Shown: positions 1 through 64,000 of the stretch, one piece after another
How positions within the stretch are numbered: the stretch's first letter is position 1
Layout of the letters: each line of letters opens with the position of its first letter
Source of the DNA: Prosthecobacter vanneervenii
Lineage (GTDB): Bacteria > Verrucomicrobiota > Verrucomicrobiia > Verrucomicrobiales > Verrucomicrobiaceae
Length of the DNA: 64,000 nt
Direction of reading: 5' to 3'
Assembly: GCF_014203095.1 (NCBI RefSeq)
Contig: NZ_JACHIG010000005.1
Coordinates: 186,001 to 250,000 of the forward strand
Made by a program: the position numbers and the translations under genes
Notes under the pieces: model-generated
The model's database searches: none
Told to the model about the DNA's origin: nothing
The model's input: the letters and a program-made list of their open reading frames with translations, nothing else

Positions 1-282
1 GGAACCGTGCCCGGCGTCCATCCACCGCTCCATCCTGCGGGTGAACAATCGCCTGAAGTCGGCTTCCTCCTGCGCACCCCACGGTTTGGGATGACTTTGC
101 ATCCAGGCATCTCTTTCCTGCCTCCACCGTGCTGCCACATGTGCAGGAACGGCATCCGCCAGCCGGAATGTAATGAAGTAAATGACACCCGGCTGGGTGA
201 TATGAGGAAGATTTCTCTGATAACCCGGAGCGACAGCATCCCAGTCAAAAGGCACAAAATCTTTCGGGCCGATGGAGAGCAT
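1..282 (-). CDS. REP-associated tyrosine transposase (RAYT), C-terminal part beyond left edge
   Basis: Reading the minus strand from the ATG at 282 gives 94 open codons to the window edge. The peptide has the RAYT N-terminus: a 'GYQRNLPH' segment, then 'YFITFRLADAVP', and an arginine-rich 'RRMERWMDAGHG' run. These align position by position with 'KYERHLPH', 'YFVTFRLADSIP' and 'RQRKLERLLDEGHG' in the complete RAYT at 18451-19161. RAYTs are single-strand HUH (Y1) transposases that act on REP palindromes. The HUH motif and tyrosine would lie off the window. Short REP hairpins begin 13 bp upstream of the start and are plausible cognate substrates. The family call is strong; activity cannot be judged from a fragment. 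Confidence 0.8.
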   Translation of the reverse strand, partial: MLSIGPKDFVPFDWDAVAPGYQRNLPHITQPGVIYFITFRLADAVPAHVAARWRQERDAWMQSHPKPWGAQEEADFRRLFTRRMERWMDAGHGS

Positions 283-614
283 GAATGATCTGAAGTAGCA
301 CGGGCAATCCTGCCCGTAAAGCCCGGCCCATCGCATTCAGTAGCAGCGCCCCTCAATATCGCGCCTGCCTCCAATGCTCAAAACGACTGCTCACTTAGAA
401 GTCAGCTTTAACACAGGCAAACTTGCCAGTGTAGAGCACTCTCTGCGGGCAAGATTGCCCGCGCTACCTATCCGCTCCGCCAACGCTGGGTCATTTGCAG
501 GCTCTGCAGTCTATACTTTGGAAATACATCACGCCTGCCAAGCCAACTGTAGCACGGACAATCTCGCCCATATCGCACGCTCTCGCCGACAGGCAGGAGT
601 GCCAGTCGTTCTTT
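283..614. repeat. Gene-free stretch with short REP-like hairpins (family A)
   Basis: No convincing gene. Two clear REP hairpins are visible: 300-317 (arms ACGGGCA/TGCCCGT, loop ATCC, preceded by GTAGC) and 445-462 (arms GCGGGCA/TGCCCGC, loop AGAT, followed by GCTAC). A decayed third copy starts near 549 (GTAGCACGGACAATCTCGCCC). The same GTAGxxCGGGCA-N4-TGCCCGxxCTAC family recurs near 26000, 28064, 43223 and 61730. It lies directly upstream of the truncated RAYT. Short open frames here show no recognizable protein. Confidence 0.7.
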
Positions 615-980
615 TCACCAGCACACGCCCACCTCGGGCCTGCCTTCAACACTGCGGAGGTAGATGTACCCCTCCACACACTGGGCTGTCCACTGGGCTG
701 TCCACTCGCCTGCCAGCTCCATCTTGACGCGTTCGTATTCGCCTCCGTCAGTGTCTTCCAGCACATCCAGGTGGGCGAGACCCGCCTCGTCCACTCTCCA
801 CACCTCGCCTTCAATGGAGAGGCCGTTGTCATCCCGCACCATCCCAGGGTAACCGCCCAGGTCATACATGCGATACTTCGGTGCCGTGCGCGCCTCAGCC
901 ACAAACTGCTGCTTCTCGATCCACGAGTGATTGCTGCCACCGCGCTTGAGCGTGCCGTACACAAAGACCAGCGTCTTCAC
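615..980 (-). CDS. Gamma-glutamylcyclotransferase-like (AIG2/YtfP) protein
   Basis: A 121-residue protein with the GGCT-fold signature 'VYGTLKRG' at residues 7-14, a 'YPGM' strand around 44, and 'LDVLE' at 71-75, whose Glu75 matches the family catalytic/base position. Members cyclise gamma-glutamyl amines or act in gamma-glutamyl turnover; the substrate cannot be read from sequence. The start ATG overlaps the stop of the upstream lipoate-ligase-like gene by four bases (ATGA), so translation is probably coupled. A small in-frame duplication, 'EWTAQWTAQ', near residue 96 reflects a 12-bp tandem repeat in the DNA. Confidence 0.85.
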   Translation of the reverse strand: MKTLVFVYGTLKRGGSNHSWIEKQQFVAEARTAPKYRMYDLGGYPGMVRDDNGLSIEGEVWRVDEAGLAHLDVLEDTDGGEYERVKMELAGEWTAQWTAQCVEGYIYLRSVEGRPEVGVCW

Positions 981-1726
981 AGCGCATCCTCCCTTTCATT
1001 CAGCCAAGAAGGCAGACTGTAGCGCTTCTGCGTCAGTTCATCGGCTCGCTCTTTCATTGCAGGAGTCATCTCGGAATGAACGAGCACGTTTTTGGCCAGT
1101 TGTGCCGCCCAGCGCGGCCAGAAGTCATCGCCCAGCGTCACCTGCTGCACGCTGCCCTGGTGCAGCAGCCCCAGCTTGCCACGCCGCTGCCCTGCCCCGG
1201 CCACCTTCACCTTGTCACGGATGACATCATGCATGGCGGGAGCTACAAAACAAAACGGCGCCTCGATCAGGTCCTCCATGCCTGCGAGCCGGCTGCCGTC
1301 GCACAGCGCACGCGCCAGCGACTCATGGATGAGGCGGTAGCTTTCCAGCGGATTGGTCTGCGACCACGGATGCACCGCAGGCACGATGACCGAGTAGGTG
1401 TAGTCGTTGTCATGCAGCACCACGCCGCCTCCCGTCCAGCGCCGCACCACCGGCCAGCGCGGCAGCGAATCGCCCAGCTTTGCCAGACTCTGCGCGTAGC
1501 CGATGGTCGCCGTGGGCTCCGTCCAGCGATACACCCGCAGCACGGGCACCTCGCTGAGCTCCAGCCAGGCCTGATCGGCCGCCATGTTCCAGGGGCCGTC
1601 ATGCGGCACGGGATCAAAATGGAGAATGAGTTGGTCGAAGAGAGGAGATGCTGAATCCACGCGTATATCATGGCCCACTTTTGCCCGCTTGCAGCCCGGA
1701 TGTTTCTTTGACATCACCCGCCGCAT
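977..1726 (-). CDS. Lipoate-protein ligase A family protein
   Basis: A BPL/LPL-type catalytic domain fills most of the 249 residues. 'RRWTGGGVVLHD' (95-106) is the family nucleotide/lipoyl-binding loop. 'KVAGAGQRR' (174-182) carries the lysine expected to contact lipoyl-AMP, followed by an 'LLHQGS' strand. The family attaches lipoate or octanoate to the E2 and H-protein domains of 2-oxoacid dehydrogenases and the glycine cleavage system. The start is uncertain: ATGs at 1726 and 1714 both lie very close to the divergent gene starting at 1744, and the conserved domain begins only near residue 30. It is translationally coupled to the GGCT-like gene. Confidence 0.85.
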   Translation of the reverse strand: MRRVMSKKHPGCKRAKVGHDIRVDSASPLFDQLILHFDPVPHDGPWNMAADQAWLELSEVPVLRVYRWTEPTATIGYAQSLAKLGDSLPRWPVVRRWTGGGVVLHDNDYTYSVIVPAVHPWSQTNPLESYRLIHESLARALCDGSRLAGMEDLIEAPFCFVAPAMHDVIRDKVKVAGAGQRRGKLGLLHQGSVQQVTLGDDFWPRWAAQLAKNVLVHSEMTPAMKERADELTQKRYSLPSWLNEREDAL

Positions 1727-1743
1727 TTTTCAGACTCCACGCC

Positions 1744-3498
1744 ATGCACCCGACCCGCCTGCTCGCTCTCGTTTTTTCCCTTCTCTCCCCGGTTCTCTGC
1801 TCTGCGGCAGACGACTACCAGCCCGGCCCCGACTCCAAACCTCAGGAAGGCGTGCCGAAAGGCGATGTGCTGAAGTTTGAATTCAAAAACAGCAAAATCT
1901 TCCCCGGCACCGTGCGCGATTACTGGGTGTACGTGCCCAAGCAATACACTCCCGACAAGCCCGCCTGTGTGCATGTGAACCAGGACGGCATCCAAAACCT
2001 CGCGCCTGTGGTCTTTGACAATCTCATCGCCAAAAAAGAGATCCCCATCATCATCGGCGTCTTCGTCATGCATGGCCGTGTGCCGTCGGGAGATCCCGCC
2101 ACACAATTGGACCGCTACAACCGCAGCGTGGAATACGACGGCCTGGGCGAGAACTACGCGCGCTTCATCCTGGAAGAACTGCTGCCTGAGGTGGAAAAGA
2201 TCACGCTGCCGGACGGCCGCCCCATCCGCCTTTCGCACGATGGCAATGACCGCAGCATCGGCGGCAGCAGCAGCGGGGCCATCGCCGCCTTCACCGCTGC
2301 CTGGGAGCGCCCCGAGGCCTTCAGCCGCGTGTTCAGCAGCATCGGCACCTACGTGGACCAGCGCGGCGGCAATGACTACCCGGTGATGATTCGCAAAGCC
2401 GAGCCCAAGGCCCTGCGCGTCTTTCTGCAAGACGGCAGCAATGATGCGAACGGCACCGGCGGCAACTGGTTCCTGGCCAACCAGGAGATGCTCTCCGCCT
2501 TTGAATTCGCAGGCTATGAAGTGAATCACGTGTGGGGAGACGGCGGCCACAATGGCAAGCATGCCACCGCTATTTTCCCCGATGCCATGCGCTGGCTTTG
2601 GAAGGACTGGCCCAAGGCGGTGACCAAGGGCACAGGCTCACGCGCTCCGGTGATGGAAGTACTGGGAGCTGGTAGCGAATGGCAGCTCGTGGGAGAGGGC
2701 TACGGCTTCACCGAAGGCCCGGCGGCGAATGCGAAGGGAGAGGTCTTCTTCACCGACATCCCCAACAGCCGCATCCACAAGGTGGCGCTGGACGGCACGG
2801 TGAGCGTTTTCGCGGAAAACACCGGCAAGGCCAATGGCCTCATGTTTGGCCCCGATGGCCGCCTCTTCGCCTGCGCGAACGGGAACAAGCAGATCGTCGC
2901 CTACGATGAAGCCGGTAAGATGAGCGTCATCGCCGAGGGCATTGAGTCCAACGACCTCTGCATCGGCCAAAACGGCAATCTCTACGTGACCGATCCGCCG
3001 CACAAGCAGGTCTGGCTCATCAAGCCCAATGGCGAAAAGAGCGTGGTGGACACCAATGACAAAAGCGGCATCGCCTTCCCCAATGGCATCCGCCTTTCAC
3101 CCGACCAGAGCCTGCTGTTGGTGGCCGACATGCGCGGCCAGTTTGTGTGGAGCTACCATATCCAACCTGACGGCACGCTTACCGCCAAGCAGCCCTACCA
3201 CCACCTCCGCATCGTCGATGGCCTGATGGAAAGCGGCGCTGATGGCATGACGCTGGACAGCAGAGGCCGCCTCTACGTGACCACCCACGCCGGCATCCAG
3301 TTCTGCGACCAGGCCGGGCGCGTGAACGGCATCATCGCCAAGCCCCAGCGCAAGTGGCTGGCCAATGTGGTCTTCGGCGGCTCAAACTTCGACGAGCTCT
3401 ACGCCTGCAACGGCGACAAGGTCTTCAAACGCAAGACCCAGGTGAAAGGCGTGCGCTCAGCAGATGCGCCAATCAAGCCCGAGAAGCCGAGGCTGTAA
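1744..3498 (+). CDS. Secreted esterase (YieL/Fes-like) fused to SMP-30/gluconolactonase propeller
   Basis: A 584-residue exported fusion. The ATG at 1744 is preferred over upstream starts because it begins a clear signal peptide ('LLALVFSLLSPVLCSA'). Residues about 45-300 are an alpha/beta-hydrolase of the enterochelin-esterase/YieL type with nucleophile elbow 'GSSSG' (Ser176) and a late 'GGHNGKH' histidine. Residues about 305-575 are an SMP-30/gluconolactonase-like beta-propeller ('GFTEGPAAN', 'FTDIPNSRIHKV', 'FPNGIRLSPD'). Such fusions are familiar in Verrucomicrobia and Planctomycetes and are probably used on carbohydrate esters and sugar lactones. Substrates are not deducible. Confidence 0.88.
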   Translation: MHPTRLLALVFSLLSPVLCSAADDYQPGPDSKPQEGVPKGDVLKFEFKNSKIFPGTVRDYWVYVPKQYTPDKPACVHVNQDGIQNLAPVVFDNLIAKKEIPIIIGVFVMHGRVPSGDPATQLDRYNRSVEYDGLGENYARFILEELLPEVEKITLPDGRPIRLSHDGNDRSIGGSSSGAIAAFTAAWERPEAFSRVFSSIGTYVDQRGGNDYPVMIRKAEPKALRVFLQDGSNDANGTGGNWFLANQEMLSAFEFAGYEVNHVWGDGGHNGKHATAIFPDAMRWLWKDWPKAVTKGTGSRAPVMEVLGAGSEWQLVGEGYGFTEGPAANAKGEVFFTDIPNSRIHKVALDGTVSVFAENTGKANGLMFGPDGRLFACANGNKQIVAYDEAGKMSVIAEGIESNDLCIGQNGNLYVTDPPHKQVWLIKPNGEKSVVDTNDKSGIAFPNGIRLSPDQSLLLVADMRGQFVWSYHIQPDGTLTAKQPYHHLRIVDGLMESGADGMTLDSRGRLYVTTHAGIQFCDQAGRVNGIIAKPQRKWLANVVFGGSNFDELYACNGDKVFKRKTQVKGVRSADAPIKPEKPRL

Positions 3499-3775
3499 GA
3501 AGCGTCCCTTTTGGTATGCGCTCGCGGAGTGAGGGACAGATTGTCCTCGGTAAGACAGTGGCAGCCACAATACCTCTCCCTTGCACAACGAGCTGAGCCA
3601 AGATAAGACTCCAGCCTGACTGGAGCGCGCCATCCAACGTGCTGCGTACAATGGTTGCACGGATTCAAAGCCCCTCAATAGACTAAGTCATGTTCAGAAA
3701 AGACTTCATTCGTTCAGGGCGAGAAAGCGCATGCCTCGATGCACGTGAGTCTTGCAGGGTGACCACCTGAAACGC

Positions 3776-4072
3776 ATGAACTCCACCCCTCCCAGACTCC
3801 CGGTGGTGGACATGCTGCGTGCCTTTGCGGCGGTGGCATTCCTGGCGGTGCTGCTGCTGGCGGAGCAGCACCTCTTTCACTGGCTGTTTCTTTTCATGCC
3901 GGGCATGCTGGCCGCGCTGGCCGTGTCCATCGGTGCAGCCTGGCTGCTCTGGCGGTATGTGGAACTGCCAGCCCAGAGGTGGTCCTCCTGCATCCGCTAC
4001 GCGGGAAGACGCCCGCAGAAAGCCCCTGCGGCAGACGCTGTGCCAGTGTCTCCGGAAACAGCCGCAGGGTAA
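3776..4072 (+). pseudogene. Short membrane protein, possible internally deleted acyltransferase-3 remnant
   Basis: A 98-residue frame from ATG 3776. The N-terminus 'LPVVDMLRAFAAVAFL' resembles the opening of acyltransferase-3 (OafA-like) proteins. The C-terminus, a hydrophobic helix followed by 'WRYVELPAQRW', resembles their last membrane helix and its conserved Glu-Pro tail. The roughly ten helices between are absent, so it looks like two ends of a roughly 350-residue enzyme joined by a deletion. It could instead be an unrelated two-helix membrane protein. The 277 bp upstream (3499-3775) contain nothing I recognise. Confidence 0.4.
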
Positions 4073-4100
4073 CCTCCCACCCCATTCATCCTCACACTCC

Positions 4101-4523
4101 ATGAAGCCCCTCCTCGCCTCCGCATGCGCTCTGGCGCTGCTCTTTTCCACCTCCTGCTGCACCACGCCCCAGCCACCGGCAGATCACTATGAGTACCTGA
4201 CCATCTCCGGCCTGATCGACGGCAGCGAAAAATTCACCTTCAGCCCGGCAGGCGTACAGTGGGTGCACCGCCACTGGTCCGAGCCGGATGACATGGTCTT
4301 TGATGGCAGTCCGTGGTATAACCCACGCAAGACCCCCGCTCGGTGGTCCCAATACGCCTCGCTGGACCTTCCCCACGCCACCATCACCAAACGCAAAGGC
4401 CGCGACCTCGTGGCCCTGGAGCCCACGCCCGACGGCTTCGTGCTCTACTTTGACGACGCCCCCAATGGCGCAGACACCTATTCCGTGACGATTGCGATTC
4501 CGAAGAAGGTGGGGAGGAAGTAG
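4101..4523 (+). CDS. Putative lipoprotein, hypothetical
   Basis: A 140-residue protein beginning 'MKPLLASACALALLFSTSCC', a lipoprotein signal with a lipobox-like LFSTSC, so probably membrane-anchored outside the cytoplasm. The rest is a small domain without a family I recognise ('YEYLTISGLIDGSEKFTFSP', then 'GFVLYFDDAPNGADTYSVTI'), likely beta-rich. The ATG at 4101 is chosen because it starts the signal. It is followed 33 bp later by another short lipoprotein gene on the same strand. Confidence 0.7.
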   Translation: MKPLLASACALALLFSTSCCTTPQPPADHYEYLTISGLIDGSEKFTFSPAGVQWVHRHWSEPDDMVFDGSPWYNPRKTPARWSQYASLDLPHATITKRKGRDLVALEPTPDGFVLYFDDAPNGADTYSVTIAIPKKVGRK

Positions 4524-4556
4524 GACTGCTGCAGGATACCCGACAAAGACCTCTTC

Positions 4557-5087
4557 ATGAAGCCCCGCCTGCTGCTCCTTTCCCTGCTTCTGCCGCTCCT
4601 CATGCCGTCGTGCGCCACCCGGCTGGTGTGTAACTCCTCCGCGCCCAGGCTGCCGAGGAAGCACGCGCCGACGCCCAAGGACGGCAGCGAGGAGGCTCGT
4701 GTGGCCAGCTACATCACCGGCTGCACGGAGGACGGCTTTACGCTTTCCAGCGTGGATCACATCAGGCACATTCCACAGTGTGGTATGGACCTCTTTGCCA
4801 CGTTTCTCACGCTGGGCCTGATCCCGCACACATGGCCCAATCCCGTCCACGCCACTGTGACCGGCTGTGTCGATGGCCGGAAGAAGACGGAAATCTTGAA
4901 TCTCTCGCTGAAGCGCAGCACCTCCCTCTGGAACAACTTCCTGCCCGAGAGCAGCAATGACCGCGCCATCGCCCGCGCCGTGCTCCAGGCTCTGCGCGAG
5001 CGGAAGAGCCTCGAACAATGGATATTCCGTTCGCTGCAGAAAGGCGAGAGGCTGCAGTTGCGGTATCTGAATGCCAAAGGGGAGTGA
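4557..5087 (+). CDS. Putative lipoprotein, hypothetical
   Basis: A 176-residue protein starting 'MKPRLLLLSLLLPLLMPSC', a lipoprotein signal ending in a lipobox-like LMPSC. The mature part has a central hydrophobic stretch ('DLFATFLTLGLIPHTWPNP') and a basic C-terminus, with cysteines near 56, 75 and 104. The family is not recognised. Downstream, from 5127, lies a family-B repeat in reverse orientation. Confidence 0.7.
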   Translation: MKPRLLLLSLLLPLLMPSCATRLVCNSSAPRLPRKHAPTPKDGSEEARVASYITGCTEDGFTLSSVDHIRHIPQCGMDLFATFLTLGLIPHTWPNPVHATVTGCVDGRKKTEILNLSLKRSTSLWNNFLPESSNDRAIARAVLQALRERKSLEQWIFRSLQKGERLQLRYLNAKGE

Positions 5088-5126
5088 GTGAGCTTGAGCC
5101 CGCAAGGCAGGCGGGCTTGCTGGGAA

Positions 5127-5322
5127 GTAGGTTGGGGTGTGTTTGGCGTCGGGAGTTCTCCTGGCTCCCGGGCCCTCTCCGCCAAACCGCCCGACCACGA
5201 GCGTGCGCGTACGCCATGGCGTTGACAGCACGCTCCATCACGGGAGTGCACAGGCCGCTCGCAGGCACATGGCGGTGGCCGTGCGCTGAGGGACGGGCGG
5301 GCTGTCGCCACACCCATCCTAC
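5127..5322 (-). repeat. Family-B palindromic repeat, dispersed copy
   Basis: The gap 5088-5417 has no gene but holds a minus-orientation copy of the long repeat that flanks the RAYT at 18.5 kb. It begins GTAGGTTGGGGTGTGTTTGG, contains 'CCGCCAAACCGCCCGACCAC' and a 'GTACGCCATGG' core, and ends GGACGGGCGGGC...ACCCATCCTAC. It is 196 bp against 142-144 bp for the canonical units, because of an extra G/C-rich middle segment. Confidence 0.8.
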
Positions 5323-5417
5323 GACAGTGCATTAAAACACGGCTCTGCGAGGAATGATGATGATCTTCAGTCAGCCTGCCACCATCTGTCGCACCAGCCT
5401 GCATGAAACGGCACTCC

Positions 5418-8400
5418 TCACCGCGCGACCCGCAGCCGCATGAAGCGTTTCACGGCTGCGGTCATGGGGGTGTTGTCGCGGACGATGAGACTGCTGCCGG
5501 TGCTGACGACCGTGGTGTAGGCGGGGCCGGAATTCCATGTGACGAGATCGCCGGAGACTTCGACGGTGAAGGTCACATCCGTGGCGGCGGTGTTCCAGGG
5601 CACGCTGAGCGTGAGGTAATCCTGGCCATTGACAGCGGTGGTGGCGGGCAGCGGGGCATTGCGCACGCTGGAGTTCATCGGCAGGGAGCCCAGGGCATAC
5701 TCCAGGAGATTGGGCGCACCGTCGTTGTCGGGATCGGCCAGATCGGCGGCGCTGCCACTGGCTGCGGCTGCGCCGAAATACGTCATGCGCCACGACTCGA
5801 CCGGCGTGAAGGCCGGAGTCACATCGGCAAAGCTTTGCCCGAAGCGGATCTCGTCGATGCCAGACTGGTTCGTTCCGGTGGTGCCGCCGCTGTAGCCCAG
5901 CATGGCCATGCTGATATTCGTCACGCCAGTGGTGGTCCAGCTGGCATCGGCGGTGGCTGGCGCGGCCCCGCCCAGGGAGGCCGGATTGACGAAGAGATCA
6001 AAGGCATCCGTGGCACCAAACGAGCACCGCAGCACCAGCAGCGCGGTCTGCCCTGAGACGACGGGCACATTGCTGCGAACGCAGTCAAAGCCGTTGTTCG
6101 CGGCATTGCGCACCTGCAGGGACCAGTAGCGCGTGCTGCCGACCATGGACACCGCCGGGATGTCTCCGCAGAAGCCGAGGCCGAGATTGCTGCCGCCCAC
6201 GCTGAGGTTGCTGGTGGTGGGCAGGGTGAAGAGCAGCAGGCGGTTGCTGTCAGCGGTGTCTTTGCGAAACAGCGCGCTCATCCACAGCGTGGTGCCGCTG
6301 CGCCCGATGGCGGATGGCGAGCTGCCGCCGATCTTGTAAAAGGCGAAGGTGTTGTCCACATCCAGCTGGCGTGCGGCCACATCAAAGCTCTTGCCGCCTG
6401 CGGCATAGCTGCCGGTGCGGCGGAGATTGAGATAGGAGAGCGGCGTGGTGGTGGCGAGCTTGTAGCCGTCCCCATACGTGGCGGCGTTAAAGTTCGTCAC
6501 CTGCCACCCGGCGGCAAAGCCCGCACCGGTGCCCACGGCATTCAGGAAGGGAGCCGTGGGGGCGCTGGATGGCGCAAGATTGAAATCCTCATACGCGACG
6601 AACGGTGCCAGGTTGAACTGCACGCTGTTGTCGATGACTGACGCAGCCATGCTGCCCTGTGCGCTGGCATTGAAGGCGGCGTTGGCCGGCACATCGATGG
6701 TCACAGTGCCGCTGTTGGTCATGCCGATGACATCCACCTGAAAATCCGTCCCCAGATTCGGCGCGATCTCCGTCACCGTCACGGTGTTTGCGCCGGCGGT
6801 GCCACCCACGATGACATCACTCGCGGTGAAGCCGGTGACCGGCTGGCTGAAGTGGACGTTGAAAGAAATGCTCTGCGTGGAGGTGGGGTCGGCCTGTGCC
6901 AGCGCCTGCGTGATGGTGCAGGCAGGGTTCGTCTCCGTCACGGTGCTCGCGCCATTGAAGACATAGAGATACGCGGAGCTCGCGGGCAGGGTGAAGGCGT
7001 AGTTTTGCGCAAAGTCAGTCACCGTCTGCTGCTGCTCCTGGATGTTGTACACTCCCTGGTCATTGCGTGCGTCGGGCGCGCCGGTGAGCTTGTAGAGCGT
7101 GGCGCTGGAGACGGCATTGAAGGGCAGGCGCAGCGTCACGGGTGTGTCGCCGCTGTATTTGCGTGAGAGCACAAAGACGGAGTATTTGGCACCATCGCGA
7201 AAGGCGTAGCATGCCGTGAGCGGCGTGCTGGGCGCGGCGGGTGCGGCCACGCCGCCGTTGGTCGAATTGATCCACGCAGGCTGGTCATGCGTGGGCACCG
7301 TGTTGATCGAGGTGGCGATCATGTCGCCGCTGGCGTAGCGGTTTCTCATCTGCAGCGCCAGCCAGCTGGCATAGGGGTGGTTGCCGTTGTTCAGGTAGGC
7401 GTGGGAGGCCCAGTTCACGCCTGTCTGCAGTGTGAAGTAGCACTGCGGATCCACACGCTTGCAGGTGCCATAGAGAAAACAGTCCAGCGTGGCCACGCCG
7501 GCGGCGAGAGACTTGCCATACGCCTCTGAGACAGGGTTGTAAAGACTGCCCCCGCTGGGCAGACCGTAGCCGGGTCCGCACTCGTAGTTGCCCAGCCTGT
7601 AGGCCCGCCCCTGCGCGGTGATCGTGTCCCGCGTCTGCGCCTGCTGATCAAACCAGTACTTTCCATACGTGCCTGAATACATGAGGTAGTCGGCAAAGCC
7701 TGCGGGATTCACCTGCCCGCCGCCGATGATGATGTTCGCATCCCAGCCGCCGATGTACATCGCGAGGTTTGCATACGTGGCCAGGCGGCCCGGCGCGCCT
7801 GCTGCCGGTGCCACCTGCATGCCGGAGGCGGCGTAGCCATTCGTGGCTGCGGACACCAGCTGGCCATCCAGCACAAAATCCACCTTTCCCGCGATCGCCG
7901 CATAGTACGGGCTCTGCCGCGCCTGGTTGAAAAAGTATTCGGCAAACTGCCCGTTCGCCACGCCGCCCAGGCCCCACTCAAAGGCCGGGTTCCACATCTC
8001 ATTGCCATACTCGATGCGCAGCCGTGGAAACTCCGCAGTCCACGGCGTGGTGTTGCCGCCGCGCTGGGCGATGCGTTTGTCCCCATACGGCGTGCCCGCC
8101 GGACCGGCGAGATATTCCATGAGATTGGCCCATTCCTGCTCGCTCATGTAGCTGCCCACGATGAGCCAGGGATTGGCGCCGCTGTCCTTGGCCAGCTGCA
8201 GCATAAAGGGCAGATGGTAGGGCTGCTCCGGGCGCGAGCGGCCACCACCGTTCGCAAACTGATTCTGCGCCAGCGCGTCTTCATTCGTCCAGTCCTCCAT
8301 GGTCGATCCCCACGTCGCGTCCGTGTGGCCGGTGTGGGAGCGGATCCAGCCTGGCGAGAAATCCACCAGCTGCTGCTTTGCCTCCGCACGCAGCTCAAAC

Positions 8401-9710
8401 TTCGGCTTCGTCGGGTCATAGAGATAGAAGTTGTCCATCCACACATCGCCCGGCCCGGTGAAGGCCAGCACGATCTCCGAGGTGCCCTGGCTCTGGATGG
8501 GATAGCTGCCCGACGTGGTGAACTGACAGCTGTACTTCTGCCAGGTGCCGGAGACGCCCGTCCAGGTGTTTGAGATGCCGCTGTAGGGGCCCGTGAGCCG
8601 GAAGGTCACAGCACCACCGGGCACGCCCTGCTGCTTCAGCCACACCTCGGCACAGTAGGTGGTATTAGGTGCCAGCGCGCCGTAGTAGCCATCTGGCGCG
8701 GCCAGGCGGAACTGCCGCACGCTGACTTCACCTGCCCCGCTGGCGCTGAGCTTCATGCTTGTCCTGCCTCCGTTTTCCGGGCAGGTCGTGCTGCTGTCGC
8801 GCATCTTCGTCGCCCCTGTGCCGACCTCGCGCCAGGTGTCATTGCCATTGAAAAAGCTCTGCACCCGGGGGCTGATCTTGTTCATCGGCACATTGTCCGG
8901 ATTGGAGTCGATGATGTAAACATCCCCAGCCGCCAGCGTGGCACCGCTGCCGCTGAGGTAGATGCGATTGTGCAGCGCCGGATCTGACTCCGCGCGGTAA
9001 ACCCAGTAGCCATAGAGATCGGGGTCGCTGTTCGCATTCCAGGTCAGCGTCACCGTGCCATTGGCATTGGCGGTGGCCACCAGCCCCGTCGGTGCCGCAG
9101 GGGCGGTGGAGTCCGTGACCGTCTGTGTCACCGTGCCTGTCACCGCATCCGCCACGCCGCCGCCTGCCAGCGCCACGATGCTTTGCACATTGGAGTTTCC
9201 CGAGGTGTTGCCGGACGAATCGTAGGCCCGCACCGTGTAGTAGTACGTTTTTCCCGCGACGAGCCCGCCATCATGAAAGGTGGTGCTCGTGAGCCGGTTG
9301 CTGATCAGCCGGTTGAAGCCGCCGATGTATTGCGAGATCGTCCCCGTGCGCAGCAGCGTCACCTGCCCGCCAACCACGCGATACACCCGGATGCCTGCAC
9401 CGTCGAAGAAACCGTCTCCCAGCAGGTCATACACCGTGGTCGTGGCATTTGCGGCATTGATCAGGTAGTCCGCACCGCCGCCCGTGGCCGTGCCCATCTT
9501 GCGCAGCACGAACGGCTCAAAGCCCGGGTCCATGGCCTTGTTGTTGTAGTCTGGAAAGCCGTTGATCGCGATGTTTGTGCCGTAGCGGTCAGGGCTCTGC
9601 GTGACGACCGTGGTGTTGATGGTGAAGTCAGCGGCCGCATTGGGATTCTCCGCGAGAGACGGCCATTCAGCACGCAGGAGCAAGACGGAAAGGAAGAGGA
9701 TTCGTTTCAT
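5418..9710 (-). CDS. Very large secreted FN3/carbohydrate-binding protein, glycoside-hydrolase-like
   Basis: A 1430-residue exported protein. 'MKRILFLSVLLLRAEW' is a probable signal. An FN3-type domain with 'PAAPTGLVATANANGTVTLT' follows near residue 205. Residues about 300-440 look like a carbohydrate-binding jelly-roll. Residues about 450-900 resemble a TIM-barrel glycosidase ('RIEYGNEMWNPAFEWG', with a Glu where an acid/base would be expected). Then come an Ig-like 'FSQPVTGFTASDVIVGG' domain, a laminin-G-like region, and the C-terminal 'LADPDNDGAPNLLEYALGS' calcium-motif tail common in secreted verrucomicrobial proteins. Probably involved in polysaccharide binding or degradation; enzyme class and substrate are unknown. 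Confidence 0.75.
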   Translation of the reverse strand: MKRILFLSVLLLRAEWPSLAENPNAAADFTINTTVVTQSPDRYGTNIAINGFPDYNNKAMDPGFEPFVLRKMGTATGGGADYLINAANATTTVYDLLGDGFFDGAGIRVYRVVGGQVTLLRTGTISQYIGGFNRLISNRLTSTTFHDGGLVAGKTYYYTVRAYDSSGNTSGNSNVQSIVALAGGGVADAVTGTVTQTVTDSTAPAAPTGLVATANANGTVTLTWNANSDPDLYGYWVYRAESDPALHNRIYLSGSGATLAAGDVYIIDSNPDNVPMNKISPRVQSFFNGNDTWREVGTGATKMRDSSTTCPENGGRTSMKLSASGAGEVSVRQFRLAAPDGYYGALAPNTTYCAEVWLKQQGVPGGAVTFRLTGPYSGISNTWTGVSGTWQKYSCQFTTSGSYPIQSQGTSEIVLAFTGPGDVWMDNFYLYDPTKPKFELRAEAKQQLVDFSPGWIRSHTGHTDATWGSTMEDWTNEDALAQNQFANGGGRSRPEQPYHLPFMLQLAKDSGANPWLIVGSYMSEQEWANLMEYLAGPAGTPYGDKRIAQRGGNTTPWTAEFPRLRIEYGNEMWNPAFEWGLGGVANGQFAEYFFNQARQSPYYAAIAGKVDFVLDGQLVSAATNGYAASGMQVAPAAGAPGRLATYANLAMYIGGWDANIIIGGGQVNPAGFADYLMYSGTYGKYWFDQQAQTRDTITAQGRAYRLGNYECGPGYGLPSGGSLYNPVSEAYGKSLAAGVATLDCFLYGTCKRVDPQCYFTLQTGVNWASHAYLNNGNHPYASWLALQMRNRYASGDMIATSINTVPTHDQPAWINSTNGGVAAPAAPSTPLTACYAFRDGAKYSVFVLSRKYSGDTPVTLRLPFNAVSSATLYKLTGAPDARNDQGVYNIQEQQQTVTDFAQNYAFTLPASSAYLYVFNGASTVTETNPACTITQALAQADPTSTQSISFNVHFSQPVTGFTASDVIVGGTAGANTVTVTEIAPNLGTDFQVDVIGMTNSGTVTIDVPANAAFNASAQGSMAASVIDNSVQFNLAPFVAYEDFNLAPSSAPTAPFLNAVGTGAGFAAGWQVTNFNAATYGDGYKLATTTPLSYLNLRRTGSYAAGGKSFDVAARQLDVDNTFAFYKIGGSSPSAIGRSGTTLWMSALFRKDTADSNRLLLFTLPTTSNLSVGGSNLGLGFCGDIPAVSMVGSTRYWSLQVRNAANNGFDCVRSNVPVVSGQTALLVLRCSFGATDAFDLFVNPASLGGAAPATADASWTTTGVTNISMAMLGYSGGTTGTNQSGIDEIRFGQSFADVTPAFTPVESWRMTYFGAAAASGSAADLADPDNDGAPNLLEYALGSLPMNSSVRNAPLPATTAVNGQDYLTLSVPWNTAATDVTFTVEVSGDLVTWNSGPAYTTVVSTGSSLIVRDNTPMTAAVKRFMRLRVAR

Positions 9711-9848
9711 GGATCACCTGCCATGAATCAATCTGCAACCACGCGGGAAAGCAGATTAAAAGCTCTTCATGTTCAGCCCGCGAAACAACTCCAGACCCTG
9801 TGCACAGGCGCAGGGTTCATCTCATGAGATCAAACGCAGCGGTGTCAC

Positions 9849-10994
9849 TTAGACCACAGGTCCTGCCACATCCTTCCACTTGGCGTGCCATTCCTTGAAG
9901 ACGATGGGGGAGATCTCGCTGGGCTTGATCTCGCTGCGGCCGCCCCAGAAGACGTTGGTGTATTCCAGGGGGATGCCCACATCGGCCAGGTGCTTGTCGA
10001 TGGCGGCCTTGTGCGCCAGCACGGTTTCCTTGTCGGTGCCGTGGATGACGCCCATGATGTTCACATTGGCAAAGCGGTCGCCGCCTTCACGCCAGTAGCA
10101 GTGGGTCATGATGGGGTGGCGGCCCACCTCGCCACCGGCGCGTTCTTCCATGCCCTTGGGCACCTTCCAGTGGAAGAGTGCATTGAAGCGCGTGACGCGC
10201 ACGCCTGCGGCGCTGGGCTTCACATGCTCCAGGAAGGTGGAGAAGCGGCCGATCACGCCTTTTTTGTCCAGACGCTTCGCCACTTCGCAGAATTTTTCCA
10301 GCGAGACACCGGCGGCCTTGGCGCGGCCTTCCCAGGGGTTGGGGCCCACTTCTTCGGGAGTCAGGTCGCCTTTGAGATGCAGCAGCACATTCCACTCCTC
10401 CTCGTCCAGCTCGGCGATGTTGGTGGTCATCATCTTGGCGGGCTCGTCGGCTTTCTCGCCGGGTTCCATGGTCTTGCGGCGCACGTGGCCCACGCCGAGG
10501 GCGAAGATGCCGTGGGCCTGCATGGTGTAGTAGTTTTCCGCGCCGATCAGGCGGGCCAGCACATCGCAGTGGTCATTGATGTTGCGATCCTGCGGCACCT
10601 TCAGGGTGGTCCACAGGCGGTAGTCGCTGCCGCTGACCTCGCGGTCGGTGGAGCGCAGCACCACGTGGCCGGAGAAGGGGTCTTCTTTGAAGAGGAACTC
10701 AAAGGCGGCCTCCAGCTTTTCGGTGGGCACCTTCCAGGCCACCAGCGCGCCTTCGGCCAGCTTGTTGGCCAGCAGGGTCTGGCGCACGCGGCGGATCACG
10801 CCTGCGCGCAGCATGGCGCGGATGCGCTCCACCACGGTCTCCAGCGGCAGGCCGCAGCCCTCGGCGATGTCCTGAAACGGCGTGGGGGTGAAGCCCTTGA
10901 TGCGGTCCTCGCTCACGGCCAGGATCTGGGCGTTCACGGGGTCGGTGTGCTCGGTGGGGACGGCGGCAGGGGGAGTGGCGGTGGCGACGGACAT
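9849..10994 (-). CDS. Tandem AsnC/Lrp-type siroheme decarboxylase-like protein (AhbA/AhbB-like fusion)
   Basis: A 381-residue protein with two similar halves, each a winged helix plus an AsnC-like alpha/beta domain. Half one is about 20-170 ('IAEGCGLPLETVVERIRAML', 'GVIRRVRQTLL'). Half two is about 190-370 ('VIGRFSTFLEHV', then 'MTHCYWREGGDRFANVNIMG'). The His-Cys-Tyr-x-Arg stretch and the 'SEIKPSEI' tail match siroheme decarboxylases (AhbA/B, NirDLGH), which remove acetate carboxyls from siroheme on the way to heme or heme d1. A plain Lrp regulator is less likely because of this motif. A CbiX-type chelatase lies divergently 0.7 kb away and a cobA-hemD fusion at 55 kb, consistent with a siroheme route. 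Confidence 0.75.
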   Translation of the reverse strand: MSVATATPPAAVPTEHTDPVNAQILAVSEDRIKGFTPTPFQDIAEGCGLPLETVVERIRAMLRAGVIRRVRQTLLANKLAEGALVAWKVPTEKLEAAFEFLFKEDPFSGHVVLRSTDREVSGSDYRLWTTLKVPQDRNINDHCDVLARLIGAENYYTMQAHGIFALGVGHVRRKTMEPGEKADEPAKMMTTNIAELDEEEWNVLLHLKGDLTPEEVGPNPWEGRAKAAGVSLEKFCEVAKRLDKKGVIGRFSTFLEHVKPSAAGVRVTRFNALFHWKVPKGMEERAGGEVGRHPIMTHCYWREGGDRFANVNIMGVIHGTDKETVLAHKAAIDKHLADVGIPLEYTNVFWGGRSEIKPSEISPIVFKEWHAKWKDVAGPVV

Positions 10995-11122
10995 GGCTGG
11001 GAAAATCGGCGGGGGGTTGGGGGGGCGGGTAGGAAAGAGGCACCATTAACAACGCCCCGAAGGAATGCGAGATTTGAAATTTGTGATTTAGCATGCGCCG
11101 ATTGCCGTCTAGGATGCCGCCC

Positions 11123-11500
11123 ATGGACCACCGCAAGCCCACCGCCGCCATGCGCCGGCGCCACAACCTCATCGCCGAATGGCGGGGGGTGGAGGACGGG
11201 CCGCTGATGGACCTGCCGACCCTGATGGTGGGAAACCTGGCCGCGCAGATCGTAGCCCAGGCCGGGCTGGCCAATCGCGTGAAGCTGGAGGACATCCTGG
11301 CCGCCTGGCAGGAGATCGTGGGGGCCTTTCTCTTCAAGCTCACCCGCCCGGACACCTTTGAGCGCGGCGTGCTGACCGTGCGCCTGCTCCAGCCCACCGC
11401 GCACCATGCGCTGATGCAGGAAAAGGTGAAAATCCTCCGCCGCCTGCAGGAAAAGCTGCCCGATGCCAAGATCAAGGACGTGAGATTCCGGCACGGGTGA
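11123..11500 (+). CDS. DUF721/DciA-like protein
   Basis: A 125-residue protein from ATG 11123, preferred to a start at 11093 which precedes the conserved part. Helical N-terminus, then the DUF721 core: 'LEDILAAWQEIVGAFLFKLT' and 'FERGVLTVRLLQPTAHHALM' around residues 53-105. DUF721 includes DciA, the replicative helicase loader/partner in bacteria lacking DnaC/DnaI, so a role at the DnaB helicase is plausible. It is transcribed away from the Ahb-like gene across a 128-bp intergenic region. Confidence 0.75.
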   Translation: MDHRKPTAAMRRRHNLIAEWRGVEDGPLMDLPTLMVGNLAAQIVAQAGLANRVKLEDILAAWQEIVGAFLFKLTRPDTFERGVLTVRLLQPTAHHALMQEKVKILRRLQEKLPDAKIKDVRFRHG

Positions 11501-11703
11501 GAAAGACGGCATGACGAATTGTTTCCCAACTGCGGGCGGCTGACGTAGAAGAGTGTCACGCCAGCCCGTTATTCTGCTCCTTTTCCTCCTCTTTCCTCTT
11601 TTTCGGCCAACTCATCATGAATCAGCCAGCGTTCGCGCTTTGATCGAGGACGAGTTCGAGTAGGAGGACGAGGACGAATCAATCACTTCTCACTTTCTTC
11701 GCT

Positions 11704-13179
11704 TTGACCTCACACAAACACGCCGCACTCATCGTCGTCGGTCATGGTTCCACCACGAACCCGGACTCCAGCGAGCCCACGCACCGCCACGCCGACACCA
11801 TCCGCCGCCGGGGCCTCTTCCGCGAGGTGGCCTGCTGCTTCTGGAAAGAGGAGCCCAACATGCGCGAGGTCTATGAGATGGTGGACAGCGACGTCATCTA
11901 CATCGTGCCCAATTTCATCAGCGAGGGCTACTTCTGCCAGCAGGTGCTCCCGCGCGAGCTCCGGCTCGATGGCCCCACCACGCAGCGCGATGGCAAGACC
12001 ATCCGCTACTGCGACCCCGTGGGCATCCACCCCAACATGACGCGCCTGCTGCTGCAGCGCGCCGACGAGGTGGCCCCGCACGTGCCGCGAGAGCAGACCA
12101 GCCTCGTCATCGTGGGCCATGGCACCAGTTTGAATGAGAACTCCACCAAGGCCATCCAAGACCAGGTGGCGCTCATCCGCGCCGGGCACTATGGCTTTGC
12201 CGAAGTGCTGGACGCCTACATGGAGGAGGCCCCCTTTGTGAAGGACTGGGCCACGCTCACCACCGCGCCCAATGTCGTCGTGGTGCCCTTCTTCATCGCC
12301 GATGGCCTGCACAGCTTTCAGGACATCCCCGTGCTCCTCGGCATGCGCGAGGAGGTGGGCGAGGCACTGAGCGAGAGCGGCGTCTTCCACCAGAACCCGC
12401 ACCTGCTCCAGGGCCGCAGCATCTACTACAGCGGCGCCATCGGCACCGAGTCTCTGATGGCCGATGTCATTCTCGATCAGGTGCACGACTTCGACGTGAA
12501 GCACGGCGTGCAAGACACACCCGGCATGGCCAATGACGAGATCAAATCCTCCCTCGCCTACTGGCTCAATTCCGGCATCGATGAGATCGGCGAGATCGCC
12601 ATCATAACGAACACAGACGGCAGCTACTCGCTCTGCCACACGGCAGATCGTGGCAAAGACGGCCTGCAGGTGCACCACGAGGCACACGATGCCCTCTACA
12701 TCGCCCGCAACGACGCTGCTGGCACCTTCCGCCCTCTGCACTCCGCGCCCACGCTGAATCGCGGCTGGCGGCTCGACCTCGCTGATCTCGAAGAGCTGCG
12801 CCTCGCGCTGGATTTCTTCTACCCCGCCGCCATCGGCATGGCGCGTGCGCTTGAGCAGGAAAAACTCTCCGCCGTGCCGCTGCGCGATCTCCTCGGTCGC
12901 CAGACCGGCATGTACCGCTTTGCCAACAACATCACCGACGATCAGGCCCATGCCATGATCGGCAAGACCTGCGCCAACACCAAGTGCCTGCGCCGCATCC
13001 TCTGGCCCCTCACCGCCACCCAGCCCATGGCCGGAGCCGCCGCCTCAAAGACACAGCCCAGCCACGCCGACAACGCCATCCCCCTGCTCTGCATTGAAGC
13101 CTGCACGCATGTCGTCTCCGCAGCGCGCAAAGTAGCGCGGGAGAATCATGAGGCGAAGGAGAAGGCCGCAGTGGGGTGA
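11704..13179 (+). CDS. Double CbiX-type chelatase with C-terminal Fe-S-like domain (DR2241-type)
   Basis: A 491-residue protein with two consecutive CbiX/SirB-like domains. The first starts 'LIVVGHGSTTNP' (metal-binding His14); the second 'LVIVGHGTSLNENSTKAI' near residue 136. The C-terminal third has a cysteine set, 'CANTKCLRR' near 422 and 'LLCIEACTHV' near 464, that could hold an Fe-S cluster, as described for Deinococcus DR2241-type proteins. CbiX/SirB enzymes insert Co or Fe into sirohydrochlorin. The start is a TTG at 11704; the first in-frame ATG would lie inside the metal-binding motif. The upstream 200 bp contain purine-rich 'GAGGACGAG' repeats and no gene. Confidence 0.8.
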   Translation: MTSHKHAALIVVGHGSTTNPDSSEPTHRHADTIRRRGLFREVACCFWKEEPNMREVYEMVDSDVIYIVPNFISEGYFCQQVLPRELRLDGPTTQRDGKTIRYCDPVGIHPNMTRLLLQRADEVAPHVPREQTSLVIVGHGTSLNENSTKAIQDQVALIRAGHYGFAEVLDAYMEEAPFVKDWATLTTAPNVVVVPFFIADGLHSFQDIPVLLGMREEVGEALSESGVFHQNPHLLQGRSIYYSGAIGTESLMADVILDQVHDFDVKHGVQDTPGMANDEIKSSLAYWLNSGIDEIGEIAIITNTDGSYSLCHTADRGKDGLQVHHEAHDALYIARNDAAGTFRPLHSAPTLNRGWRLDLADLEELRLALDFFYPAAIGMARALEQEKLSAVPLRDLLGRQTGMYRFANNITDDQAHAMIGKTCANTKCLRRILWPLTATQPMAGAAASKTQPSHADNAIPLLCIEACTHVVSAARKVARENHEAKEKAAVG

Positions 13180-13296
13180 TATGCGGCAGGTGGGGCCTGC
13201 GGTGGAAACAGAAAGCGCAATACACGAGACTCTCGTAGCCATCTGCTCTGGATGGCGGAGCCAACCGGGGGGCGATGTTACGCGCCAGGCGTCTCG

Positions 13297-13743
13297 TCAG
13301 TCTCCCACCCTCCCTACCTCCACCCCCAGATGTCGGCACACGGCGCAGGCCAGGGGAAAGCCGATCTCCTCATCGGCGGAGGCAAAGACCTTCAACTGGA
13401 TCAGCATGGAGATGAGCTTGTAGGGCTTGAGATGAAGCAGATCCGCCAGGGCTCCAATCGTCAGCAGGTCTGGCAGGAGCACCGATGCTGGCAGCGGAGG
13501 AAGAGATTCGGAAAGAGGTGCTGGGACATGCTTTTCCAGCCAGGCTGTGATCAGATCCGCATGCATCAGCGCGGTTTTCCGCTTGGCAGCCAGATCCGCC
13601 GCCGCCTGCTCCTGCTGGCGGATGACATCATACAGATCCTTGCAGCCCTCAGGCAGCAGGTAGCGCGGCTTTTCGCGATCAAAGAGCGTCAGATCATCTT
13701 CCACGCGCCATGCATAGCAGCGGAGGGGCACTTTTACCAGCAC
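13297..13743 (-). CDS. Small protein with C-terminal IF2_N-like domain
   Basis: A 148-residue protein. Residues about 94-141 ('LTIGALADLLHLKPYKLISM' followed by 'LKVFASADEEIGFPLA') match the IF2_N module found at the N-terminus of bacterial translation initiation factor IF-2. The first 80 residues are charged and helical ('DVIRQQEQAAADLAAKRK') with no family I recognise. A free-standing IF2_N protein is unusual; a ribosome- or RNA-related role is a guess. It is divergent from the DUF1015 gene, 103 bp apart. Confidence 0.6.
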   Translation of the reverse strand: MLVKVPLRCYAWRVEDDLTLFDREKPRYLLPEGCKDLYDVIRQQEQAAADLAAKRKTALMHADLITAWLEKHVPAPLSESLPPLPASVLLPDLLTIGALADLLHLKPYKLISMLIQLKVFASADEEIGFPLACAVCRHLGVEVGRVGD

Positions 13744-13846
13744 CTCGGTGCCAGCGAGATCAGCCGACAGCTTTATTCGGAATCATGAAGCAAATCCGCC
13801 CACGAGTGCCGTTTGACAAGCGCCCCCCCGCGTTCTATCCCGCCCC

Positions 13847-15082
13847 ATGCGCATCCGCACATTCCAAGGTCTCGTCCCCACCCAGAAAAACGCCCCCGAA
13901 GTCGCCGCCGTCCCCTATGACGTGGTGAACCGCGAGGAGGCAGCCGCCCTTGCCAAAGGCAAGCCCTTCAGCCTCCTGCATGTGGACCGTGCCGAGATCG
14001 ACCTGGACCCCGAGATCGACCCCTATTCCGCCCCCGTCTATGCCAAGGCCCGTGAGAACTTTGACCGCCTGCAAAAGGACGGCATCCTCGTCCGCGAAAG
14101 CAAGCCCTGCATGTACCTCTACCGCCAGGTGATCGCCGGCCATAGCCAGACCGGCCTCGTGACCGTCTGCCACACCGAGGACTACGAGAAGGACATCATC
14201 AAAAAGCACGAAAAGACCCGCCAGGACAAGGAAGACGACCGCACCAATCTGGTGGACAAGCTGGACGCCAACACCGGCCCCATCTTCCTCACCTACCGCC
14301 AGCGCCCCGGCATCACCGCCCTCATCGAGAGCTTCATGAAGGACGAGAAGCCCATCAATGACTTCACCGCCCCCGATGGCGTGCGTCATCAGGTCTGGCG
14401 CCTCTCCCTGGGCCTCTGCGTCTCTCTCACCGGCCTGTTTGAGAGCCAGGTGCCCTGCGCCTACGTGGCCGATGGACACCACCGCGCCGCCAGCGCCTTC
14501 CGCGTCAGCAAGATGCGCCGCGAGGCCAACCCGAACCACACCGGGCAGGAAAACTACAACTGGTTCCTCAGCGTGCTCTTCCCCGGCAACGAGCTCAAAA
14601 TCCTGCCCTACAACCGCGCGGTGAAGGACCTGAACTGCAATGACCGCGAGGAGTTTATCAAGAAGGTCGGCGAAGTCTTCACCCTCAAGCCCACCACGCT
14701 CAAATCCCCCACACAGCCCGGCCAGTGCTGCATGTACCTCAAGGACCAGTGGTATGAGCTCACTTGGCAGGCGGACAAAAACGCCAGCCCCATCGACCAG
14801 CTCGATGTGAGCATTCTGCAGGACCGCCTGCTCAAGCCCATCCTTGGCATCGACGACCCGCGCACCAGCAAGCGCATCGACTTCATCGGTGGCATCCGTG
14901 GCACCGCCGAGCTGGAAAAGCTGGTGAACGGCAAGGAGCACACCGTGGCCTTTTCCATGTACCCCACCACCGTGGATCAGCTCATGGCCATCTCAGACGT
15001 CGGCCAGATCATGCCGCCTAAGAGCACCTGGTTTGAGCCCAAGCTGCGCAGCGGTTTGTTCATCCACACGCTGGAGGGCTGA
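13847..15082 (+). CDS. DUF1015 family protein
   Basis: A 411-residue protein spanning the whole DUF1015 family: 'VPYDVVNREEA' near residue 22, 'GPIFLTYRQRPG' near 145, and 'YVADGHHRAASAF' with the DGHHR box at about 209-213. The same box occurs in ParB-like serine kinases (SerK/SbnI type), so nucleotide binding or a kinase-like activity is possible but unproven for this family. A short GC hairpin (15097-15114) lies just after the stop. Confidence 0.8.
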   Translation: MRIRTFQGLVPTQKNAPEVAAVPYDVVNREEAAALAKGKPFSLLHVDRAEIDLDPEIDPYSAPVYAKARENFDRLQKDGILVRESKPCMYLYRQVIAGHSQTGLVTVCHTEDYEKDIIKKHEKTRQDKEDDRTNLVDKLDANTGPIFLTYRQRPGITALIESFMKDEKPINDFTAPDGVRHQVWRLSLGLCVSLTGLFESQVPCAYVADGHHRAASAFRVSKMRREANPNHTGQENYNWFLSVLFPGNELKILPYNRAVKDLNCNDREEFIKKVGEVFTLKPTTLKSPTQPGQCCMYLKDQWYELTWQADKNASPIDQLDVSILQDRLLKPILGIDDPRTSKRIDFIGGIRGTAELEKLVNGKEHTVAFSMYPTTVDQLMAISDVGQIMPPKSTWFEPKLRSGLFIHTLEG

Positions 15083-15386
15083 GGCGACAAAGGAGCGCGG
15101 GCCTCCGGGCCCGCAGCACTCCGCCAGCACTGCAATCCCCGCATCACCCGCCTTGCGGTGCACGCTGTTCCTGCATCTCCGTAAACACACGCCTCGTGTG
15201 GGGATCAAGATGATCCCCCTCCGAAGCTGGGACGAAGCTTCCGTTGGCGAAGCCTCTGGAGGAGAGGGATCGTCCCGATCCCTCACGCTCTCGCAAAGAC
15301 CAGTGAGCTCGCGTTGAAGACAGGCCTGCCAGCGCACGGCATGCGCCATGGTGCATGGATGCCCCGCTTTCGGCTGATTCGCTGCC
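15083..15386. other. Gene-free spacer with three short hairpins
   Basis: No gene. Three perfect stem-loops are visible: 15097-15114 (GCGGGCC/GGCCCGC), 15201-15217 (GGGATCA/TGATCCC) and 15264-15284 (GAGGGATCG/CGATCCCTC). The first, 14 bp past the DUF1015 stop, could terminate that gene, though no T-run follows. The flanking genes converge here (one ends at 15082, the other at 15387), which fits a bidirectional termination zone or small repeat debris. Confidence 0.5.
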
Positions 15387-16919
15387 TCACTTCGCAGCCA
15401 GCTCGTAGCACACGGCTTCTTTGTCATTGCGCACCAGCAGCCAGCGGCCTGCGAGGGTGGGCGGATTCCAGGTCTTGCTGCTCAGGGCCTGCAGCTTCGC
15501 GACTTCCTCCAGCTTTGCCGGATTGGCTTTCACCAGAGCTACGAAACCCTTTTCGGCCTGCACTAGCAGCCAGTGATCTCCCAGCTTGATCTGCTGGCCA
15601 AAGCCGTAGCGCCCATCGCGCCAGACGCGCTCGCCGGTGGCCAGATCCACGCAGCAGAAGGTGCCCTCATCCAGCGCGTAGGCATGGCCGCCCAGCACGC
15701 TGGGGCTGCTGAATTTGGTGCGCGGCGCGCTGCTGCTCCAAACGGAGGAGACGGCCATCTTGCCTGCGGCATCCGCCTTGATCTCCAGCAGGTTGCTTTT
15801 CAGGCCGTAGCTGCTCGTCACGAGAATGCGGTCCGGCGACACCTGGGCAGGCTGGCAGACTTTGGGGAAAAAGCCCGGCCAGTCGAACTTCCACAGCACC
15901 GCACCTGTGGCGGGATCGTGCCCGGTCACCGAGTTGGCGTTCACACTCACGATCTGCTCGCGCCCGGCCACGGTGGCCAGCACGGGGGAGCTGTAGCTGC
16001 CGCCGTCCTCGCCTGCCTTCCACACGAGCTGCCCGTCGGCGATGCGGTAGGCCGCGAGGGTGATGCCCTTGTCGCCACCGCTGGCGATCACGTTTTCCCC
16101 CACGATCAGCGGGGAGGTGCTCTTGCCCCACTCGGGGTCCTTGGTGCTCTCGCAGTCCTTCAGCACGTCCTTGCTCCAGCGCGGCTTGCCGGTGGTCAGG
16201 TCCAGGCAGTTCAGCAGGCCTTTGGCACCGAGCGCCAGCACAGCATTGTGCGCCAGATCCACGGTGGGGGTGGCGCGCGGGCCGATGCCGCCCATAGGCT
16301 CATCAAAGCGTGCCTTGTCCGCATGGGCCCAGAGCAGCTTGCCGGTGGCCAGGTCATAGCAGGTCACATACTCCTCCTCGCCGCGCTGCTCCTGCGTCAG
16401 GGCACGACCGCCTGCCACAGAAAAGCCCGCCCAGCCATCGCCCACCTTGATGCGCCAGACCTCGCGCGGAGGATGCGCGGCCCAGTCGGTCTGCCAGTCA
16501 GGCTCGGGGTAGGCACCGTCTCCTTTGAGACCAAAGAAGCGCGGCATGTCCGCCGCACCCGCAGGCATGGGGGTGGGGGCCGCACCTGCGTCTGCCGCCG
16601 CCGCTTTTAATGCGGGCAGGGCTTCCGGCTTCTGCCAGCGCCACGCCAGGCTGGGCATGGCCGAGCCATCGGCGCTGCCGTCATAGCGGATCACATACTT
16701 GAACAAACCCCAGATGCAGGCGATGCCGACCGCAAATACGCCCAGGCGCCGGAGCCGCATGCCCTTCCTGTGCAGCGCCCACCAGAGGGCCATGAGCAGA
16801 AGGTACAGCGGCACCAGCAGCATGATGCTGGCAGAGCGGAACACGTGATCGGTGCTCCATAGCCAGACGAAGACACCGCCTACCAGCAGCGTGAGGATGA
16901 GGGGGAATTTGGGGGGCAT
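15387..16919 (-). CDS. Membrane-anchored PQQ-type beta-propeller protein
   Basis: A 510-residue protein from ATG 16919 ('MPPKFPLILTLLVGGVFVWL'), chosen because it begins the membrane region. About three hydrophobic helices occupy residues 5-80. A large soluble propeller follows, with PQQ_2-type repeats: 'TCYDLATGKLLWAH', 'NCLDLTTGKPRWS', 'TGHDPATGAVLWKF', 'CCVDLATGERVWR'. These repeats resemble BamB and PQQ dehydrogenases, but I see no catalytic dehydrogenase motif, so a binding or scaffold role is likely. It is divergent from the ThuA-like gene. Confidence 0.8.
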   Translation of the reverse strand: MPPKFPLILTLLVGGVFVWLWSTDHVFRSASIMLLVPLYLLLMALWWALHRKGMRLRRLGVFAVGIACIWGLFKYVIRYDGSADGSAMPSLAWRWQKPEALPALKAAAADAGAAPTPMPAGAADMPRFFGLKGDGAYPEPDWQTDWAAHPPREVWRIKVGDGWAGFSVAGGRALTQEQRGEEEYVTCYDLATGKLLWAHADKARFDEPMGGIGPRATPTVDLAHNAVLALGAKGLLNCLDLTTGKPRWSKDVLKDCESTKDPEWGKSTSPLIVGENVIASGGDKGITLAAYRIADGQLVWKAGEDGGSYSSPVLATVAGREQIVSVNANSVTGHDPATGAVLWKFDWPGFFPKVCQPAQVSPDRILVTSSYGLKSNLLEIKADAAGKMAVSSVWSSSAPRTKFSSPSVLGGHAYALDEGTFCCVDLATGERVWRDGRYGFGQQIKLGDHWLLVQAEKGFVALVKANPAKLEEVAKLQALSSKTWNPPTLAGRWLLVRNDKEAVCYELAAK

Positions 16920-17021
16920 GAGGGAATGGGGGGGCTGCAAGTTACGCCTGTCGCAGGTCGGAGGAAATGGCTGGCATTATCCGACGTATGTCTCATTCTC
17001 GCCCACTTCCAACCAACGTTC

Positions 17022-18017
17022 ATGAAACATCTGCTCCTCTCCCTGCTTGCCGCGTCCGGCCTGATGGCCGCTGATCACGTCGTCTATGAACCCGCCGGTG
17101 CGGCTAAAGGAAAGCACATCGTGCTGCTCTCTGGCGACGAGGAATACCGCAGCGAGGAGGCCATGCCCATGCTGGGCAAGCTCCTGAGCCAGCGCCACGG
17201 CTTTAAATGCACCGTGCTTTTCAGCCTGGGCGCAGACGGCACCATCGATCCCAAAAACGGAGCCAGCCTGCCCCACCCCGAGGCGCTGGACAGCGCGGAC
17301 GCCATCGTGATGCTGCTGCGCTTCCGCCACTGGGACGAGGCCACCACCAAGAAATTTGAAGCTGCGGTGAACCGCGGCATCCCCATCGTGGCCCTGCGCA
17401 CCAGCACGCATGCCTTCAACGGCTACCCGAAGGACAGCCCCTATGCCGCGTGGAACTTCAACAACAACGGCGGCTGGGGTAAAAAATTCCTCGGCGAGAC
17501 CTGGGTGAGCCATTGGGGCAAGCACAAGGTCGAGGCCACTCGTGGCGTCATCGAAGCTGCCAATGCGAATCATCCCGTGCTCACCGCCGTGAGCGATCTC
17601 TTTGCCAACACGGATGTGTATGAAGCCGCCCCGCCTGCCGACTCCATCATCCTGGTGCGCGGCCAGATCCTCCAGGGCATGACGCCCGACACCGCCCCCG
17701 CCAGCTACCGCAAAGCCACCGCCGCCAAGGTGGAGCAGGAGGTGAACAGCCCCATGATGCCCGTGGCCTGGCTGCGCGTGGTGAAGAACGACGCCGGCAC
17801 CGAAAACAAGATCCTGGCCACTACGATGGGTGCCGCCACCGACCTGACCAACGAAGGCCTCCGCCGCATGGTGGTGAACGGCGTGTACTGGGGTTTGGGC
17901 CTCAACGTGCCCGAGAAGGCCGACGTGACCCCCGTGGGGGAGTACAAGCCCACGATGTACGGCTTCGGCGAGTTCAAGAAGGGACTGAAGCCGGATGACT
18001 TTGTGATGGGGAAGTGA
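17022..18017 (+). CDS. Secreted ThuA-domain protein
   Basis: A 331-residue exported protein; ATG 17022 begins the signal 'MKHLLLSLLAASGLMAAD'. The mature part has the class-I-glutamine-amidotransferase-like ThuA fold: 'HIVLLSGDEEYRSEEAMPML', then 'DAIVMLLRFRHWDE', 'IPIVALRTSTHAF' and 'PVAWLRVVKNDAG'. ThuA-like proteins are abundant in Planctomycetes/Verrucomicrobia and linked to sugar metabolism, but the reaction is not settled. The first family-B repeat starts 82 bp after its stop. Confidence 0.85.
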   Translation: MKHLLLSLLAASGLMAADHVVYEPAGAAKGKHIVLLSGDEEYRSEEAMPMLGKLLSQRHGFKCTVLFSLGADGTIDPKNGASLPHPEALDSADAIVMLLRFRHWDEATTKKFEAAVNRGIPIVALRTSTHAFNGYPKDSPYAAWNFNNNGGWGKKFLGETWVSHWGKHKVEATRGVIEAANANHPVLTAVSDLFANTDVYEAAPPADSIILVRGQILQGMTPDTAPASYRKATAAKVEQEVNSPMMPVAWLRVVKNDAGTENKILATTMGAATDLTNEGLRRMVVNGVYWGLGLNVPEKADVTPVGEYKPTMYGFGEFKKGLKPDDFVMGK

Positions 18018-18098
18018 GGGATTGATTTCGAGCGAGGCTTCGCAACGACGAAAGAGTGAAGCTGCCGCTTCCGAGCGTCTCGTGGCGTGTGTGCTGTC

Positions 18099-18242
18099 GT
18101 AGGATGGGTGTGGCGTAAGCCCGCCCGTCCATCAGCGTACGGCAAACACTATGGCTTACGGTCGTCCTGGTGGTCGGGCGATTTGGCGGAGTAGTGTTCG
18201 TGTGATGAAGAGCATCCTGTGCGCCAAACACACCCAACCTAC
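18099..18242 (+). repeat. Family-B repeat, copy 1 (upstream of RAYT)
   Basis: A 144-bp unit bounded by GTAGGATGGGTGTGGCG and ...CACACCCAACCTAC, so the termini are imperfect inverted repeats. Internal landmarks are 'GCCCGCCCGTCCATCAGCG', 'TACGGCAAACACTATGG', 'GGTCGTCCTGGTGGTCGGGC' and 'GATGAAGAGC'. It could fold into a long hairpin on single-stranded DNA. The gene-free stretch 18018-18450 is essentially this copy, copy 2 and short linkers. Confidence 0.9.
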
Positions 18243-18264
18243 GACGAAGCGCACCGCTCCAGCA

Positions 18265-18408
18265 GTAGGATGGGTGTCGCGACAGCCCGCCCGTCCATCA
18301 GCGTACGGCAAACACCTCGGTGTACGGTCGTCCTGGTGGTCGGGCGGTTTGGCGGAGGAGTGTTCGTGTGATGAAGAGCACCCTGCGCGCCAAACACACC
18401 CAACCTAC
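18265..18408 (+). repeat. Family-B repeat, copy 2 (upstream of RAYT)
   Basis: A second 144-bp unit in the same orientation as copy 1, 22 bp after it, with the same boundaries (GTAGGATGGGTGT...ACCCAACCTAC) and internal landmarks. It is followed by 'GAATGGCTTGCACTGCGC', a linker whose near-copy 'GAATGGCCTGCGTTGCGC' follows copy 3, so the duplicated unit includes the linker. The RAYT start codon is 43 bp downstream. Confidence 0.9.
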
Positions 18409-18450
18409 GAATGGCTTGCACTGCGCCATTCGACATCCAATTCTCCGTTT

Positions 18451-19161
18451 ATGCCATGGACGATTCCCTCCATCATTCCTTTGCCGGTTGATTTCAAAGG
18501 GTTTGATCCGCGCAGTTCAATACCATCAGGAGACTTCACCAAGTATGAGCGCCATCTCCCGCACTGGAGGCTGCCGGGTGCTGCTTACTTTGTCACATTC
18601 AGGCTCGCTGATTCAATCCCTGAGGCCATCTTGGTAGAGATGCAGCGTGAGGCTGAATCATGGCGGCAGAAATTGACTGATCGCTCCATTCCGATGTCTG
18701 CCGACGAACGGGCAGAATGGCAGGATTTTCAACGTACCCGCCAGCGCAAACTGGAACGGTTGCTCGATGAAGGTCATGGCGAATGCCTCTTACGAGAGGC
18801 GCGGCATCGACGCGTGGTGGTTGAGGCGCTGCATCATTTCGAAGGCCAGCGCTGCGAAATGCTTTCCTATGCGGTGATGCCCAATCACGTCCATGTTATG
18901 TGCCGATTATCAGGCGGGTATCGATTGGAGGATGTGTGCAACTCATGGAAGTGGTTCACCGCCCAGCACATCCAGCGGAGCCTCGGCCGGAAAGGGCCTC
19001 TGTGGCAGGATGAAAACTTTGACCGCATCATTCGTGATGCAGAACATTATCAGGCCACCGTCCGCTACATCGCCAAGAATCCCATCAAAGCCAAGTTGAC
19101 CGCACATGAAGCCTCCGTGTGGTTTTGCCAGTCGATTCAAGATGCAAATCGCCCTTCGTAG
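18451..19161 (+). CDS. REP-associated tyrosine transposase (RAYT), complete
   Basis: A 236-residue Y1/HUH transposase of the IS200-related RAYT group. 'PHWRLPGAAYFVTFRLADS' opens the domain. The HUH motif is 'HVHVM' (His146, His148) after 'YAVMPN'. The helix with 'VRYIAKNPIKAKL' carries the probable catalytic Tyr and the family's NP signature. RAYTs nick and join single-stranded REP DNA, usually the palindromes near their own gene. The ATG at 18451 starts the conserved part; the open frame runs further upstream only through repeat copies. The TAG stop is part of the next repeat copy. Two 144-bp repeats lie on each side. Confidence 0.9.
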   Translation: MPWTIPSIIPLPVDFKGFDPRSSIPSGDFTKYERHLPHWRLPGAAYFVTFRLADSIPEAILVEMQREAESWRQKLTDRSIPMSADERAEWQDFQRTRQRKLERLLDEGHGECLLREARHRRVVVEALHHFEGQRCEMLSYAVMPNHVHVMCRLSGGYRLEDVCNSWKWFTAQHIQRSLGRKGPLWQDENFDRIIRDAEHYQATVRYIAKNPIKAKLTAHEASVWFCQSIQDANRPS

Positions 19162-19300
19162 GACGGGTTTGGCGCAAGCCCGCCCGTCCATCAGCGTACG
19201 GCAAACACCATGGCGTACGGTCGTCCTGGTGGTCGGGCGGTTTGGCGAAGATCGTCTCAAGACGTCGAAAAGTCTTCGACGCCAAACACACCCAACCTAC
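19158..19300 (+). repeat. Family-B repeat, copy 3 (overlaps RAYT stop codon)
   Basis: A 143-bp unit starting GTAGGACGGGTTTGGCG, whose bases 2-4 are the TAG stop of the RAYT. It ends CACACCCAACCTAC at 19300. Same orientation and core ('CCGTCCATCAGCGTACGGC', 'GTCGTCCTGGTGGTCGGGC') as copies 1 and 2; the short segment before the right terminus differs ('GACGTCGAAAAGTCTTCGAC'). Confidence 0.9.
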
Positions 19301-19323
19301 GAATGGCCTGCGTTGCGCTAGCA

Positions 19324-19465
19324 GTAGGATGGGTGTGGCGTAAGCCCGCCCGTCCATCAGCGTACGGCAAGCATCATGGCGTGCGAACACGCTCATTGTC
19401 GGGCGGTTTGGCGTAGAGCGCGTTGGAGCAACGAAAGCTGCCGCCGCCAAACACACCCAACCTAC
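19324..19465 (+). repeat. Family-B repeat, copy 4 (downstream of RAYT)
   Basis: A 142-bp unit, the most diverged of the four. It keeps the termini (GTAGGATGGGTGTGGCG... and ...CACACCCAACCTAC), but the centre reads 'GGCGTGCGAACACGCTCATT' instead of the usual GTCGTCCTGG segment. The gene-free stretch 19162-19490 consists of copies 3 and 4 plus short linkers. Confidence 0.85.
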
Positions 19466-19490
19466 TTTCCGGGCAGCGCCAGCTCCCTGG

Positions 19491-20270
19491 TCACTTCAGC
19501 TCAAACACAAACGGCAGGCCCTGGGCGGTCATCATGGCTTTTTCCTTGGCCATGTAGCGGTCGGCCAGTTTGGAGAAGGTGCCGTCGGTGCGCATGCGGG
19601 AAAGGACTTCGTTGACCTTGGCTTTGAGCTCGGTGTTTCCCTGTTTCAGCGCCACGGCCCAGACTTCCTCGCGCAGCGGGGCCAGCAGGGCGCGGGTCTT
19701 GGCGGCGTGCTTGGCGTGGTAGTTCATGATGGAGAGCTGGTCGTAGATCCAGGCGTCCACGTTGCCATTCACCACCTCCATCACGCAGGATACATCGGCA
19801 TCCAGGGCGATGATCTTGGCTTCCTTGAGGTTCGCGCGTGCCCAGCTCTCTCCCGTGGTGCCCAGGCGCACAGCGATCTTGCGGCCCGGTGCTTTCAAAT
19901 CGTCGGCGTTTTGCAGCGTGGAGTCTTTGGCCACGAGCACGGCCAGCCCGGTCTTCACGTAGGGCTCGGAGAAGTCGATGGACTGGCGGCGCTCAGGCGT
20001 GGCCGTCATGGAGGAGATGACGAGGTCGATGGAGCCGGAGCGCAGCGCGGTGATGAGGCCGTCGAAGTTGATGTTGCGGAACTCGACTTCTTTGCCGAGC
20101 GACTTGGCGATCTCGCGCCCTACCTCGATGTCTACGCCGGTGATGTTGCCGGATTCATCCACGAACTCAAAGGGTGGATACGTGGCATCCGTGCCGATGA
20201 TGAGCTTGTTGCCACGGGAGCAGGCACTTAGCAGCAGGCAGAGGAAGAAAGCGGAAAGGAGGTGCTTCAT
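19491..20270 (-). CDS. Amino-acid-type ABC transporter substrate-binding lipoprotein
   Basis: A 259-residue periplasmic binding protein (SBP_bac_3). ATG 20270 starts a lipoprotein signal 'MKHLLSAFFLCLLLSACS'. 'IIGTDATYPPFEFVDESGNI' is the typical first strand for polar amino acid receptors, followed by 'GVDIEVGREIAKSLGK', 'LVISSMTATPERRQSIDFSE' and 'AVRLGTTGESWA'. No permease or ATPase gene is adjacent, so it may work with a distant transporter or as a sensor. An imperfect inverted repeat lies just upstream. Confidence 0.88.
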   Translation of the reverse strand: MKHLLSAFFLCLLLSACSRGNKLIIGTDATYPPFEFVDESGNITGVDIEVGREIAKSLGKEVEFRNINFDGLITALRSGSIDLVISSMTATPERRQSIDFSEPYVKTGLAVLVAKDSTLQNADDLKAPGRKIAVRLGTTGESWARANLKEAKIIALDADVSCVMEVVNGNVDAWIYDQLSIMNYHAKHAAKTRALLAPLREEVWAVALKQGNTELKAKVNEVLSRMRTDGTFSKLADRYMAKEKAMMTAQGLPFVFELK

Positions 20271-20287
20271 GAGGAATCGGTTTTTTT

Positions 20288-20368
20288 GAACCACTAATCG
20301 AACACTAATCAGACACTAATGCCAGAGTCTGAATTATGAGTGTTCCATTAGTGTGAGATTAGTGGTTC
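20288..20368. repeat. Inverted repeat between nadE and the binding-protein gene
   Basis: Arms 20288-20309 (GAACCACTAATCGAACACTA...) and 20347-20368 match at 20 of 22 positions in inverted orientation, with a 37-bp spacer that holds a further ACACTAAT copy. It is built from repeated CACTAAT units, unlike the GC-rich neighbourhood. It may act as a transcript-end hairpin for nadE, but no clean T-run follows on the minus strand. Confidence 0.6.
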
Positions 20369-20381
20369 TTGTTTTTGGTTC

Positions 20382-22328
20382 TTACCCCAGCTCTCCCGCG
20401 TAATCGCTGGGCATGCGCCAGTCGCCGCGCGGAGAGAGGGCCACGGAGCCGACCTTAGGGCCGTCGGGCACGACGGAGCGCTTGAACTGATTTTGCGCGA
20501 AACGCCTGAAGAAGAGCGCCAGCCATTTGGAGATGGTGGCGTCGTCATACACTCCGGCAAAGGCCTGAGCGGCCAGCCAACGGATCTTCTCGGCATTACT
20601 GCCATGACGCACGAAGTGGAAGAGGAAGAAGTCATGCAGCTCATACGGGCCGATGGTGTCTTCGGTCTTCTGCTGCAGGGAGGCATCGGCCGCCAGCGGC
20701 AGCAGCTCGGGGGTGATGGGGGTGTCGGCGATGTCGCGCAGCACCTCGCCCGCCTTTTCCGCAAAGGGGCCTGCGGCGCACCACTCGATGAGGTAGCGCA
20801 CCAGTGTCTTGGGCACGCCGGTGTTCACGTGGTACATGGACATGTGGTCGCCATTGAAGGTGCACCAGCCCAGCGCCGCCTCGGAGAGGTCTCCGGTGCC
20901 GATGACGATGCCGCCGGTCTTGTTGGCCACGTCCATCAGGATCTGCGTGCGTTCGCGGGCCTGCGAATTTTCATAGGTGGCATCGTGCTGATGCTCGGAG
21001 TGGCCGATGTCCGCAAAGTGCTGATGCACGGCCTCATTGATGGAGATGGTGCGCAGCTCCACATTCAGCGCCTCGGCCAGCTTTTCGGCATTGCCCTTCG
21101 TGCGGGTGGTGGTGCCAAAGCCGGGCATCGTAATGGTCAGCACCGCACTAGATGGCATGCCTGCACGGCGCAGCGCCTCCAGCACCACGAGCAGCGCCAG
21201 GGTGGAGTCCAGCCCGCCCGAGAGTCCCAGCACGGCTGTCTTGGCCCGCGCCTGCTTGAGCCTGCGTGCCAATCCGGTGGCCTGGATGGCAAAGATCTCT
21301 TCGCACACCGCCGCACGGTCCGCTTTGGCCGAGGGCACAAACGGATGAGCGGTGACGGGTCGCAGAAGAGTGTCTGCTTCTCCGAGCGCAGCACCGAGGC
21401 TGAAAGCCACGCGGCGGAAGCCGATGCTGCCCGCCTCATCGCGGAAGGCGGTGCTCTTCAGGCGGTCATGCGCCAGATGCTGCACATCCACATCGGTGAT
21501 GATGGCACGGGTTTCAAAAGAGAAGCGCTCGGTCTCGCCCAGCAGGCTGCCGTTTTCCGCCACGAGTCCATGCCCCGAGTACACCACGTCGGTGGTGGAT
21601 TCCCCAGCGCCTGCCCCGGCATAGAGGTAGGCGGCCAGGCAGCGCGCCGACTGCTGCGCCACGAGGTGGCGGCGGTAGGGGGCCTTTCCCAGCACCTCCG
21701 TGCTGGCGGAGGGATTGGCCAGCAGCACGGCTCCGGCCAGCGCCAGATGGCTGGAAGGCGGGATGACCGTCCACAAGTCCTCGCAAATCTCCACGCCGAG
21801 CACAAAGCCCGGCACGTCCAGCGCCTCGAAGAGCAGATTGCCGAGGGCCACCTCCTGATCATGCAGGCGCAGTGAGGTGGCGGTCAGCGTGTGTGCGGGG
21901 GAGAACCAGCGCCGCTCGTAGAACTCCGCTGAATTGGGCAGAAAGGTCTTGGGCACCAGGCCGAGGATGCGGCCCTTGGCCAGCACGGCGGCCACGTTGT
22001 AGAGGCGGTCCTGCACACGCAGCGGCAGGCCCACCACGAGCACACAGGGCAGATCCTGAGTGGCCTGAATGAGATCTCCCAGGCCCTTCAGGGCGGCATC
22101 CAGCAACACCGAAGTGTGAAACAGGTCCGCGCAGGAGTAGCCGGTGAGGCTCAGCTCTGGAAACACCGCCAGCCTGCAGCCGCGCTGTGCCAGCGTGCGC
22201 GCCTCGCGGGCGATAATGGCGACGTTTTTGCCCACATCTCCCAGCACCAGCTCCGGGGACACAGCGGCGACACGTACAAAGCCAAGTCGTTCACGGGTGG
22301 AGGTCGGTGTAGGTGCTGGTCGGGGCAT
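20382..22328 (-). CDS. nadE: Glutamine-dependent NAD+ synthetase
   Basis: A 648-residue two-domain enzyme converting nicotinate adenine dinucleotide to NAD+ with glutamine. The N-terminal nitrilase-type glutaminase has the Glu ('[10 protein letters not shown]'), Lys ('VPKTFLPN') and Cys ('GVEICEDLW') of the catalytic triad. The C-terminal synthetase has the ATP P-loop '[15 protein letters not shown]' and '[16 protein letters not shown]'. Length fits the bacterial/eukaryotic glutamine-dependent class. ATG 22328 is preferred; a start at 22343 is possible. Confidence 0.95.
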
Positions 22329-22388
22329 CGCGGAAACTAGCACGTGGTGTGCAGGGTTTGCGAGGGGGAAATACGAAGGCTGATGCAG

Positions 22389-25300
22389 CTACTTCAACGT
22401 TTGCAGCCACGCGACGAGATCCGCCAGCCCCTGGGGGCCGATGGCTCCGGCAAGGCCGGGGGGCATGAGGGACTGCTTGAGCTCTTCGCTTTTGGCGATG
22501 CTGGATTTCTTCACCGGAGTGGAGGCTCCGCCGGCGATGCGGAGGGTCAGTTCGGTGTCGGTTTCGCTGATGGGATAGCCGGTGACGACGTAGCCTTCCT
22601 TCATCGTGATCTGGCGGCCGACGAAGCTGTGCTCGATGGCGGCGCTGGGATACATGATGGCGGTGAAGAGGCCTTCGGCGGAGAGCTTGGCTCCGATCAA
22701 GGAGAGGTCGGGGCCGAAGTCGATGTACTGGCCTTTGACGCGGTGGCAGGCGATGCACCCGGCCTGCATGAACATCTGCGGGCCTTTGGCGGCATCGCCT
22801 TTGAGCTTTACGAGTTCGGGCAGCTTGGGGAAGTTTTCCAAACCCTGTGCGGCAGGGAGTGGCAGAGCTGTCGCGGCCTCGCTCCGCAGCCCGGCATCGG
22901 TGCTGCGGCTGAGCGCCAGCGCGGCCTGGTCTTTGAAGTCGGCAGGCAGTTTGCCTTCGCTGTGCCAGCGCAGAATGTTGCGCCCGCCTTCGCCGCTGAG
23001 CGCGAGGGAGTCGATGATGGCATGGCGCACGCTCAGGTCTTTCTCCTGCCAGAAGGCTTGGTTCAAAACGGCCACCGAGGCGCGGTCGCTCACACGGCCC
23101 AGCGCGGTGACGAGTGTCTTGGCCGCAGCAGGATCGGCGGTCTTGAGGAAACGCAGCGCGCCATCGCGATTCATGGCGATGAGGCGCGCCGCATTCACCG
23201 ACTCCGGCGCATTCGGATTGGCGACGATGTAGTCGAGCAGTTCCTTTTCGAAGCCAGTGAGGTTCAGACGCTCGACGAGGGAGATGAACTCCGGTTTGCC
23301 GATAACGGGCTTGAGCAGCGAGTCCAGTCGCGCCTTGGCCTCGGGATTCGAGGCGATGGTGTTGCGGTCGAGCAGCGCGGTGGCGGCGAGGGCGGTTTCG
23401 GCGTCGGCTTTGAGGAAGATGGTCAGCGCGGCTTTGGCGACTTCCTCGCGGTGGTGATACTGCATCAATTGCAATGCTCGAAGGTGTTTGAGCGGATTGA
23501 ATGATGCTTGCAAGCCTCCTTTATCGCCCAAACCAGCGAGCTTCGTGATCAGGCCTGCGGTTTGCTCAGCTTTGGCTCGGTATTGAACCACCCACATCAA
23601 ATCGATAGTCGTGTCGATACTCGCGTTGAACGTTCGTTCGGTGTTCGCTCCGGACACTTTTATGCGTTCATCTGCGTGCTGATTCGCTCCGATTCCGGCA
23701 GCTTCCAACATCCAACGGTCTCCCAACGGAGTGCGATCTGAGCATTCACCCCAAAGTTTGGATGCTGCTTCACTTCCATCAAACCTTAATGCAATCGCCG
23801 CTTCCCGGCGAACCGCAGGCGAAGCGTCTTTCACGACCTTTGCGATCGCCTCGCGCAACATCTCAGGATGCGCTTGCTGCAGCAGACGGCGAGCGACGCG
23901 GATGGCGGTGATGCGGATGTTGGGATCGGTGTCGGCGAGGGCTTGGGTGAGGCACTCGGGAAGGGTCAGGTCGTGCGGGTTGGGTTTGTCGGAACCGGGA
24001 TTGAGGCGCTCCCACTCATGAGCTGAGAGCAGCCACAGGGCACGGGCGCGATGCTGTGGGACAGATTTGGTGTCGCGGAAGAGCTTGTGAAGCTCGGGCT
24101 CAGCTTCGGAGCCGATTTCTTCGAGCTTCTTCCATGCAAGATAACGCTGATCTTCATTCGGTGACTTCAGCGCAGCCACGGCTCCTTCGACGGTGTCCAG
24201 CTTCACACTCGGGGTCTGATACTTCTCCGCCGCCTTCGTTGTCACGCGGAACAATCTTCCCCGCGTCACATCTCCCATCCCATGTCCACCGACACCAGGA
24301 TCATACCAGTCGGCCACAATCAATGACCCATCCGGTGCCACGGCGACGTCACTGGGGCGGAACCAGCGGTCCTTGGTGCCTTCGAGGATGTTGACGATCT
24401 CGGCTTTATAGCCTGCACCGTCGGGCTGGGTGATGTAGGCGCGGACGACGTTGGGGCCGGCATCGCAATGGATGGGTTGGCCGTGGAAGATGCTGGGGAG
24501 CAGATCACCTTCATAGACCTGCATGCCGGTGGGGCTGCCGGCGCCGGTTTGCAGCAGGTTGGGGATGACGCCGGGGTCGTTTTGATGCCAGTGGCGCAGG
24601 GGGATCTCGCTCTCCCAGCCGATGCGTGGCGTCTGCCAGCCAGCGCCGGTCATTTCGTCGGAGTAGCCGTAGTTGCCGAACTCCATGACGTAGTTGATGC
24701 GCACGCCTTTGTTGCCGTCGTCGTCGTTGTCGGACTGCCACATCGTGCCGTAGCTATCCACGGCCACCTCCCAGTTGTTGCGGAAGTTCCACGCCAGCAC
24801 CTCGACGTTGCTGCCATCCAGTTCGCAGCGGAAGACCATGCCCTGCTGATAGGGGCGGTTGTTTTGGTTGGTGCATTTGACGCCGTGGATGTCGGTGATG
24901 AGCTTGCCGTCCTTGTCGCAGAGCTGCTTGCCAGCGTTGCCAAAGTTGAAGTAGAGACGGCCATCGGGGCCGAAGTGGAAGGCGTGGATGCCGTGGTCGT
25001 GCTGTGCGCCGCCGATTTTGGTGAACATGAGTTCTTTGCGGTCGGCTTTGTCGTCGCCGTTGTCGTCGATGAGCCAGAAGACGTCGTCGCCGCAGGAGAT
25101 GAGGGCCTTGTTGCCGAGCACACAGATGCCGTGGGCGCTGTCCACATCGTGGCCTTGGTGGAAGACGGTGGACTTGTCGGCTTTGGCATCACCATCCGTG
25201 TCTTCGAGGATGAGGATGCGGTCGCCTTCGGCGCGCTCGCCGAGATGCTTGCGGTAGTTCACCACCTCGCAGACCCACACGCGGCCGCGTGCGTCGATGT

Positions 25301-25922
25301 CGATGCTGGAGGGGCTGGCCATCATGGGCTCGCTGGCAAAGAGCTGCACCTTCAGCTCGGGGTGCACATCGAGGGAATCGACGGCGGTTTCAGGATCGTG
25401 CGAGGCGTTGTCGCTGGCGACGATCGTGCCGGGGTTTTCGGTGTACACGCGGAACTCCACGCTGTCGCCACCCTGCTTGGTGCCGCCTTCATCCAGCGCA
25501 CCGCGTGCCTTGAAGCGTTTGGCTCCCGCAGGGAGATTGAATGCGATGACGCTGTTCGCATGCGTGCCGATGCCGTAGTCGATGGCCTTGCCTGCGCTGC
25601 GCAGTTCGGTGCCGCCAGCACTCGCATTCACGCGCACATTGCCCCAGCCGCTCTGCGCGGCTTTCCATTCCACCTCGGTGAGTTTCTTCTCGCTGCCATC
25701 TGCCAGGACGAGGCGTGGCTCGGCCCAGTCTGCCCAGTCAGCGCCATAGCCGTTGCCGCCATCGGTGACGACGAGATACATCTCCTTGGCCCCTTCCAGC
25801 GAGACGTCGATGTCCACGCTGTGTCCGGGCGTGGCATTGGAGATGAGCTTGGACTGAAACAGCGGCTTCGGTGCGGCGAGGAGAAGCGCTGGCGTGAAAA
25901 GGGCGAGCAGGAAGAGTTTCAT
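22389..25922 (-). CDS. PVC-type heme-binding CxxCH protein (NPCBM, dehydrogenase-like propeller, HEAT, cytochrome c)
   Basis: A 1177-residue exported protein from ATG 25922 ('MKLFLLALFTPALLLAA' signal). Domain order: NPCBM-type carbohydrate-binding module about 25-185; membrane-bound-dehydrogenase propeller about 205-570 ('FASEPMMASPSSIDIDARGR', 'VWVCEVVNYRKH'); HEAT-like helices about 600-1000; C-terminal c-type cytochrome with 'GCIACHRVKG' near 1056 and a likely Met ligand in 'SLMPPGLAG'. This architecture is hallmark PVC biology, often found near sugar-degradation genes. Probably a periplasmic electron-transfer oxidoreductase for sugar-type substrates; the substrate is unknown. Confidence 0.9.
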   Translation of the reverse strand: MKLFLLALFTPALLLAAPKPLFQSKLISNATPGHSVDIDVSLEGAKEMYLVVTDGGNGYGADWADWAEPRLVLADGSEKKLTEVEWKAAQSGWGNVRVNASAGGTELRSAGKAIDYGIGTHANSVIAFNLPAGAKRFKARGALDEGGTKQGGDSVEFRVYTENPGTIVASDNASHDPETAVDSLDVHPELKVQLFASEPMMASPSSIDIDARGRVWVCEVVNYRKHLGERAEGDRILILEDTDGDAKADKSTVFHQGHDVDSAHGICVLGNKALISCGDDVFWLIDDNGDDKADRKELMFTKIGGAQHDHGIHAFHFGPDGRLYFNFGNAGKQLCDKDGKLITDIHGVKCTNQNNRPYQQGMVFRCELDGSNVEVLAWNFRNNWEVAVDSYGTMWQSDNDDDGNKGVRINYVMEFGNYGYSDEMTGAGWQTPRIGWESEIPLRHWHQNDPGVIPNLLQTGAGSPTGMQVYEGDLLPSIFHGQPIHCDAGPNVVRAYITQPDGAGYKAEIVNILEGTKDRWFRPSDVAVAPDGSLIVADWYDPGVGGHGMGDVTRGRLFRVTTKAAEKYQTPSVKLDTVEGAVAALKSPNEDQRYLAWKKLEEIGSEAEPELHKLFRDTKSVPQHRARALWLLSAHEWERLNPGSDKPNPHDLTLPECLTQALADTDPNIRITAIRVARRLLQQAHPEMLREAIAKVVKDASPAVRREAAIALRFDGSEAASKLWGECSDRTPLGDRWMLEAAGIGANQHADERIKVSGANTERTFNASIDTTIDLMWVVQYRAKAEQTAGLITKLAGLGDKGGLQASFNPLKHLRALQLMQYHHREEVAKAALTIFLKADAETALAATALLDRNTIASNPEAKARLDSLLKPVIGKPEFISLVERLNLTGFEKELLDYIVANPNAPESVNAARLIAMNRDGALRFLKTADPAAAKTLVTALGRVSDRASVAVLNQAFWQEKDLSVRHAIIDSLALSGEGGRNILRWHSEGKLPADFKDQAALALSRSTDAGLRSEAATALPLPAAQGLENFPKLPELVKLKGDAAKGPQMFMQAGCIACHRVKGQYIDFGPDLSLIGAKLSAEGLFTAIMYPSAAIEHSFVGRQITMKEGYVVTGYPISETDTELTLRIAGGASTPVKKSSIAKSEELKQSLMPPGLAGAIGPQGLADLVAWLQTLK

Positions 25923-25999
25923 GCGGTTGGGGCGGAGAGTACGCCTGAGGCCGTGGGAAACTTCAATCCTGAAAAATGGAGGATGGCGGGCAATTCTTA

Positions 26000-26061
26000 G
26001 TAGTGCGGGCAATCTTGCCCGCAGCGAGCGCTCTCTTCACGGGCAGGATTGCCCGTGCTAC
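26000..26061. repeat. Family-A REP pair between two genes
   Basis: Two REP hairpins: 26004-26023 (TGCGGGCA-ATCT-TGCCCGCA) and 26039-26056 (ACGGGCA-GGAT-TGCCCGT). The outer flanks are GTAGTGC on the left and GCTAC on the right, so the pair forms a larger inverted unit, a BIME-like arrangement. The right flank contains the TAG stop codon of the sigma-factor gene. Confidence 0.85.
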
Positions 26062-26747
26062 TCCACGTCTTCCCCCAAATACGCCGCGAGGTGCTTTCTC
26101 AGCTCCGTGCGCGCTCGGAAGAGCAGGCTCTTCACGGCAGGCAGAGACATCTTGAGCACGCTGCAGATGTCCTCATACGGCAGATCCTGGTGGCGGCGCA
26201 TGATGACGGCGATGCGCTGCTTTTCCGGCAGTGCGGCGATGGCTTTGTCCAGCGCCTGCTCCAGCTCCGCCTGCTGGGTGAGGTGGTCTGCCCCCGGCGT
26301 GCTGTGGTCCACAAAGTGCTTGGGCGGATCGTCCTCATTTTCCTGCTCCATGCTGACCTCCTTGCGGCGGGAGCGGCGGCGGGTTTCGTTGAAGACGAGA
26401 TTGCGGGTGATGGTGAAGAGCCAGGTGGTGAACTTGGCGGTGGCCTCATAGCGCGGCGCGCTGCGCCAGACGCGGAGAAAGACCTGCTGGGCGATGTCGT
26501 GCGCGTCGTCGATGTTGTTGAGCATGCGGGCGCAGGTGCCCACGACGGCGTTCTGGTGCAGCTCCACGAGGCGCTCAAAGGCCTGCACGTCTCCCTCCTT
26601 AACGCGGAGCATGAGGCGTACGCTCTCCTGGTCGGCAGACTCCTCGGCACCGTCGGCAGCAGCCTGCGGCGGTTGGTGAGGAGCGTTCCGTTCCGGTTCG
26701 GGCATGAGGTAGGCTGGCAGTGTGACCGCCATGCTAGCGAGGGTCAT
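26058..26747 (-). CDS. RNA polymerase ECF-type sigma factor
   Basis: A 229-residue sigma-70 family protein. Region 2 spans about 55-125 ('FERLVELHQNAVVGTCARML', 'DAHDIAQQVFLRVWRSA', 'FTTWLFTITRNLVFNETRRR'). Region 4 spans about 165-225 ('ALPEKQRIAVIMRRHQDLPY', 'SLPAVKSLLFRARTELRKHL'). No anti-sigma gene is adjacent. The stop codon is the TAG inside a REP flank, so the C-terminal 'GEDVE' end may have been set by REP insertion. ATG 26747 is used; Met6 at 26732 is an alternative. Confidence 0.9.
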   Translation of the reverse strand: MTLASMAVTLPAYLMPEPERNAPHQPPQAAADGAEESADQESVRLMLRVKEGDVQAFERLVELHQNAVVGTCARMLNNIDDAHDIAQQVFLRVWRSAPRYEATAKFTTWLFTITRNLVFNETRRRSRRKEVSMEQENEDDPPKHFVDHSTPGADHLTQQAELEQALDKAIAALPEKQRIAVIMRRHQDLPYEDICSVLKMSLPAVKSLLFRARTELRKHLAAYLGEDVE

Positions 26748-26828
26748 GAGCGATGTAAACCACCGGAGGGCGGGAATGGTTGCGCGAATATTTGACGCTC
26801 AAATAGCCGTCGTTATCCGTAGAAGATC

Positions 26829-27359
26829 ATGATGAACGACCAAACTTGGGACACGACCTTCCGCGAACTCTTCGAGCGCTGCGCCAAACTTCACCGTGGG
26901 GGCGACACCCGCGCGGCTGGCTGGTACGCAGCGGCTGACAAGGCCTTTCTGGACAGCATCGGCTACACAGAGCAGGAGTTTTTTGATTTTGTGGACGACC
27001 ACTGCCGCTACGGTGCCGAGGGCCCCTCGCTGGAGACCAGCCTGCTGGTGGCGGCCGTGCGCCGGGATTATTTCCGCGTGGTGCAGAACAGCCAGCGCAC
27101 TGGCAAGACCGTGCCCCCCGGAGATCTGCCGCCCAAGCCCGCTGCGGTGGACGGCATCCCCTGGCTGCCGCGCCTGATCGTAAAGGCACGCGCCAAGCTG
27201 CGCGGAGAGATGGACCCGGACACCATGTACGGCTGCGGCGGAGACCGCATGTTCTTCACCCAGCACAAGCTGCACCCCGCCGACTTCCTCCGTGTGGCCT
27301 GGGCCGCCGGAGACGATGACCGCAAGATCATCGAGTATGTGAAGACGGGGAAGATGTGA
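26829..27359 (+). CDS. DUF5069 family protein
   Basis: A 176-residue cytoplasmic protein. The C-terminal half has DUF5069 landmarks: 'WLPRLIVKARAKLRGEMDPD' near 115, 'YGCGGDRMFF' near 137, and 'DDRKIIEYVKTG' at the end. The N-terminal half is helical with no recognised motif. Two adjacent ATGs (26829, 26832) are equally good starts. Function of the family is not established. Confidence 0.75.
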   Translation: MMNDQTWDTTFRELFERCAKLHRGGDTRAAGWYAAADKAFLDSIGYTEQEFFDFVDDHCRYGAEGPSLETSLLVAAVRRDYFRVVQNSQRTGKTVPPGDLPPKPAAVDGIPWLPRLIVKARAKLRGEMDPDTMYGCGGDRMFFTQHKLHPADFLRVAWAAGDDDRKIIEYVKTGKM

Positions 27360-27385
27360 GTTTCTGAGCCTTCGATTCCAGCCAC

Positions 27386-27931
27386 ATGGACACGGAGCTC
27401 AATCCCTATGCCGCTCCGCGGGCACAGCTGGTGCTGGATCATGAAGATGCCGCACGCACACGCTATGAATTTCTGCGGACCGAGGCGCACCTGAAGGCGT
27501 GCGGTATCTTGGTCTTGGCGGGAGGCGTGATGGGTATCATCGCCGTCGTAATGCAAAGGAGGATCATTGCCCGGGAGTTTGGATTGAGCGCTGGTCTTTT
27601 GCCTTGGACTCAGATCTCACTATTGAGCCTTCAACTTGCGGTTGGTTCCGGACTTTATTTTCTCAAGCGCTGGGCCGGCATGATGGCGTGGATTATCATG
27701 ATTACAGCGGTGTTAATCAGTCTGATGCAGCTGCCGGGGAGTATTGTTCAGCTGCTGATCCAGGCGGTCATCCTGCGCTTTTTTCTCAGCGAAAGTGCGC
27801 GGAGGGTGTTTTCCAGCAACTATCAGCGCATGATTCTGCAAACACCCGAAATCCGGACTCGTCCTGCCACCTGGGTTTATCCATTGATCGTATTGATCAT
27901 GATGTTCCTAGTCGGGATCTTCTGGAGATAG
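27386..27931 (+). CDS. Hypothetical four-helix membrane protein
   Basis: A 181-residue protein with an N-terminal 'ELNPYAAPRAQ' motif, a cytosolic tag seen at the start of many small verrucomicrobial and planctomycetal membrane proteins. About four hydrophobic helices follow: near 40-58, 72-92, 95-130 and 163-180. It is 26 bp after the DUF5069 gene on the same strand, so possibly co-transcribed. Function not recognised. Confidence 0.65.
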   Translation: MDTELNPYAAPRAQLVLDHEDAARTRYEFLRTEAHLKACGILVLAGGVMGIIAVVMQRRIIAREFGLSAGLLPWTQISLLSLQLAVGSGLYFLKRWAGMMAWIIMITAVLISLMQLPGSIVQLLIQAVILRFFLSESARRVFSSNYQRMILQTPEIRTRPATWVYPLIVLIMMFLVGIFWR

Positions 27932-28063
27932 GTCCGAAACGGCAGATTGACAGGTCGGGGCACAACACTTCTGGCGCTCATGGTGCGCCAGGAAGTCACG
28001 GCAGACCAGACGACGGGTGCTCGCCAGCGATGGGCGTTCGTTTCTGCAGTCGGGAGCTGAAGG

Positions 28064-28083
28064 TGCGGGCAGGAGTGCCCGCA
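28064..28083. repeat. Family-A REP hairpin
   Basis: TGCGGGCA-GGAG-TGCCCGCA, perfect 8-bp arms, followed by TCAC. It lies 7 bp beyond the msrB stop codon (on the minus strand), again at a gene end. Confidence 0.85.
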
Positions 28084-28089
28084 TCACTT

Positions 28090-28683
28090 TTACTTCTTCT
28101 CCACGCCGCCTTCCTTGGCCACTTCGTCCTTCTTCTGCTGCACAGCGGCGGAGCCGAGGTCGAGGAGCTTGGGGGCTTCGCCGCCTTTGGGGACGAATTT
28201 CAGGGCGATGCCGTTGATGCAGAAGCGGCGGTCGGTGGGGGTCTTGAAGCCTTCGCCTTCAAAGACGTGGCCGAGGTGGGCGTCGCAGCGCTTGCAGACG
28301 GTTTCGATGCGGCGCATGCCATGGCTGTTGTCGGGCTTTTCCAGCACGCCTTTGGCCTTGGAGCTGTCGTAGAATGAAGGCCAGCCGCAGCCGGAGTGGA
28401 ATTTCTCCTTGGAGGTGAAGAGCTCCGCACCGCAGCACACGCAGTAGTAGGTGCCTTCTCCCTGCGCCTCAAACTCGTGGTAGATGGCGCCATTGGGGCG
28501 CTCGGTGCCGCGCATGCGGGTCACCTGAAACTGCTCCGGGGTGAGGAGCTTTTTCCATTCATCTTCTGATTTCACGACTTCGGGCTTGGACATGGATTGG
28601 GAATCGGCGGCGGATTTGTCCTCGGCCAGGGAGATGCAGAAGGCGGCGGCGAGGAGGGGGATGAGAGCGATACGAAGTTTCAT
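28090..28683 (-). CDS. msrB: Exported peptide-methionine (R)-S-oxide reductase
   Basis: A 197-residue protein from ATG 28683 with a signal-like N-terminus ('MKLRIALIPLLAAAFCISLA'). The MsrB domain is complete: zinc site 'CVCCGAELF' and 'CKRCDAHLGHVF', 'HSGCGWPSFYD', and the catalytic Cys in 'RFCINGIAL'. It reduces the R epimer of methionine sulfoxide; export suggests repair in the periplasm. It sits 74 bp downstream of the kinase/FGE gene and may share its transcript. Confidence 0.93.
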   Translation of the reverse strand: MKLRIALIPLLAAAFCISLAEDKSAADSQSMSKPEVVKSEDEWKKLLTPEQFQVTRMRGTERPNGAIYHEFEAQGEGTYYCVCCGAELFTSKEKFHSGCGWPSFYDSSKAKGVLEKPDNSHGMRRIETVCKRCDAHLGHVFEGEGFKTPTDRRFCINGIALKFVPKGGEAPKLLDLGSAAVQQKKDEVAKEGGVEKK

Positions 28684-28757
28684 GGGCGTTGGGTTGCTGC
28701 TGATACGTGAGAGGATGGCCAAAGATTGCGTATTCCCGCAAAAGTTGAGGGCGTGCG

Positions 28758-31256
28758 TCAATCGTCGTCCTCACGGGCCATCTGGCCGATGTTCCAGAGC
28801 AGCAGGCGGAATCCCGCATCGGGGTAGCGCTCGGCAGCGGTGGCATGGCGGCGGTAGGAGGCTAGCAGTTCCTGGCGCTCGGCGGTGGTATAGGCACCTC
28901 CGCGCAGCACGCCCTGGTCAGGCATGGTGTTCCAGGAGTCGGAGACCCACTCCCAGAGATTGCCGGAGAGGTCATGGAGGCCACGGCCGTCGGCACGGAA
29001 GGAGCCCACGGGGGCGAGGCCAGCAAAGCCGTCTTCGTATTTCGGGATGGCCAGCTTGCCGGTCTTGTCGGCTGCTTTGTCGAGGAAGTTGCCAGACCGG
29101 GCAGGCGGCGGCCAGATGAAGCCCCAGGGGTAGATGCCCTCGATGCGCAGGCTGCGCTCGGCCGGGGTGTCGCCGATCTCGCGGGAAAGGTAGGCGGCCA
29201 TGCTCCACTCGTCGTCCGAGGGCAGGCGGTATTCCTGGTCGGGCTCCAGCAGGCCCTGGGCACGCTCGCGGTCGGTGAGCCAGCGGCAGAACTGCTCGGC
29301 CTCGGAGCGGGTGACGAGATTGACGGGCAGATCGGGCTCGGCATCCAGCACGCGGCCATCCACCGGGGGCTGGTTGGTGGCCTTGGCAAATTCGGCGAAG
29401 TCCTTGCGGCGTGTCTCGATGCTGGCCAGCATGGCCTTGCCGAGCGGCACAAACTTGATGCCCAGGCTGTTCTGCCAGGGCTTGCCAAAGACGACCGCGC
29501 CGGTGGCCTTGAGGCGGAGATTGAAGCTGATGCTCTGCCCTTCCTTGAGTTTGCCGCCGGCCACCTCGGGCTTGTAGCCGGGGAGAATGATCTGGTAGCT
29601 GAAGGTATCTGCGCGCACCTTGGAGAGGGACAGTGGCGTGCGGCCCACGAGGCGCTCTCCATCATAGATCTCCGCACCCGCCGGGGTGCTGGCGATGTTG
29701 AGACTGCCAAACTTCACCTGCACGATCTCGCAACGGATGGCGCTGTGGCCCTGCTTGGGCTTGGAGGTGCCAGCGGTGTGAGGGATGCTGGCGGCGCGCC
29801 AGGTGTACTCGTGCCCCGGGTCCAAGCGGCCGCTCTGGCGGTCGGCGGCGGTCATCCAGGCGCAGAAGGCATCTGCCTCGGCAGCGGGGATCAAAGCGGG
29901 GAAGAAGGGCGTCTTGTCCGGCAGGGTGATGGGGATGACCTCATACTCAGCGGCACGGTTGGTAGCCTCCAGGAAGGTGCGGAAGAGCACGCCATCCAGC
30001 GGCAGGTCGGCCACGTGGCGGTCCTGCTTGTAGGTGAACCACTGTTTGCGGTAGTTTTCCCAGGGCTTGCCGGGCGTGGGCTGCTGCGGCCGGGCGGGCA
30101 GCACGGGCAGCGGTTTTTCAGGCAGAGGAATCTGGTAGCTCCAGTCGCGCTGGTGCTTGCCCATCACCAGACTACCGGCCACCAGGAAGGAGGAAAAGGT
30201 GGTGATGATGGCAGCGCGGCTGAAGCGGCGCGCAAAGCTCTCAGGCCGGGCGGTGCCCACATGCTGCAGCGCCTCGGCAAAGTCGGAGGCATTGGTAAAA
30301 CGGCGCTCCAGATCCGCCTCACAGGCCTGGCAGATCACGCGGTTGAGGTCCAGCCAGAAGGGCCATTCCTCGTCGGAGAGATTGTCTGGCACCTCGGGGA
30401 ATTCCATGCGGTCTTTGCCGCTGCTCATCTCATAGAGCACCTTGCCGAGGCTGTAGATGTCCGCCTGCGGGGTGCCGGGGCCTTCCGGTGGCACAAAGCC
30501 CTCGGTGCCCACAAAGGTGCGCTCGCCAAAGGCTGCCACGAGGCCGATGTCCGCCAGTTTGCACACGCCGCCCACAAAGATGATGTTGGAGGGCTTGATG
30601 TCGCGGTGCGTCAGGCCGTGGTTGTGCATGTAGTGCAGCGCATCGGCCAGGTACACGCCCGCATCCCGGCAGAAGAAGGGATCCAGCCTGCCGTGGCGCT
30701 TCATGTCCGTGGTCAGCGTGCGGGGCACGTAGGTCTTCACATCGCTGATGTGCGCGCCGTCTTCGGCATCGTCCGCCAGCTCCATCACACAGTAGTAAAA
30801 GCCGCGCTTCTCATTCCAGCCCACGTGCAGGATGTGCACCAGGCAGGGGTGGCCGCGGGAGATGGGCTCAAACTGCTGGATACCCTGAAACTCGCGGTGA
30901 AAGGTGCGGGTGAGCTCAAAGTCCTCGCGCCAGACGATCTTCACCGCACGCAGCGCGCCGGTGACGCTCTGGGCCAGCCAGACCTCTCCGTAGGCACCGG
31001 AACCGATGCGCTTGAGCAGCGTGTAGTCGGGGATGACGATGTCGTCGCGGTGGGAGGGCGGGCCGTTTTTCTCACGGCTTTTGACCTTCTCCTGCGCTGT
31101 GGGCGCAGCGATGGGCGGGGCGGGCAGGTCCACCTCAAAGGAATCTGACTCCGGCACATGGGCCGCCACTTCTTCAGCCAGGTGAATGTCGTCTGCCTCG
31201 TCCACGCTCTCCGAGGGAGGCGGGATTTCGGCAGGCGAAGCAGCGGAATCGCTCAT
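28758..31256 (-). CDS. Ser/Thr kinase fused to PEGA and formylglycine-enzyme-like (SUMF1) domains
   Basis: An 832-residue membrane protein. The Hanks-type kinase is about 78-340: 'RIGSGAYGEVWLA', Lys106 in 'AVKIV', catalytic 'HRDIKPSN' (217-224), and 'DIG' in place of DFG at 236. A single membrane helix follows near 348-368. The outside part has a partial FGE-like segment, a PEGA repeat ('LNIASTPAGAEIYDGERLVG') and a C-terminal FGE/SUMF1-like domain ('LPSDDEWSMAAYL', 'LHDLSGNLWEWVSDSW'). FGE-like domains in such proteins often bind rather than modify. Downstream of its ECF sigma factor, an arrangement typical of PVC signalling. Confidence 0.88.
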   Translation of the reverse strand: MSDSAASPAEIPPPSESVDEADDIHLAEEVAAHVPESDSFEVDLPAPPIAAPTAQEKVKSREKNGPPSHRDDIVIPDYTLLKRIGSGAYGEVWLAQSVTGALRAVKIVWREDFELTRTFHREFQGIQQFEPISRGHPCLVHILHVGWNEKRGFYYCVMELADDAEDGAHISDVKTYVPRTLTTDMKRHGRLDPFFCRDAGVYLADALHYMHNHGLTHRDIKPSNIIFVGGVCKLADIGLVAAFGERTFVGTEGFVPPEGPGTPQADIYSLGKVLYEMSSGKDRMEFPEVPDNLSDEEWPFWLDLNRVICQACEADLERRFTNASDFAEALQHVGTARPESFARRFSRAAIITTFSSFLVAGSLVMGKHQRDWSYQIPLPEKPLPVLPARPQQPTPGKPWENYRKQWFTYKQDRHVADLPLDGVLFRTFLEATNRAAEYEVIPITLPDKTPFFPALIPAAEADAFCAWMTAADRQSGRLDPGHEYTWRAASIPHTAGTSKPKQGHSAIRCEIVQVKFGSLNIASTPAGAEIYDGERLVGRTPLSLSKVRADTFSYQIILPGYKPEVAGGKLKEGQSISFNLRLKATGAVVFGKPWQNSLGIKFVPLGKAMLASIETRRKDFAEFAKATNQPPVDGRVLDAEPDLPVNLVTRSEAEQFCRWLTDRERAQGLLEPDQEYRLPSDDEWSMAAYLSREIGDTPAERSLRIEGIYPWGFIWPPPARSGNFLDKAADKTGKLAIPKYEDGFAGLAPVGSFRADGRGLHDLSGNLWEWVSDSWNTMPDQGVLRGGAYTTAERQELLASYRRHATAAERYPDAGFRLLLWNIGQMAREDDD

Positions 31257-31331
31257 GAGGCTGGCGTGGGAGGAGGTTGGGCGTCAAAGTCCTGGATGGG
31301 GCAAAGCCAGCCAGCGCCCGGAATTCTCCCA

Positions 31332-32012
31332 CTAAAGCATCGTATTCTCAAGCGCCTGCACTTCTTTCTTTACCAAAGCCCCCACGCGGTGCTTGGCCAG
31401 ATAGACCTGTGCGGCATTGATTCCGAGCGCTTCGGAGGTCTTCTTGACCCCCCAGCCCTTCATCACATAGCAGTCAAAAATCTGAAACTGACGCGGGGAA
31501 ACCTTGGCTTTCACGCGCTCAAGGGCGGCGGCGGTGATGTTGTCCCGCCACTCGCGGTCCCAGATGTTTTCCAGCAGGTTGTCCTTGTCCTGGGAGAGGC
31601 GGTCGATGACCTGACCGCTGGTGTCTTCGGTGTCGGCATTGCCCTGATCGGCCAGGGAGGGCTGGCGCTTGCGGGCGCGGAAGACGTCGAGAATGCGCCA
31701 GCGCGTCATCTGCAGCAGCCAGGCTTTGAACGAGCCTGCGCGGGGGTCATACTGGCCCTTCTGCACCTGACGGGCGATGGCGATGACCGTCTCCTGCACG
31801 ACGTCAAAGGCCTCCTCGCGGGTGAGGCCGGCCTTGGTGCCCACGCTGAAGATGAGGCGCCAGTACGTCTGATAAAACTCGTTCCAGGTCTTCTGATCCT
31901 CCCAATTGTTGAGACGCTCGATCAAGCTCTTGCGGGTTTTCTCCCACAAGCCCTTGTCTTTCTTCACGTCCTCCGGAATCGGAATGTCTGGTTCTGGTGC
32001 CGGTTTGCTCAT
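31332..32012 (-). CDS. ECF-type RNA polymerase sigma factor
   Basis: A 226-residue sigma factor from ATG 32012. Region 2 has 'WNEFYQTYWRLIFSVGTKAG', 'DVVQETVIAIARQVQK' and 'GSFKAWLLQMTRWRILDVFR'. Region 4 covers about 155-215 ('VSPRQFQIFDCYVMKGWGVK'). It is probably the first gene of an operon with the downstream membrane kinase (75-bp gap), so the kinase may control its activity instead of a classical anti-sigma factor. This is inferred from gene order. Confidence 0.9.
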   Translation of the reverse strand: MSKPAPEPDIPIPEDVKKDKGLWEKTRKSLIERLNNWEDQKTWNEFYQTYWRLIFSVGTKAGLTREEAFDVVQETVIAIARQVQKGQYDPRAGSFKAWLLQMTRWRILDVFRARKRQPSLADQGNADTEDTSGQVIDRLSQDKDNLLENIWDREWRDNITAAALERVKAKVSPRQFQIFDCYVMKGWGVKKTSEALGINAAQVYLAKHRVGALVKKEVQALENTML

Positions 32013-32272
32013 TATGGGGGTTGATTCTCTGCGGATGAACCATGCTGTCAAACCTTTGAAACCCAGCTTATGTAGAGAAAAACGGCGAAAGAGACGCTTA
32101 TTTTTTGCGGGGGTGGGCCTTTAAACGTTGTTATGCGATTCATGAGATTCATGAAGTCATTTCATGGACTTGGGAACACCCCGGCGGCATCGTTGGTTGC
32201 CATCGCCGGGGGGTGGGCTAGTCTGGCAGTCCAGCGCTGCATTTGTGGCGTAGTCTTTGCTCATACGTAGTC

Positions 32273-33814
32273 ATGTCCGAACTGGAAAACCCCTTTCAAG
32301 AGACCCTGCTCTCACGTCACCGTGCGGAACCCTGCACCGTGGTCATCTTTGGTGCCACCGGAGACCTCACGCACCGCAAGCTGATCCCCGCCTTCTATAA
32401 CATCGCCGCCGAGGGCGACCTGCCGCCGCAGTTCAAGGTGGTGGGCTTTGCGCGCCGCGACAAGACGGATGAGGTCTTCCGCGCTGAGCTGGAGACGGGC
32501 AACCGCCAGAACAGCCGCCAGGGCCATAATGATGAGCTGTGGAAAAGTTTCTCCCAGAGCATCCACTACCACCGCAGCGAGTTTGAGGACCTGGAAGGCT
32601 ACAAGGCCCTGGGCCGTCTGCTGGACCAGTTTGATGCGGAGCGCGGAGCACCTGCCAACCGCCTCTTCTACCTCGCGGCAGCGCCGGAGGCCTTCAAGCC
32701 CATCCTGGAGATGATCCGTGCGGCTGGACTCAATGAAGGGAAAGGCGGCAAGTGGGCCCGTGTGGTGTGCGAGAAGCCCTTTGGCAAAGACCTGGCCTCC
32801 GCGCAGAGCCTGAACTCCGTGGTGGCCGCCACCTTTGCGGAAAAGGACACCTACCGCATCGACCATTATCTGGGCAAGGAAACCGCGCAGAACATCATGG
32901 TGCTGCGCTTTGCCAACTCCATCTTTGAGCCCAACTGGAACAGCCGCTACATCGACCACGTGCAGATCACCTGCGCCGAAAACCTCGGCATGGAAGGCGG
33001 ACGCGGCGGCTACTACGACACCGCCGGTGCGCTGCGCGACATGGTGCAGAATCACCTCTTCCAGCTCCTCACGCTGGTGGCCATGGAGCCGCCCACCGAC
33101 CTGAGCGCCGACAGCGTGCGCGATGAGAAGGTGAAGGTGATCCGCGCCCTGCGCCCGCTGGTGGGCCCCGAAGCCGTGGGCAAGAACGTGGTGCGTGCGC
33201 AATACACCGCCGGAAGCGTGAATGGCGTGGCACGTGTGGGCTACCGCCAGGAAGATCGTGTGAATCCGGAATCGCAGACCGAGCCGTACGTGGCGCTGCG
33301 TCTGATGATCGACACCTGGCGCTGGCAGGGCGTGCCTTTTTACATCCGTGTGGGCAAGCAGCTGCCCAAGAAGGCCACGGAGATCAGTGTGCATTTCAAG
33401 AGGCCGCCGCAGGTGCCCTTTGCCACCGCAGGCATGCTCAAGAACAGCGAAAACACGCTCGTCATCCGCATTCAGCCGGATGAAGGAATCGCACTGCGAA
33501 TCCTGTGCAAGCAGCCGGGGCAGGCCATGAGGATGCAGCAGGTGAAGATGGACTTCCGCTACTCCTCCAGCTTTGGCAAAGCCAGCCCCGAGGCCTACGA
33601 GCGCCTGCTGCTGGACGCCGTGGCCGGAGACGCCACGCTCTTTGCCCGCCGCGACGAGGTGGAGAACGCATGGAAGTTCATCGACGAAATCGAGAAAGCC
33701 TGGCACAAGTCCGACACACCGCCGACGATGCACGAATACCCCGCCGGAAGCTGGGGGCCGAAGGCTGCAGATGATCTGCTGCGCGCCGACGGCCGTGAGT
33801 GGCGGCTGCTCTAA
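32273..33814 (+). CDS. zwf: Glucose-6-phosphate 1-dehydrogenase
   Basis: A 513-residue enzyme oxidising glucose 6-phosphate to 6-phosphogluconolactone with NAD(P)+. N-terminal Rossmann motif 'IFGATGDLTHRKL'; active site 'RIDHYLGKE' with the catalytic His; substrate-binding 'PFYIRVGKQLPKK'. Full length for the family. ATG 32273 is used rather than a start 10 codons upstream because it directly precedes the conserved N-terminus. It is followed after 18 bp by opcA, forming a two-gene operon. Confidence 0.96.
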   Translation: MSELENPFQETLLSRHRAEPCTVVIFGATGDLTHRKLIPAFYNIAAEGDLPPQFKVVGFARRDKTDEVFRAELETGNRQNSRQGHNDELWKSFSQSIHYHRSEFEDLEGYKALGRLLDQFDAERGAPANRLFYLAAAPEAFKPILEMIRAAGLNEGKGGKWARVVCEKPFGKDLASAQSLNSVVAATFAEKDTYRIDHYLGKETAQNIMVLRFANSIFEPNWNSRYIDHVQITCAENLGMEGGRGGYYDTAGALRDMVQNHLFQLLTLVAMEPPTDLSADSVRDEKVKVIRALRPLVGPEAVGKNVVRAQYTAGSVNGVARVGYRQEDRVNPESQTEPYVALRLMIDTWRWQGVPFYIRVGKQLPKKATEISVHFKRPPQVPFATAGMLKNSENTLVIRIQPDEGIALRILCKQPGQAMRMQQVKMDFRYSSSFGKASPEAYERLLLDAVAGDATLFARRDEVENAWKFIDEIEKAWHKSDTPPTMHEYPAGSWGPKAADDLLRADGREWRLL

Positions 33815-33832
33815 TCCTGGAGGAACATCATC

Positions 33833-34843
33833 ATGCCTCCTGTGACTCTCAACGACATCGAACTCGACCGCCTTGGGCTTGAGACGCCCATCTCGCGCAT
33901 TGATCGTGCGCTCAAGCAGCTCTGGGAGGGGGATGAAGCCAAGACGCGTGCGTCCATCACCAATCTGGCCATCTACACCGAGGACAGCTGCCAGCTGATG
34001 GCGGACAATGAGCTGCTGGACCATGTGGCTGCGCAGCATGCCTGCCGGGCGCTGCTCATCCTGGCGCTGCCGGAAAGCCAGCCACCGCGTGCGCGGGCGT
34101 GGATCCAGGCGCTGTGCCGCCCCTACCAAGGCAAGCAGGTGGTGTGCAGCGAGCAGATCAGCTTTGTGCTGGAGGGCGGAGACGCCACGCAGGTGCAGAA
34201 CATCGTCTTTGCCAATCTGGACTCGGACCTGCCGCTCGTCGTCTGGTGGCAGGCGGACCTGGCCAAGAATTTTGAGGAGCACTTCTACAGCCGCATCGAC
34301 ACGCTGATCATCGACAGCTCCCGCTGGGAGGATCCTGCACGGCAGTTTGATGTGCTGCTGGCAGCGCTGAACTCCGAGACCGGCGGTTTTGATGTGCGTG
34401 ATCTGGCCTGGACGCGCTCCCACTTCATGCGCACGGCGCTGGCCACCTGCTTTCAGGATGCCACCGCCTGCCACAATCTCTCCAAGCTTCAGACCATCCG
34501 CATCACGCATCGCAAAGGCCAGCGCACTGCGGCGCTGCTGCTGGCGGTGTGGATCAATCAGCGGCTGAAAGGCGAGCTGAAGCTGGAACTGATCGAGAAA
34601 GAAACCGGCCCTGCGCTGCAAGGACTGGTGCTGGAAGGCCCGGGCGTGCGCGGCGAAGTGCGGCGTGAGTGCGAGTCGTGTTTTGTGAAAGTGAGCTCCA
34701 CCTGCGGCGAGCAGACGCGTGAAGAACTGCTGCCCGCCGATGTGGACACCGATGCCGAACTGGTGACGGAGCTGCTTTCCCGCTTCCATGGCAGCACGCT
34801 GTACTCCTCCATGCTGCCCTATGTGCGCAGCATGCTGAAATAA
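33833..34843 (+). CDS. opcA: Glucose-6-phosphate dehydrogenase assembly protein OpcA
   Basis: A 336-residue protein matching OpcA. Early 'TRASITNLAIYTED'; middle 'LPLVVWWQADLA' and 'SRWEDPARQFDVLL'; later 'LAWTRSHFMRTALATCF'. OpcA activates or assembles Zwf in cyanobacteria and actinobacteria; here it directly follows zwf, supporting that role. The spacer carries 'TGGAGGA' as ribosome binding site. Confidence 0.9.
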   Translation: MPPVTLNDIELDRLGLETPISRIDRALKQLWEGDEAKTRASITNLAIYTEDSCQLMADNELLDHVAAQHACRALLILALPESQPPRARAWIQALCRPYQGKQVVCSEQISFVLEGGDATQVQNIVFANLDSDLPLVVWWQADLAKNFEEHFYSRIDTLIIDSSRWEDPARQFDVLLAALNSETGGFDVRDLAWTRSHFMRTALATCFQDATACHNLSKLQTIRITHRKGQRTAALLLAVWINQRLKGELKLELIEKETGPALQGLVLEGPGVRGEVRRECESCFVKVSSTCGEQTREELLPADVDTDAELVTELLSRFHGSTLYSSMLPYVRSMLK

Positions 34844-34882
34844 CCGTTCGACACCGGCTGCTGCTGTCGGAAGACTGGGGGC

Positions 34883-35812
34883 ATGCGCCCCTGGCTTCAT
34901 CTTGCCCGTATTTCCAATCTGCCCACTGTCTGGACCAATGTCACTGCAGCGTGGCTGCTGGCGGGAGGGCCGCTGACGGATGTGCGTCTGGTGTGGCTGC
35001 TCATCGCGGGCTCGCTGCTCTACACGGGGGGCATGATCCTGAATGATGCGGCGGATGCGAAGTTTGATGCGGAGCACCGCAAAGAGCGTCCGATTCCCAG
35101 CGGGCAGGTGGGGCTGCGCACAGCATGGGTGGTGGGCGGCGTGATGCTTTTCATGGGCTCGGTGAGCGCGGTGGGGTATGGAGCCAACCCGCAGCTCACT
35201 GCCCTGATGATGGGGGCCATTGTGTTTTATGATCTCTACCACAAACGATGGGCGGGCTCGGTCATCATCATGGGGGCCTGCAGGCTGCTGCTTTACATGG
35301 TGGCGGCATCGGCGGTGGCACCTTTTACCGTGGCCAGTCAAAAGGGGGCTCTGTCATTCTTCGGTGCCGAGTGGCGCTATGAGACGGGCTTTCTCCCGGC
35401 AGGGCCCATGCTGGTGCTGCCTTTTGCGCTGGCGCTGGGTTGCTACATTGTGGGCATCACGGTGGCGGCGCGGCTGGAGCACAAGAATGAGCAGATGCCG
35501 GTGCCAGCCTCGCTGCTGGCTTTTGCGCTGCTTTACACACCGGCTATCGTCTGTGCCATGCGCTTTTCCTCCGCAGGCGGCAGCCCGCTGCAGATCGTGG
35601 TGCTTGGGGTGTTTGCCATGCTGGTGGCCTATGCCACGCAGACGCTGCGCAAGGGAGGGCCCGCCATCGGGCAGGCGGTGGGCTGGCTGCTGGCAGGCAT
35701 CGCCGTGGTGGATGCCCTGGCCGTGGCCTCGGTGGCTCCGGGATTGGCGCTGGGCTTTGTGGTGCTGACTCCCCTGCTGCGCCTGTGGCAGCGTTGGGTG
35801 GCGGCGACTTGA
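34883..35812 (+). CDS. UbiA-family prenyltransferase, EboC-like
   Basis: A 309-residue integral membrane protein with 7-9 helices. The first aspartate motif region reads 'NDAADAKFDAEHRKERPIPS', matching the UbiA prenyl-diphosphate site. The flanking 'LYTGGMILND' and 'RPIPSGQV' are like EboC of the ebo gene cluster. The second acidic motif is weak ('YDLYHKRWAG'). It is 40 bp after opcA on the same strand. The EboC assignment is supported by an EboD-like gene 7 kb away, but other UbiA roles (quinone, chlorophyll or lipid prenylation) remain possible. Confidence 0.75.
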   Translation: MRPWLHLARISNLPTVWTNVTAAWLLAGGPLTDVRLVWLLIAGSLLYTGGMILNDAADAKFDAEHRKERPIPSGQVGLRTAWVVGGVMLFMGSVSAVGYGANPQLTALMMGAIVFYDLYHKRWAGSVIIMGACRLLLYMVAASAVAPFTVASQKGALSFFGAEWRYETGFLPAGPMLVLPFALALGCYIVGITVAARLEHKNEQMPVPASLLAFALLYTPAIVCAMRFSSAGGSPLQIVVLGVFAMLVAYATQTLRKGGPAIGQAVGWLLAGIAVVDALAVASVAPGLALGFVVLTPLLRLWQRWVAAT

Positions 35813-35819
35813 AGCATGA

Positions 35820-36581
35820 TCACGGCGGCGGCGCTTCGTTCGTCTTTCTGTTCAGCTGCTTGAGCTGTTTCTGGGTGTCGGCGTCGTCGGGGGAGATTTT
35901 CAGGGCGGCTTCAAACTCCTGCTTCGCTTCCGTGTTCTTTCCCATCTCGACGTAGAGCAGGCCGAGGTTGTAGTGGACGTTCAGGCTTTTGGGATCGAGT
36001 TCCCGTGCCTTGAGGTAGGACTTCATCGCCTCGTCTTTTTTGCCACGCTGATCCTGCAGGTTGCCGAGGTTGAGATGAAACATGGCGCTGGCGGGATCAA
36101 TGCGCAGGGCCTCAGTGAGTGCGGCTTCGGCCTCCGGGTATTTCTTGGAGCCTGCCAAATAGGAGGCGTAGCTGTTGAGCGTGAAGCTGCGTTCTTTGGC
36201 AGCTTCGGGGCCTTTTTGCAGGTGGAGCAGGAGCTGGAAATCCACCTCTTCCAGGTCTTCGGGGGGCTTGGCACCCCACTCCACCAGCAGGCTCATGCGG
36301 TGCACACGGGCCTTGAGGCGTTTCATCTCGATCTCCAGACGGCTTTGCAGGGAGAGCTCGAATGCTTTTTCATACGCCTTTTCGGCCATGTCGTAGCGCT
36401 CCTCGTCCATGAGCTCGTCTCCGAGCGCCACGTATTTGCCGATGACCTTGCGCGACTGGTAGCGGTCATACTGGTCCTGGATGGATGGGATGAAAAACGC
36501 CAGGAGCATGACTGAGGCGCTGCTGAGCGTGGCGACATAGGGCCAGGCTTTTTTGCTCAGAGAAACAGGGTGGTCTGACAT
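35820..36581 (-). CDS. Membrane-anchored TPR protein
   Basis: A 253-residue protein. One N-terminal membrane helix ('VATLSSASVMLLAFFIP', about 16-32) is followed by TPR repeats: 'VALGDELMDEERYDMAEKAY', 'SYASYLAGSKKYPEAEAALT', 'LNLGNLQDQRGKKDEAMKSY', 'YNLGLLYVEMGKNTEAKQEF'. Probably a protein-interaction scaffold. Its start lies 14 bp after the stop of the ABC exporter gene, so the two are likely an operon. Confidence 0.85.
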   Translation of the reverse strand: MSDHPVSLSKKAWPYVATLSSASVMLLAFFIPSIQDQYDRYQSRKVIGKYVALGDELMDEERYDMAEKAYEKAFELSLQSRLEIEMKRLKARVHRMSLLVEWGAKPPEDLEEVDFQLLLHLQKGPEAAKERSFTLNSYASYLAGSKKYPEAEAALTEALRIDPASAMFHLNLGNLQDQRGKKDEAMKSYLKARELDPKSLNVHYNLGLLYVEMGKNTEAKQEFEAALKISPDDADTQKQLKQLNRKTNEAPPP

Positions 36582-36595
36582 GGGGTGAGCCTCCT

Positions 36596-38635
36596 TCAGT
36601 CTTTGGAGTCTTCCTCCTCAGCTTCTTCTTCAACGTCCTCTTCGGCTTCTTCTTCCTCGCTTTCCTCCTCGTCAGCTTCCTCTTCGCTTTCTTCCGCGTC
36701 CTCAGCTTCCTCTTCTTCGACATCCTCCTCCACGGCGTGGGCAAAGGCGGCGAACCAGCCTTCGGCGGCGATGAGTTCTTCAGGCGTGCCCTGCTCCAGG
36801 ATGCCGCCACCGCCCAGCACATAGACGTGGTCGGCATTGTGCACCATGCTGAACCGGTGAGCGATGATGATGATGGTGCAGGTGCTGCGCATCTGGTGGA
36901 TGGCGTGGCGGATCTCTGCCTCGGTGTTGTAGTCGAGATTGGCGGTGGCTTCGTCCAGCACCAGGATCTTGGGGCGGCTGAGCAGCACGCGGGCGATCTG
37001 TACGCGCTGGCGCTCGCCCACGCTGAGGCCCATGCCGTTCTGGCCGATCTGGGTCTGCAGGCCTTCGGGCAGGCGGTCGACCAAGTTCTTGAGCCCGGCC
37101 TGCTCCACCACTTTCATCACTTCCGCATCCGTGGCGTCAGGCCGCTTGTAGCGCAGATTGTAGGCAAGAGTGCCGCGGAAGATGGCGCCGTCTGCCGCCA
37201 CCATGCCGATGTGGCCGCGCACGCTGGAGGAGTCCAGGGCGCTGAGAGGCTGGCCGTCGATGAGGATCTCTCCCTGCTGCGGTGCATAGAGCTTGAGCAG
37301 GAGGTCCACCGCCGTGGTCTTGCCGGTGCCACTGCCGCCCACGATGGCGGTGATGGTGCCGGGCGCAAAGGTCATGGAGACGGACTTGAGCACCTGATGG
37401 TCTTCCACATAGGAGAAGCACACGTCCTTAAACTCCACGCGACCCTGGCTGATCTGCAGCGGCTGGCCGGGCTTCTCTCCACTTTTGTTTTCCAGCAGGC
37501 GGAAGGCGCGGGAGATGGAGGCGATGTGCTGCTGCATGTTGACCCACAGGCTGCATAGTTCGTCGATGGGTGAGTAAAGACGGTCCAGATACGCGACAAA
37601 CATGACCACGTCTCCAGGCGTCAGCTTGTGCACCAGCGCGAGGTAGCCGCCGCAGCCCAGCACCATGGCGGTGGCCAGGTGGCTGAGCACGCCCTCCCAG
37701 AAGGCGAACTTGTTGGCGAGCTTGCTGCGCTCCACGTAGTTGTCATACGCGCCGCTGGAGATGCGGCGGTACTCCTGCACCTCCCGCGTTTCAGCGCCGC
37801 TGAGCTTCACAGTTTTGATGCCTTCGAGGGCGGTGTTGATGCGGGCGCTGACATCCTCCCAGCGCTCGTAGTAGGTGTTGAGTCCGGTCTCCAGTTTTTG
37901 TGAAGAGCGCCACGCGATGATGAGATAGATGGGAATGAGGGAGATGGAGATCAGCGCCAGCGTGGTGTTCTGGTAGAACATGATGGCCATGATGCCAAAG
38001 AGGCTGATGAACTCCGGCAGGATCTCCTGGGAGAAGGCACCAACGATGGCGCTGACCTCCTCGCTTTGATCGATCTGCTTGGCGATGGCCGCCGGGGCGC
38101 GTTTGCCAAAAAAGCCCAGCGGCAGCTTCAGCACATGGGCAAAGGCCCCTTGGATGAACTCCTGCTCGATGTCGCAGTCGAGCTGCGCCTTCTTGTTCTC
38201 CGCATAGAGCCAGAGGATGTAGCTGATGACATTGACGCCGAGCATGAGCAGCACGGCGTAGAGCAGGGTGTAGATGGCCTCTCCCGGTGTGCGCTCGGCC
38301 ACGTGCTCCTGGGTGTGGGGCTTCTTCTCGTGCGTCTTCTTGGTGGGCGCGGGCAGGTGGTGGGTGCTGGGGTGCTGCGCGGAGTGGATCTTCTGGCGCA
38401 GAAAATCCTCCACCGGATTGTCGCTGGTCTCCAGCTCCTCTCCAGCAGCGGCCCTGGCCTTGTCGTTGGCGTGTTTGACGAAGAGGCCGGCGATGTCGTT
38501 GATGGCCTCGCGGTAGATCAGCGGCTCGATGAGTCCCGCGCCGGTGCTGAGAAGGGTGATGAAAGCCACCAGCAGGAAGCGGCCACGATGCGGCTCCACC
38601 AGCTTGTAAAGGTGCTGCAAGACCTCTTTCTTCAT
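36596..38635 (-). CDS. ABC exporter (fused permease-ATPase) with Glu-rich tail
   Basis: A 679-residue half-transporter. Six-helix ABC_membrane domain about 10-380, interrupted by a long polar insertion with a His/Lys-rich run near 85-115 ('HHLPAPTKKTHEKKPHTQEH'). The ATPase domain has Walker A 'GGSGTGKTT', signature 'LSVGERQRVQIA', Walker B 'ILVLDEATANLD' and switch 'IAHRFS'. The last 50 or so residues are almost all Glu/Asp/Ala. Similar to MsbA/lipid or peptide exporters; the substrate is unknown. ATGs at 38635 and 38647 are both possible starts. Confidence 0.88.
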   Translation of the reverse strand: MKKEVLQHLYKLVEPHRGRFLLVAFITLLSTGAGLIEPLIYREAINDIAGLFVKHANDKARAAAGEELETSDNPVEDFLRQKIHSAQHPSTHHLPAPTKKTHEKKPHTQEHVAERTPGEAIYTLLYAVLLMLGVNVISYILWLYAENKKAQLDCDIEQEFIQGAFAHVLKLPLGFFGKRAPAAIAKQIDQSEEVSAIVGAFSQEILPEFISLFGIMAIMFYQNTTLALISISLIPIYLIIAWRSSQKLETGLNTYYERWEDVSARINTALEGIKTVKLSGAETREVQEYRRISSGAYDNYVERSKLANKFAFWEGVLSHLATAMVLGCGGYLALVHKLTPGDVVMFVAYLDRLYSPIDELCSLWVNMQQHIASISRAFRLLENKSGEKPGQPLQISQGRVEFKDVCFSYVEDHQVLKSVSMTFAPGTITAIVGGSGTGKTTAVDLLLKLYAPQQGEILIDGQPLSALDSSSVRGHIGMVAADGAIFRGTLAYNLRYKRPDATDAEVMKVVEQAGLKNLVDRLPEGLQTQIGQNGMGLSVGERQRVQIARVLLSRPKILVLDEATANLDYNTEAEIRHAIHQMRSTCTIIIIAHRFSMVHNADHVYVLGGGGILEQGTPEELIAAEGWFAAFAHAVEEDVEEEEAEDAEESEEEADEEESEEEEAEEDVEEEAEEEDSKD

Positions 38636-38743
38636 GCGGTGATGCATTGAACGGAGCGCAGCATGCCCCTGCAACTTTTTTTATGCAGCGGATGATCTGC
38701 TGGCTGCGATGCAAGGCCTTGCAGTCTTCCTCCCCTGCCGTGG

Positions 38744-38775
38744 CCGCTCCCGGTGGGTTGGGGCACCGGGAGCGG
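38744..38775. terminator. Strong GC hairpin between genes
   Basis: Perfect 12-bp arms CCGCTCCCGGTG and CACCGGGAGCGG with an 8-base loop, 33 bp past the stop of the degenerate receiver gene on the minus strand. No T-run follows, so intrinsic termination is uncertain; it may also be an mRNA 3'-end stabiliser. Confidence 0.45.
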
Positions 38776-38807
38776 TGGATCTCCGGCTCCGCCTTCGAGG
38801 CTGGAGC

Positions 38808-39263
38808 CTAGTTCAGCGCCAGTGCGGCCTGGCACAGGCTGGCGGCTGCGGCTTCTGGATGGGCCGTGTTTTGGGGGGGAAAGAAAGGCGTGCCGCGCAG
38901 CACCTGCCGCACGGCTGCCAGGTGGCTGGTCACACTGCTGCCGGTGCTGATGCAGCCATGAGCGCCAGAGCGCAGCACGCGGTCTGACTCCAGCTCCTGG
39001 CCGTGGCGTGAGACCAGCAGAATCTTGAGCCTGGGATGCAGCACGGTGAGATCCCGCGCCAGCTCCAGGAGGCGGTGCTCCTGCAGCTTAAGATCAATGA
39101 GGACCAGAGCGGGCCGCTGCTGGGAGACGGCGGCAAAGGAACATGATGCGCAGGTGACTGCTGCGGCAAAGGAGAGGTCTGGCTGCGAGGCCAGCGAAGC
39201 GCGAAAGCTGGCGGTGCTCTCAGGATTATCAGCCACGATGACGATGCGGTTGGGGGAGCTCAT
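38808..39263 (-). CDS. Degenerate stand-alone receiver-domain protein
   Basis: A 151-residue protein from ATG 39263 with a CheY-like fold: 'RIVIVADNPESTASFRASLA', phospho-acceptor candidate in 'LVLIDLKL', 'KILLVSRH'. The conserved Lys expected after 'GAHGCIS' is replaced by Thr-Gly (the neighbouring response regulator has 'CGYVSKD' there), and the acidic pair at the N-terminus is reduced. There is no output domain, only a 30-residue tail. Phosphorylation may be altered or absent. An upstream in-frame ATG at 39299 would add 12 residues. Confidence 0.65.
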   Translation of the reverse strand: MSSPNRIVIVADNPESTASFRASLASQPDLSFAAAVTCASCSFAAVSQQRPALVLIDLKLQEHRLLELARDLTVLHPRLKILLVSRHGQELESDRVLRSGAHGCISTGSSVTSHLAAVRQVLRGTPFFPPQNTAHPEAAAASLCQAALALN

Positions 39264-39693
39264 GTCTGGCACTGGGTCGGGGGTTGGTGTGCCGGACATT
39301 CATGAGTGAACCATGCTCCATCCATCAAAGAATTGGAACAAAACCTTCGCATTCGGCTGGAGGCCGGCGGCGGATTTGTGCACTGGGCGGGCGTCCGCAT
39401 CCCGGGACATGTCATCAGCAAGATGCAGGTCTTCGTCCAGGTGCTGATGCACTTCATAAAAACCCAGGTGAGTGCTGCCTGTGCCTGGTGTCTTGGTCTG
39501 AGGGTAAACGTGGGACGAGTTCATGGTGGAGGTGCGCTGGGCTGGGATGATGAACATGGGGTTGTGTCTTGCCGGTTACATGGTCGTGATGGGTTGATCG
39601 GGCAGCACCATCATGCGCGCATGCACCAGATTCCGGTATCAGCAGCGAGTCCTCTTACGTTTAGGCCTCGGGCCTAAAAGCTCGTGGCGTTCA
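39264..39693. other. Spacer between response regulator and receiver gene
   Basis: No recognised gene in about 430 bp. The minus strand has one possible small frame (39300-39524, listed separately) ending next to the receiver gene. 'TAGGCCTCGGGCCTAAA' at 39662-39678 is a short palindrome (TTTAGGCC/GGCCTAAA), 16 bp past the response-regulator stop, that could terminate it. Confidence 0.4.
39300..39524 (-). CDS. Possible small acidic protein, uncertain
   Basis: A 74-residue frame starting 'MNSSHVYPQTKTPG', rich in Asp and His ('YEVHQHLDEDLHLADDMSRD'). Its stop directly abuts the upstream ATG (39299) of the receiver gene, as in a tightly packed operon, and it lies on the same strand as the two-component genes. 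No family recognised; it may be a chance frame in a spacer. Confidence 0.3.
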   Translation of the reverse strand: MNSSHVYPQTKTPGTGSTHLGFYEVHQHLDEDLHLADDMSRDADARPVHKSAAGLQPNAKVLFQFFDGWSMVHS

Positions 39694-40380
39694 TCATTTG
39701 ATCACCTCACGCTGCGTCTCCACCCAGCGCACGGCCTGGCGGATCATTTCAGCACTGGTGACAAAGCCCATCTTCTCTTTGATGTGATCGCGGTGCACCG
39801 AAACAGTCTTGGGGCTGAGATGAAGCTGTGCGGCGATCTCCTTGGCAGTCTTGCCGTGGCCAAAGAGCTCAAAGACCTGGAACTCGCGGTCGCTGAGTTT
39901 TTTCAGCGGAGACTCCGAGGAGCCGCGCGGACGCGGAGAGGCAAAGGAGGCCGCGAGATGTGCCGCCAGCTTGTCGCTCACGTACACACCGCCGTCGATC
40001 ACGCGGGCGATGGCGTCCATCAGCGCGTTGCCGGGGCTGTCCTTGCTCACGTAGCCGCAGGCTCCGGCACGCAGCGCACGCGCGGCAAAGAGCATCTCAT
40101 CATGCATTGAGCTGACGACGATCTTGACGCCCGGGTGCAGGGCTGCGAGGTCCTTGATGAGCTCCAGGCCGCCGCGTCCGGGCATGTTCAGGTCGGTGAT
40201 GATGAGGTCGGGCTTTTCGTGCGTCACGAGGCTGATGGCATCCGCCTCATTGGTGGCGGTGCCGCAGATTTCATACTGAGGATAGGCCTGCAGCATGAAG
40301 CGGTAGCCGTTGATCACGGCGGGATGATCATCCACCAGCATGATGCGGCAGGTGCGTGCGGGAGCTTCGACGGTGTTCAT
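39694..40380 (-). CDS. NarL/LuxR-family response regulator
   Basis: A 228-residue regulator. Receiver about 10-130 with acidic pocket 'MLVDDHPAV', phospho-Asp in 'LIITDLNMPGRGG', and Lys in 'CGYVSKDSP'. LuxR-type HTH about 160-220 ('LSDREFQVFELFGHGKTAKE', 'LSPKTVSVHRDHIKEKM'). It overlaps the histidine kinase gene by four bases (ATGA), so the two form a coupled two-component pair. Confidence 0.94.
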   Translation of the reverse strand: MNTVEAPARTCRIMLVDDHPAVINGYRFMLQAYPQYEICGTATNEADAISLVTHEKPDLIITDLNMPGRGGLELIKDLAALHPGVKIVVSSMHDEMLFAARALRAGACGYVSKDSPGNALMDAIARVIDGGVYVSDKLAAHLAASFASPRPRGSSESPLKKLSDREFQVFELFGHGKTAKEIAAQLHLSPKTVSVHRDHIKEKMGFVTSAEMIRQAVRWVETQREVIK

Positions 40381-41828
40381 GATTTGAGCGGTATTTGTAC
40401 GGCGATACGTGTGCCACCAGCCGGAGGAGCGCCGTACTCCATCCTGCCGCCCATGACTTCGGTGCGGTGCTGCATGATTCGAAAGCCCAGCCCGCCACGC
40501 TCGGCCAGGCCTTCAGGCAGGCCGCAGCCGTCGTCGTCCACCTCCAGGGCCAGGGTGCCGTCGCGGCATTCCAGGCCGATGCGGATCTCCTGGGAGTCGG
40601 CGTGTTTCAGGGCATTGTTCACCGCCTCTTGCGCGATGCGGTAGAGATTGCACGCGGTGGCTTCATCCACCTCAGGGATGTGCTCGGGGCACTCAAACAC
40701 ACAGCGGATGCCGGAGCTGCGCGTCGTGGTTTCTGCCAGCGCCTGCATCGCCAGTTCCAGGCCCTGCTCCCACAGGGGCACGGGCGCCAGTCCATGGGAG
40801 AGGCCGCGCACCTCCGCCATGGTGTCGCGCAGGCTCTGGCTGGTCTGCTGCGCACGCTCAGCCAGGGCGGGAAATTTGGTCTGCAGCTCTTCACTCAGCC
40901 CATTCATGGCCAGGAGCACGGCGGTGAGCTGCTGGCCGATGCCGTCATGCAGCTCATGCCCGATGCGGCGGCGCTCGTTTTCCGCAGACTCGATCACGGC
41001 GCGCTCCAGCTCGATGCGCTCGCGCTCACGGTCTGCCAGGCTCTGCGTCATTTTCCCAAACGCCACGGAGAGCTCGTGCACCTCGTCTCTTCCCTCCACC
41101 CCGCTGAAGCTGATGGCCCGCCCCTCCCCAAACTCCCGTACATACCGTGCCAGCCGCTCCAGACGCCGCGCCACGCCAAAGTGCAGCGTGGCCCACAGGC
41201 TGAGGCACATGAGGGCGATCACGGATGCGGACCACGCCATGCGCTTGCGTGCATCCTCATGCGCATGCAGCACGGCATTGGCGCGGTTGTACACCAGCAG
41301 CAGCCAGTACTGCTCCTGGGATTTCACCTCGACGGGAAAGGCCGCCTGCACCATGAAGTCCACACCATCCACCGTGCCGGACTCCATCAGCACGCCGATT
41401 TTCTTGCGCGAGTGCCGCCAGGCGGTGGCTGCGGGAGACGCCTCTGCCGGGCGCCCCACCCACTGCGGGGCGGTGCTGGCCAGCACCAGGCCTTTGGCAT
41501 CCACCACTGCCGCCAGGTGCAGCCAGACCTCGTGCTTCCAGCCTGAGAGGCTGTCATTCAGCGCCTTCATGTCTCCGGCCTCCAGGTGCTGGCGCAGCAG
41601 GCTCGTCAGGCGTGTGCCGGTGGCGGAGGCCTGGGTGGTCACGTCATTGAAATCGCGCTCCAGGTCGTTTCGCAGATCCAGCTCATAGTCCAGGCATGCG
41701 GAGAGCAGCCCCAGGACCAGCAGCAGGGCAGGGATGAGGAAACGTAGTGGCGGGGGAAAAGTCACTGCGGTAAAAGCGGGGCTGTCCTGTGCATGGTTGG
41801 ATGCAAGGTGGTCATGGTTGGCCTCCAC
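40377..41828 (-). CDS. Membrane sensor histidine kinase (HisKA_3, NarX-like)
   Basis: A 483-residue kinase. Two membrane helices (about 28-48 and 190-212) bracket an extracytoplasmic sensor of about 140 residues with no recognised ligand family. A HAMP-like linker ('RRLERLARYVREFGEGRAIS') and coiled coil follow. HisKA_3 phosphorylation site 'RRIGHELHDGIGQQL'. The HATPase has N-box 'EAVNNALKHA' and G-box 'DDGCGLPEG' and 'GLGFRIMQHR'. Partner of the overlapping NarL-type regulator. The stimulus is unknown. Confidence 0.93.
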   Translation of the reverse strand: MEANHDHLASNHAQDSPAFTAVTFPPPLRFLIPALLLVLGLLSACLDYELDLRNDLERDFNDVTTQASATGTRLTSLLRQHLEAGDMKALNDSLSGWKHEVWLHLAAVVDAKGLVLASTAPQWVGRPAEASPAATAWRHSRKKIGVLMESGTVDGVDFMVQAAFPVEVKSQEQYWLLLVYNRANAVLHAHEDARKRMAWSASVIALMCLSLWATLHFGVARRLERLARYVREFGEGRAISFSGVEGRDEVHELSVAFGKMTQSLADRERERIELERAVIESAENERRRIGHELHDGIGQQLTAVLLAMNGLSEELQTKFPALAERAQQTSQSLRDTMAEVRGLSHGLAPVPLWEQGLELAMQALAETTTRSSGIRCVFECPEHIPEVDEATACNLYRIAQEAVNNALKHADSQEIRIGLECRDGTLALEVDDDGCGLPEGLAERGGLGFRIMQHRTEVMGGRMEYGAPPAGGTRIAVQIPLKS

Positions 41829-42061
41829 AGTGGCTCGTCGGGGGGCACCTTCTCAATCACCCCAGCAGGCTAATTGCACACGCTGCGGCACAGGAGGGTG
41901 CCCGGCAGCCCGGATGACGCACCTTTCCGCTGAAAAGATGCCCTCCACGGCGCGAAATCTGTGCGTAGGAGGTTAGAAATCAGCCCCCCAGCACGTATGC
42001 TCCGTCCCCCCTTTCCCTTTGACCTCCCACCCGGTTGGGGCCAAAGAACCGACCCCCGTTA

Positions 42062-43216
42062 ATGTTGGAGAAAAAAATCAGGCTCGAGCACACCCACCGT
42101 ATCTTGTTCACGAGAGAAGTCTTCGCGCCCAAGAACCACACCATCCGCGACCTCCTCAAACTCGACCAGCCGCACAAGCTGCCGCGCGTGCTCGTCTTTG
42201 TGGACCAGGCCGTCGCCACCGCCAATCAGGACCTGATCGACGACATCATGGCCTATGGCCACGTGCACGCCGACACCTTTACCATGGTGGACGACCCCAT
42301 CGTCATTCCCGGCGGCGAGCCCTGCAAAAACGACTTCCGCCTCGTCGAGTGCTGCTGGGATGCCATCAACGAAGCCGCGCTGGACCGCCACAGCTACGTC
42401 TTCGTCATCGGCGGCGGCGCTGCGCTGGACCTCGTGTGCTTTGCCGCCAGCACCGCGCACCGCGGCATCCGCCATGTGCGCTTTCCCACCACCACGCTGA
42501 GCCAGGGAGACGGCGGCGTGGGCGTGAAGAATGGCGTGAACTACTTTGGCAAAAAGAACTGGGTCGGCAGCTTCTCCGTGCCCTACGCCGTGGTGAATGA
42601 CTTCGCCTTCCTCGAATCCCTGCACGAGCGCGAACGCCGCAATGGCATCATCGAGGCCATCAAAGTCTCCCTCATTCGCGACCGCGCCTTCTTTGAGCAG
42701 ATCGAGGCCATGGCCGACGACCTGGCCGCGCTGAAGCAGGAGGCGCTGGAAAAAGTCATCCAGCGCAGCGCCGAGCTGCATGTGGAGCATATCGCCACCG
42801 GCGGAGATCCCTTTGAGCTGGGCTCCGCCCGCCCGCTGGACTTTGGCCACTGGGCCGCACACAAGCTGGAGCAGATCTCCAAATTCTCCGTCACCCATGG
42901 CGAGGCCGTGGCCATCGGCATGGCCGTGGACCTCGTGTACTCCCGCATGCAGGGCATCCTGGATGCAGACACCTGCGAGCGCGTGCTGCGGCTGATCGAG
43001 CGCATCGGCTTTGCCACCTCATCGCCTCATCTGATGAACACCGGCCGCAGCGGCGAGCCTGCGATTCTTGAAGGACTGGAAGAATTCCGCGAGCATCTCG
43101 GCGGTGAACTCACCGTGACCCTGGTGCCGGAGATCGGCACCAAGCTGGAAGTGCATGAGATGAACCGTGTGAAGATTCTCAATGCGGTGATGGAGCTGCA
43201 GCAAAGAGCGGCTTAG
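42062..43216 (+). CDS. 3-dehydroquinate-synthase-like protein, EboD-like
   Basis: A 384-residue protein of the DHQ synthase superfamily. NAD-binding 'FVIGGGAALDLVCFAAS'; metal/substrate region 'GDGGVGVKNGVNYFGKKNW'; 'GSARPLDFGHWAAHKLEQ' and 'HGEAVAIGMAVDLVYSR'. The 'GSARPLDFGHWAAHKLE' and 'KNGVNYFGKKN' blocks are typical of EboD in ebo clusters rather than AroB, so a sugar-phosphate cyclase role outside the shikimate pathway is favoured. ATG 42062 starts the conserved part. An EboC-like gene lies at 34.9 kb; EboA, B, E and F are not seen in the window. Confidence 0.8.
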   Translation: MLEKKIRLEHTHRILFTREVFAPKNHTIRDLLKLDQPHKLPRVLVFVDQAVATANQDLIDDIMAYGHVHADTFTMVDDPIVIPGGEPCKNDFRLVECCWDAINEAALDRHSYVFVIGGGAALDLVCFAASTAHRGIRHVRFPTTTLSQGDGGVGVKNGVNYFGKKNWVGSFSVPYAVVNDFAFLESLHERERRNGIIEAIKVSLIRDRAFFEQIEAMADDLAALKQEALEKVIQRSAELHVEHIATGGDPFELGSARPLDFGHWAAHKLEQISKFSVTHGEAVAIGMAVDLVYSRMQGILDADTCERVLRLIERIGFATSSPHLMNTGRSGEPAILEGLEEFREHLGGELTVTLVPEIGTKLEVHEMNRVKILNAVMELQQRAA

Positions 43217-43290
43217 TGCAGTGATGCGGGCACACCTGCCCGCATCAAAGGTCCCAGGACGATCTCAGTGCGGGCAGGAACACCCGCTCT
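43217..43290. repeat. Family-A REP hairpin plus degenerate copy
   Basis: Starting 4 bp after the stop of the EboD-like gene. 43223-43246 is a perfect hairpin (GATGCGGGCA-CACC-TGCCCGCATC, 10-bp arms). 43266-43288 (AGTGCGGGCAGGAACACCCG) is a decayed second copy. Confidence 0.85.
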
Positions 43291-43692
43291 GAACCGTCCG
43301 CAATAGACGGATGTCAGGACCGTGATGACATTCGCTGAAAAGCACGACGCGCCCCCCGGGCCTTGACGACGCACTCTGCGGTCGTCAGGAAGCCGCCCCC
43401 CATGATGGGATGGGTCGATTCTCGGAGCACGAGGGCACCCTTGACTTCGTGCATGAAGCCAGTGGCGTCACCATCCACAGAGGTCCTGGCGGATGGATCA
43501 ATGATCCCGTTCAGAGCCCAAATCAGGGCGATGCGTCAAAGGCTGTCGCTGCTTTTCGCCGGTTCGGAATGGACATGGCGGCGGTGGCGATTTCCGTCTT
43601 CTTGATGGCTTCCAGGTTTCGGCGGTTTTGGCAGTACGTTTTGAGGAGCGTATTTTTTCCTGCGGCCAGGAGCGGTCAGCATACGGCCTGGA

Positions 43693-43739
43693 GGGAGGTT
43701 TTGTTGGTTTTGTTGGTTTTGCTGGTTCGTTTTTCAAGG
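43693..43739 (+). repeat. Inverted repeat, left inner arm
   Basis: About 47 bp beginning GGGAGGTTTTGTTGGTTTTG and ending GTTCGTTTTTCAAGG. Its mate at 44580-44626 is the reverse complement apart from an inverted order of two short GTTGG/GCTGG units. Confidence 0.8.
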
Positions 43740-43927
43740 AAGCGTTTTCATCCAGCCCCGCTGGTCGGTGGGCTGGCGGGGCATAGGGGTGGGGTTTTGT
43801 TGGTTTTGTTGGTTTGTTTTGAGAGCCACGACGTGTTTTTCATTCTCTCGAATGATACCAAAGGCCTTGGAAAACGGGGCTGTTCTCGATGACCTGGGCA
43901 TCCGTGATGGCGTAGCCATCAAAGCCT

Positions 43928-43960
43928 GTAGCGAGGGGTTGAGCGTATCGACACCCCTCG
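43928..43960 (+). repeat. Central 33-bp inverted repeat, left arm
   Basis: GTAGCGAGGGGTTGAGCG through ACACCCCTCG. The reverse complement is found at 44089-44121 with a single mismatch. Each arm is itself partly palindromic (CGAGGGGT/ACCCCTCG). Between the arms a second symmetric motif pair occurs: GCATCGCGGAGCGATGCCAG and CTGGCATCACTCCGTGATGC. Confidence 0.85.
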
Positions 43961-44088
43961 TATCCGTCGCCCCCAGTGAACCCAAGGTCGCATCGCGGAG
44001 CGATGCCAGCCTCTGCGGTGCCGTGTCGAAAGAGTGCTGGCATCACTCCGTGATGCAACCCTCTTTGGCTGTACGCGGGTTCTCATCT

Positions 44089-44121
44089 CGAGGGGTGTCG
44101 CTACGCTCAACCCCTCGCTAC
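44089..44121 (-). repeat. Central 33-bp inverted repeat, right arm
   Basis: Mate of 43928-43960: CGAGGGGTGTCGCTACGC through CCCCTCGCTAC, 32 of 33 bases complementary. Confidence 0.85.
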
Positions 44122-44579
44122 AAGCTGGTATCGCTCCGCCATAACGTTTATCCCCCGAGATCCCGAGACCGTTTTCAACGGCTCGTAGTATGAGAGGACC
44201 GCCACGAAGGGATCTGGGTGGTGGAAGTGGCTGCCAGGGGTGGAGTACCTGTGGGCCATGCTCTGGCATGGGGTACCGAGGTGGGCCAGGAATATGAATT
44301 TTTATCCTTGGCATACTCTCTCTGAATGGATGCCATGAGGTGCCATCCAGCGCTGGATGGTGCTTCCTTCCCGTAGAACATCACTCAAGATGCCCTTGGA
44401 TTCCATCTTGTGAATGACAAGGGAGGTGTCTTGGAGTTGGCATACCATGGTATTTCATCATGCATCATCGCATGATGTCTCCATTTCATGGAATCACCGT
44501 GCTTCTCTCACCTGGCCTGACCCTCTACGCCCTCTGATGGCAGCAGCAGCCCACCGGGCGGCGTAAAACAAAAACTCTT

Positions 44580-44626
44580 CCTTGGAAAACGAACCAACAA
44601 AACCAGCAAAACCAACAAAACCTCCC
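44580..44626 (-). repeat. Inverted repeat, right inner arm
   Basis: CCTTGGAAAACGAACCAACA through CAACAAAACCTCCC, the inverted mate of 43693-43739, about 840 bp away. Confidence 0.8.
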
Positions 44627-44686
44627 CTGCCCTCCCATCACCACCCCCTACAGGCGGGTTGAAAAAATTATTCTGCACTCAAAAAC

Positions 44687-44744
44687 GTACTGCCAAAACT
44701 GCCGAAATTACCGAGGCTGGGTATTTCGGCAGTTTTGGCAGTAC
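44687..44744. repeat. Perfect 22-bp palindrome
   Basis: Arms GTACTGCCAAAACTGCCGAA(AT) at 44687-44708 and its exact reverse complement at 44723-44744, with a 14-base spacer. Outside the arms the complementarity continues imperfectly (CTCAAAAAC against CCTTTTGAG). The right arm resembles the outer left repeat at 43621-43650 (GGCGGTTTTGGCAGTACG). Confidence 0.9.
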
Positions 44745-44958
44745 CTTTTGAGCGTCTGTTTTTTGTGTCGCAGCCAGGTGCGCTTTCCTCCGCGCTCCAT
44801 CACAGGGAGAGTGCTGCACTCTGCTGCCACGGCATGCGTCTTCCTGCCATAGGACCAGCCCCCATGCTCTGCGCCCAAGCGGCGGCCCGCAGAAAAATCT
44901 CTCGCTGGAAAACGAACTGACAGATCTGCCCCTCTCCCGGCCTGGCTACAGCACTGCT

Positions 44959-45570
44959 TCATGGGGTGCCGCTTACAAGCGGCATGGTCTGCCCCTCGTG
45001 CAGATTCACAAAGGCACCGTCCACGCCCAGCCGCCGCACGCTCTGCCTTGAGCGCAGCTCCCACACGCAGCTGGAGACGACCTCATAGCCGCGTCTCTGG
45101 AGCGCTTGCACGAGCCAGCGGGTCAGCACCAGTTGATTGACCATGCAGCAGTCCCACGGCTGCCGCCGCCAGAGCGCCGCCAGGGCGGGCAGGAGGCCAA
45201 AGCGGGCCAAACGGATGTCGGGTATCAGCTGCCGCATTCTCCACAAAACACGGCTCCTGTGCGAAGCCAGGACCACCTTTTCCCATGGTAGATGCGCTGC
45301 CAGATACTCGGTCACGCAGATGAGATCTGCCTCAGTGTAATCGCCCTTGAGATGGGCGATGAGGCGCATGTGGGGGCCGATTTCCGCCAGGCACTCGCGC
45401 AGCGCGCTCTTCGTATTCCACCCAAAATGCGCGCAGTGGAATTCGCCGTCAGCAGCACGCACCACGTCGAGTTCCACATAGTCTGCTTGATGCTGTGCAG
45501 CGAGGCGCACCCCGGCAGGGCTGTTTTGCAGGCCCCGGCCCATGCCACCACGATGGGCGATGGTTTTCAT
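44959..45570 (-). CDS. Glycerophosphodiester phosphodiesterase-like protein
   Basis: A 203-residue protein from ATG 45570 with the GDPD opening 'KTIAHRGGMGRGLQNSPAGV' and 'YVELDVVRAADGEF' (Glu/Asp metal ligands). The usual 'HD' after the Asp-Gly strand reads 'CAHF', and the expected ENT after HRG is 'NSP', so the active site deviates from the canonical enzyme. Shorter than typical (about 240). It may hydrolyse glycerophosphodiesters or have drifted. Confidence 0.65.
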   Translation of the reverse strand: MKTIAHRGGMGRGLQNSPAGVRLAAQHQADYVELDVVRAADGEFHCAHFGWNTKSALRECLAEIGPHMRLIAHLKGDYTEADLICVTEYLAAHLPWEKVVLASHRSRVLWRMRQLIPDIRLARFGLLPALAALWRRQPWDCCMVNQLVLTRWLVQALQRRGYEVVSSCVWELRSRQSVRRLGVDGAFVNLHEGQTMPLVSGTP

Positions 45571-45694
45571 GCGGTGGTCTGACTCATGGCGTGTGGCAGT
45601 GACCATCATTGTGCCTTCTCGTCAAGCGGCACATGTGAGGCGCGCTCTGACGTCGCGGCAAGCCCGTGACTCGCCCAGGCGCCGCCCTCCGAAG

Positions 45695-45737
45695 CGCCAA
45701 AGGCGCGGCCTAGCGCAGCCCAGGGCAGCGCCCTGGG
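45695..45737 (+). repeat. Family-C terminal inverted repeat, left
   Basis: A 43-bp sequence (CGCCAAAGGCGCGGCCTAGC through GCAGCGCCCTGGG) whose reverse complement occurs at 46380-46422 with about four differences. It contains two internal palindromes (CGCCAAAGGCG and CCCAGGGCAGCGCCCTGGG). A second, inner repeat lies at 45766-45786. Confidence 0.85.
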
Positions 45738-45765
45738 TGTGCAGACCCACGATCCCTCTCCTCAA

Positions 45766-45786
45766 GGGAGAGCCCTGAAAGGGCGG
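45766..45786 (+). repeat. Family-C inner inverted repeat, left
   Basis: GGGAGAGCCCTGAAAGGGCG(G), matched in inverse by CCGCCCCTTCAGGGCTCCC at 46330-46348 apart from a 2-base insertion and one substitution. It lies between the transposase gene and the outer repeat. Confidence 0.75.
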
Positions 45787-45829
45787 ACTAACTCCTGGGC
45801 CATCCGAAACCCTCCCCTCACGCGCTGCC

Positions 45830-46282
45830 TCAATCCCACACATACCGTTCATCAAACGGCATCTTGTGCCTGGCCAGAAACTCCCGGTACTCTTCCTGAA
45901 ACGTCTTCACGCGATGGTGCTCCTCCTGATTGCGGATGTAATTCGCCACCTTGGGCACGTTGGATTCGCTCACTGAGAACGCGCCGTATCCTGCCTGCCA
46001 CGCAAAGCCCGCGAGTGCTGCATTCTGCGTCTTGATCCATTTGGAGGACGATTTTTTCACGTCCTCCACCACCTGCGCCAGCGTGACCGTGCGGCCCATG
46101 TTGAAAAGCAGATGCACATGGTCCGCCACCGAGTTGATGAGCACCGCCGGGGAGTGCAGATTGGCCAGCACCGTGGCCATGTACGCATGCAGATCCGGAC
46201 GCACCGAGGCGGACAGGCAGGGAACCCGTTCCTTCGTGGAGAAAATCAGGTGGATGTAGAGGTTCGCGAGCGATTGCGGCAT
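45830..46282 (-). CDS. IS200/IS605-like Y1 (HUH) transposase
   Basis: A 150-residue single-domain transposase, the usual IS200 TnpA size. 'YIHLIFSTKERVP' opens the fold. HUH motif 'DHVHLLF' (His55, His57). Catalytic Tyr115 lies in 'VANYIRNQEEHH' with the conserved Gln119. 'WQAGYGAFSVS' is typical of the IS200-like group. It would cut and rejoin single-stranded DNA at hairpins. No TnpB partner is present. The gene is bracketed by outer (43-bp) and inner inverted repeats, an element of about 730 bp. Confidence 0.92.
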   Translation of the reverse strand: MPQSLANLYIHLIFSTKERVPCLSASVRPDLHAYMATVLANLHSPAVLINSVADHVHLLFNMGRTVTLAQVVEDVKKSSSKWIKTQNAALAGFAWQAGYGAFSVSESNVPKVANYIRNQEEHHRVKTFQEEYREFLARHKMPFDERYVWD

Positions 46283-46329
46283 GGGCGGGGGCGATGCGCT
46301 TTGAAGGGCCGGGAACGTATAGAATTAGG

Positions 46330-46348
46330 CCGCCCCTTCAGGGCTCCC
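46330..46348 (-). repeat. Family-C inner inverted repeat, right
   Basis: CCGCCCCTTCAGGGCTCCC, the inverted mate of 45766-45786, 47 bp upstream of the transposase start codon. Confidence 0.75.
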
Positions 46349-46379
46349 GCAATAGAACTGGGAAACGGGTGATGGCAAA

Positions 46380-46422
46380 CCCAGGGCGTTGCCCTGGGCT
46401 ACGCTAGGCCGCACCTTTGGTG
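46380..46422 (-). repeat. Family-C terminal inverted repeat, right
   Basis: CCCAGGGCGTTGCCCTGGGC through GCACCTTTGGTG, the inverted mate of 45695-45737. Together the two arms delimit a candidate element of 45695-46422 around the IS200-like transposase. Confidence 0.85.
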
Positions 46423-46559
46423 CTGGGGGATGGGGGGGGGCGGTTGGGACGACGGGCTGCGCCGTGCCTATCTGCCAATGCAATGCGAAAGCAGGCACCT
46501 CTCGAGGCAGGAATTTGTCAATTATTTGCAAGCTGAACTCATTCCTATCTCACTGTCAT

Positions 46560-47990
46560 TTACTTAATTGTGTCGAGATTCTCAAGATTCATCGGCCCAG
46601 AGAAATTACGTGAGTAAAAGTTGTGCCACCGGGAGCTATCTAAGCGCTTATGGCCGGCTAATACGGATTCACGCAATATTTTCGCATCTGCTATTCCCGT
46701 AATAGTAGCAAGACTTTGAAAGTTTTTGTGTTGTGCTGCTCTGATGAAGAATGGGAATTCCGAAGAGAATTCAGCGTAGTGCATCAACTGGGGATACCAT
46801 TGCGTTTCTGGTGTTATGAAAGCCATTAACAAAGTTAACAGATCTGCTTGGATGATATCGGAAAATGGGAGATCTTTTCGTGTTGCGTGACGTTTGATTA
46901 ATGCAGCCGCAGGACTGTAAAGCGTATGTCCTTTGGGGGCCAAGACAGCGTTTAAGGTTCCTGAGCTGCTATAAAAATCGTCGAACTTGTTAAAGCGTTC
47001 GGATCCATACCGATCCGTCGATGGACGGAGATAATGAGACGTATATATATTGTTTAAGTCGCTATAAGCGCGAGTTTTTATCAGCGAGGCTATTATGTAA
47101 AGAAAAGTCTCATAGACAAATAGCTTGGCAGCCTCAAACCATACTTCGTTCCATGTTGTCACTTCTTCCGGGCGAGCTTTAATTTCGAGGAGGCGTTCAA
47201 GCAAATATATTAATGACTCACTAAAGTCACTCGATGGAGTTGTCCCTGCCTCGAGTAAGACCCAATCTACAATTAGGTCACGAATTGGGATGAGTTTGGC
47301 ACAATCCTCCAAAACCTTTTCTCCAAAATTGTTCAGGTTAGGTTCTTTCCTGACTCGCATTGCGTCAGCATATGCGATGCACTGATCGAGAAACTCTGAA
47401 CGATACATTCTAAGGCCTGGCTTTCCCTGAAGTATTGCTTGTCGCAAAGTGGAAAATTTAGCGAGGGCGGGTGTGCTTGGGACCTTGCTTTCCTGGGTAA
47501 TGAAAGCTGGTGCTTTTCCAAGCTGCGGCTTTTCGTGAAGTGGTTTCCCATATAAAAGCCGGACCAATCTCTCCCAATTACTGTTGACAGCTTCAGGGCT
47601 TGAGAAGTCTATCCAAATACGTGTTTCCAAAAACACAGGCAAGCATGGGTTGTCGGAATCTTTGAAATCACAGACGATGGGAATAAACTTAGATTGTTCG
47701 ACTTTCTCGTAAACTTCTTTCGAGATGATCTGTGACTCAGTGCCAACCCCTTTTCGACGAGTGTTAGCTTTGTCAGTATATGACTTGTCAGATATCACAA
47801 GAACATGTGTGACTTCTGCGTCTGTTACCATGCGTTCCATGAACGCATATTTGTCCTGTCCTTCCTTGAGGTCATAGAGGTCCAGCACAACATTGATGCC
47901 GTCAGCGAGTAATCGATCCGCCCATTCTTTTACTCGTTCCTGGTGCGACTGACTTGCCCAACTGTAAGAAATAAAAACTTTCGGCGTCAT
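46560..47990 (-). CDS. SEFIR (TIR-like) domain protein, candidate immune effector
   Basis: A 476-residue protein from ATG 47990. Residues about 3-150 are a SEFIR domain: 'KVFISYSWASQSHQERVKEW', 'LDLYDLKEGQDKYAFMERM', 'HVLVISDKSY', 'GVGTESQIIS' with Glu85 as a candidate NADase glutamate, and 'KFIPIVCDF'. The remaining 320 residues are a helical domain I do not recognise. SEFIR proteins include bacterial anti-phage effectors that deplete NAD+. The gene is visibly AT-richer than everything around it and sits beside a transposon, suggesting recent acquisition. It is a single gene with no obvious partner. Confidence 0.85.
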   Translation of the reverse strand: MTPKVFISYSWASQSHQERVKEWADRLLADGINVVLDLYDLKEGQDKYAFMERMVTDAEVTHVLVISDKSYTDKANTRRKGVGTESQIISKEVYEKVEQSKFIPIVCDFKDSDNPCLPVFLETRIWIDFSSPEAVNSNWERLVRLLYGKPLHEKPQLGKAPAFITQESKVPSTPALAKFSTLRQAILQGKPGLRMYRSEFLDQCIAYADAMRVRKEPNLNNFGEKVLEDCAKLIPIRDLIVDWVLLEAGTTPSSDFSESLIYLLERLLEIKARPEEVTTWNEVWFEAAKLFVYETFLYIIASLIKTRAYSDLNNIYTSHYLRPSTDRYGSERFNKFDDFYSSSGTLNAVLAPKGHTLYSPAAALIKRHATRKDLPFSDIIQADLLTLLMAFITPETQWYPQLMHYAEFSSEFPFFIRAAQHKNFQSLATITGIADAKILRESVLAGHKRLDSSRWHNFYSRNFSGPMNLENLDTIK

Positions 47991-48132
47991 ATGATTGCTC
48001 GGATTTAATGCTATTAGATTGCAAATTGATTCAATCAAACAAAATTAAATCATAAGTTTATTGCTTAATTTACAATGTGCGAAATTGGGATTTTGCAGTG
48101 ACTGCTTGGCAATCACGGCAATTGTTTTTATA

Positions 48133-48172
48133 CAAAAACAAAAAACGCCTTCCCCATCACGGAGAAGGCGTT
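48133..48172 (-). terminator. Rho-independent terminator of the sugar isomerase gene
   Basis: On the minus strand, stem AACGCCTTC/GAAGGCGTT (arms 48164-48172 and 48144-48152, 11-base loop) is followed by a T-rich run (complement of 48133-48145). It lies about 60 bp past the stop of the gene at 48232-49098. Confidence 0.85.
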
Positions 48173-48231
48173 CGTTGTTTCTAGATGCTTCCTTGGCCTG
48201 AGGGCTCGATGGTGCGCTTTCGCGCTTCACC

Positions 48232-49098
48232 TTACAGCCCCGCAATCGGGTGCAGGTTGTCTTTGCACCACTGGCCGTTCTGCTTGGTCACGCCATCGGG
48301 ATCGTCCACGGCGCAGTGGGCTTCGTCTTCGCAGATGATCCAGCCGGAGTAGTTGCGGGCGACGAGCCATTCGGTGATCTTGTGGAAGTCGAGCTTGCCG
48401 GTACCCATCTGGGCCCAGGGCTCGGCGCCGTTGCCGGAGAAGTCCTTGTAGTGAATGTGGTTCACCAAGTGCTGCCACTTGTTGAGGGTGGCGATGACGT
48501 CCATGCCGCCGCGAATGATGTGGCCCACGTCGGGGGTCCAGCCGGTGACTTTGGGGTCGAGGCTGCTGAGGACGACGTCGTAGTCTTCCTGAGTGCGGAC
48601 GAGGGAGGCGGGCGGGGAGTTGGGGTGGTAGGAGCAGACGAGGCCGGCATCGTGCGCGCGCTGGGAGACGGCGTTGATGTTTTTGGCCACGTTGAGGCGG
48701 CGCTTCTGCAGGTCCTTGGTGCGGCCGGAGGGCAGAGTCACGGTGCCGAGCATGGCGCCGGGGAAGTGCTTGAGGTAGTTGATGGTGAAGTCGGCGGCTT
48801 CACGCTCGTTGGGGGCTTCGGTTTCGCCGTCCCAGGCGCAGACGAGGGCCAGGCCGCAGAGCTTCATGTTGTACTGCTGCAGGGTGTCCTTCATTTTGAT
48901 GGGGTCGATCTGCGGGCCAAGCCAGTACTTGGAGCAGCCGAGGGCGCTCTGGGAGATCTCCAGCACCATCGGTTCGATGCCGGTGAAGCCTGCTTCTGAG
49001 GCGACCTTGATCATGTGGTCGAGCTTGTTGTCGTAGCCTTTGCCGGTCCCCTGCATGAACCAGGTGTAGACCTCGGAGCCGAATTGGATTTTGCCCAT
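48232..49098 (-). CDS. Sugar phosphate isomerase/epimerase (xylose-isomerase-like TIM barrel)
   Basis: A 288-residue AP-endonuclease-2/xylose-isomerase-like barrel, cytoplasmic (no signal). 'ASEAGFTGIEPMVLEI' begins the barrel; 'GLVCSYHPNSPP', 'VTGWTPDVGHIIRGGMD', 'HIHYKDFSGNG' and 'WIICEDEAHCAV' carry the His/Asp/Glu expected to bind a divalent metal. Related to IolE/IolI-type enzymes; substrate unknown. A good terminator follows. Confidence 0.85.
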   Translation of the reverse strand: MGKIQFGSEVYTWFMQGTGKGYDNKLDHMIKVASEAGFTGIEPMVLEISQSALGCSKYWLGPQIDPIKMKDTLQQYNMKLCGLALVCAWDGETEAPNEREAADFTINYLKHFPGAMLGTVTLPSGRTKDLQKRRLNVAKNINAVSQRAHDAGLVCSYHPNSPPASLVRTQEDYDVVLSSLDPKVTGWTPDVGHIIRGGMDVIATLNKWQHLVNHIHYKDFSGNGAEPWAQMGTGKLDFHKITEWLVARNYSGWIICEDEAHCAVDDPDGVTKQNGQWCKDNLHPIAGL

Positions 49099-49472
49099 GG
49101 GTGGTGTGTGGTTGTTGGATTTTGCGTTTCTAGATGGAAATCACCCCGGCCTGTTTTTTAGAGAAAAGAAACCGGAGGCGCGGCATTGGAGACGAACGAG
49201 CGCGGACTGTCCAGTGGCAAAGTGGTGCGTGTAGTGCGAAGGTAGGGGCGCTGTGGGGACGTTCGTTTTTGCCGCAGGGGGGCAGAGAGGCAGAGGGGGC
49301 GGAGGTTTGGAACTTCCCAAATCAAAAATCGATGGCTCGACAATCGTCAATCTTTCCGGCTCCAGAGCGTCCTGGCCGCACGTGATTGACGATCCATCCT
49401 ACGCAGTTCCTGCTACGGAGGACACGTTGTCGAACAATCGATTGCCGATTTGAGAGGTGCCGATCGCAGCCC
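49099..49472. other. Gene-free stretch, nothing recognised
   Basis: About 370 bp between the isomerase start and the stop of the next minus-strand gene. It has purine-rich runs (GGGGGGCAGAGAGGCAGAGG) and scattered short GACAATCG/CAATCGATTG motifs but no open frame, hairpin or repeat that I can assign. It probably includes the isomerase promoter. Confidence 0.4.
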
Positions 49473-50096
49473 TCACGGTGCCTCCGGCGGCGGGGGCAGT
49501 CCGGCGGGGATGTCGGGGGTGTCACGGTGGCGGATGTCGTGGGCGATCTCGGCGATGACGTTGGTGCTCTCGTGCCGCTTGGTTTTGGTGAGCTTGAGCG
49601 GCAGGCGCAGGGTGCCGCGTGTGAGGCCGCTGCGGCGCATCACGGCCACCTCGGCCTCCAGGGTGATCTGGCGCTGCTTGCGGTCGTCCAGCTTGATGTA
49701 GGGGCCCAGCAGGAGGGTGGCGCGGGTGGTGGTGGCGGTCTGGGTGGGGGCAAAGGTGGGGCGGCCCATGAAGCCACGGGGCTGCATGGCGGCATCAAAG
49801 CCCTCCGTGCCGGTGAGGCGCAGGCTTTTGACCTCAAACCACTGCTGATCCCCCGGCTGGCCAAAGGCGTGCAGGCGCACCTGGTAGGGGCCCACCTCGG
49901 AGATCAGGGCACCGCCCACCACCATGGCGCTGAGGGCCACGCCGGACTCGGTGCCCTTGGGGATGAATTCTGCCCGGAAGGCCGCGCCGCCCACCTGGGG
50001 AGCGGGGCCGGTGGCCTGGTAGTCGTAGTGCGTGGTGTAGGTGTGGATGCAGCTGGGCAGCAGCAGCAGGGCCAGTGAGCAGAGCAGGAGGCGCAT
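49473..50096 (-). CDS. Putative lipoprotein, hypothetical
   Basis: A 207-residue protein from ATG 50096, which begins the lipoprotein signal 'MRLLLCSLALLLLPSC'. The frame stays open upstream, but only through the neighbouring gene's promoter and coding DNA, so longer starts are rejected. The mature part is mostly beta-type ('GPYQVRLHAFGQPGDQQWFE', 'LLGPYIKLDDRKQRQITLEA') with a Pro-rich end. Family not recognised. It is divergent from the PEP-CTERM gene. Confidence 0.7.
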   Translation of the reverse strand: MRLLLCSLALLLLPSCIHTYTTHYDYQATGPAPQVGGAAFRAEFIPKGTESGVALSAMVVGGALISEVGPYQVRLHAFGQPGDQQWFEVKSLRLTGTEGFDAAMQPRGFMGRPTFAPTQTATTTRATLLLGPYIKLDDRKQRQITLEAEVAVMRRSGLTRGTLRLPLKLTKTKRHESTNVIAEIAHDIRHRDTPDIPAGLPPPPEAP

Positions 50097-50178
50097 GCCG
50101 CCAGATAGCAGGCGGGTGGAGGGCGAAGCGAGCGCGAAATGCGGGCAAAACTTCAGAAAACTAAAATAACCAGCAGCA

Positions 50179-50207
50179 TTGACATTATTTGCAATATTCA
50201 ATATAAT
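50179..50207 (+). promoter_or_regulatory. Perfect sigma-70 promoter of the PEP-CTERM gene
   Basis: TTGACA (50179-50184), 17-bp spacer, TATAAT (50202-50207), in a strikingly AT-rich 60-bp island. The expected transcription start (about 50213-50215) is only 2-4 bases before the ATG at 50217. Confidence 0.8.
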
Positions 50208-50216
50208 TACAATAAC

Positions 50217-50837
50217 ATGCCCTTCCCTCGTCTTCTCACCCTGCTCGCCGCTCTGGCCCTGCCTCTGGGCACGGCACAGGCGCTGACATGGAATGAGACG
50301 CTGAATGGGGAACTGTCTGGCAATGGCAACTCCCCTACCCTGGTGGGCACCCTGGACCCGGGGGACAATTTCTTCTCCGGCACCATGGGCTCCCTGGGCG
50401 GCACCGGGCCGCTGGACGCCGACATCTGGAATTTCACCATCGCACCGGGATACGCGCTCACAGGCATCAATCTGTACGGCTACTCCGCAGCCAGCGGCAG
50501 TCTCACCAATGAGTCCTTCATGGCCATCGCCAACGGGGGCACCATCAATACCTCCGACCCCTCCCTGCACCTGAGCAATGCGCTCTGGGGCTATGCCACG
50601 GACGGCTTTGGCAATACCTACAATGACCTGCTGGCGCTGCTGGACGCAGGGCCGGACTTTGGCGGCATCGGGTTCAATGGGCCGCTGCCCGCTGGCAACT
50701 ACACCTTCTGGATCCAGGAGGGCTCAGACCAGATCACGTACAATATCGACTTCGTCACCTCCCCGGTGCCGGAGCCAGGCAGCGCACTGCTGCTGGGCAC
50801 GGCGGGGCTGTGGCTGCTGCGCAGGCGCAGACGGTAG
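50217..50837 (+). CDS. PEP-CTERM sorting-domain protein
   Basis: A 206-residue exported protein. Signal 'MPFPRLLTLLAALALPLGTA'; a DVUA0089/pre-peptidase-like beta domain ('DIWNFTIAPGYALTGINLYG', 'GNYTFWIQEGSDQ'); and a C-terminal PEP-CTERM tripartite signal: 'VPEPGS', a hydrophobic helix, then 'RRRRR'. Such proteins are sorted to the envelope by exosortase. The promoter lies right against the start codon, with no room for a Shine-Dalgarno leader. Confidence 0.88.
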   Translation: MPFPRLLTLLAALALPLGTAQALTWNETLNGELSGNGNSPTLVGTLDPGDNFFSGTMGSLGGTGPLDADIWNFTIAPGYALTGINLYGYSAASGSLTNESFMAIANGGTINTSDPSLHLSNALWGYATDGFGNTYNDLLALLDAGPDFGGIGFNGPLPAGNYTFWIQEGSDQITYNIDFVTSPVPEPGSALLLGTAGLWLLRRRRR

Positions 50838-50881
50838 ATGGGTTTGCAAAGCAGGGCGGCAGCGGCTAAGGCGGGCGGCAC

Positions 50882-51943
50882 ATGATTCGGAATCTATTGT
50901 TCGACTGGTCCGGGACGCTGGTGGATGACCTGCCGGGAGTGATCTCCGCCGTGAATGGCATGCTGCGCACCGCCGGTGCGGCGGAGCTGACGCGGGAGGA
51001 ATTCCGTGCGCGCTTCCGCCTGCCCTACACCGAATTCTTTGCCGAGGTGCTGCCAGACGTGCCGCTGCAGCGCCTGCAGCAGCTCTACCTGGAGCACTTC
51101 ACCCACGCGCATGAGGACCTGCACCTGCTGCCGCATGCGCTGGAGTTCATCCAGTACGCCGCCGCCACCGGCCGCCGCATGGTGGTGCTGAGCAGCGCCC
51201 CGCTGGAGCACGTGACCGCCCAGGCCCAGGCGCTGGGTGTGCGGGATGCCTTTGAGCTGCTGCGCTGCGGTGTGGTGGACAAGCGGGAGGAAATCCACGG
51301 CCTGCTGGCAGACCTGGACATGGCCCCGGAGGAGACCGCCTTCATCGGCGACATGCGCCATGACATCGATGCCGGACGCGCCGCCGGGGTGGTGAGCATC
51401 GCCACCTGCACGGGGTATGAGACGGCAGCCCAGCTGCTGACCTCCGGGCCGGACATGCTGGTGCCAGATCTCTCCCGCCTGCCCGCACTGCTGGGCGGCC
51501 TAGGCGCGGCTGACAAGGCCTACCCCGTGGCCACGGTGGGCGCGCTGATTTTAAATGAGGCAGGCGAGCTGCTGCTGATCCGCACGCACAAATGGAGTCA
51601 CCGCTGGGGCATCCCCGGCGGCAAGATCAAGCGCGGGGAAACCTGCGAGGAGGCGCTGATCCGTGAGATCCAGGAAGAAACCGCCCTGACGCTGAAGGAC
51701 ATCGCCTTTGTGATGGTGCAGGACTGCATCGAGCCGCCCGAGTTTCAGCGCTCCGCCCACTTCCTGCTGCTCAACTACATCGCCCGCTGCACCGAGGCGC
51801 AGCCGCAGGTGGTGCTGAATGAGGAGGCGCAGGCCTTCCGCTGGGTGCCTCTGGCCGAGGCGCTGGAGATGGACCTGAACATCCCCACGAGGGTGCTCAT
51901 TGATGAGTGTGTGCGGAAAGGGCTGCTGGGAAAGGCACAATGA
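50882..51943 (+). CDS. HAD-family phosphatase fused to a Nudix hydrolase
   Basis: A 353-residue fusion. HAD domain about 1-205: nucleophile motif 'FDWSGTLVDD' (Asp8; the usual second Asp is Ser10, as in the phosphonatase-like D-W-A-G-T variant), 'VLSSAP' motif II, 'FIGDMRHDIDAGRAAG' motif IV. Nudix domain about 215-345 with a complete Nudix box beginning near residue 245 ('GGKIKRGETCEEALIREIQE'). Probably a nucleotide or sugar-nucleotide housekeeping enzyme. Its TGA stop lies inside a CGAATGACGAA-type repeat. Confidence 0.88.
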   Translation: MIRNLLFDWSGTLVDDLPGVISAVNGMLRTAGAAELTREEFRARFRLPYTEFFAEVLPDVPLQRLQQLYLEHFTHAHEDLHLLPHALEFIQYAAATGRRMVVLSSAPLEHVTAQAQALGVRDAFELLRCGVVDKREEIHGLLADLDMAPEETAFIGDMRHDIDAGRAAGVVSIATCTGYETAAQLLTSGPDMLVPDLSRLPALLGGLGAADKAYPVATVGALILNEAGELLLIRTHKWSHRWGIPGGKIKRGETCEEALIREIQEETALTLKDIAFVMVQDCIEPPEFQRSAHFLLLNYIARCTEAQPQVVLNEEAQAFRWVPLAEALEMDLNIPTRVLIDECVRKGLLGKAQ

Positions 51944-52097
51944 CGAATGATGAAATCCGAATGACGAAATAATGCCGAAGCTCGAATGACAAAGCGCGCC
52001 GCGTAGCAGGATGGCCGGCCCCCGTGCTCCGAGACCTCACACGCGTTGTTTCGGCATTCGTCATTATTTCGTCATTCGGGCTTACTCATTCGTCATT
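51939..52097. repeat. Imperfect inverted repeat of AATGACGAA units
   Basis: Left arm 51939-51979 (AATGACGAATGATGAAATCC through AATGCCGAA) and right arm 52050-52097 are inverse copies with small indels, about 70 bp apart. The left arm includes the TGA stop of the HAD-Nudix gene. Both arms are built from repeated GAATGACGAA units. Confidence 0.75.
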
Positions 52098-52138
52098 CTT
52101 TGCGCTAAGTACTCCTCCACGCCCATCGGCCCCACCCC

Positions 52139-52495
52139 ATGCTTTCTCCTGACGAAATCCGCATCTCCGCCCTGCGCCTGACCACCTTCATCGGTGTGCC
52201 GGAGGAGGAGCGTGCCGCCAGCCAGGTGCTGGAGGCGGACATCACCCTGCGGGTGGCGCGGCGGTTTGAGGAGATGAAGGACGACATCGCTGCCACGATC
52301 GACTACGCCGCCGTAGCGCTGCGCATGCGGGAGCTGGCAGGGGCCCGGCCCCGCAGGCTGATCGAGACGCTGGCCGCCGAGATGGCCGCGTGCGCGCTGG
52401 AGGAGTTTGGCGCGGCGGGGGTCAGCATCGAGCTGCGCAAGCACATCCTGCCCGGCACCGACCACGTGGCCGTGCGCCTGACGCGCGGCGAGTGA
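52139..52495 (+). CDS. folB: Dihydroneopterin aldolase-like protein
   Basis: A 118-residue protein of FolB size and pattern: 'GVPEEERAASQVLEADITLR' near 20, 'ATIDYAAVALRM' near 60, and 'RLIETLAAEMAACALEEFG' with the conserved Glu. FolB converts dihydroneopterin to hydroxymethyldihydropterin in folate synthesis. No other folate genes are adjacent. Confidence 0.82.
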   Translation: MLSPDEIRISALRLTTFIGVPEEERAASQVLEADITLRVARRFEEMKDDIAATIDYAAVALRMRELAGARPRRLIETLAAEMAACALEEFGAAGVSIELRKHILPGTDHVAVRLTRGE

Positions 52496-52593
52496 ACGGA
52501 AACCCGCGCCGGAGGTCTGAGACTTCGATCTTGCCAGCCTGAACCACCGCGCCTAGTATCGCGGCTCATCGAGAATTCCAATTCCGCCCAACA

Positions 52594-52917
52594 ATGACTT
52601 TCCTGCGCCTGCCATTTGCTGCTCTGACTGCATCCATTGTCCTCGCATCGTGCGGGTTCGGTGGAGAGCACTACGATTCCAAATACCCCACCGTCTCTCA
52701 GCAGGATGCCTATGACGTGAGCTGGGGACTGCCTGCGCGCAAAGCACGCGGCAATCCCAAGCTGCGCTATCAGGTCAATTCCCGCGCCGAGCAGGCTGCC
52801 AGCTCCGCCCCTGCAGCTCCGGCCGCACTCGCCCCCGCTCCTGCGGCAGCACCTGCCGCTGCACCCGCAGCCGCCCCCGCCCCGATCAATCCCGTCGCCC
52901 CGGCTGGCCTGCGCTAA
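52594..52917 (+). CDS. Putative lipoprotein with Ala/Pro-rich tail
   Basis: A 107-residue protein starting 'MTFLRLPFAALTASIVLASC', a lipoprotein signal. A short folded-looking segment ('YPTVSQQDAYDVSWGLPARK') is followed by an Ala/Pro repeat tail (residues about 68-104) of the kind that spans the periplasm or cell wall. It lies 27 bp before the cyclophilin gene and is probably co-transcribed. Function unknown. Confidence 0.7.
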   Translation: MTFLRLPFAALTASIVLASCGFGGEHYDSKYPTVSQQDAYDVSWGLPARKARGNPKLRYQVNSRAEQAASSAPAAPAALAPAPAAAPAAAPAAAPAPINPVAPAGLR

Positions 52918-52944
52918 AAACACAGGAAGGTTTCCTTTTTCTCA

Positions 52945-53907
52945 ATGGATCGTCACGTAAAGCCCCTGCTTCTGACCTGCCTTCTGGCTCTGGGTTGCCA
53001 CTCCGCACTCCACGCCCAGACCCTGAACGCCCCCCAGTCCCTGCGCGACGGCATCCGCCCTGCGGAGGCTAAGGCCAAGGATGAAAAGGACATGGTGGCC
53101 GCGGCTCCTGCTGCCGCGCCCTCCACCACGCAGGAGGTGGACAAGCTGGCTGAGGAGGCGCAGAAGTCCCTCTTCCAGTCTGTGGACAAATCCTCCTCAG
53201 GCTCAGCCCCCACCACGACCACCTTCTCCGGTCCCCTGCGCCTCCCTGCGCAGCGCCTGGAAGACCCCTCCCTCTGGGCCAAGGATTCGGTGCACAAGCT
53301 CGCGGTGATGGAAGTGGCACTGGGCGGCTCCAAGGAGACCGTGATGATCGAGCTCTTTCCCAATGACGCGCCGCAGACGGTGAACAACTTCATCGACAAA
53401 TGCGACAGCGGCTTCTACAAAGGCTTGGCCTTCCATCGTGCCATCGAGGGCTTCATCGTCCAGACCGGAGACCCGCTGACCTCCGATGAATCCGCCCGCA
53501 CCAAGTGGGGCACCGGTGGCGAGGACAAGACCCTCCCTGCCGAGATCAAGCTGCCGCACCGCATCGGAGCCGTGGCCATGGCCCGCCGCTCTGACAAGGT
53601 CAATCCTGAGCGCCGCTCCAATGGATCGCAGTTCTACATCACCCTCGGCAACTACAAGGCTCTCGAAGGCAATTACACCGTCTTTGGCCAGGTGGTCTCA
53701 GGCTTGGAAACCATCAAGCGCATCTCCCTCATGCCGGTGGACGCCAACGACTGCCCGGTGGCCCGCATCGAGATCAAGTCCATCAAGGTGGTGAATCAAA
53801 AAGGCCCCATGCAGCTGCCCACCATGACCGCCCAGGAAGGCGCACGCTACGTCAAGCCCGACGCCGCCCGCAGCATGGTTGGCCGCATCTTCCGCCACAT
53901 CTGGTAA
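52945..53907 (+). CDS. Exported cyclophilin-type peptidyl-prolyl isomerase
   Basis: A 320-residue protein. Signal 'VKPLLLTCLLALGCHSALHA'; a low-complexity linker to about 105; then a cyclophilin domain with catalytic-site motifs 'FHRAIEGFIVQTGDP' (Arg, Gln) and 'GSQFYITLGNYKAL', and late 'VFGQVVSGLETIKRI'. Acts as a folding helper in the periplasm. Follows a small lipoprotein gene. Confidence 0.92.
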   Translation: MDRHVKPLLLTCLLALGCHSALHAQTLNAPQSLRDGIRPAEAKAKDEKDMVAAAPAAAPSTTQEVDKLAEEAQKSLFQSVDKSSSGSAPTTTTFSGPLRLPAQRLEDPSLWAKDSVHKLAVMEVALGGSKETVMIELFPNDAPQTVNNFIDKCDSGFYKGLAFHRAIEGFIVQTGDPLTSDESARTKWGTGGEDKTLPAEIKLPHRIGAVAMARRSDKVNPERRSNGSQFYITLGNYKALEGNYTVFGQVVSGLETIKRISLMPVDANDCPVARIEIKSIKVVNQKGPMQLPTMTAQEGARYVKPDAARSMVGRIFRHIW

Positions 53908-54016
53908 GACAGGCCTCTCAAGGCAGGGCTGGCTTTCCACACCAGCCGCGAGAGGTCATGTGGCATGCGAATGGCATAGCACATGTTCTCGGAGAGCGCG
54001 GCGTGCTTTCCGGCAT

Positions 54017-54160
54017 GTAGGTTGGGGTGTGTTTGGCGTCCAAGCCCCTCTTTATCGCACGAACACCTCCTCGCCAAACCGCCCGACCACGAGGACGCTC
54101 CTGCCCCTCAGTATTTGCAGCACGCTGATGGACGGGCGGGCTAGCGCCACACCCATCCCA
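54017..54160 (-). repeat. Family-B palindromic repeat, dispersed copy
   Basis: A 144-bp minus-orientation copy of the RAYT-flanking repeat: starts GTAGGTTGGGGTGTGTTTGG, contains 'GCCAAACCGCCCGACCACGA' and 'CTGATGGACGGGCGGGCTAG', and ends CACACCCATCCCAC. It lies between the convergent ends of the cyclophilin and tilS genes. Confidence 0.85.
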
Positions 54161-54194
54161 CTTCTCAGAGTGGGCTAAAAACCAACACTCTCCG

Positions 54195-55181
54195 CTACTC
54201 CACCCACAGCCGCTTGGCCTTGCGGCGCAGGTGCTTGTCCTCGGGCAGGTTGATCTTGGCAGGGCCGTCCGCAGCCAGCATGCTCAGCGCGGCATCGATC
54301 ACCTCGTACTCGACGCCTGGCAGCTCCCACACCTCGCGCAGCCAGAAGGCAAACACGCGTGAGGACACCGCCGGGTGCAGCGCCAGCAGCTCTGGAGAGA
54401 TGACCAGGGAGCGGTCCTCCAGCACGCGGCCCTCCGCTGTCAGAAAGTCCATGGCCTGCCGCTGCAGCGCGTCGTCATCCTGCTCCGCCAGCGTGGCCAG
54501 GCGCAGCATCTGCGGCACCACATCGCGGGCGCAGATGTCATTGAGCAAAGGCAGCGCCTCATGCCGCAGTCGGTTGCGCCGGTATTTGGGCGAGGTGTTG
54601 CTGGAGTCCTCGCGGAACTTGGCGCGCTTGGACTTGAGGTAGGCATCGATCTCGCTGCGCCGCACGTGCAGCAGCGGGCGCACCAGATGCAGGCCGGAGT
54701 CCAGCCGCTGCACCGTGTGCATGCCCGCCAGCCCCGCCATGCCGCTGCCGCGGCAGAGGTTTCCCAGGATCGTCTCCGCCTGATCCTCCGCATGATGGGC
54801 CAGCAGCACCACCCACACGTCATATTTTTCCGCCATGCGCAGCAGAAAGCCGTGCCGTGCCTCGCGTGCCGCCATCTCGGTGGAGATGCGCTTCTTTTCC
54901 GCCACGGCGGCCACGTCCTCGGCCTCGATCTCGCACTTCAGCCCCAGCTTCTTGGCCAGACGGCGCACAAAGGCTGCGTCGTCGATCGACTCCTTGCCCC
55001 GCAGGCCGTGGTTCAGGTGGCAGAGGATCAGCTCGGTAAACCCGGCGTCCCGCAGCAGATGCAGCAGCGCCACCGAATCTCGCCCGCCAGAAATCGCGAG
55101 CATCACAGGCTCATTAGGATGACAGGCAGCGGGCAGGTTCAGATGGATCTCAGGCACAGCGGGAATTCTTAACGAACTCAC
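54195..55181 (-). CDS. tilS: tRNA(Ile)-lysidine synthetase
   Basis: A 328-residue enzyme that lysidinylates C34 of tRNA-Ile2. PP-loop 'AISGGRDSVALLHLL' (SGGxDS), 'HLNHGLRGKES', 'AHHAEDQAETILGNLCRGSG', and 'RPLLHVRRSEIDAYL' match TilS. Shorter than the 430-residue E. coli enzyme because the C-terminal accessory domain is reduced, as in other compact TilS proteins. Confidence 0.92.
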   Translation of the reverse strand: MSSLRIPAVPEIHLNLPAACHPNEPVMLAISGGRDSVALLHLLRDAGFTELILCHLNHGLRGKESIDDAAFVRRLAKKLGLKCEIEAEDVAAVAEKKRISTEMAAREARHGFLLRMAEKYDVWVVLLAHHAEDQAETILGNLCRGSGMAGLAGMHTVQRLDSGLHLVRPLLHVRRSEIDAYLKSKRAKFREDSSNTSPKYRRNRLRHEALPLLNDICARDVVPQMLRLATLAEQDDDALQRQAMDFLTAEGRVLEDRSLVISPELLALHPAVSSRVFAFWLREVWELPGVEYEVIDAALSMLAADGPAKINLPEDKHLRRKAKRLWVE

Positions 55182-55277
55182 GGCATCAATCCATCAGCAA
55201 AGATTACCAAAAAGTGAAATGTCATCCAGCCTTGCGGTAAGCCGTGGTTTCGACACCTTGCACGCCCCCTTCCCATC

Positions 55278-56804
55278 ATGGCCACCAAGCAAACCACCCC
55301 TGGCATCTGTTATCTCGTCGGCGCCGGTCCCGGCGATCCCGGACTTCTCACGCTCAAAGGGAAGGAATGCATCGAGGCCGCCGATGTGCTGGTCTATGAC
55401 TACCTCTGCAACCCCGAGCACCTGCGCCATGCCAAGCCCGGCACCGAGCGCATCTACGTGGGCAAGAAAGCTGGCGACCACACCCTCAAGCAGGATGAGA
55501 TCAACGCCCTCATCGTCAAGCTCACCACCGAGGGCAAGACCGTCACGCGCCTGAAGGGCGGCGACCCCGTGCTCTTTGGCCGTGGGGCCGAAGAGGCCGC
55601 CGAGCTGCGCGCTGCGGGCGTGAAGTTTGAGATCGTCCCCGGCATCACCTCCGCCATCGCCGGGCCTGCGTATGCCGGCATCCCGGTCACACACCGCTCC
55701 CACGCCTCCCAGCTCACCATCTTCACCGGCCACGAAGACCCCACCAAGCCGGACACCTCTCTCGACTACGCCAAGCTGGCGCAGGCAGACGGCACCAAGG
55801 TCTTTCTCATGGGCGTGGAACGCATCGACGAGATCACGCGCGAATTCATCAAGCACGGCGCCAGCCCGGACACCCCCATGGCCCTCGTGCGCTGGGCCAC
55901 GCACAAGCACCAGCAGACGCTCGTGGCCACGCTGGCCACCATGGCCGCCAAGGTCAAGGAAGTCGGCTTCAAAGCACCCGCCGTCGCCGTCGTCGGAGAC
56001 GTGGTGACCGAGCGCCCTGAGCTGAACTGGTTTGAAGACCGCCCGCTGTTTGGCAAAAAGATCGTCGTCACCCGCACCCGTGCCCAGGCCAGCGTGCTGA
56101 GCCGTCAGCTCTCCCAGCTCGGTGCAGACGTCATCGAGATCCCCACCATCCGCATCGCCCCGGTGGAGGACCAGTATTCCTTTGGCGAGCTGGTGCAGGA
56201 CTGCCACACCTACGACTGGATCATCTTCACCAGCCCGAACGGCGTGGACGCTTTCTTCACCATGTTTGACAAGCTCTACAACGATGCCCGCAGCATCGGT
56301 GGGGCGCGCATTGCGTGCATCGGACCCGGCACGGCGGAAAAGCTCAAGGCCCGCCATCTGGCCGTGGACCTCATGCCCGACAAAAAGAACTACGTGGCCG
56401 AGGGCCTGGTCAAAGCCTTCAAGGACCACCAGAACATGGAAAACGTGAAGGTGCTGTGGGTGCGTGCTGCGGAGACGCGCGAGGTCATCGCCAACGAACT
56501 CAGCGGCATGGGTGCCATCGTGGACGAATGCCTCGCCTACCGCACCGTGGCCGAGACCGAGGACAACCTCGAAGCCCTCGCCCGCCTCAAGGAAGAAGGC
56601 GCGGACATGATCACCTTTACCAGCGCCTCCACCTTCGAGCATTTCCTCAATCTCAAGGTCGATCTCCCTGAAGGCATCAAGATCGCCAGCATCGGCCCCA
56701 TCACCAGCGCCGCCATCAAAGCCCACGGCTTCAAGGTGGACGTGGAAGCCACCGAAAACAGCATCCCCGGGCTGGTGGCAGCGGTGGAGAAGTACTGGAA
56801 GTAG
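55278..56804 (+). CDS. Uroporphyrinogen-III C-methyltransferase / uroporphyrinogen-III synthase fusion
   Basis: A 508-residue bifunctional enzyme (cobA-hemD type). Residues about 10-250 are SUMT: 'YLVGAGPGDPGLLTLKG', 'VTRLKGGDPVLFGRGAEE', 'GIPVTHRSHASQLTIFTGH'. Residues about 260-505 are HemD: 'IVVTRTRAQASVLSRQL', 'WIIFTSPNGVDAFF', 'DMITFTSASTFEHF'. Together they make precorrin-2 from hydroxymethylbilane, feeding siroheme and cobalamin. Works upstream of the CbiX-type and Ahb-like proteins at 9.8-13 kb. Confidence 0.94.
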   Translation: MATKQTTPGICYLVGAGPGDPGLLTLKGKECIEAADVLVYDYLCNPEHLRHAKPGTERIYVGKKAGDHTLKQDEINALIVKLTTEGKTVTRLKGGDPVLFGRGAEEAAELRAAGVKFEIVPGITSAIAGPAYAGIPVTHRSHASQLTIFTGHEDPTKPDTSLDYAKLAQADGTKVFLMGVERIDEITREFIKHGASPDTPMALVRWATHKHQQTLVATLATMAAKVKEVGFKAPAVAVVGDVVTERPELNWFEDRPLFGKKIVVTRTRAQASVLSRQLSQLGADVIEIPTIRIAPVEDQYSFGELVQDCHTYDWIIFTSPNGVDAFFTMFDKLYNDARSIGGARIACIGPGTAEKLKARHLAVDLMPDKKNYVAEGLVKAFKDHQNMENVKVLWVRAAETREVIANELSGMGAIVDECLAYRTVAETEDNLEALARLKEEGADMITFTSASTFEHFLNLKVDLPEGIKIASIGPITSAAIKAHGFKVDVEATENSIPGLVAAVEKYWK

Positions 56805-57000
56805 GCGTGGCGAAAATGCCAGCATAGGGGGCCGCACAACGCGAAGCCAGCCGAAGGCAATCCTCTGTGCGGCTCGCAAGCATGCTGATGAACAAGCTGC
56901 AATCCTCCTGCGTAACAGCCGCAGACGGGTCTGTGGAAGCCATTCTGCGGCCCGAGTCCCCAGCCACAGGATCGACAATGTCGCCGCCATCCTTTGCCCC

Positions 57001-57420
57001 TCACTGCCCCAGCCCCTGCAGCAGCGTGCTCAGCTCCGGCCCGATGCGGCGCAGCTGCTCGCGGTGCAGGGCGGAGAGCTCCTCCAGCACGGCCTCCCCA
57101 CGGCTCGTGAGGCGGATGTTCACGCAGCGGCGGTCCTCGGCGGAGGCCACACGCTGCACCAGCTTTTCCAGCACCAGCCGGTCCACCAGCCCCACCGCGC
57201 TGTGGTGCTTGATCTGCAGGCGTTCCGCCAGCTCACCGATCGTCACATAATCCCGCCCTGGAAACCCCTTGATGGCCAGCAGCGCCTGATGCTGCTGCGG
57301 TGTCAGTCCTGCCGCGCCGGCAGCCTCCTCGCTGAAGCGCAAAAACTTCCGCAGCGAAAAGCGGAAGGCCGCCAGGCTTTCGTACTGCGATTTGGAGATG
57401 GGTCTGCGGTTGGGCATCAT
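57001..57420 (-). CDS. MarR-family transcriptional regulator
   Basis: A 139-residue winged-helix regulator from ATG 57420 (57417 equally possible). 'LTPQQHQALLAIKGFPGRDY' opens the DNA-binding domain; 'VTIGELAERLQIKHHSAVGL' holds the recognition helix; 'ASAEDRRCVNIRLTSRGEAV' is the wing. It is divergent from a membrane-protein/HPP cluster with a perfect inverted repeat in between, so it probably represses that cluster and itself. Confidence 0.9.
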   Translation of the reverse strand: MMPNRRPISKSQYESLAAFRFSLRKFLRFSEEAAGAAGLTPQQHQALLAIKGFPGRDYVTIGELAERLQIKHHSAVGLVDRLVLEKLVQRVASAEDRRCVNIRLTSRGEAVLEELSALHREQLRRIGPELSTLLQGLGQ

Positions 57421-57461
57421 GGCAGTTGAAGCATTTTTCGGGCCTAGCAGGCCATCCCCGT

Positions 57462-57488
57462 TTGACATATATCGCATTACGATATTAT
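57462..57488 (+). promoter_or_regulatory. Divergent promoter with overlapping MarR-type operator
   Basis: TTGACA at 57462-57467 with TATTAT at 57483-57488 (15-bp spacing) directed at the 57528 gene. Overlapping it is ATATCG-CATTA-CGATAT (57469-57485), a perfect inverted repeat of the size bound by MarR dimers. Confidence 0.65.
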
Positions 57489-57527
57489 TTCCAGCAGCAA
57501 TCAACCCCCAGGAGCCGCCACCCCATC

Positions 57528-57608
57528 ATGCTGCTCATCATCAAATCCCTGCTTCTGAAGCTCCTCATCGCCGCCATGGCCGGAGGTGCCATCTATGCCT
57601 TGTGCTGA
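57528..57608 (+). CDS. Very small hydrophobic protein
   Basis: A 26-residue frame, 'MLLIIKSLLLKLLIAAMAGG' then 'AIYALC', one membrane helix, preceded by 'CAGGAGCC' as ribosome binding site. Its end overlaps the start of the next gene. It may be a real membrane microprotein or a leader for translational coupling. Confidence 0.45.
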   Translation: MLLIIKSLLLKLLIAAMAGGAIYALC

Positions 57609-58008
57609 GCCGCGCCCCTTCCGCTGCTTCCGCGATCCGCTCTTTCTGACGGGCTGCGCCGCCTACAGCGCCAACCGCTTCCTCATCAAGCCGTATGCTG
57701 CGCCCGGCTTCCTGATGTTTCACTTCAATGACCTTTGGCTCATCCCCTGCGTGCTGCCCCCGGTGCTCTGGCTGCATCAGCGCCTCGGCCTGCGCACTCC
57801 GGGGGCACCGCCGCAGATGACAGAGATCGTGGGGCATCTGGTCTTCTGGTCCCTGCTGTTTGAGTGGATCCTGCCACGCCTCATCCCCGGCAGCACCGGA
57901 GATCTGGCAGACGTGGCTGCCTACAGCACAGGGGCGCTCCTGGCCGCCCTTTGGTGGCGGCACCACTACGCCTCCTGCCCTGCCGCCACACATGGCAGCC
58001 GGGCCTGA
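57595..58008 (+). CDS. Small membrane protein, hypothetical
   Basis: A 137-residue protein from ATG 57595 with about three helices: 'NDLWLIPCVLPPVLWLHQ', 'IVGHLVFWSLLFEWILP', 'TGALLAALWW'. An aromatic/basic N-terminus ('FRCFRDPLFLTGCAAYSANR') precedes them. It loosely resembles VanZ-like proteins, but I see no decisive motif. Between the MarR regulator and the HPP gene and probably co-transcribed with the latter. Confidence 0.65.
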   Translation: MPCAEPRPFRCFRDPLFLTGCAAYSANRFLIKPYAAPGFLMFHFNDLWLIPCVLPPVLWLHQRLGLRTPGAPPQMTEIVGHLVFWSLLFEWILPRLIPGSTGDLADVAAYSTGALLAALWWRHHYASCPAATHGSRA

Positions 58009-58057
58009 GCCCCGCGCCAGACACGCGCTCACCGGCCTCCGCAGTCTTCCACCCACC

Positions 58058-58744
58058 ATGTCCGTCTCTCCTATCCGCCGCTGGCTTGGCATCGAGCTCA
58101 TCGAGATCAGCCTCACGGAAAAAGCAGTCTCCGCCCTCGGCGGCGCGCTTGCCATCCTGGCCTTGATCGCCATCTCCACCAGCGCCCTGCCAGCGGGCGG
58201 TGCGCCTGTCATCATCACCTCCATGGGAGCCAGCGCCGTGCTGCTCTTTGGCATGCCACACGGGCAGCTCTCCCAGCCGTGGCCGGTCCTCGCCGGGCAT
58301 GGCATCTCAGCGCTCATCGGCGTCCTCTGTGCGCAGGGCATCTCTCATCCCGCCCTTGCCGGAGCCTGCGCCGTGGGTCTTTCCATCGGAGCCATGCAGC
58401 AGCTCAAATGCCTCCATCCGCCCGGAGGCGCCACCGCACTCACCGCCGTGCTCGGTGGCGAGTCCGTCCGGCAGCTCGGTTTTGGCTTCGTGGTCTTTCC
58501 CGTGCTGGCCAATGCCACCGTCATGGTGCTGCTGGCCGCGCTGATCAACTACGCCTTCCGCTGGCGGCGCTACCCCAATGCCCTCCACCAACCCGCCCAG
58601 TCACGTGCAGCCGTAGTTCCGCCACCCACACACGAAGACATCCTGGCCGCACTGCGCTCTCTCGACTCCTTCGTGGACATCAGCGAGGACGACCTCATCC
58701 GGCTGGTGGAACTGCTGCGAAATCATCCCGGTAGGAATGGATGA
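58058..58744 (+). CDS. HPP-family membrane protein
   Basis: A 228-residue protein with four helices of the HPP family. The signature 'CLHPPGGATALTAVLGG' lies at about 118-134; 'VIITSMGASAVLLFGMPHGQ' and 'HGISALIGVLCAQ' are also typical. A short cytosolic helical tail follows. HPP proteins include candidate nitrite/anion transporters. The ATG at 58058 begins the conserved region. Confidence 0.85.
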   Translation: MSVSPIRRWLGIELIEISLTEKAVSALGGALAILALIAISTSALPAGGAPVIITSMGASAVLLFGMPHGQLSQPWPVLAGHGISALIGVLCAQGISHPALAGACAVGLSIGAMQQLKCLHPPGGATALTAVLGGESVRQLGFGFVVFPVLANATVMVLLAALINYAFRWRRYPNALHQPAQSRAAVVPPPTHEDILAALRSLDSFVDISEDDLIRLVELLRNHPGRNG

Positions 58745-58759
58745 AAAGACACAACAAAT

Positions 58760-59149
58760 TCACAAGTGCCCGGTCGGCGGATGCCTGCGAAGCTTTTTTT
58801 CAAAGCCCCGAATGATCAGATGCTCGCTGCTGTTCACACTCAGTGCATCGATGGTGGCCCGCCCAATGGCTGTAATGCCCTTCAAGCGGAACGCCATCCA
58901 TCGAAAATGCTGGTTCCAAGAATCTTCACGGGGATGAAACAACCGCACGCTGCGGCCGGTCTGGGGGTCCCTGGCTTGCACGCGTGCACCTTTCCGAAGC
59001 GAACAGTGAATACAGGCCAGTGCGAGATTCTCCATCAATGTCTCGCCACCAGCAGACTGCGGCAGCACATGATCCACATGAAAAGTCGCCGCCTGACCGA
59101 TCTGCGAAAGCCCGCAGTACTCGCAGCGATTTTTTGCCCGCCGGGCCAC
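58760..59149 (-). CDS. HNH endonuclease
   Basis: A 129-residue (from GTG 59149) HNH protein. Zinc/HNH layout: 'RCEYCGLSQ', 'FHVDHVLPQSAGG' (His-Asp-His), 'NLALACIHCSLRKG'. Homologues usually start about 13 residues earlier; in-frame sequence ('AVPESLRKR') continues up to an ATT at 59188, which overlaps the stop of the upstream gene as ATTGA, so an unusual ATT start with translational coupling is possible. The partner is a 77-residue protein upstream. Confidence 0.85.
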   Translation of the reverse strand: MARRAKNRCEYCGLSQIGQAATFHVDHVLPQSAGGETLMENLALACIHCSLRKGARVQARDPQTGRSVRLFHPREDSWNQHFRWMAFRLKGITAIGRATIDALSVNSSEHLIIRGFEKKLRRHPPTGHL

Positions 59150-59183
59150 ACGCTTGCGCAGGCTCTCAGGGACGGCTATGCAG

Positions 59184-59417
59184 TCAATCCTTCAAAGTTT
59201 TGACCTGCGCACCCAGTTTCAGGATCGAAAGGGTCGTGGCCATTTGCACGAGGGCGTCCGCCTCCTTTTTTTCTCCCGACGTGAGCCGCCCTTTGCGGCC
59301 TTGCTCATCAAGCAGGAACTGCAGCCGTTCATCCAGCGCCTTGGGGAAACGCAGGTTGGCCAGCTTGCTGGGCATCGGCACAGTGAGTTGAACAGTTCGG
59401 CTCATAAGCTGGCTCAT
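59184..59417 (-). CDS. Small protein paired with the HNH endonuclease
   Basis: A 77-residue soluble protein, 'SRTVQLTVPMPSKLANLRFP' then 'LDERLQFLLDEQGRKGRLTS', ending in a helical 'EADALVQMATTLSILKL'. Short helical proteins of this pattern occur next to HNH genes in several phyla; they could be an antitoxin-like or regulatory partner. The pairing and near-overlap are visible; the role is inference. Confidence 0.6.
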   Translation of the reverse strand: MSQLMSRTVQLTVPMPSKLANLRFPKALDERLQFLLDEQGRKGRLTSGEKKEADALVQMATTLSILKLGAQVKTLKD

Positions 59418-59448
59418 GGTAAGACATACACCCGACGAAGCAACGTTT

Positions 59449-60138
59449 TCATGCTTTCCCCCGCTTCGTCATCACCGTGATGATGAGGGTGAAGAAGCAC
59501 ATCACGACGGAAAACAGCGGGAACTGCAGCGCAGGCGGCAGGCTGTAAACCAGTGCCAGCGCAGGGATCCATACCAGCCAGTTGGTGATCAGCACCGTGG
59601 GGCAGGTACGCGTCCAGAATTCGCGGTCCAGCGTGGGCCGCGTGCGCGCCCAGGAGCCGCCCAGCTCCACCCAGCGCAGCGCGATGATGTAGGTGGGCAC
59701 AAACCACACCGGACTCATCACAAACTGGTCCACCAGCACCTTCTTGAGCAGCGTGGCGGCATCATGCCCGCCACCAAAAAGCCAGGTCTGCAGATGGTAG
59801 AAGAGATCGATCTCCATGCCGCGATACCCCCAGAAGAGCATGAGCAGCAGCAGCCTCTTTCCACGGCCCTGCTGCTCCAGCGTGCCCATGAAAAACTGGA
59901 TGGCCGTGGGCAGCAGCGCCGCAGCAAACATCGTGGAGGCGCACGAAAAGCCAAAGGACCACCGTGTCTTGAAAGCAGCCAGCGATTCCCAAAAGCCCGC
60001 CAGCGCCGGCACCTGGTAGTAGCTGACCACCAGCGCCACCGCGATGGTATTGAGCACAAGACACGGCGTGCGATTCTGACGAAACACTGCACCGATGGTG
60101 GAAAAAATACCGGGGGCGGAATCTGGCTGGGCGGACAT
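59449..60138 (-). CDS. Membrane protein, possibly Mpv17/PMP22-like
   Basis: A 229-residue integral membrane protein with about four helices. 'KVLVDQFVMSPVWFVPTYII' resembles the DQ..xxP segment of Mpv17/PMP22, and 'LITNWLVWIPALALVYSLPP' resembles the following helix with its VP. The C-terminal family signature is only partial, so the assignment is tentative. Function unknown. Confidence 0.55.
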   Translation of the reverse strand: MSAQPDSAPGIFSTIGAVFRQNRTPCLVLNTIAVALVVSYYQVPALAGFWESLAAFKTRWSFGFSCASTMFAAALLPTAIQFFMGTLEQQGRGKRLLLLMLFWGYRGMEIDLFYHLQTWLFGGGHDAATLLKKVLVDQFVMSPVWFVPTYIIALRWVELGGSWARTRPTLDREFWTRTCPTVLITNWLVWIPALALVYSLPPALQFPLFSVVMCFFTLIITVMTKRGKA

Positions 60139-60173
60139 GAATGAGAGTAAAAAGTGTACGGCGGAGAGGATGA

Positions 60174-61274
60174 TTACGGCTCTTCTCCAAAGAACCTCTG
60201 CCGCAATTCAGCGCCCACGCCCTGCTCGGTCAGCTTCAGCAGCGCCTGGTTCAGCCGCTCGCGCAGCGGGCTGTCCTGCTGCAGCGCAAAGGCGTAGTTC
60301 TGCCGCTCAAAGATGGGTCCCACCATCTGCAGCTTGTCATCGTGCAGCTTGCCCGCCTCGTATTTGAGCACCGGCGCGTCATACACGACCGCATTCACCT
60401 CTTCTTTCTTCAGCGCCTCGATGCATGCCGCAGCATCGGCCGCAGTCACCACCTTGGCGCCTTTGATGTTGAGCCAGTTTTCTGCCGTGCTGCCCTTCAC
60501 CGTGGCCACCTTGCGCCCGGGCAGATCGGCGGGGCCGTTGATGTCACCCTTGAGCGTGTTGATCGTCAGCGTGGTGGTGAAAGACGCCGTGAGCAATGAC
60601 ACCAGCACCGTGGCCGAGAGCATCCAAACGATGGCCACAATGCGCCCGCCCACACCCACCGGCCCTTTGTTGTCGGCACCGCCCACCAGCAGCGTGCTGA
60701 TCGTCCACCAAAACGACTCCCAGATGCCCGACTTGTACTCCTTGGGCCACATGTCGCTGTTGATCCGATGCTCAAACTTCCACACGAGATGGGAGATGAG
60801 AAACATGGCCGCCATCAGCAGCAGAAACGCGCCGATAAGCTCCAGATTGAACAAGTTTTTGACGATGGCCAGGATGTTGTCGGCAAAGCTGCCGCTGGCG
60901 GAAGCGACCAGCACCTGCAGCCCCGACTCGTAAAACGGCTGCGAGAAATCGATGACCTCCTCGCGCTTTGAAGTCACGCTGATGGCCCCCACGCCCACAT
61001 CCGCCGTTTTGTTCTTGAGCGCATCGATCACCTCCTGCGCGCTGCCCACCACCTGCACCTCGTAGTCCAGCTTCATCTCGCGTGCCAGCTGCTCCCACAG
61101 CTCCGCCGCATAGCCCGCACGCCGGCCGCCTTTATCAAACGAAAACGGCTCCAGGTTGCGTGTCACCACACGGATCTTTCCGCCGCTGGCTGCAGTCTCC
61201 ACCGCCTGCGCTGCGGCAGAGGAGGCCAAGCTGAACAAACAAACCACCGGGAGGAGCAGGAGCCAGAGACGCAT
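60174..61274 (-). CDS. Prokaryotic ionotropic glutamate receptor-like ion channel (GluR0-like)
   Basis: A 366-residue protein from ATG 61274, which starts a signal peptide. Order: ligand-binding lobe S1 (about 33-125, 'RVVTRNLEPFSF', 'SKREEVIDFSQPFYESGL'), membrane helix (143-165), pore helix/loop 'WESFWWTISTLLVGGADN' (185-202), membrane helix with 'SLLTASFTTTLTI' (226-238, equivalent to the SYTANLAAF motif of iGluRs), then lobe S2 (about 245-362). A simple binding protein would not contain the S1-TM-pore-TM-S2 insertion. The filter lacks a clear TVGYG, so ion selectivity is open. Confidence 0.85.
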   Translation of the reverse strand: MRLWLLLLPVVCLFSLASSAAAQAVETAASGGKIRVVTRNLEPFSFDKGGRRAGYAAELWEQLAREMKLDYEVQVVGSAQEVIDALKNKTADVGVGAISVTSKREEVIDFSQPFYESGLQVLVASASGSFADNILAIVKNLFNLELIGAFLLLMAAMFLISHLVWKFEHRINSDMWPKEYKSGIWESFWWTISTLLVGGADNKGPVGVGGRIVAIVWMLSATVLVSLLTASFTTTLTINTLKGDINGPADLPGRKVATVKGSTAENWLNIKGAKVVTAADAAACIEALKKEEVNAVVYDAPVLKYEAGKLHDDKLQMVGPIFERQNYAFALQQDSPLRERLNQALLKLTEQGVGAELRQRFFGEEP

Positions 61275-61379
61275 AAAGGGTGCCGCCACACTGCCGCGCC
61301 CTCCGCCCCCGTCAATACGATCCCCCCCGGCGCTGCTTTGCAGGCTTGCGACGGCGCTGCGTCTGCCCATTCATGCCGC

Positions 61380-62267
61380 ATGACCCCTGAGCTGTACCAG
61401 CAGATCCTCGCCCACGGAGCCGCCGTGAATCTTTCCGCGCATGCCAAATTCCGCCTCACCGGAGCGGACCGCACCCGCTACCTCAATGGCCAGGTGACCA
61501 ATGATGTGCGCCGTGCCAAGACAGACGCCGCCCTCTACGCCTGCGTGACGGATGCCAAAGGCCGCATCGCCGCAGACATCCACATTCATGCCCACGACGA
61601 CACCCTGCTGCTGGATGCCGAGCCCGACCTACGCGAGCCCCTCGGCATGCGCCTGGAGCGCTACATCGTGGCCGATGATGTGGAGCTGACCGACGTCACC
61701 GATGACTGGCAGCTCTGGCATGTCTGGAGTGATGCGAGCACTCCTGCCCGCAATGAAGGCCTTCTTTCTCAAGAGGCCGCCCACACTCACGCCCTGCACA
61801 CCAACCGCTACGGCGCACCCGGCCTGGACCTCTGGCTGCCAGCCTCCGCTGCCGCACCCACCTTTGACGCACTCCCTGTCCTGAGCGCGCACGATCTCGA
61901 AGCCTGGCGCATCCTGCAGCACATCCCGCGCTGGCCGCACGAGCTGAATGCCGAGACCTTCCCTCCTGAGGCCGGTCTGGAAAGCACGGCCATGGACTTC
62001 GCCAAAGGCTGCTACATCGGCCAGGAGGTGCTCTCCCGCATCAAGACCACCGGCAAGATGCCCCGCGAGCTGATCTCCTTTGAATCCGCCGCAGCAGTGC
62101 AGGCCGGAGACGAGCTCTGGCTCGAGAAAGCCGTGGGCACCGTCACCAGCGTCACCCAACATCCTGTCACAGGCCGCAGCATAGGTCTGGCAATGATCCG
62201 CCAGGGCACGGCCAAAGAGAGCCTGCGTGTCGGCAGCAGCAACGGTGCACTGTTGATGAGAAGCTGA
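61380..62267 (+). CDS. ygfZ: Folate-binding YgfZ/GcvT-like protein
   Basis: A 295-residue protein with the YgfZ signature 'KGCYIGQEVLSRIKTTGK' near residue 209 and GcvT-like folds ('FRLTGADRTRYLNGQVTNDV' near 24). YgfZ supports Fe-S cluster enzymes with folate. Around residues 117-125 the coding DNA matches a family-A REP element (61730-61753) in frame, encoding 'DASTPARNEG'-like residues. Confidence 0.88.
   Translation: MTPELYQQILAHGAAVNLSAHAKFRLTGADRTRYLNGQVTNDVRRAKTDAALYACVTDAKGRIAADIHIHAHDDTLLLDAEPDLREPLGMRLERYIVADDVELTDVTDDWQLWHVWSDASTPARNEGLLSQEAAHTHALHTNRYGAPGLDLWLPASAAAPTFDALPVLSAHDLEAWRILQHIPRWPHELNAETFPPEAGLESTAMDFAKGCYIGQEVLSRIKTTGKMPRELISFESAAAVQAGDELWLEKAVGTVTSVTQHPVTGRSIGLAMIRQGTAKESLRVGSSNGALLMRS
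61730..61753. repeat. Family-A REP-like sequence inside ygfZ
   Basis: GTGATGCGAGCACTCCTGCC(CGCA), identical except one base to the reverse complement of the REP at 28064-28085. Arms TGCGAGCA/TGCCCGCA with loop CTCC. It is translated within ygfZ without breaking the frame. Confidence 0.7.
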
Positions 62268-62283
62268 ACTTCCACCATTGAAA

Positions 62284-62306
62284 CACCACTCTCTTTGAGA
62301 GTGGTG
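62284..62306 (-). terminator. Perfect hairpin overlapping the tRNA 3'-end fragment
   Basis: CACCACTCTC-TTT-GAGAGTGGTG, 10-bp perfect stem. On the minus strand it begins at the CACCA end of the tRNA fragment and is followed by GTTTCAATGG, so it is probably the original terminator of that tRNA gene. It may also end ygfZ transcripts, 17 bp past its stop. Confidence 0.65.
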
Positions 62307-62329
62307 CGCAGGGAGGGGATCGAACCCTC
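62302..62329 (-). other. tRNA 3'-end fragment, probable attachment site of an integrative element
   Basis: On the minus strand: T stem GAGGG, loop TTCGATC, T stem CCCTC, acceptor CCTGCGC, discriminator A, CCA. The matching 5' acceptor (GCGCAGG), D-arm and anticodon arm are absent upstream, so this is only the 3' end of a tRNA (or tmRNA). An integrase gene reading away from it starts 109 bp further. This is the pattern of a tRNA-targeted att site; the intact tRNA would lie beyond the right edge. Confidence 0.75.
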
Positions 62330-62361
62330 GATTCGATACAAGGGGGTGTATTTAACCTTTT

Positions 62362-62436
62362 TGTTCCCATTTCACTAGGAGAGTAGATTTGCGGGAACAT
62401 GGCTGGACATCCCGGGATGTTCCCACAATGTTCCCA
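62362..62436. promoter_or_regulatory. Repeated TGTTCCCA sites upstream of the integrase
   Basis: TGTTCCCA occurs at 62362, 62418 and 62429, and GGGAACAT (62393-62400) with ATGTTCCC (62417-62424) forms an inverted pair. Candidate integrase arm-type or repressor sites between the att fragment and the integrase start. Confidence 0.55.
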
Positions 62437-62437
62437 C

Positions 62438-63748
62438 ATGGCCAGCGTCTTTACCCGTCCCGGTTCCCTTTTCTACTACGCCGCTTTTCGGCTGCCCACC
62501 AAGGATGCCAGTGGCAACAAGGTGTGGAAGCTAAAGAAGCAGGTCACAAAAATCGCTGTTCCAACGGGCCTTCGGGAGCAGGAGAAAGCCCAGCAGGAAG
62601 CGCTCAAGGTGGCATTGGAGTTTGAAAGGAACGCATTCACTGAAGCAGGAGCAGGCGAGAAAGGTTCTCAGCGCATCCTCGCAATCCTTCGTGAAGCTGG
62701 CGATCTTGCCGCACAGAAGCGCCTCACCGCAAACCTTGGACGTGATTTCATCCGCAGGCTGGTGGAGGCCAGCACCGGGGAGGCACTGCCCGCAGAAAAG
62801 ACGATTTCAGGCTGGTTCAGTGAGTGGCTTAAGCAGAAGTCAGGCACCACCAAAGCCGCCACACAGGCGCGTTACAAGGCCAGCATGAAGGCCATTATTA
62901 CTTACTTGGGCGAAGAGCAGGCAGCGCTCCCTCTCGACTCTCTCACCATCGGAAAACTGCGCGAGTTCCGCGACAAGCTCAAAGCCGAGGGACGCACGGC
63001 CAAGACCACCAACCACTACCTCAAAGACGTGAACAGCGCCCTCCTCGCCGCAGCCAAGGAAGGCCATATCCAGCGCTCTCCCGCTGAAAATCTGGAGCCA
63101 CTGCCCGAGGAGGATTCCACCAGCCGAGAGCCGTTCACCTTTGCTGAAATTGCCAAACTTCTCGCCGCCGCACCTTCTGAGGACTGGCGGGGTGTAATTT
63201 TGCTAGGCACCTTTGGAGGAATGCGTCTGGGCGATGCCGCCCAGATCACACGTGGCTGCATCGACCTTCAAGACAGAGTCATTCGTTTCAAACCGCAGAA
63301 GACCGCACGCAAAAAGGAGGCCCGAAAAGCCGCGATCATCCTGCCCATGCACGCCGAACTTGTGCGTTATTTTCAAGGCATCGACCTCCCCGCCGATTTG
63401 ACGGCACCCGTTTTCACTTCCCTCTCCCGTGTCAGTATTGCGGGCAACAACGGCCTTTCAGCGCGCTTTGTGCGCATCATGGAAGACGCTGGCATATCAC
63501 GTGGCCAGACTCGCGACCATGTCGAAGGCAAGGCGGGCAGGTCTTCTCACGCCCGCTCCTTTCACAGCACCCGCCACACGTTCAACAGCAGCATGTTCAA
63601 TGGCGGCGTCTCGCAGGAATTACGCATGAAGATCGTTGGTCATGCCGACGCCAAAACAAACGAAAGCTACACCCACGCCGAACTCTCCGCCCTGCGAAAG
63701 GCGGTGGATGCCGTTCCAGGGCTCAAGTTGAAGAAGGCCAAGGGGTAA
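62438..63748 (+). CDS. Tyrosine site-specific integrase
   Basis: A 436-residue recombinase. Core-binding SAM-like domain about 120-220 ('TISGWFSEWLKQKSG', 'LDSLTIGKLREFRDKL'). Catalytic domain about 230-425 with Arg263 ('GMRLGDAAQI'), 'HSTRHTF' (His376, Arg379), His402 ('GHADAKTN') and Tyr411 ('ESYTHAE'). The ATG at 62438 ('MASVFTRPGSLFYYAAFRLP') is chosen because homologues begin so, and a start at 62399 would place the TGTTCCCA repeats in the coding region. It lies beside a tRNA 3' fragment and opens an integrative element. Confidence 0.92.
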   Translation: MASVFTRPGSLFYYAAFRLPTKDASGNKVWKLKKQVTKIAVPTGLREQEKAQQEALKVALEFERNAFTEAGAGEKGSQRILAILREAGDLAAQKRLTANLGRDFIRRLVEASTGEALPAEKTISGWFSEWLKQKSGTTKAATQARYKASMKAIITYLGEEQAALPLDSLTIGKLREFRDKLKAEGRTAKTTNHYLKDVNSALLAAAKEGHIQRSPAENLEPLPEEDSTSREPFTFAEIAKLLAAAPSEDWRGVILLGTFGGMRLGDAAQITRGCIDLQDRVIRFKPQKTARKKEARKAAIILPMHAELVRYFQGIDLPADLTAPVFTSLSRVSIAGNNGLSARFVRIMEDAGISRGQTRDHVEGKAGRSSHARSFHSTRHTFNSSMFNGGVSQELRMKIVGHADAKTNESYTHAELSALRKAVDAVPGLKLKKAKG

Positions 63749-64000
63749 ATTGAGGGTCTGTCGATGTCCAAGAAAGTTTCTGCTTGCATTTTGACTGACT
63801 CCCCCTGACCCCCTTCTCTATCCTGATTGACGTGGAGAACGCATGAAGGGTCAGTTTTACATCTCGCCGCAAGGACTGTGAATAACGCCGGAGGCAAAAG
63901 ATGCGCAAAACATCCATAGCCAGCCCGCTCTGATGCAAACTACAGCAGTGCCCTTCCTGGCAGCCTAGCAGCGTCACCGCCGCAGACCAATGGGCCATTG
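63749..64000. other. Right edge after integrase, nothing recognised
   Basis: About 250 bp after the integrase stop, within the presumed integrative element. No open frame, RNA or repeat that I can support; the next cargo gene probably lies beyond the edge. Confidence 0.4.

Follow-up and report, generated by a model that had tools for sequence, protein, structure and literature searches.

A probable REPtron with long REPINs in Prosthecobacter vanneervenii, and its differing chromosomal sites in related species

In the genome of Prosthecobacter vanneervenii, a RAYT gene lies between two pairs of direct repeats of about 144 bp, which raises the question of whether such repeats are a new class of RAYT substrate or belong to a kind of element already known. 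The window analyzed here is a stretch of 64,000 nucleotides (G000:C5:186001-250000) of this genome (G000, a 6.66-Mb draft), and coordinates are positions in the window unless a contig or another locus is named. The repeat units do not represent a novel class of RAYT substrate: each is a dimer of two GTAG REPs, of the REPIN/BIME kind. The locus is very probably a REPtron, in which copies of a REPIN surround the cognate RAYT (TnpA-REP, a single-tyrosine HUH nuclease). REPtrons are a known kind of system; the long REPINs of this one and its differing chromosomal sites in related species are unusual.

The four units lie in one orientation (+), two on each side of the RAYT gene, with the coordinates and sizes given in the preliminary description: unit 1 at 18099..18242 and unit 2 at 18265..18408 (144 bp each), unit 3 at 19158..19300 (143 bp), and unit 4 at 19324..19465 (142 bp), each a head-to-head REP dimer. 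The start-to-start distance is 166 within each pair. The units had been called near-identical, which holds for units 1 and 2 (92%) and not for the other five pairs (78-83%); the linkers (+), at 18243..18264 (22 nt) and 19301..19323 (23 nt), had been called conserved, which holds for their length and not for their sequence, which varies much within the locus. The RAYT gene between the unit pairs (18451..19161, +) is indeed complete, an open reading frame of 236 aa with an HUH motif and a catalytic-type tyrosine; its start codon is at 18451, residue numbering starts at 18448, and its stop codon TAG (19159-19161) is part of the GTAG of unit 3. The flanking genes, assigned by Pfam, encode a ThuA protein on the left (16926..18017, +) and a solute-binding protein, SBP_bac_3, on the right (19491..20294, -). 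An Rfam search of 17900-19600, with E values up to 1, matched no known RNA family.

Aligned copies and hairpin extraction resolve each unit into a short REP of 32 nt, a spacer, and an inverted REP of about 70 nt, a plan found in nearly every full unit examined. In units 1 to 4, the short REPs (+) occupy 18099-18130, 18265-18296, 19158-19189 and 19324-19355, and the long REPs (-) occupy 18172-18242, 18338-18408, 19231-19300 and approximately 19397-19465, the inner end of the last being set by analogy, as the automatic hairpin call paired differently in that copy. The short REP consists of GTAG, a lower stem of 8 bp that begins with the last G of GTAG, an asymmetric internal loop (two bases versus one), an upper stem of 3 bp, and a 4-nt loop. 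The long REP, 69-71 nt overall, combines GTAG and a like lower stem and internal loop with an upper stem of about 8 bp and a terminal loop of about 33 nt that is constant in length and variable in sequence. Each REP thus has GT[AG]G at the base of an imperfect hairpin, and each repeated unit consists of two inverted REPs, as in REPINs/BIMEs. When six strands (the plus strand of all four units and the minus strand of two) were folded as single-stranded DNA, each was more stable than any of its 200 dinucleotide shuffles (z -3.1 to -6.1).

We read 91 full units in nine genomes (that of P. vanneervenii and those of eight related species); four misfit the loop pattern and were excluded from the loop counts. 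The stretch between the upper-stem arms of the long REP measures 33-35 nt in 84 of the 87 readable units, while the loop is only 51% identical between copies, compared with 78% in the preceding part of the unit (672 equal-length pairs), so that loop length is kept and loop sequence much less so. Examination of the loop for self-complementarity revealed no consistent pattern. A fixed-length, free-sequence loop separates hairpin geometry from sequence in recognition. The common lower stem and differing upper stems may, we infer, prevent a merger of both hairpins into a single long, perfect one.

The RAYT protein contains the motifs PNHVH and YIAKNP, that is, HUH plus a single tyrosine. It exceeds the cut-off of Pfam Y1_Tnp (30.5 bits; cut-off 23) and scores just below the curated cut-off of NCBIfam REP_Tyr_transpos (77.2 bits versus 80; E 1.2e-21). 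Its top PDB profile match is 4er8, the E. coli TnpA-REP, which also ranked first in Foldseek with the predicted structure (mean pLDDT 83; E 9.6e-7) and was the best match in VIA-align (Z 13.4, rmsd 2.9, 141 residues). Across the 16 aligned rows of the clade described below, from which a truncated RAYT in G039 was excluded, H147, H149, Y207, W186, Q187 and R193 are invariant, and R196 almost so. In the alignment with 4er8, W186, Q187 and R196 stand opposite E. coli W94, Q95 and R104, a region linked to GTAG recognition (PMC6006769; this and the other papers are cited here from excerpts). D192 and R193 stand in place of E. coli E100 and H101, replacements known from other subclasses, 2.5 and 2.7 (PMC6006769).

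Five RAYT-like genes were found in the P. vanneervenii genome, the other four being 38-43% identical to the window RAYT, which is present in a single copy; several near-identical gene copies per genome, the pattern of IS200/IS605, were not found. Two of the four (L010 and L011) clearly have their own, different GTAG hairpins, as judged by eye, and the other two are less clear. A second RAYT, 38% identical and with its own GTAG repeat, lies at the left edge of the window (1-261; G000:C5:185674-186261), adjoining 615-1389, a stretch whose homologue in the related genome G001 neighbours the REPtron of the clade studied here, so that two RAYT kinds are found at one locus.

The likeness to the E. 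coli REPtron extends from the protein, with its HUH single-tyrosine fold and its W/Q/R positions tied to GTAG recognition, to the repeats, which have GTAG at the hairpin foot and an unpaired internal region in the stem (PMC8266576, PMC6006769); there are also, as in E. coli with its y and z REPs, two REP kinds inversely paired (BIMEs) and several dimers beside the gene. The differences are the REP lengths (32 and about 70 nt here, 29-37 in E. coli), the D/R in place of E100/H101, the host, which belongs to Verrucomicrobiota, and the protein, whose 236 aa include additional predicted helices placed after the first strand and before the HUH strands. In E. coli, GTAG and the unpaired stem region are required, and cutting occurs at CT (PMC8266576). 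By analogy with the E. coli TnpA-REP, the RAYT would bind GTAG and the interrupted stem on a strand exposed, for example, in replication, cut next to the hairpin and join the cut end elsewhere; the dimers would thereby spread as non-autonomous elements, and tandem arrays with a period of about 166 bp would arise locally. The dispersal of the unit across the genome, as read from sequence, agrees with the earlier proposal of a non-autonomous element that the RAYT copies, copying by the RAYT being putative.

Other published systems share parts of this picture. In the Pseudomonas REPINs, including the R0 family, an inverted REP doublet is the repeated unit and a cognate RAYT is present (PMC2817692, PMC3390384); these are reported as 89-bp units (612 copies) or as pairs 60-70 bp apart with 500-1500 REP copies (PMC2817692, PMC3390384), 60-70 bp being the usual spacing of REP pairs (PMC3390384), whereas the dimers beside the RAYTs studied here span 135-260 bp and the copies number in the tens. 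For Stenotrophomonas, co-evolution of RAYTs and REPs has been described, with REPs that follow the RAYT stop codon directly or lie only a very short way from it (PMC2817692). Compared by motifs and length, the protein resembles TnpA-Y1 subclasses 2.4 and 2.7 (NHVH, WQ, a Y motif ending in NP, and long GT[AG]G REPs; PMC6006769, Table 1), and shares the changes of E100 to D and H101 to R with 2.5 and 2.7; it differs from 2.4 and 2.7 in its Y motif, YIAKNP, and in its 236 aa, which exceed their medians of 194 and 213 (PMC6006769).

Di Nocera et al. (2013) described GTAG REPs, head-head heterodimers with spacers, REPtrons and REP families, among them families of the verrucomicrobium Opitutus terrae (PMC3733652). 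The families in that paper share with the units studied here the GTAG tag, HH heterodimers (mostly 20-100 bp apart), REPtrons and, in some, variable loops; they differ in having stems of 6-13 bp and mostly short loops, with up to 27 bp in one family (PMC3733652). The excerpts of PMC3733652 contain no description of a loop of about 33 nt with fixed length and free sequence, the comparison being one of descriptions. A literature search for Prosthecobacter together with extragenic palindromes found no paper, and among the matches listed for RAYT or REP in Verrucomicrobia, PMC3733652 was the only one on the subject. Of the longer, little-described class envisaged beforehand, the GTAG head-to-head arrangement is thus already in the literature (PMC3733652, PMC6006769), and what stands is the size, both the REP of about 70 nt and the dimer of 135-260 bp beside RAYTs being unusual. 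The published REP size of 21-65 nt fits 6 of 32 REPs (31-32 nt) and is exceeded by 26 (66-71 nt); such long REPs and long dimers are unusual in that they go beyond the usual picture of REPs.

The units are dispersed at many sites of the P. vanneervenii genome, as is typical of REPINs/BIMEs, which excludes the possibility that they are absent elsewhere in this genome. With unit 1 as the BLAST query, 36 matches were obtained, query included, and REP-core patterns with up to three mismatches detected 41 short-REP and 15 long-REP cores (none with the reversed-pattern control); the latter count is probably low, because some copies have one extra C in the arm. Within the window, BLAST and the aligned copies place a full-length dispersed unit at 54017..54161 (-), and an interrupted one lies at 5127..5322 (-), with matching pieces at 5127-5234 and 5278-5322. 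Many dispersed copies have unrelated left flanks that agree only from GTAG, and right flanks that agree only over a short tail past CTAC. In a set of 86 units, this partly conserved tail next to CTAC reads roughly GRCCRGAGCGCCGCGC, and on the left it is chiefly the last base that is conserved; the set mixes tandem and related copies, so the flank pattern is a description rather than a test. The 22-23-nt linkers of the tandem pairs stand where the CTAC-side tail stands.

Six copies in this genome have 60-130 bp of flanking sequence in common, on one side or both, a feature that simple movement of dimers leaves unexplained. These copies (G000:C12:144953-176966 plus copies on C2, C5 and C6), with similar flanks in G021 and G030, suggest a longer composite subfamily. 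In two genomes, the short REP is broken up or bordered, at nearby places, by a short palindrome (TTCGAAGCAC...GTGCGAAGAATGG-like; L020 near 2030-2075, L216 near 104-180, and G000:C6:8002-8086), as if another repeat family targeted the REP. A single unit is present at G000:C1:1289790-1289933, and what appears to be the same site in G029 (G029:C37:1-569 and the end of G029:C49) holds at least three tandem units and a further one that breaks off where the contig ends; local copy number thus looks to vary between species.

A search of 76 genomes, that of P. vanneervenii included, identified complete RAYTs 52-78% identical to the window RAYT in 15 further genomes, as well as the truncated one in G039. 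GTAG head-to-head dimers of 135-260 bp flank all 16 complete RAYTs of this clade, so that the arrangement of a gene flanked by its own REPs holds for the window and all 15 complete clade relatives. Dimers are present on both sides in 14 of the 16; in G037 a full dimer on one side stands opposite a single REP, and in G018 one side lies past the contig end. At the same setting, such a pair was detected at 1 of 17 RAYTs with at most 47% identity (L010-L013, L050-L062), namely at L061, where it is of the GTGG type. A looser setting revealed shorter GTAG dimers of other sequences beside more distant RAYTs of Verrucomicrobiota and Planctomycetota (for example, L123, L124, L126, L127, L139, L141 and L149), so that the dimer arrangement is general and not special to the clade, the long dimers being those seen in the clade. 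The background of the dimer detector is 0.058 pairs per kb in mononucleotide-shuffled loci at the lower threshold of 10 of 14, and the clade dimers mostly score 12-14.

The lower stems of the REPs read GATGGG or GACGGTC in G000, G012 and G001, GCCGGGT in G009 and G022, GCCGGAT in five species, GGCGGGT in three, and a GTTGGGA-like sequence in three. In the midpoint-rooted RAYT tree, the sequences group by stem type, and the two GCCGGGT species diverge immediately outside the group that contains the window RAYT (support of those forks 94/88 and 96/93); short REPs are confined to G000, G012, G001, G009 and G022, one group in the tree. RAYT distances correlate with REP-stem distances (Mantel r 0.51; 0 of 20,000 permutations as high), and 214 of 256 lower-stem cells in 32 REPs are Watson-Crick, a count reached by none of 5,000 shuffles; these figures overstate independence, because the best hairpin per side was taken and the rows are related. 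Stem pair 3 is paired in all 32 REPs, as CG (14), TA (8), GC (6) or AT (4). The hairpin table omits the L035 dimer at 2776-2915, the long L039 dimer at 1079-1316, the second, partly degenerate L042 dimer at 2226-2396, and two N-containing L048 dimers. As far as the sequences tell, the REP stems track the RAYT tree, with compensatory changes between their arms, and the link between the units and the RAYT that had been proposed is, with the dimers at all complete clade RAYTs, well supported.

In 14 of the 16 clade RAYTs, the reading frame stops at the TAG within the GTAG of the next repeat downstream, or of what is left of that repeat (a remnant in G012). We rejected this as a striking feature: GTAG ends 44 of 122 RAYTs overall and 30 of 106 outside the clade (p 0.04), and among control ORFs of at least 200 aa in seven stretches, a few of which may be RAYTs, 14 of 90 end likewise, so that mostly shared descent and a mild general trend are involved.

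Across genomes, the unit was detected in 18 of the 76, all within the genus (18 of 47, P. vanneervenii included; 0 of 29 outside), the counts per genome being minima, as part of the candidates per genome was scored. Eleven genomes have at least five matches, and a RAYT with at least 72% identity is present in three of these (G000, G012 and G001) versus none of the 36 other genus genomes (Fisher p 0.010). The other eight unit-rich assemblies lack a cognate RAYT according to a profile search that covered nine genomes, including all of these, and in which the only clade RAYT was that of G027, flanked by another REP type. Units in genomes without a related RAYT, which had been named as evidence against the link, were thus encountered in part: all eight assemblies hold more distant RAYT-like genes, with none nearer than about 47% identity in seven. 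Several contigs begin or finish in units, and assembly may therefore have dropped a RAYT enclosed by repeats. We rejected such a gap as the explanation for G002 at the REPtron site of G012, where a single contiguous contig of G002 carries other genes and no RAYT, the surrounding blocks being 80-89% alike; a gap elsewhere in G002 may apply.

Within genomes, unit copies are 72-81% alike on average, and median nearest-neighbour identity is 0.83-0.915 in six genomes without a cognate RAYT and 0.86-0.915 in the three with one; by this measure of within-genome identity, which is biased in that copies were sampled by similarity to the window's unit, no decay after RAYT loss was seen. Dimers of the GGCGGGT type match in 6 of 48 genus genomes and are strong only in the three with the corresponding RAYT. 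A strict tie between REP family and RAYT type across genomes was rejected, given that GCCGGAT-type dimers match in 15 of 48 genus genomes and GTTGGGA-type dimers in 12 of 48, with genomes that lack the matching RAYT among them (G015, G028). In G021, a unit lies some 500 bp away from a distant RAYT (L099); this was taken as coincidence rather than association, because this RAYT is 37% identical and the unit is on a single side. Units and RAYT are therefore strongly associated within loci, and weakly so when genomes are compared for the presence of both.

The window's insertion site was traced through the ThuA gene, which was searched in 48 genus genomes, P. vanneervenii included, and matched in 47; loci were compared in P. 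vanneervenii and 29 relatives. The ThuA and SBP_bac_3 genes are adjacent without the REPtron in 17 of the 29 relatives, and in 12 the SBP_bac_3 gene was not found within the examined stretch. Sixteen of the 17 gaps, of 16-610 bp, were read by eye and contain no RAYT and no such unit; the seventeenth, in G026 (59 bp), is too short for either. The larger gaps in G029 and G001 contain two small ORFs that resemble a HicA/HicB pair. The flanking genes converge on the insertion site, a 3'-3' gap, and by eye, the empty site in G008, G015, G021 and G036 (L279, L276, L267 and L280) contains other hairpin-like repeats, so this gap may attract several repeat families.

Such a position would also suit units retained chiefly as signals in RNA or in chromosome structure (3'-end hairpins, terminators or protein-binding sites), with a domesticated RAYT and functional rather than parasitic copies. 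This appears unlikely. The convergent gap and the other hairpin repeats in several relatives favour it, as do the G-T pairs in REP stems and the 10 of 16 dispersed units in the P. vanneervenii genome that touch no ORF of at least 110 aa, by crude longest-ORF picking (the ORFs overlapped by the other six may be spurious); against it, site occupancy varies between species at the loci compared, the copies have diverged within genomes to the extent given above, and no Rfam family was matched at the locus, although a function would be compatible with all of these.

The REPtron occupies three different loci in the three species with the closest RAYTs: G012 and G001 have no RAYT at the window's site and carry theirs elsewhere. 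Neighbouring genes are common only to the clade RAYTs of G042 and G019, G016 and G027, and G011 and G018 (one gene), which gives about 13 neighbourhoods among the 16 clade RAYTs, a crude gene comparison in which, with crude ORF picking and some short contigs, sharing may be missed. That the 144-bp unit is the end of a larger composite element, with the RAYT and units moving together as an IS, would agree with these differing locations and with the single block that the RAYT and units form between genes adjacent in relatives, yet it is decidedly unlikely, as one RAYT copy in the P. vanneervenii genome is set against dozens of unit copies without a RAYT. Spread of the units by homologous recombination or segmental duplication, with the RAYT among them by chance or as a by-product, is very improbable: the 166-bp tandem pairs with 92% identity of units 1 and 2, the six copies alike beyond the unit ends and the unit-rich assemblies that mostly lack a cognate RAYT speak for it, but not the dimers at all 16 complete clade RAYTs in about 13 neighbourhoods, the stems that follow the RAYT tree, or the unrelated left flanks that agree only from GTAG and the short right tail after CTAC.

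For the REPtron, the differences in place fit relocation of a cassette and gain by transfer alike. Tentatively, the REPtron of this genus might still move as a unit, the RAYT between direct-repeat dimers being a cassette that leaves and enters sites; a lost cassette would leave dimers without a RAYT. Exit and entry could occur by the action of the RAYT or by recombination with dispersed dimers. If true, such movement would contradict the published view, derived from other phyla, that RAYT genes keep their chromosomal location. With 16 diverged, stem-matched RAYT/REP pairs at many positions, and a site that is empty in 17 relatives, the genus is a natural test bed for asking what determines RAYT-REP specificity and whether REPtrons are still mobile.
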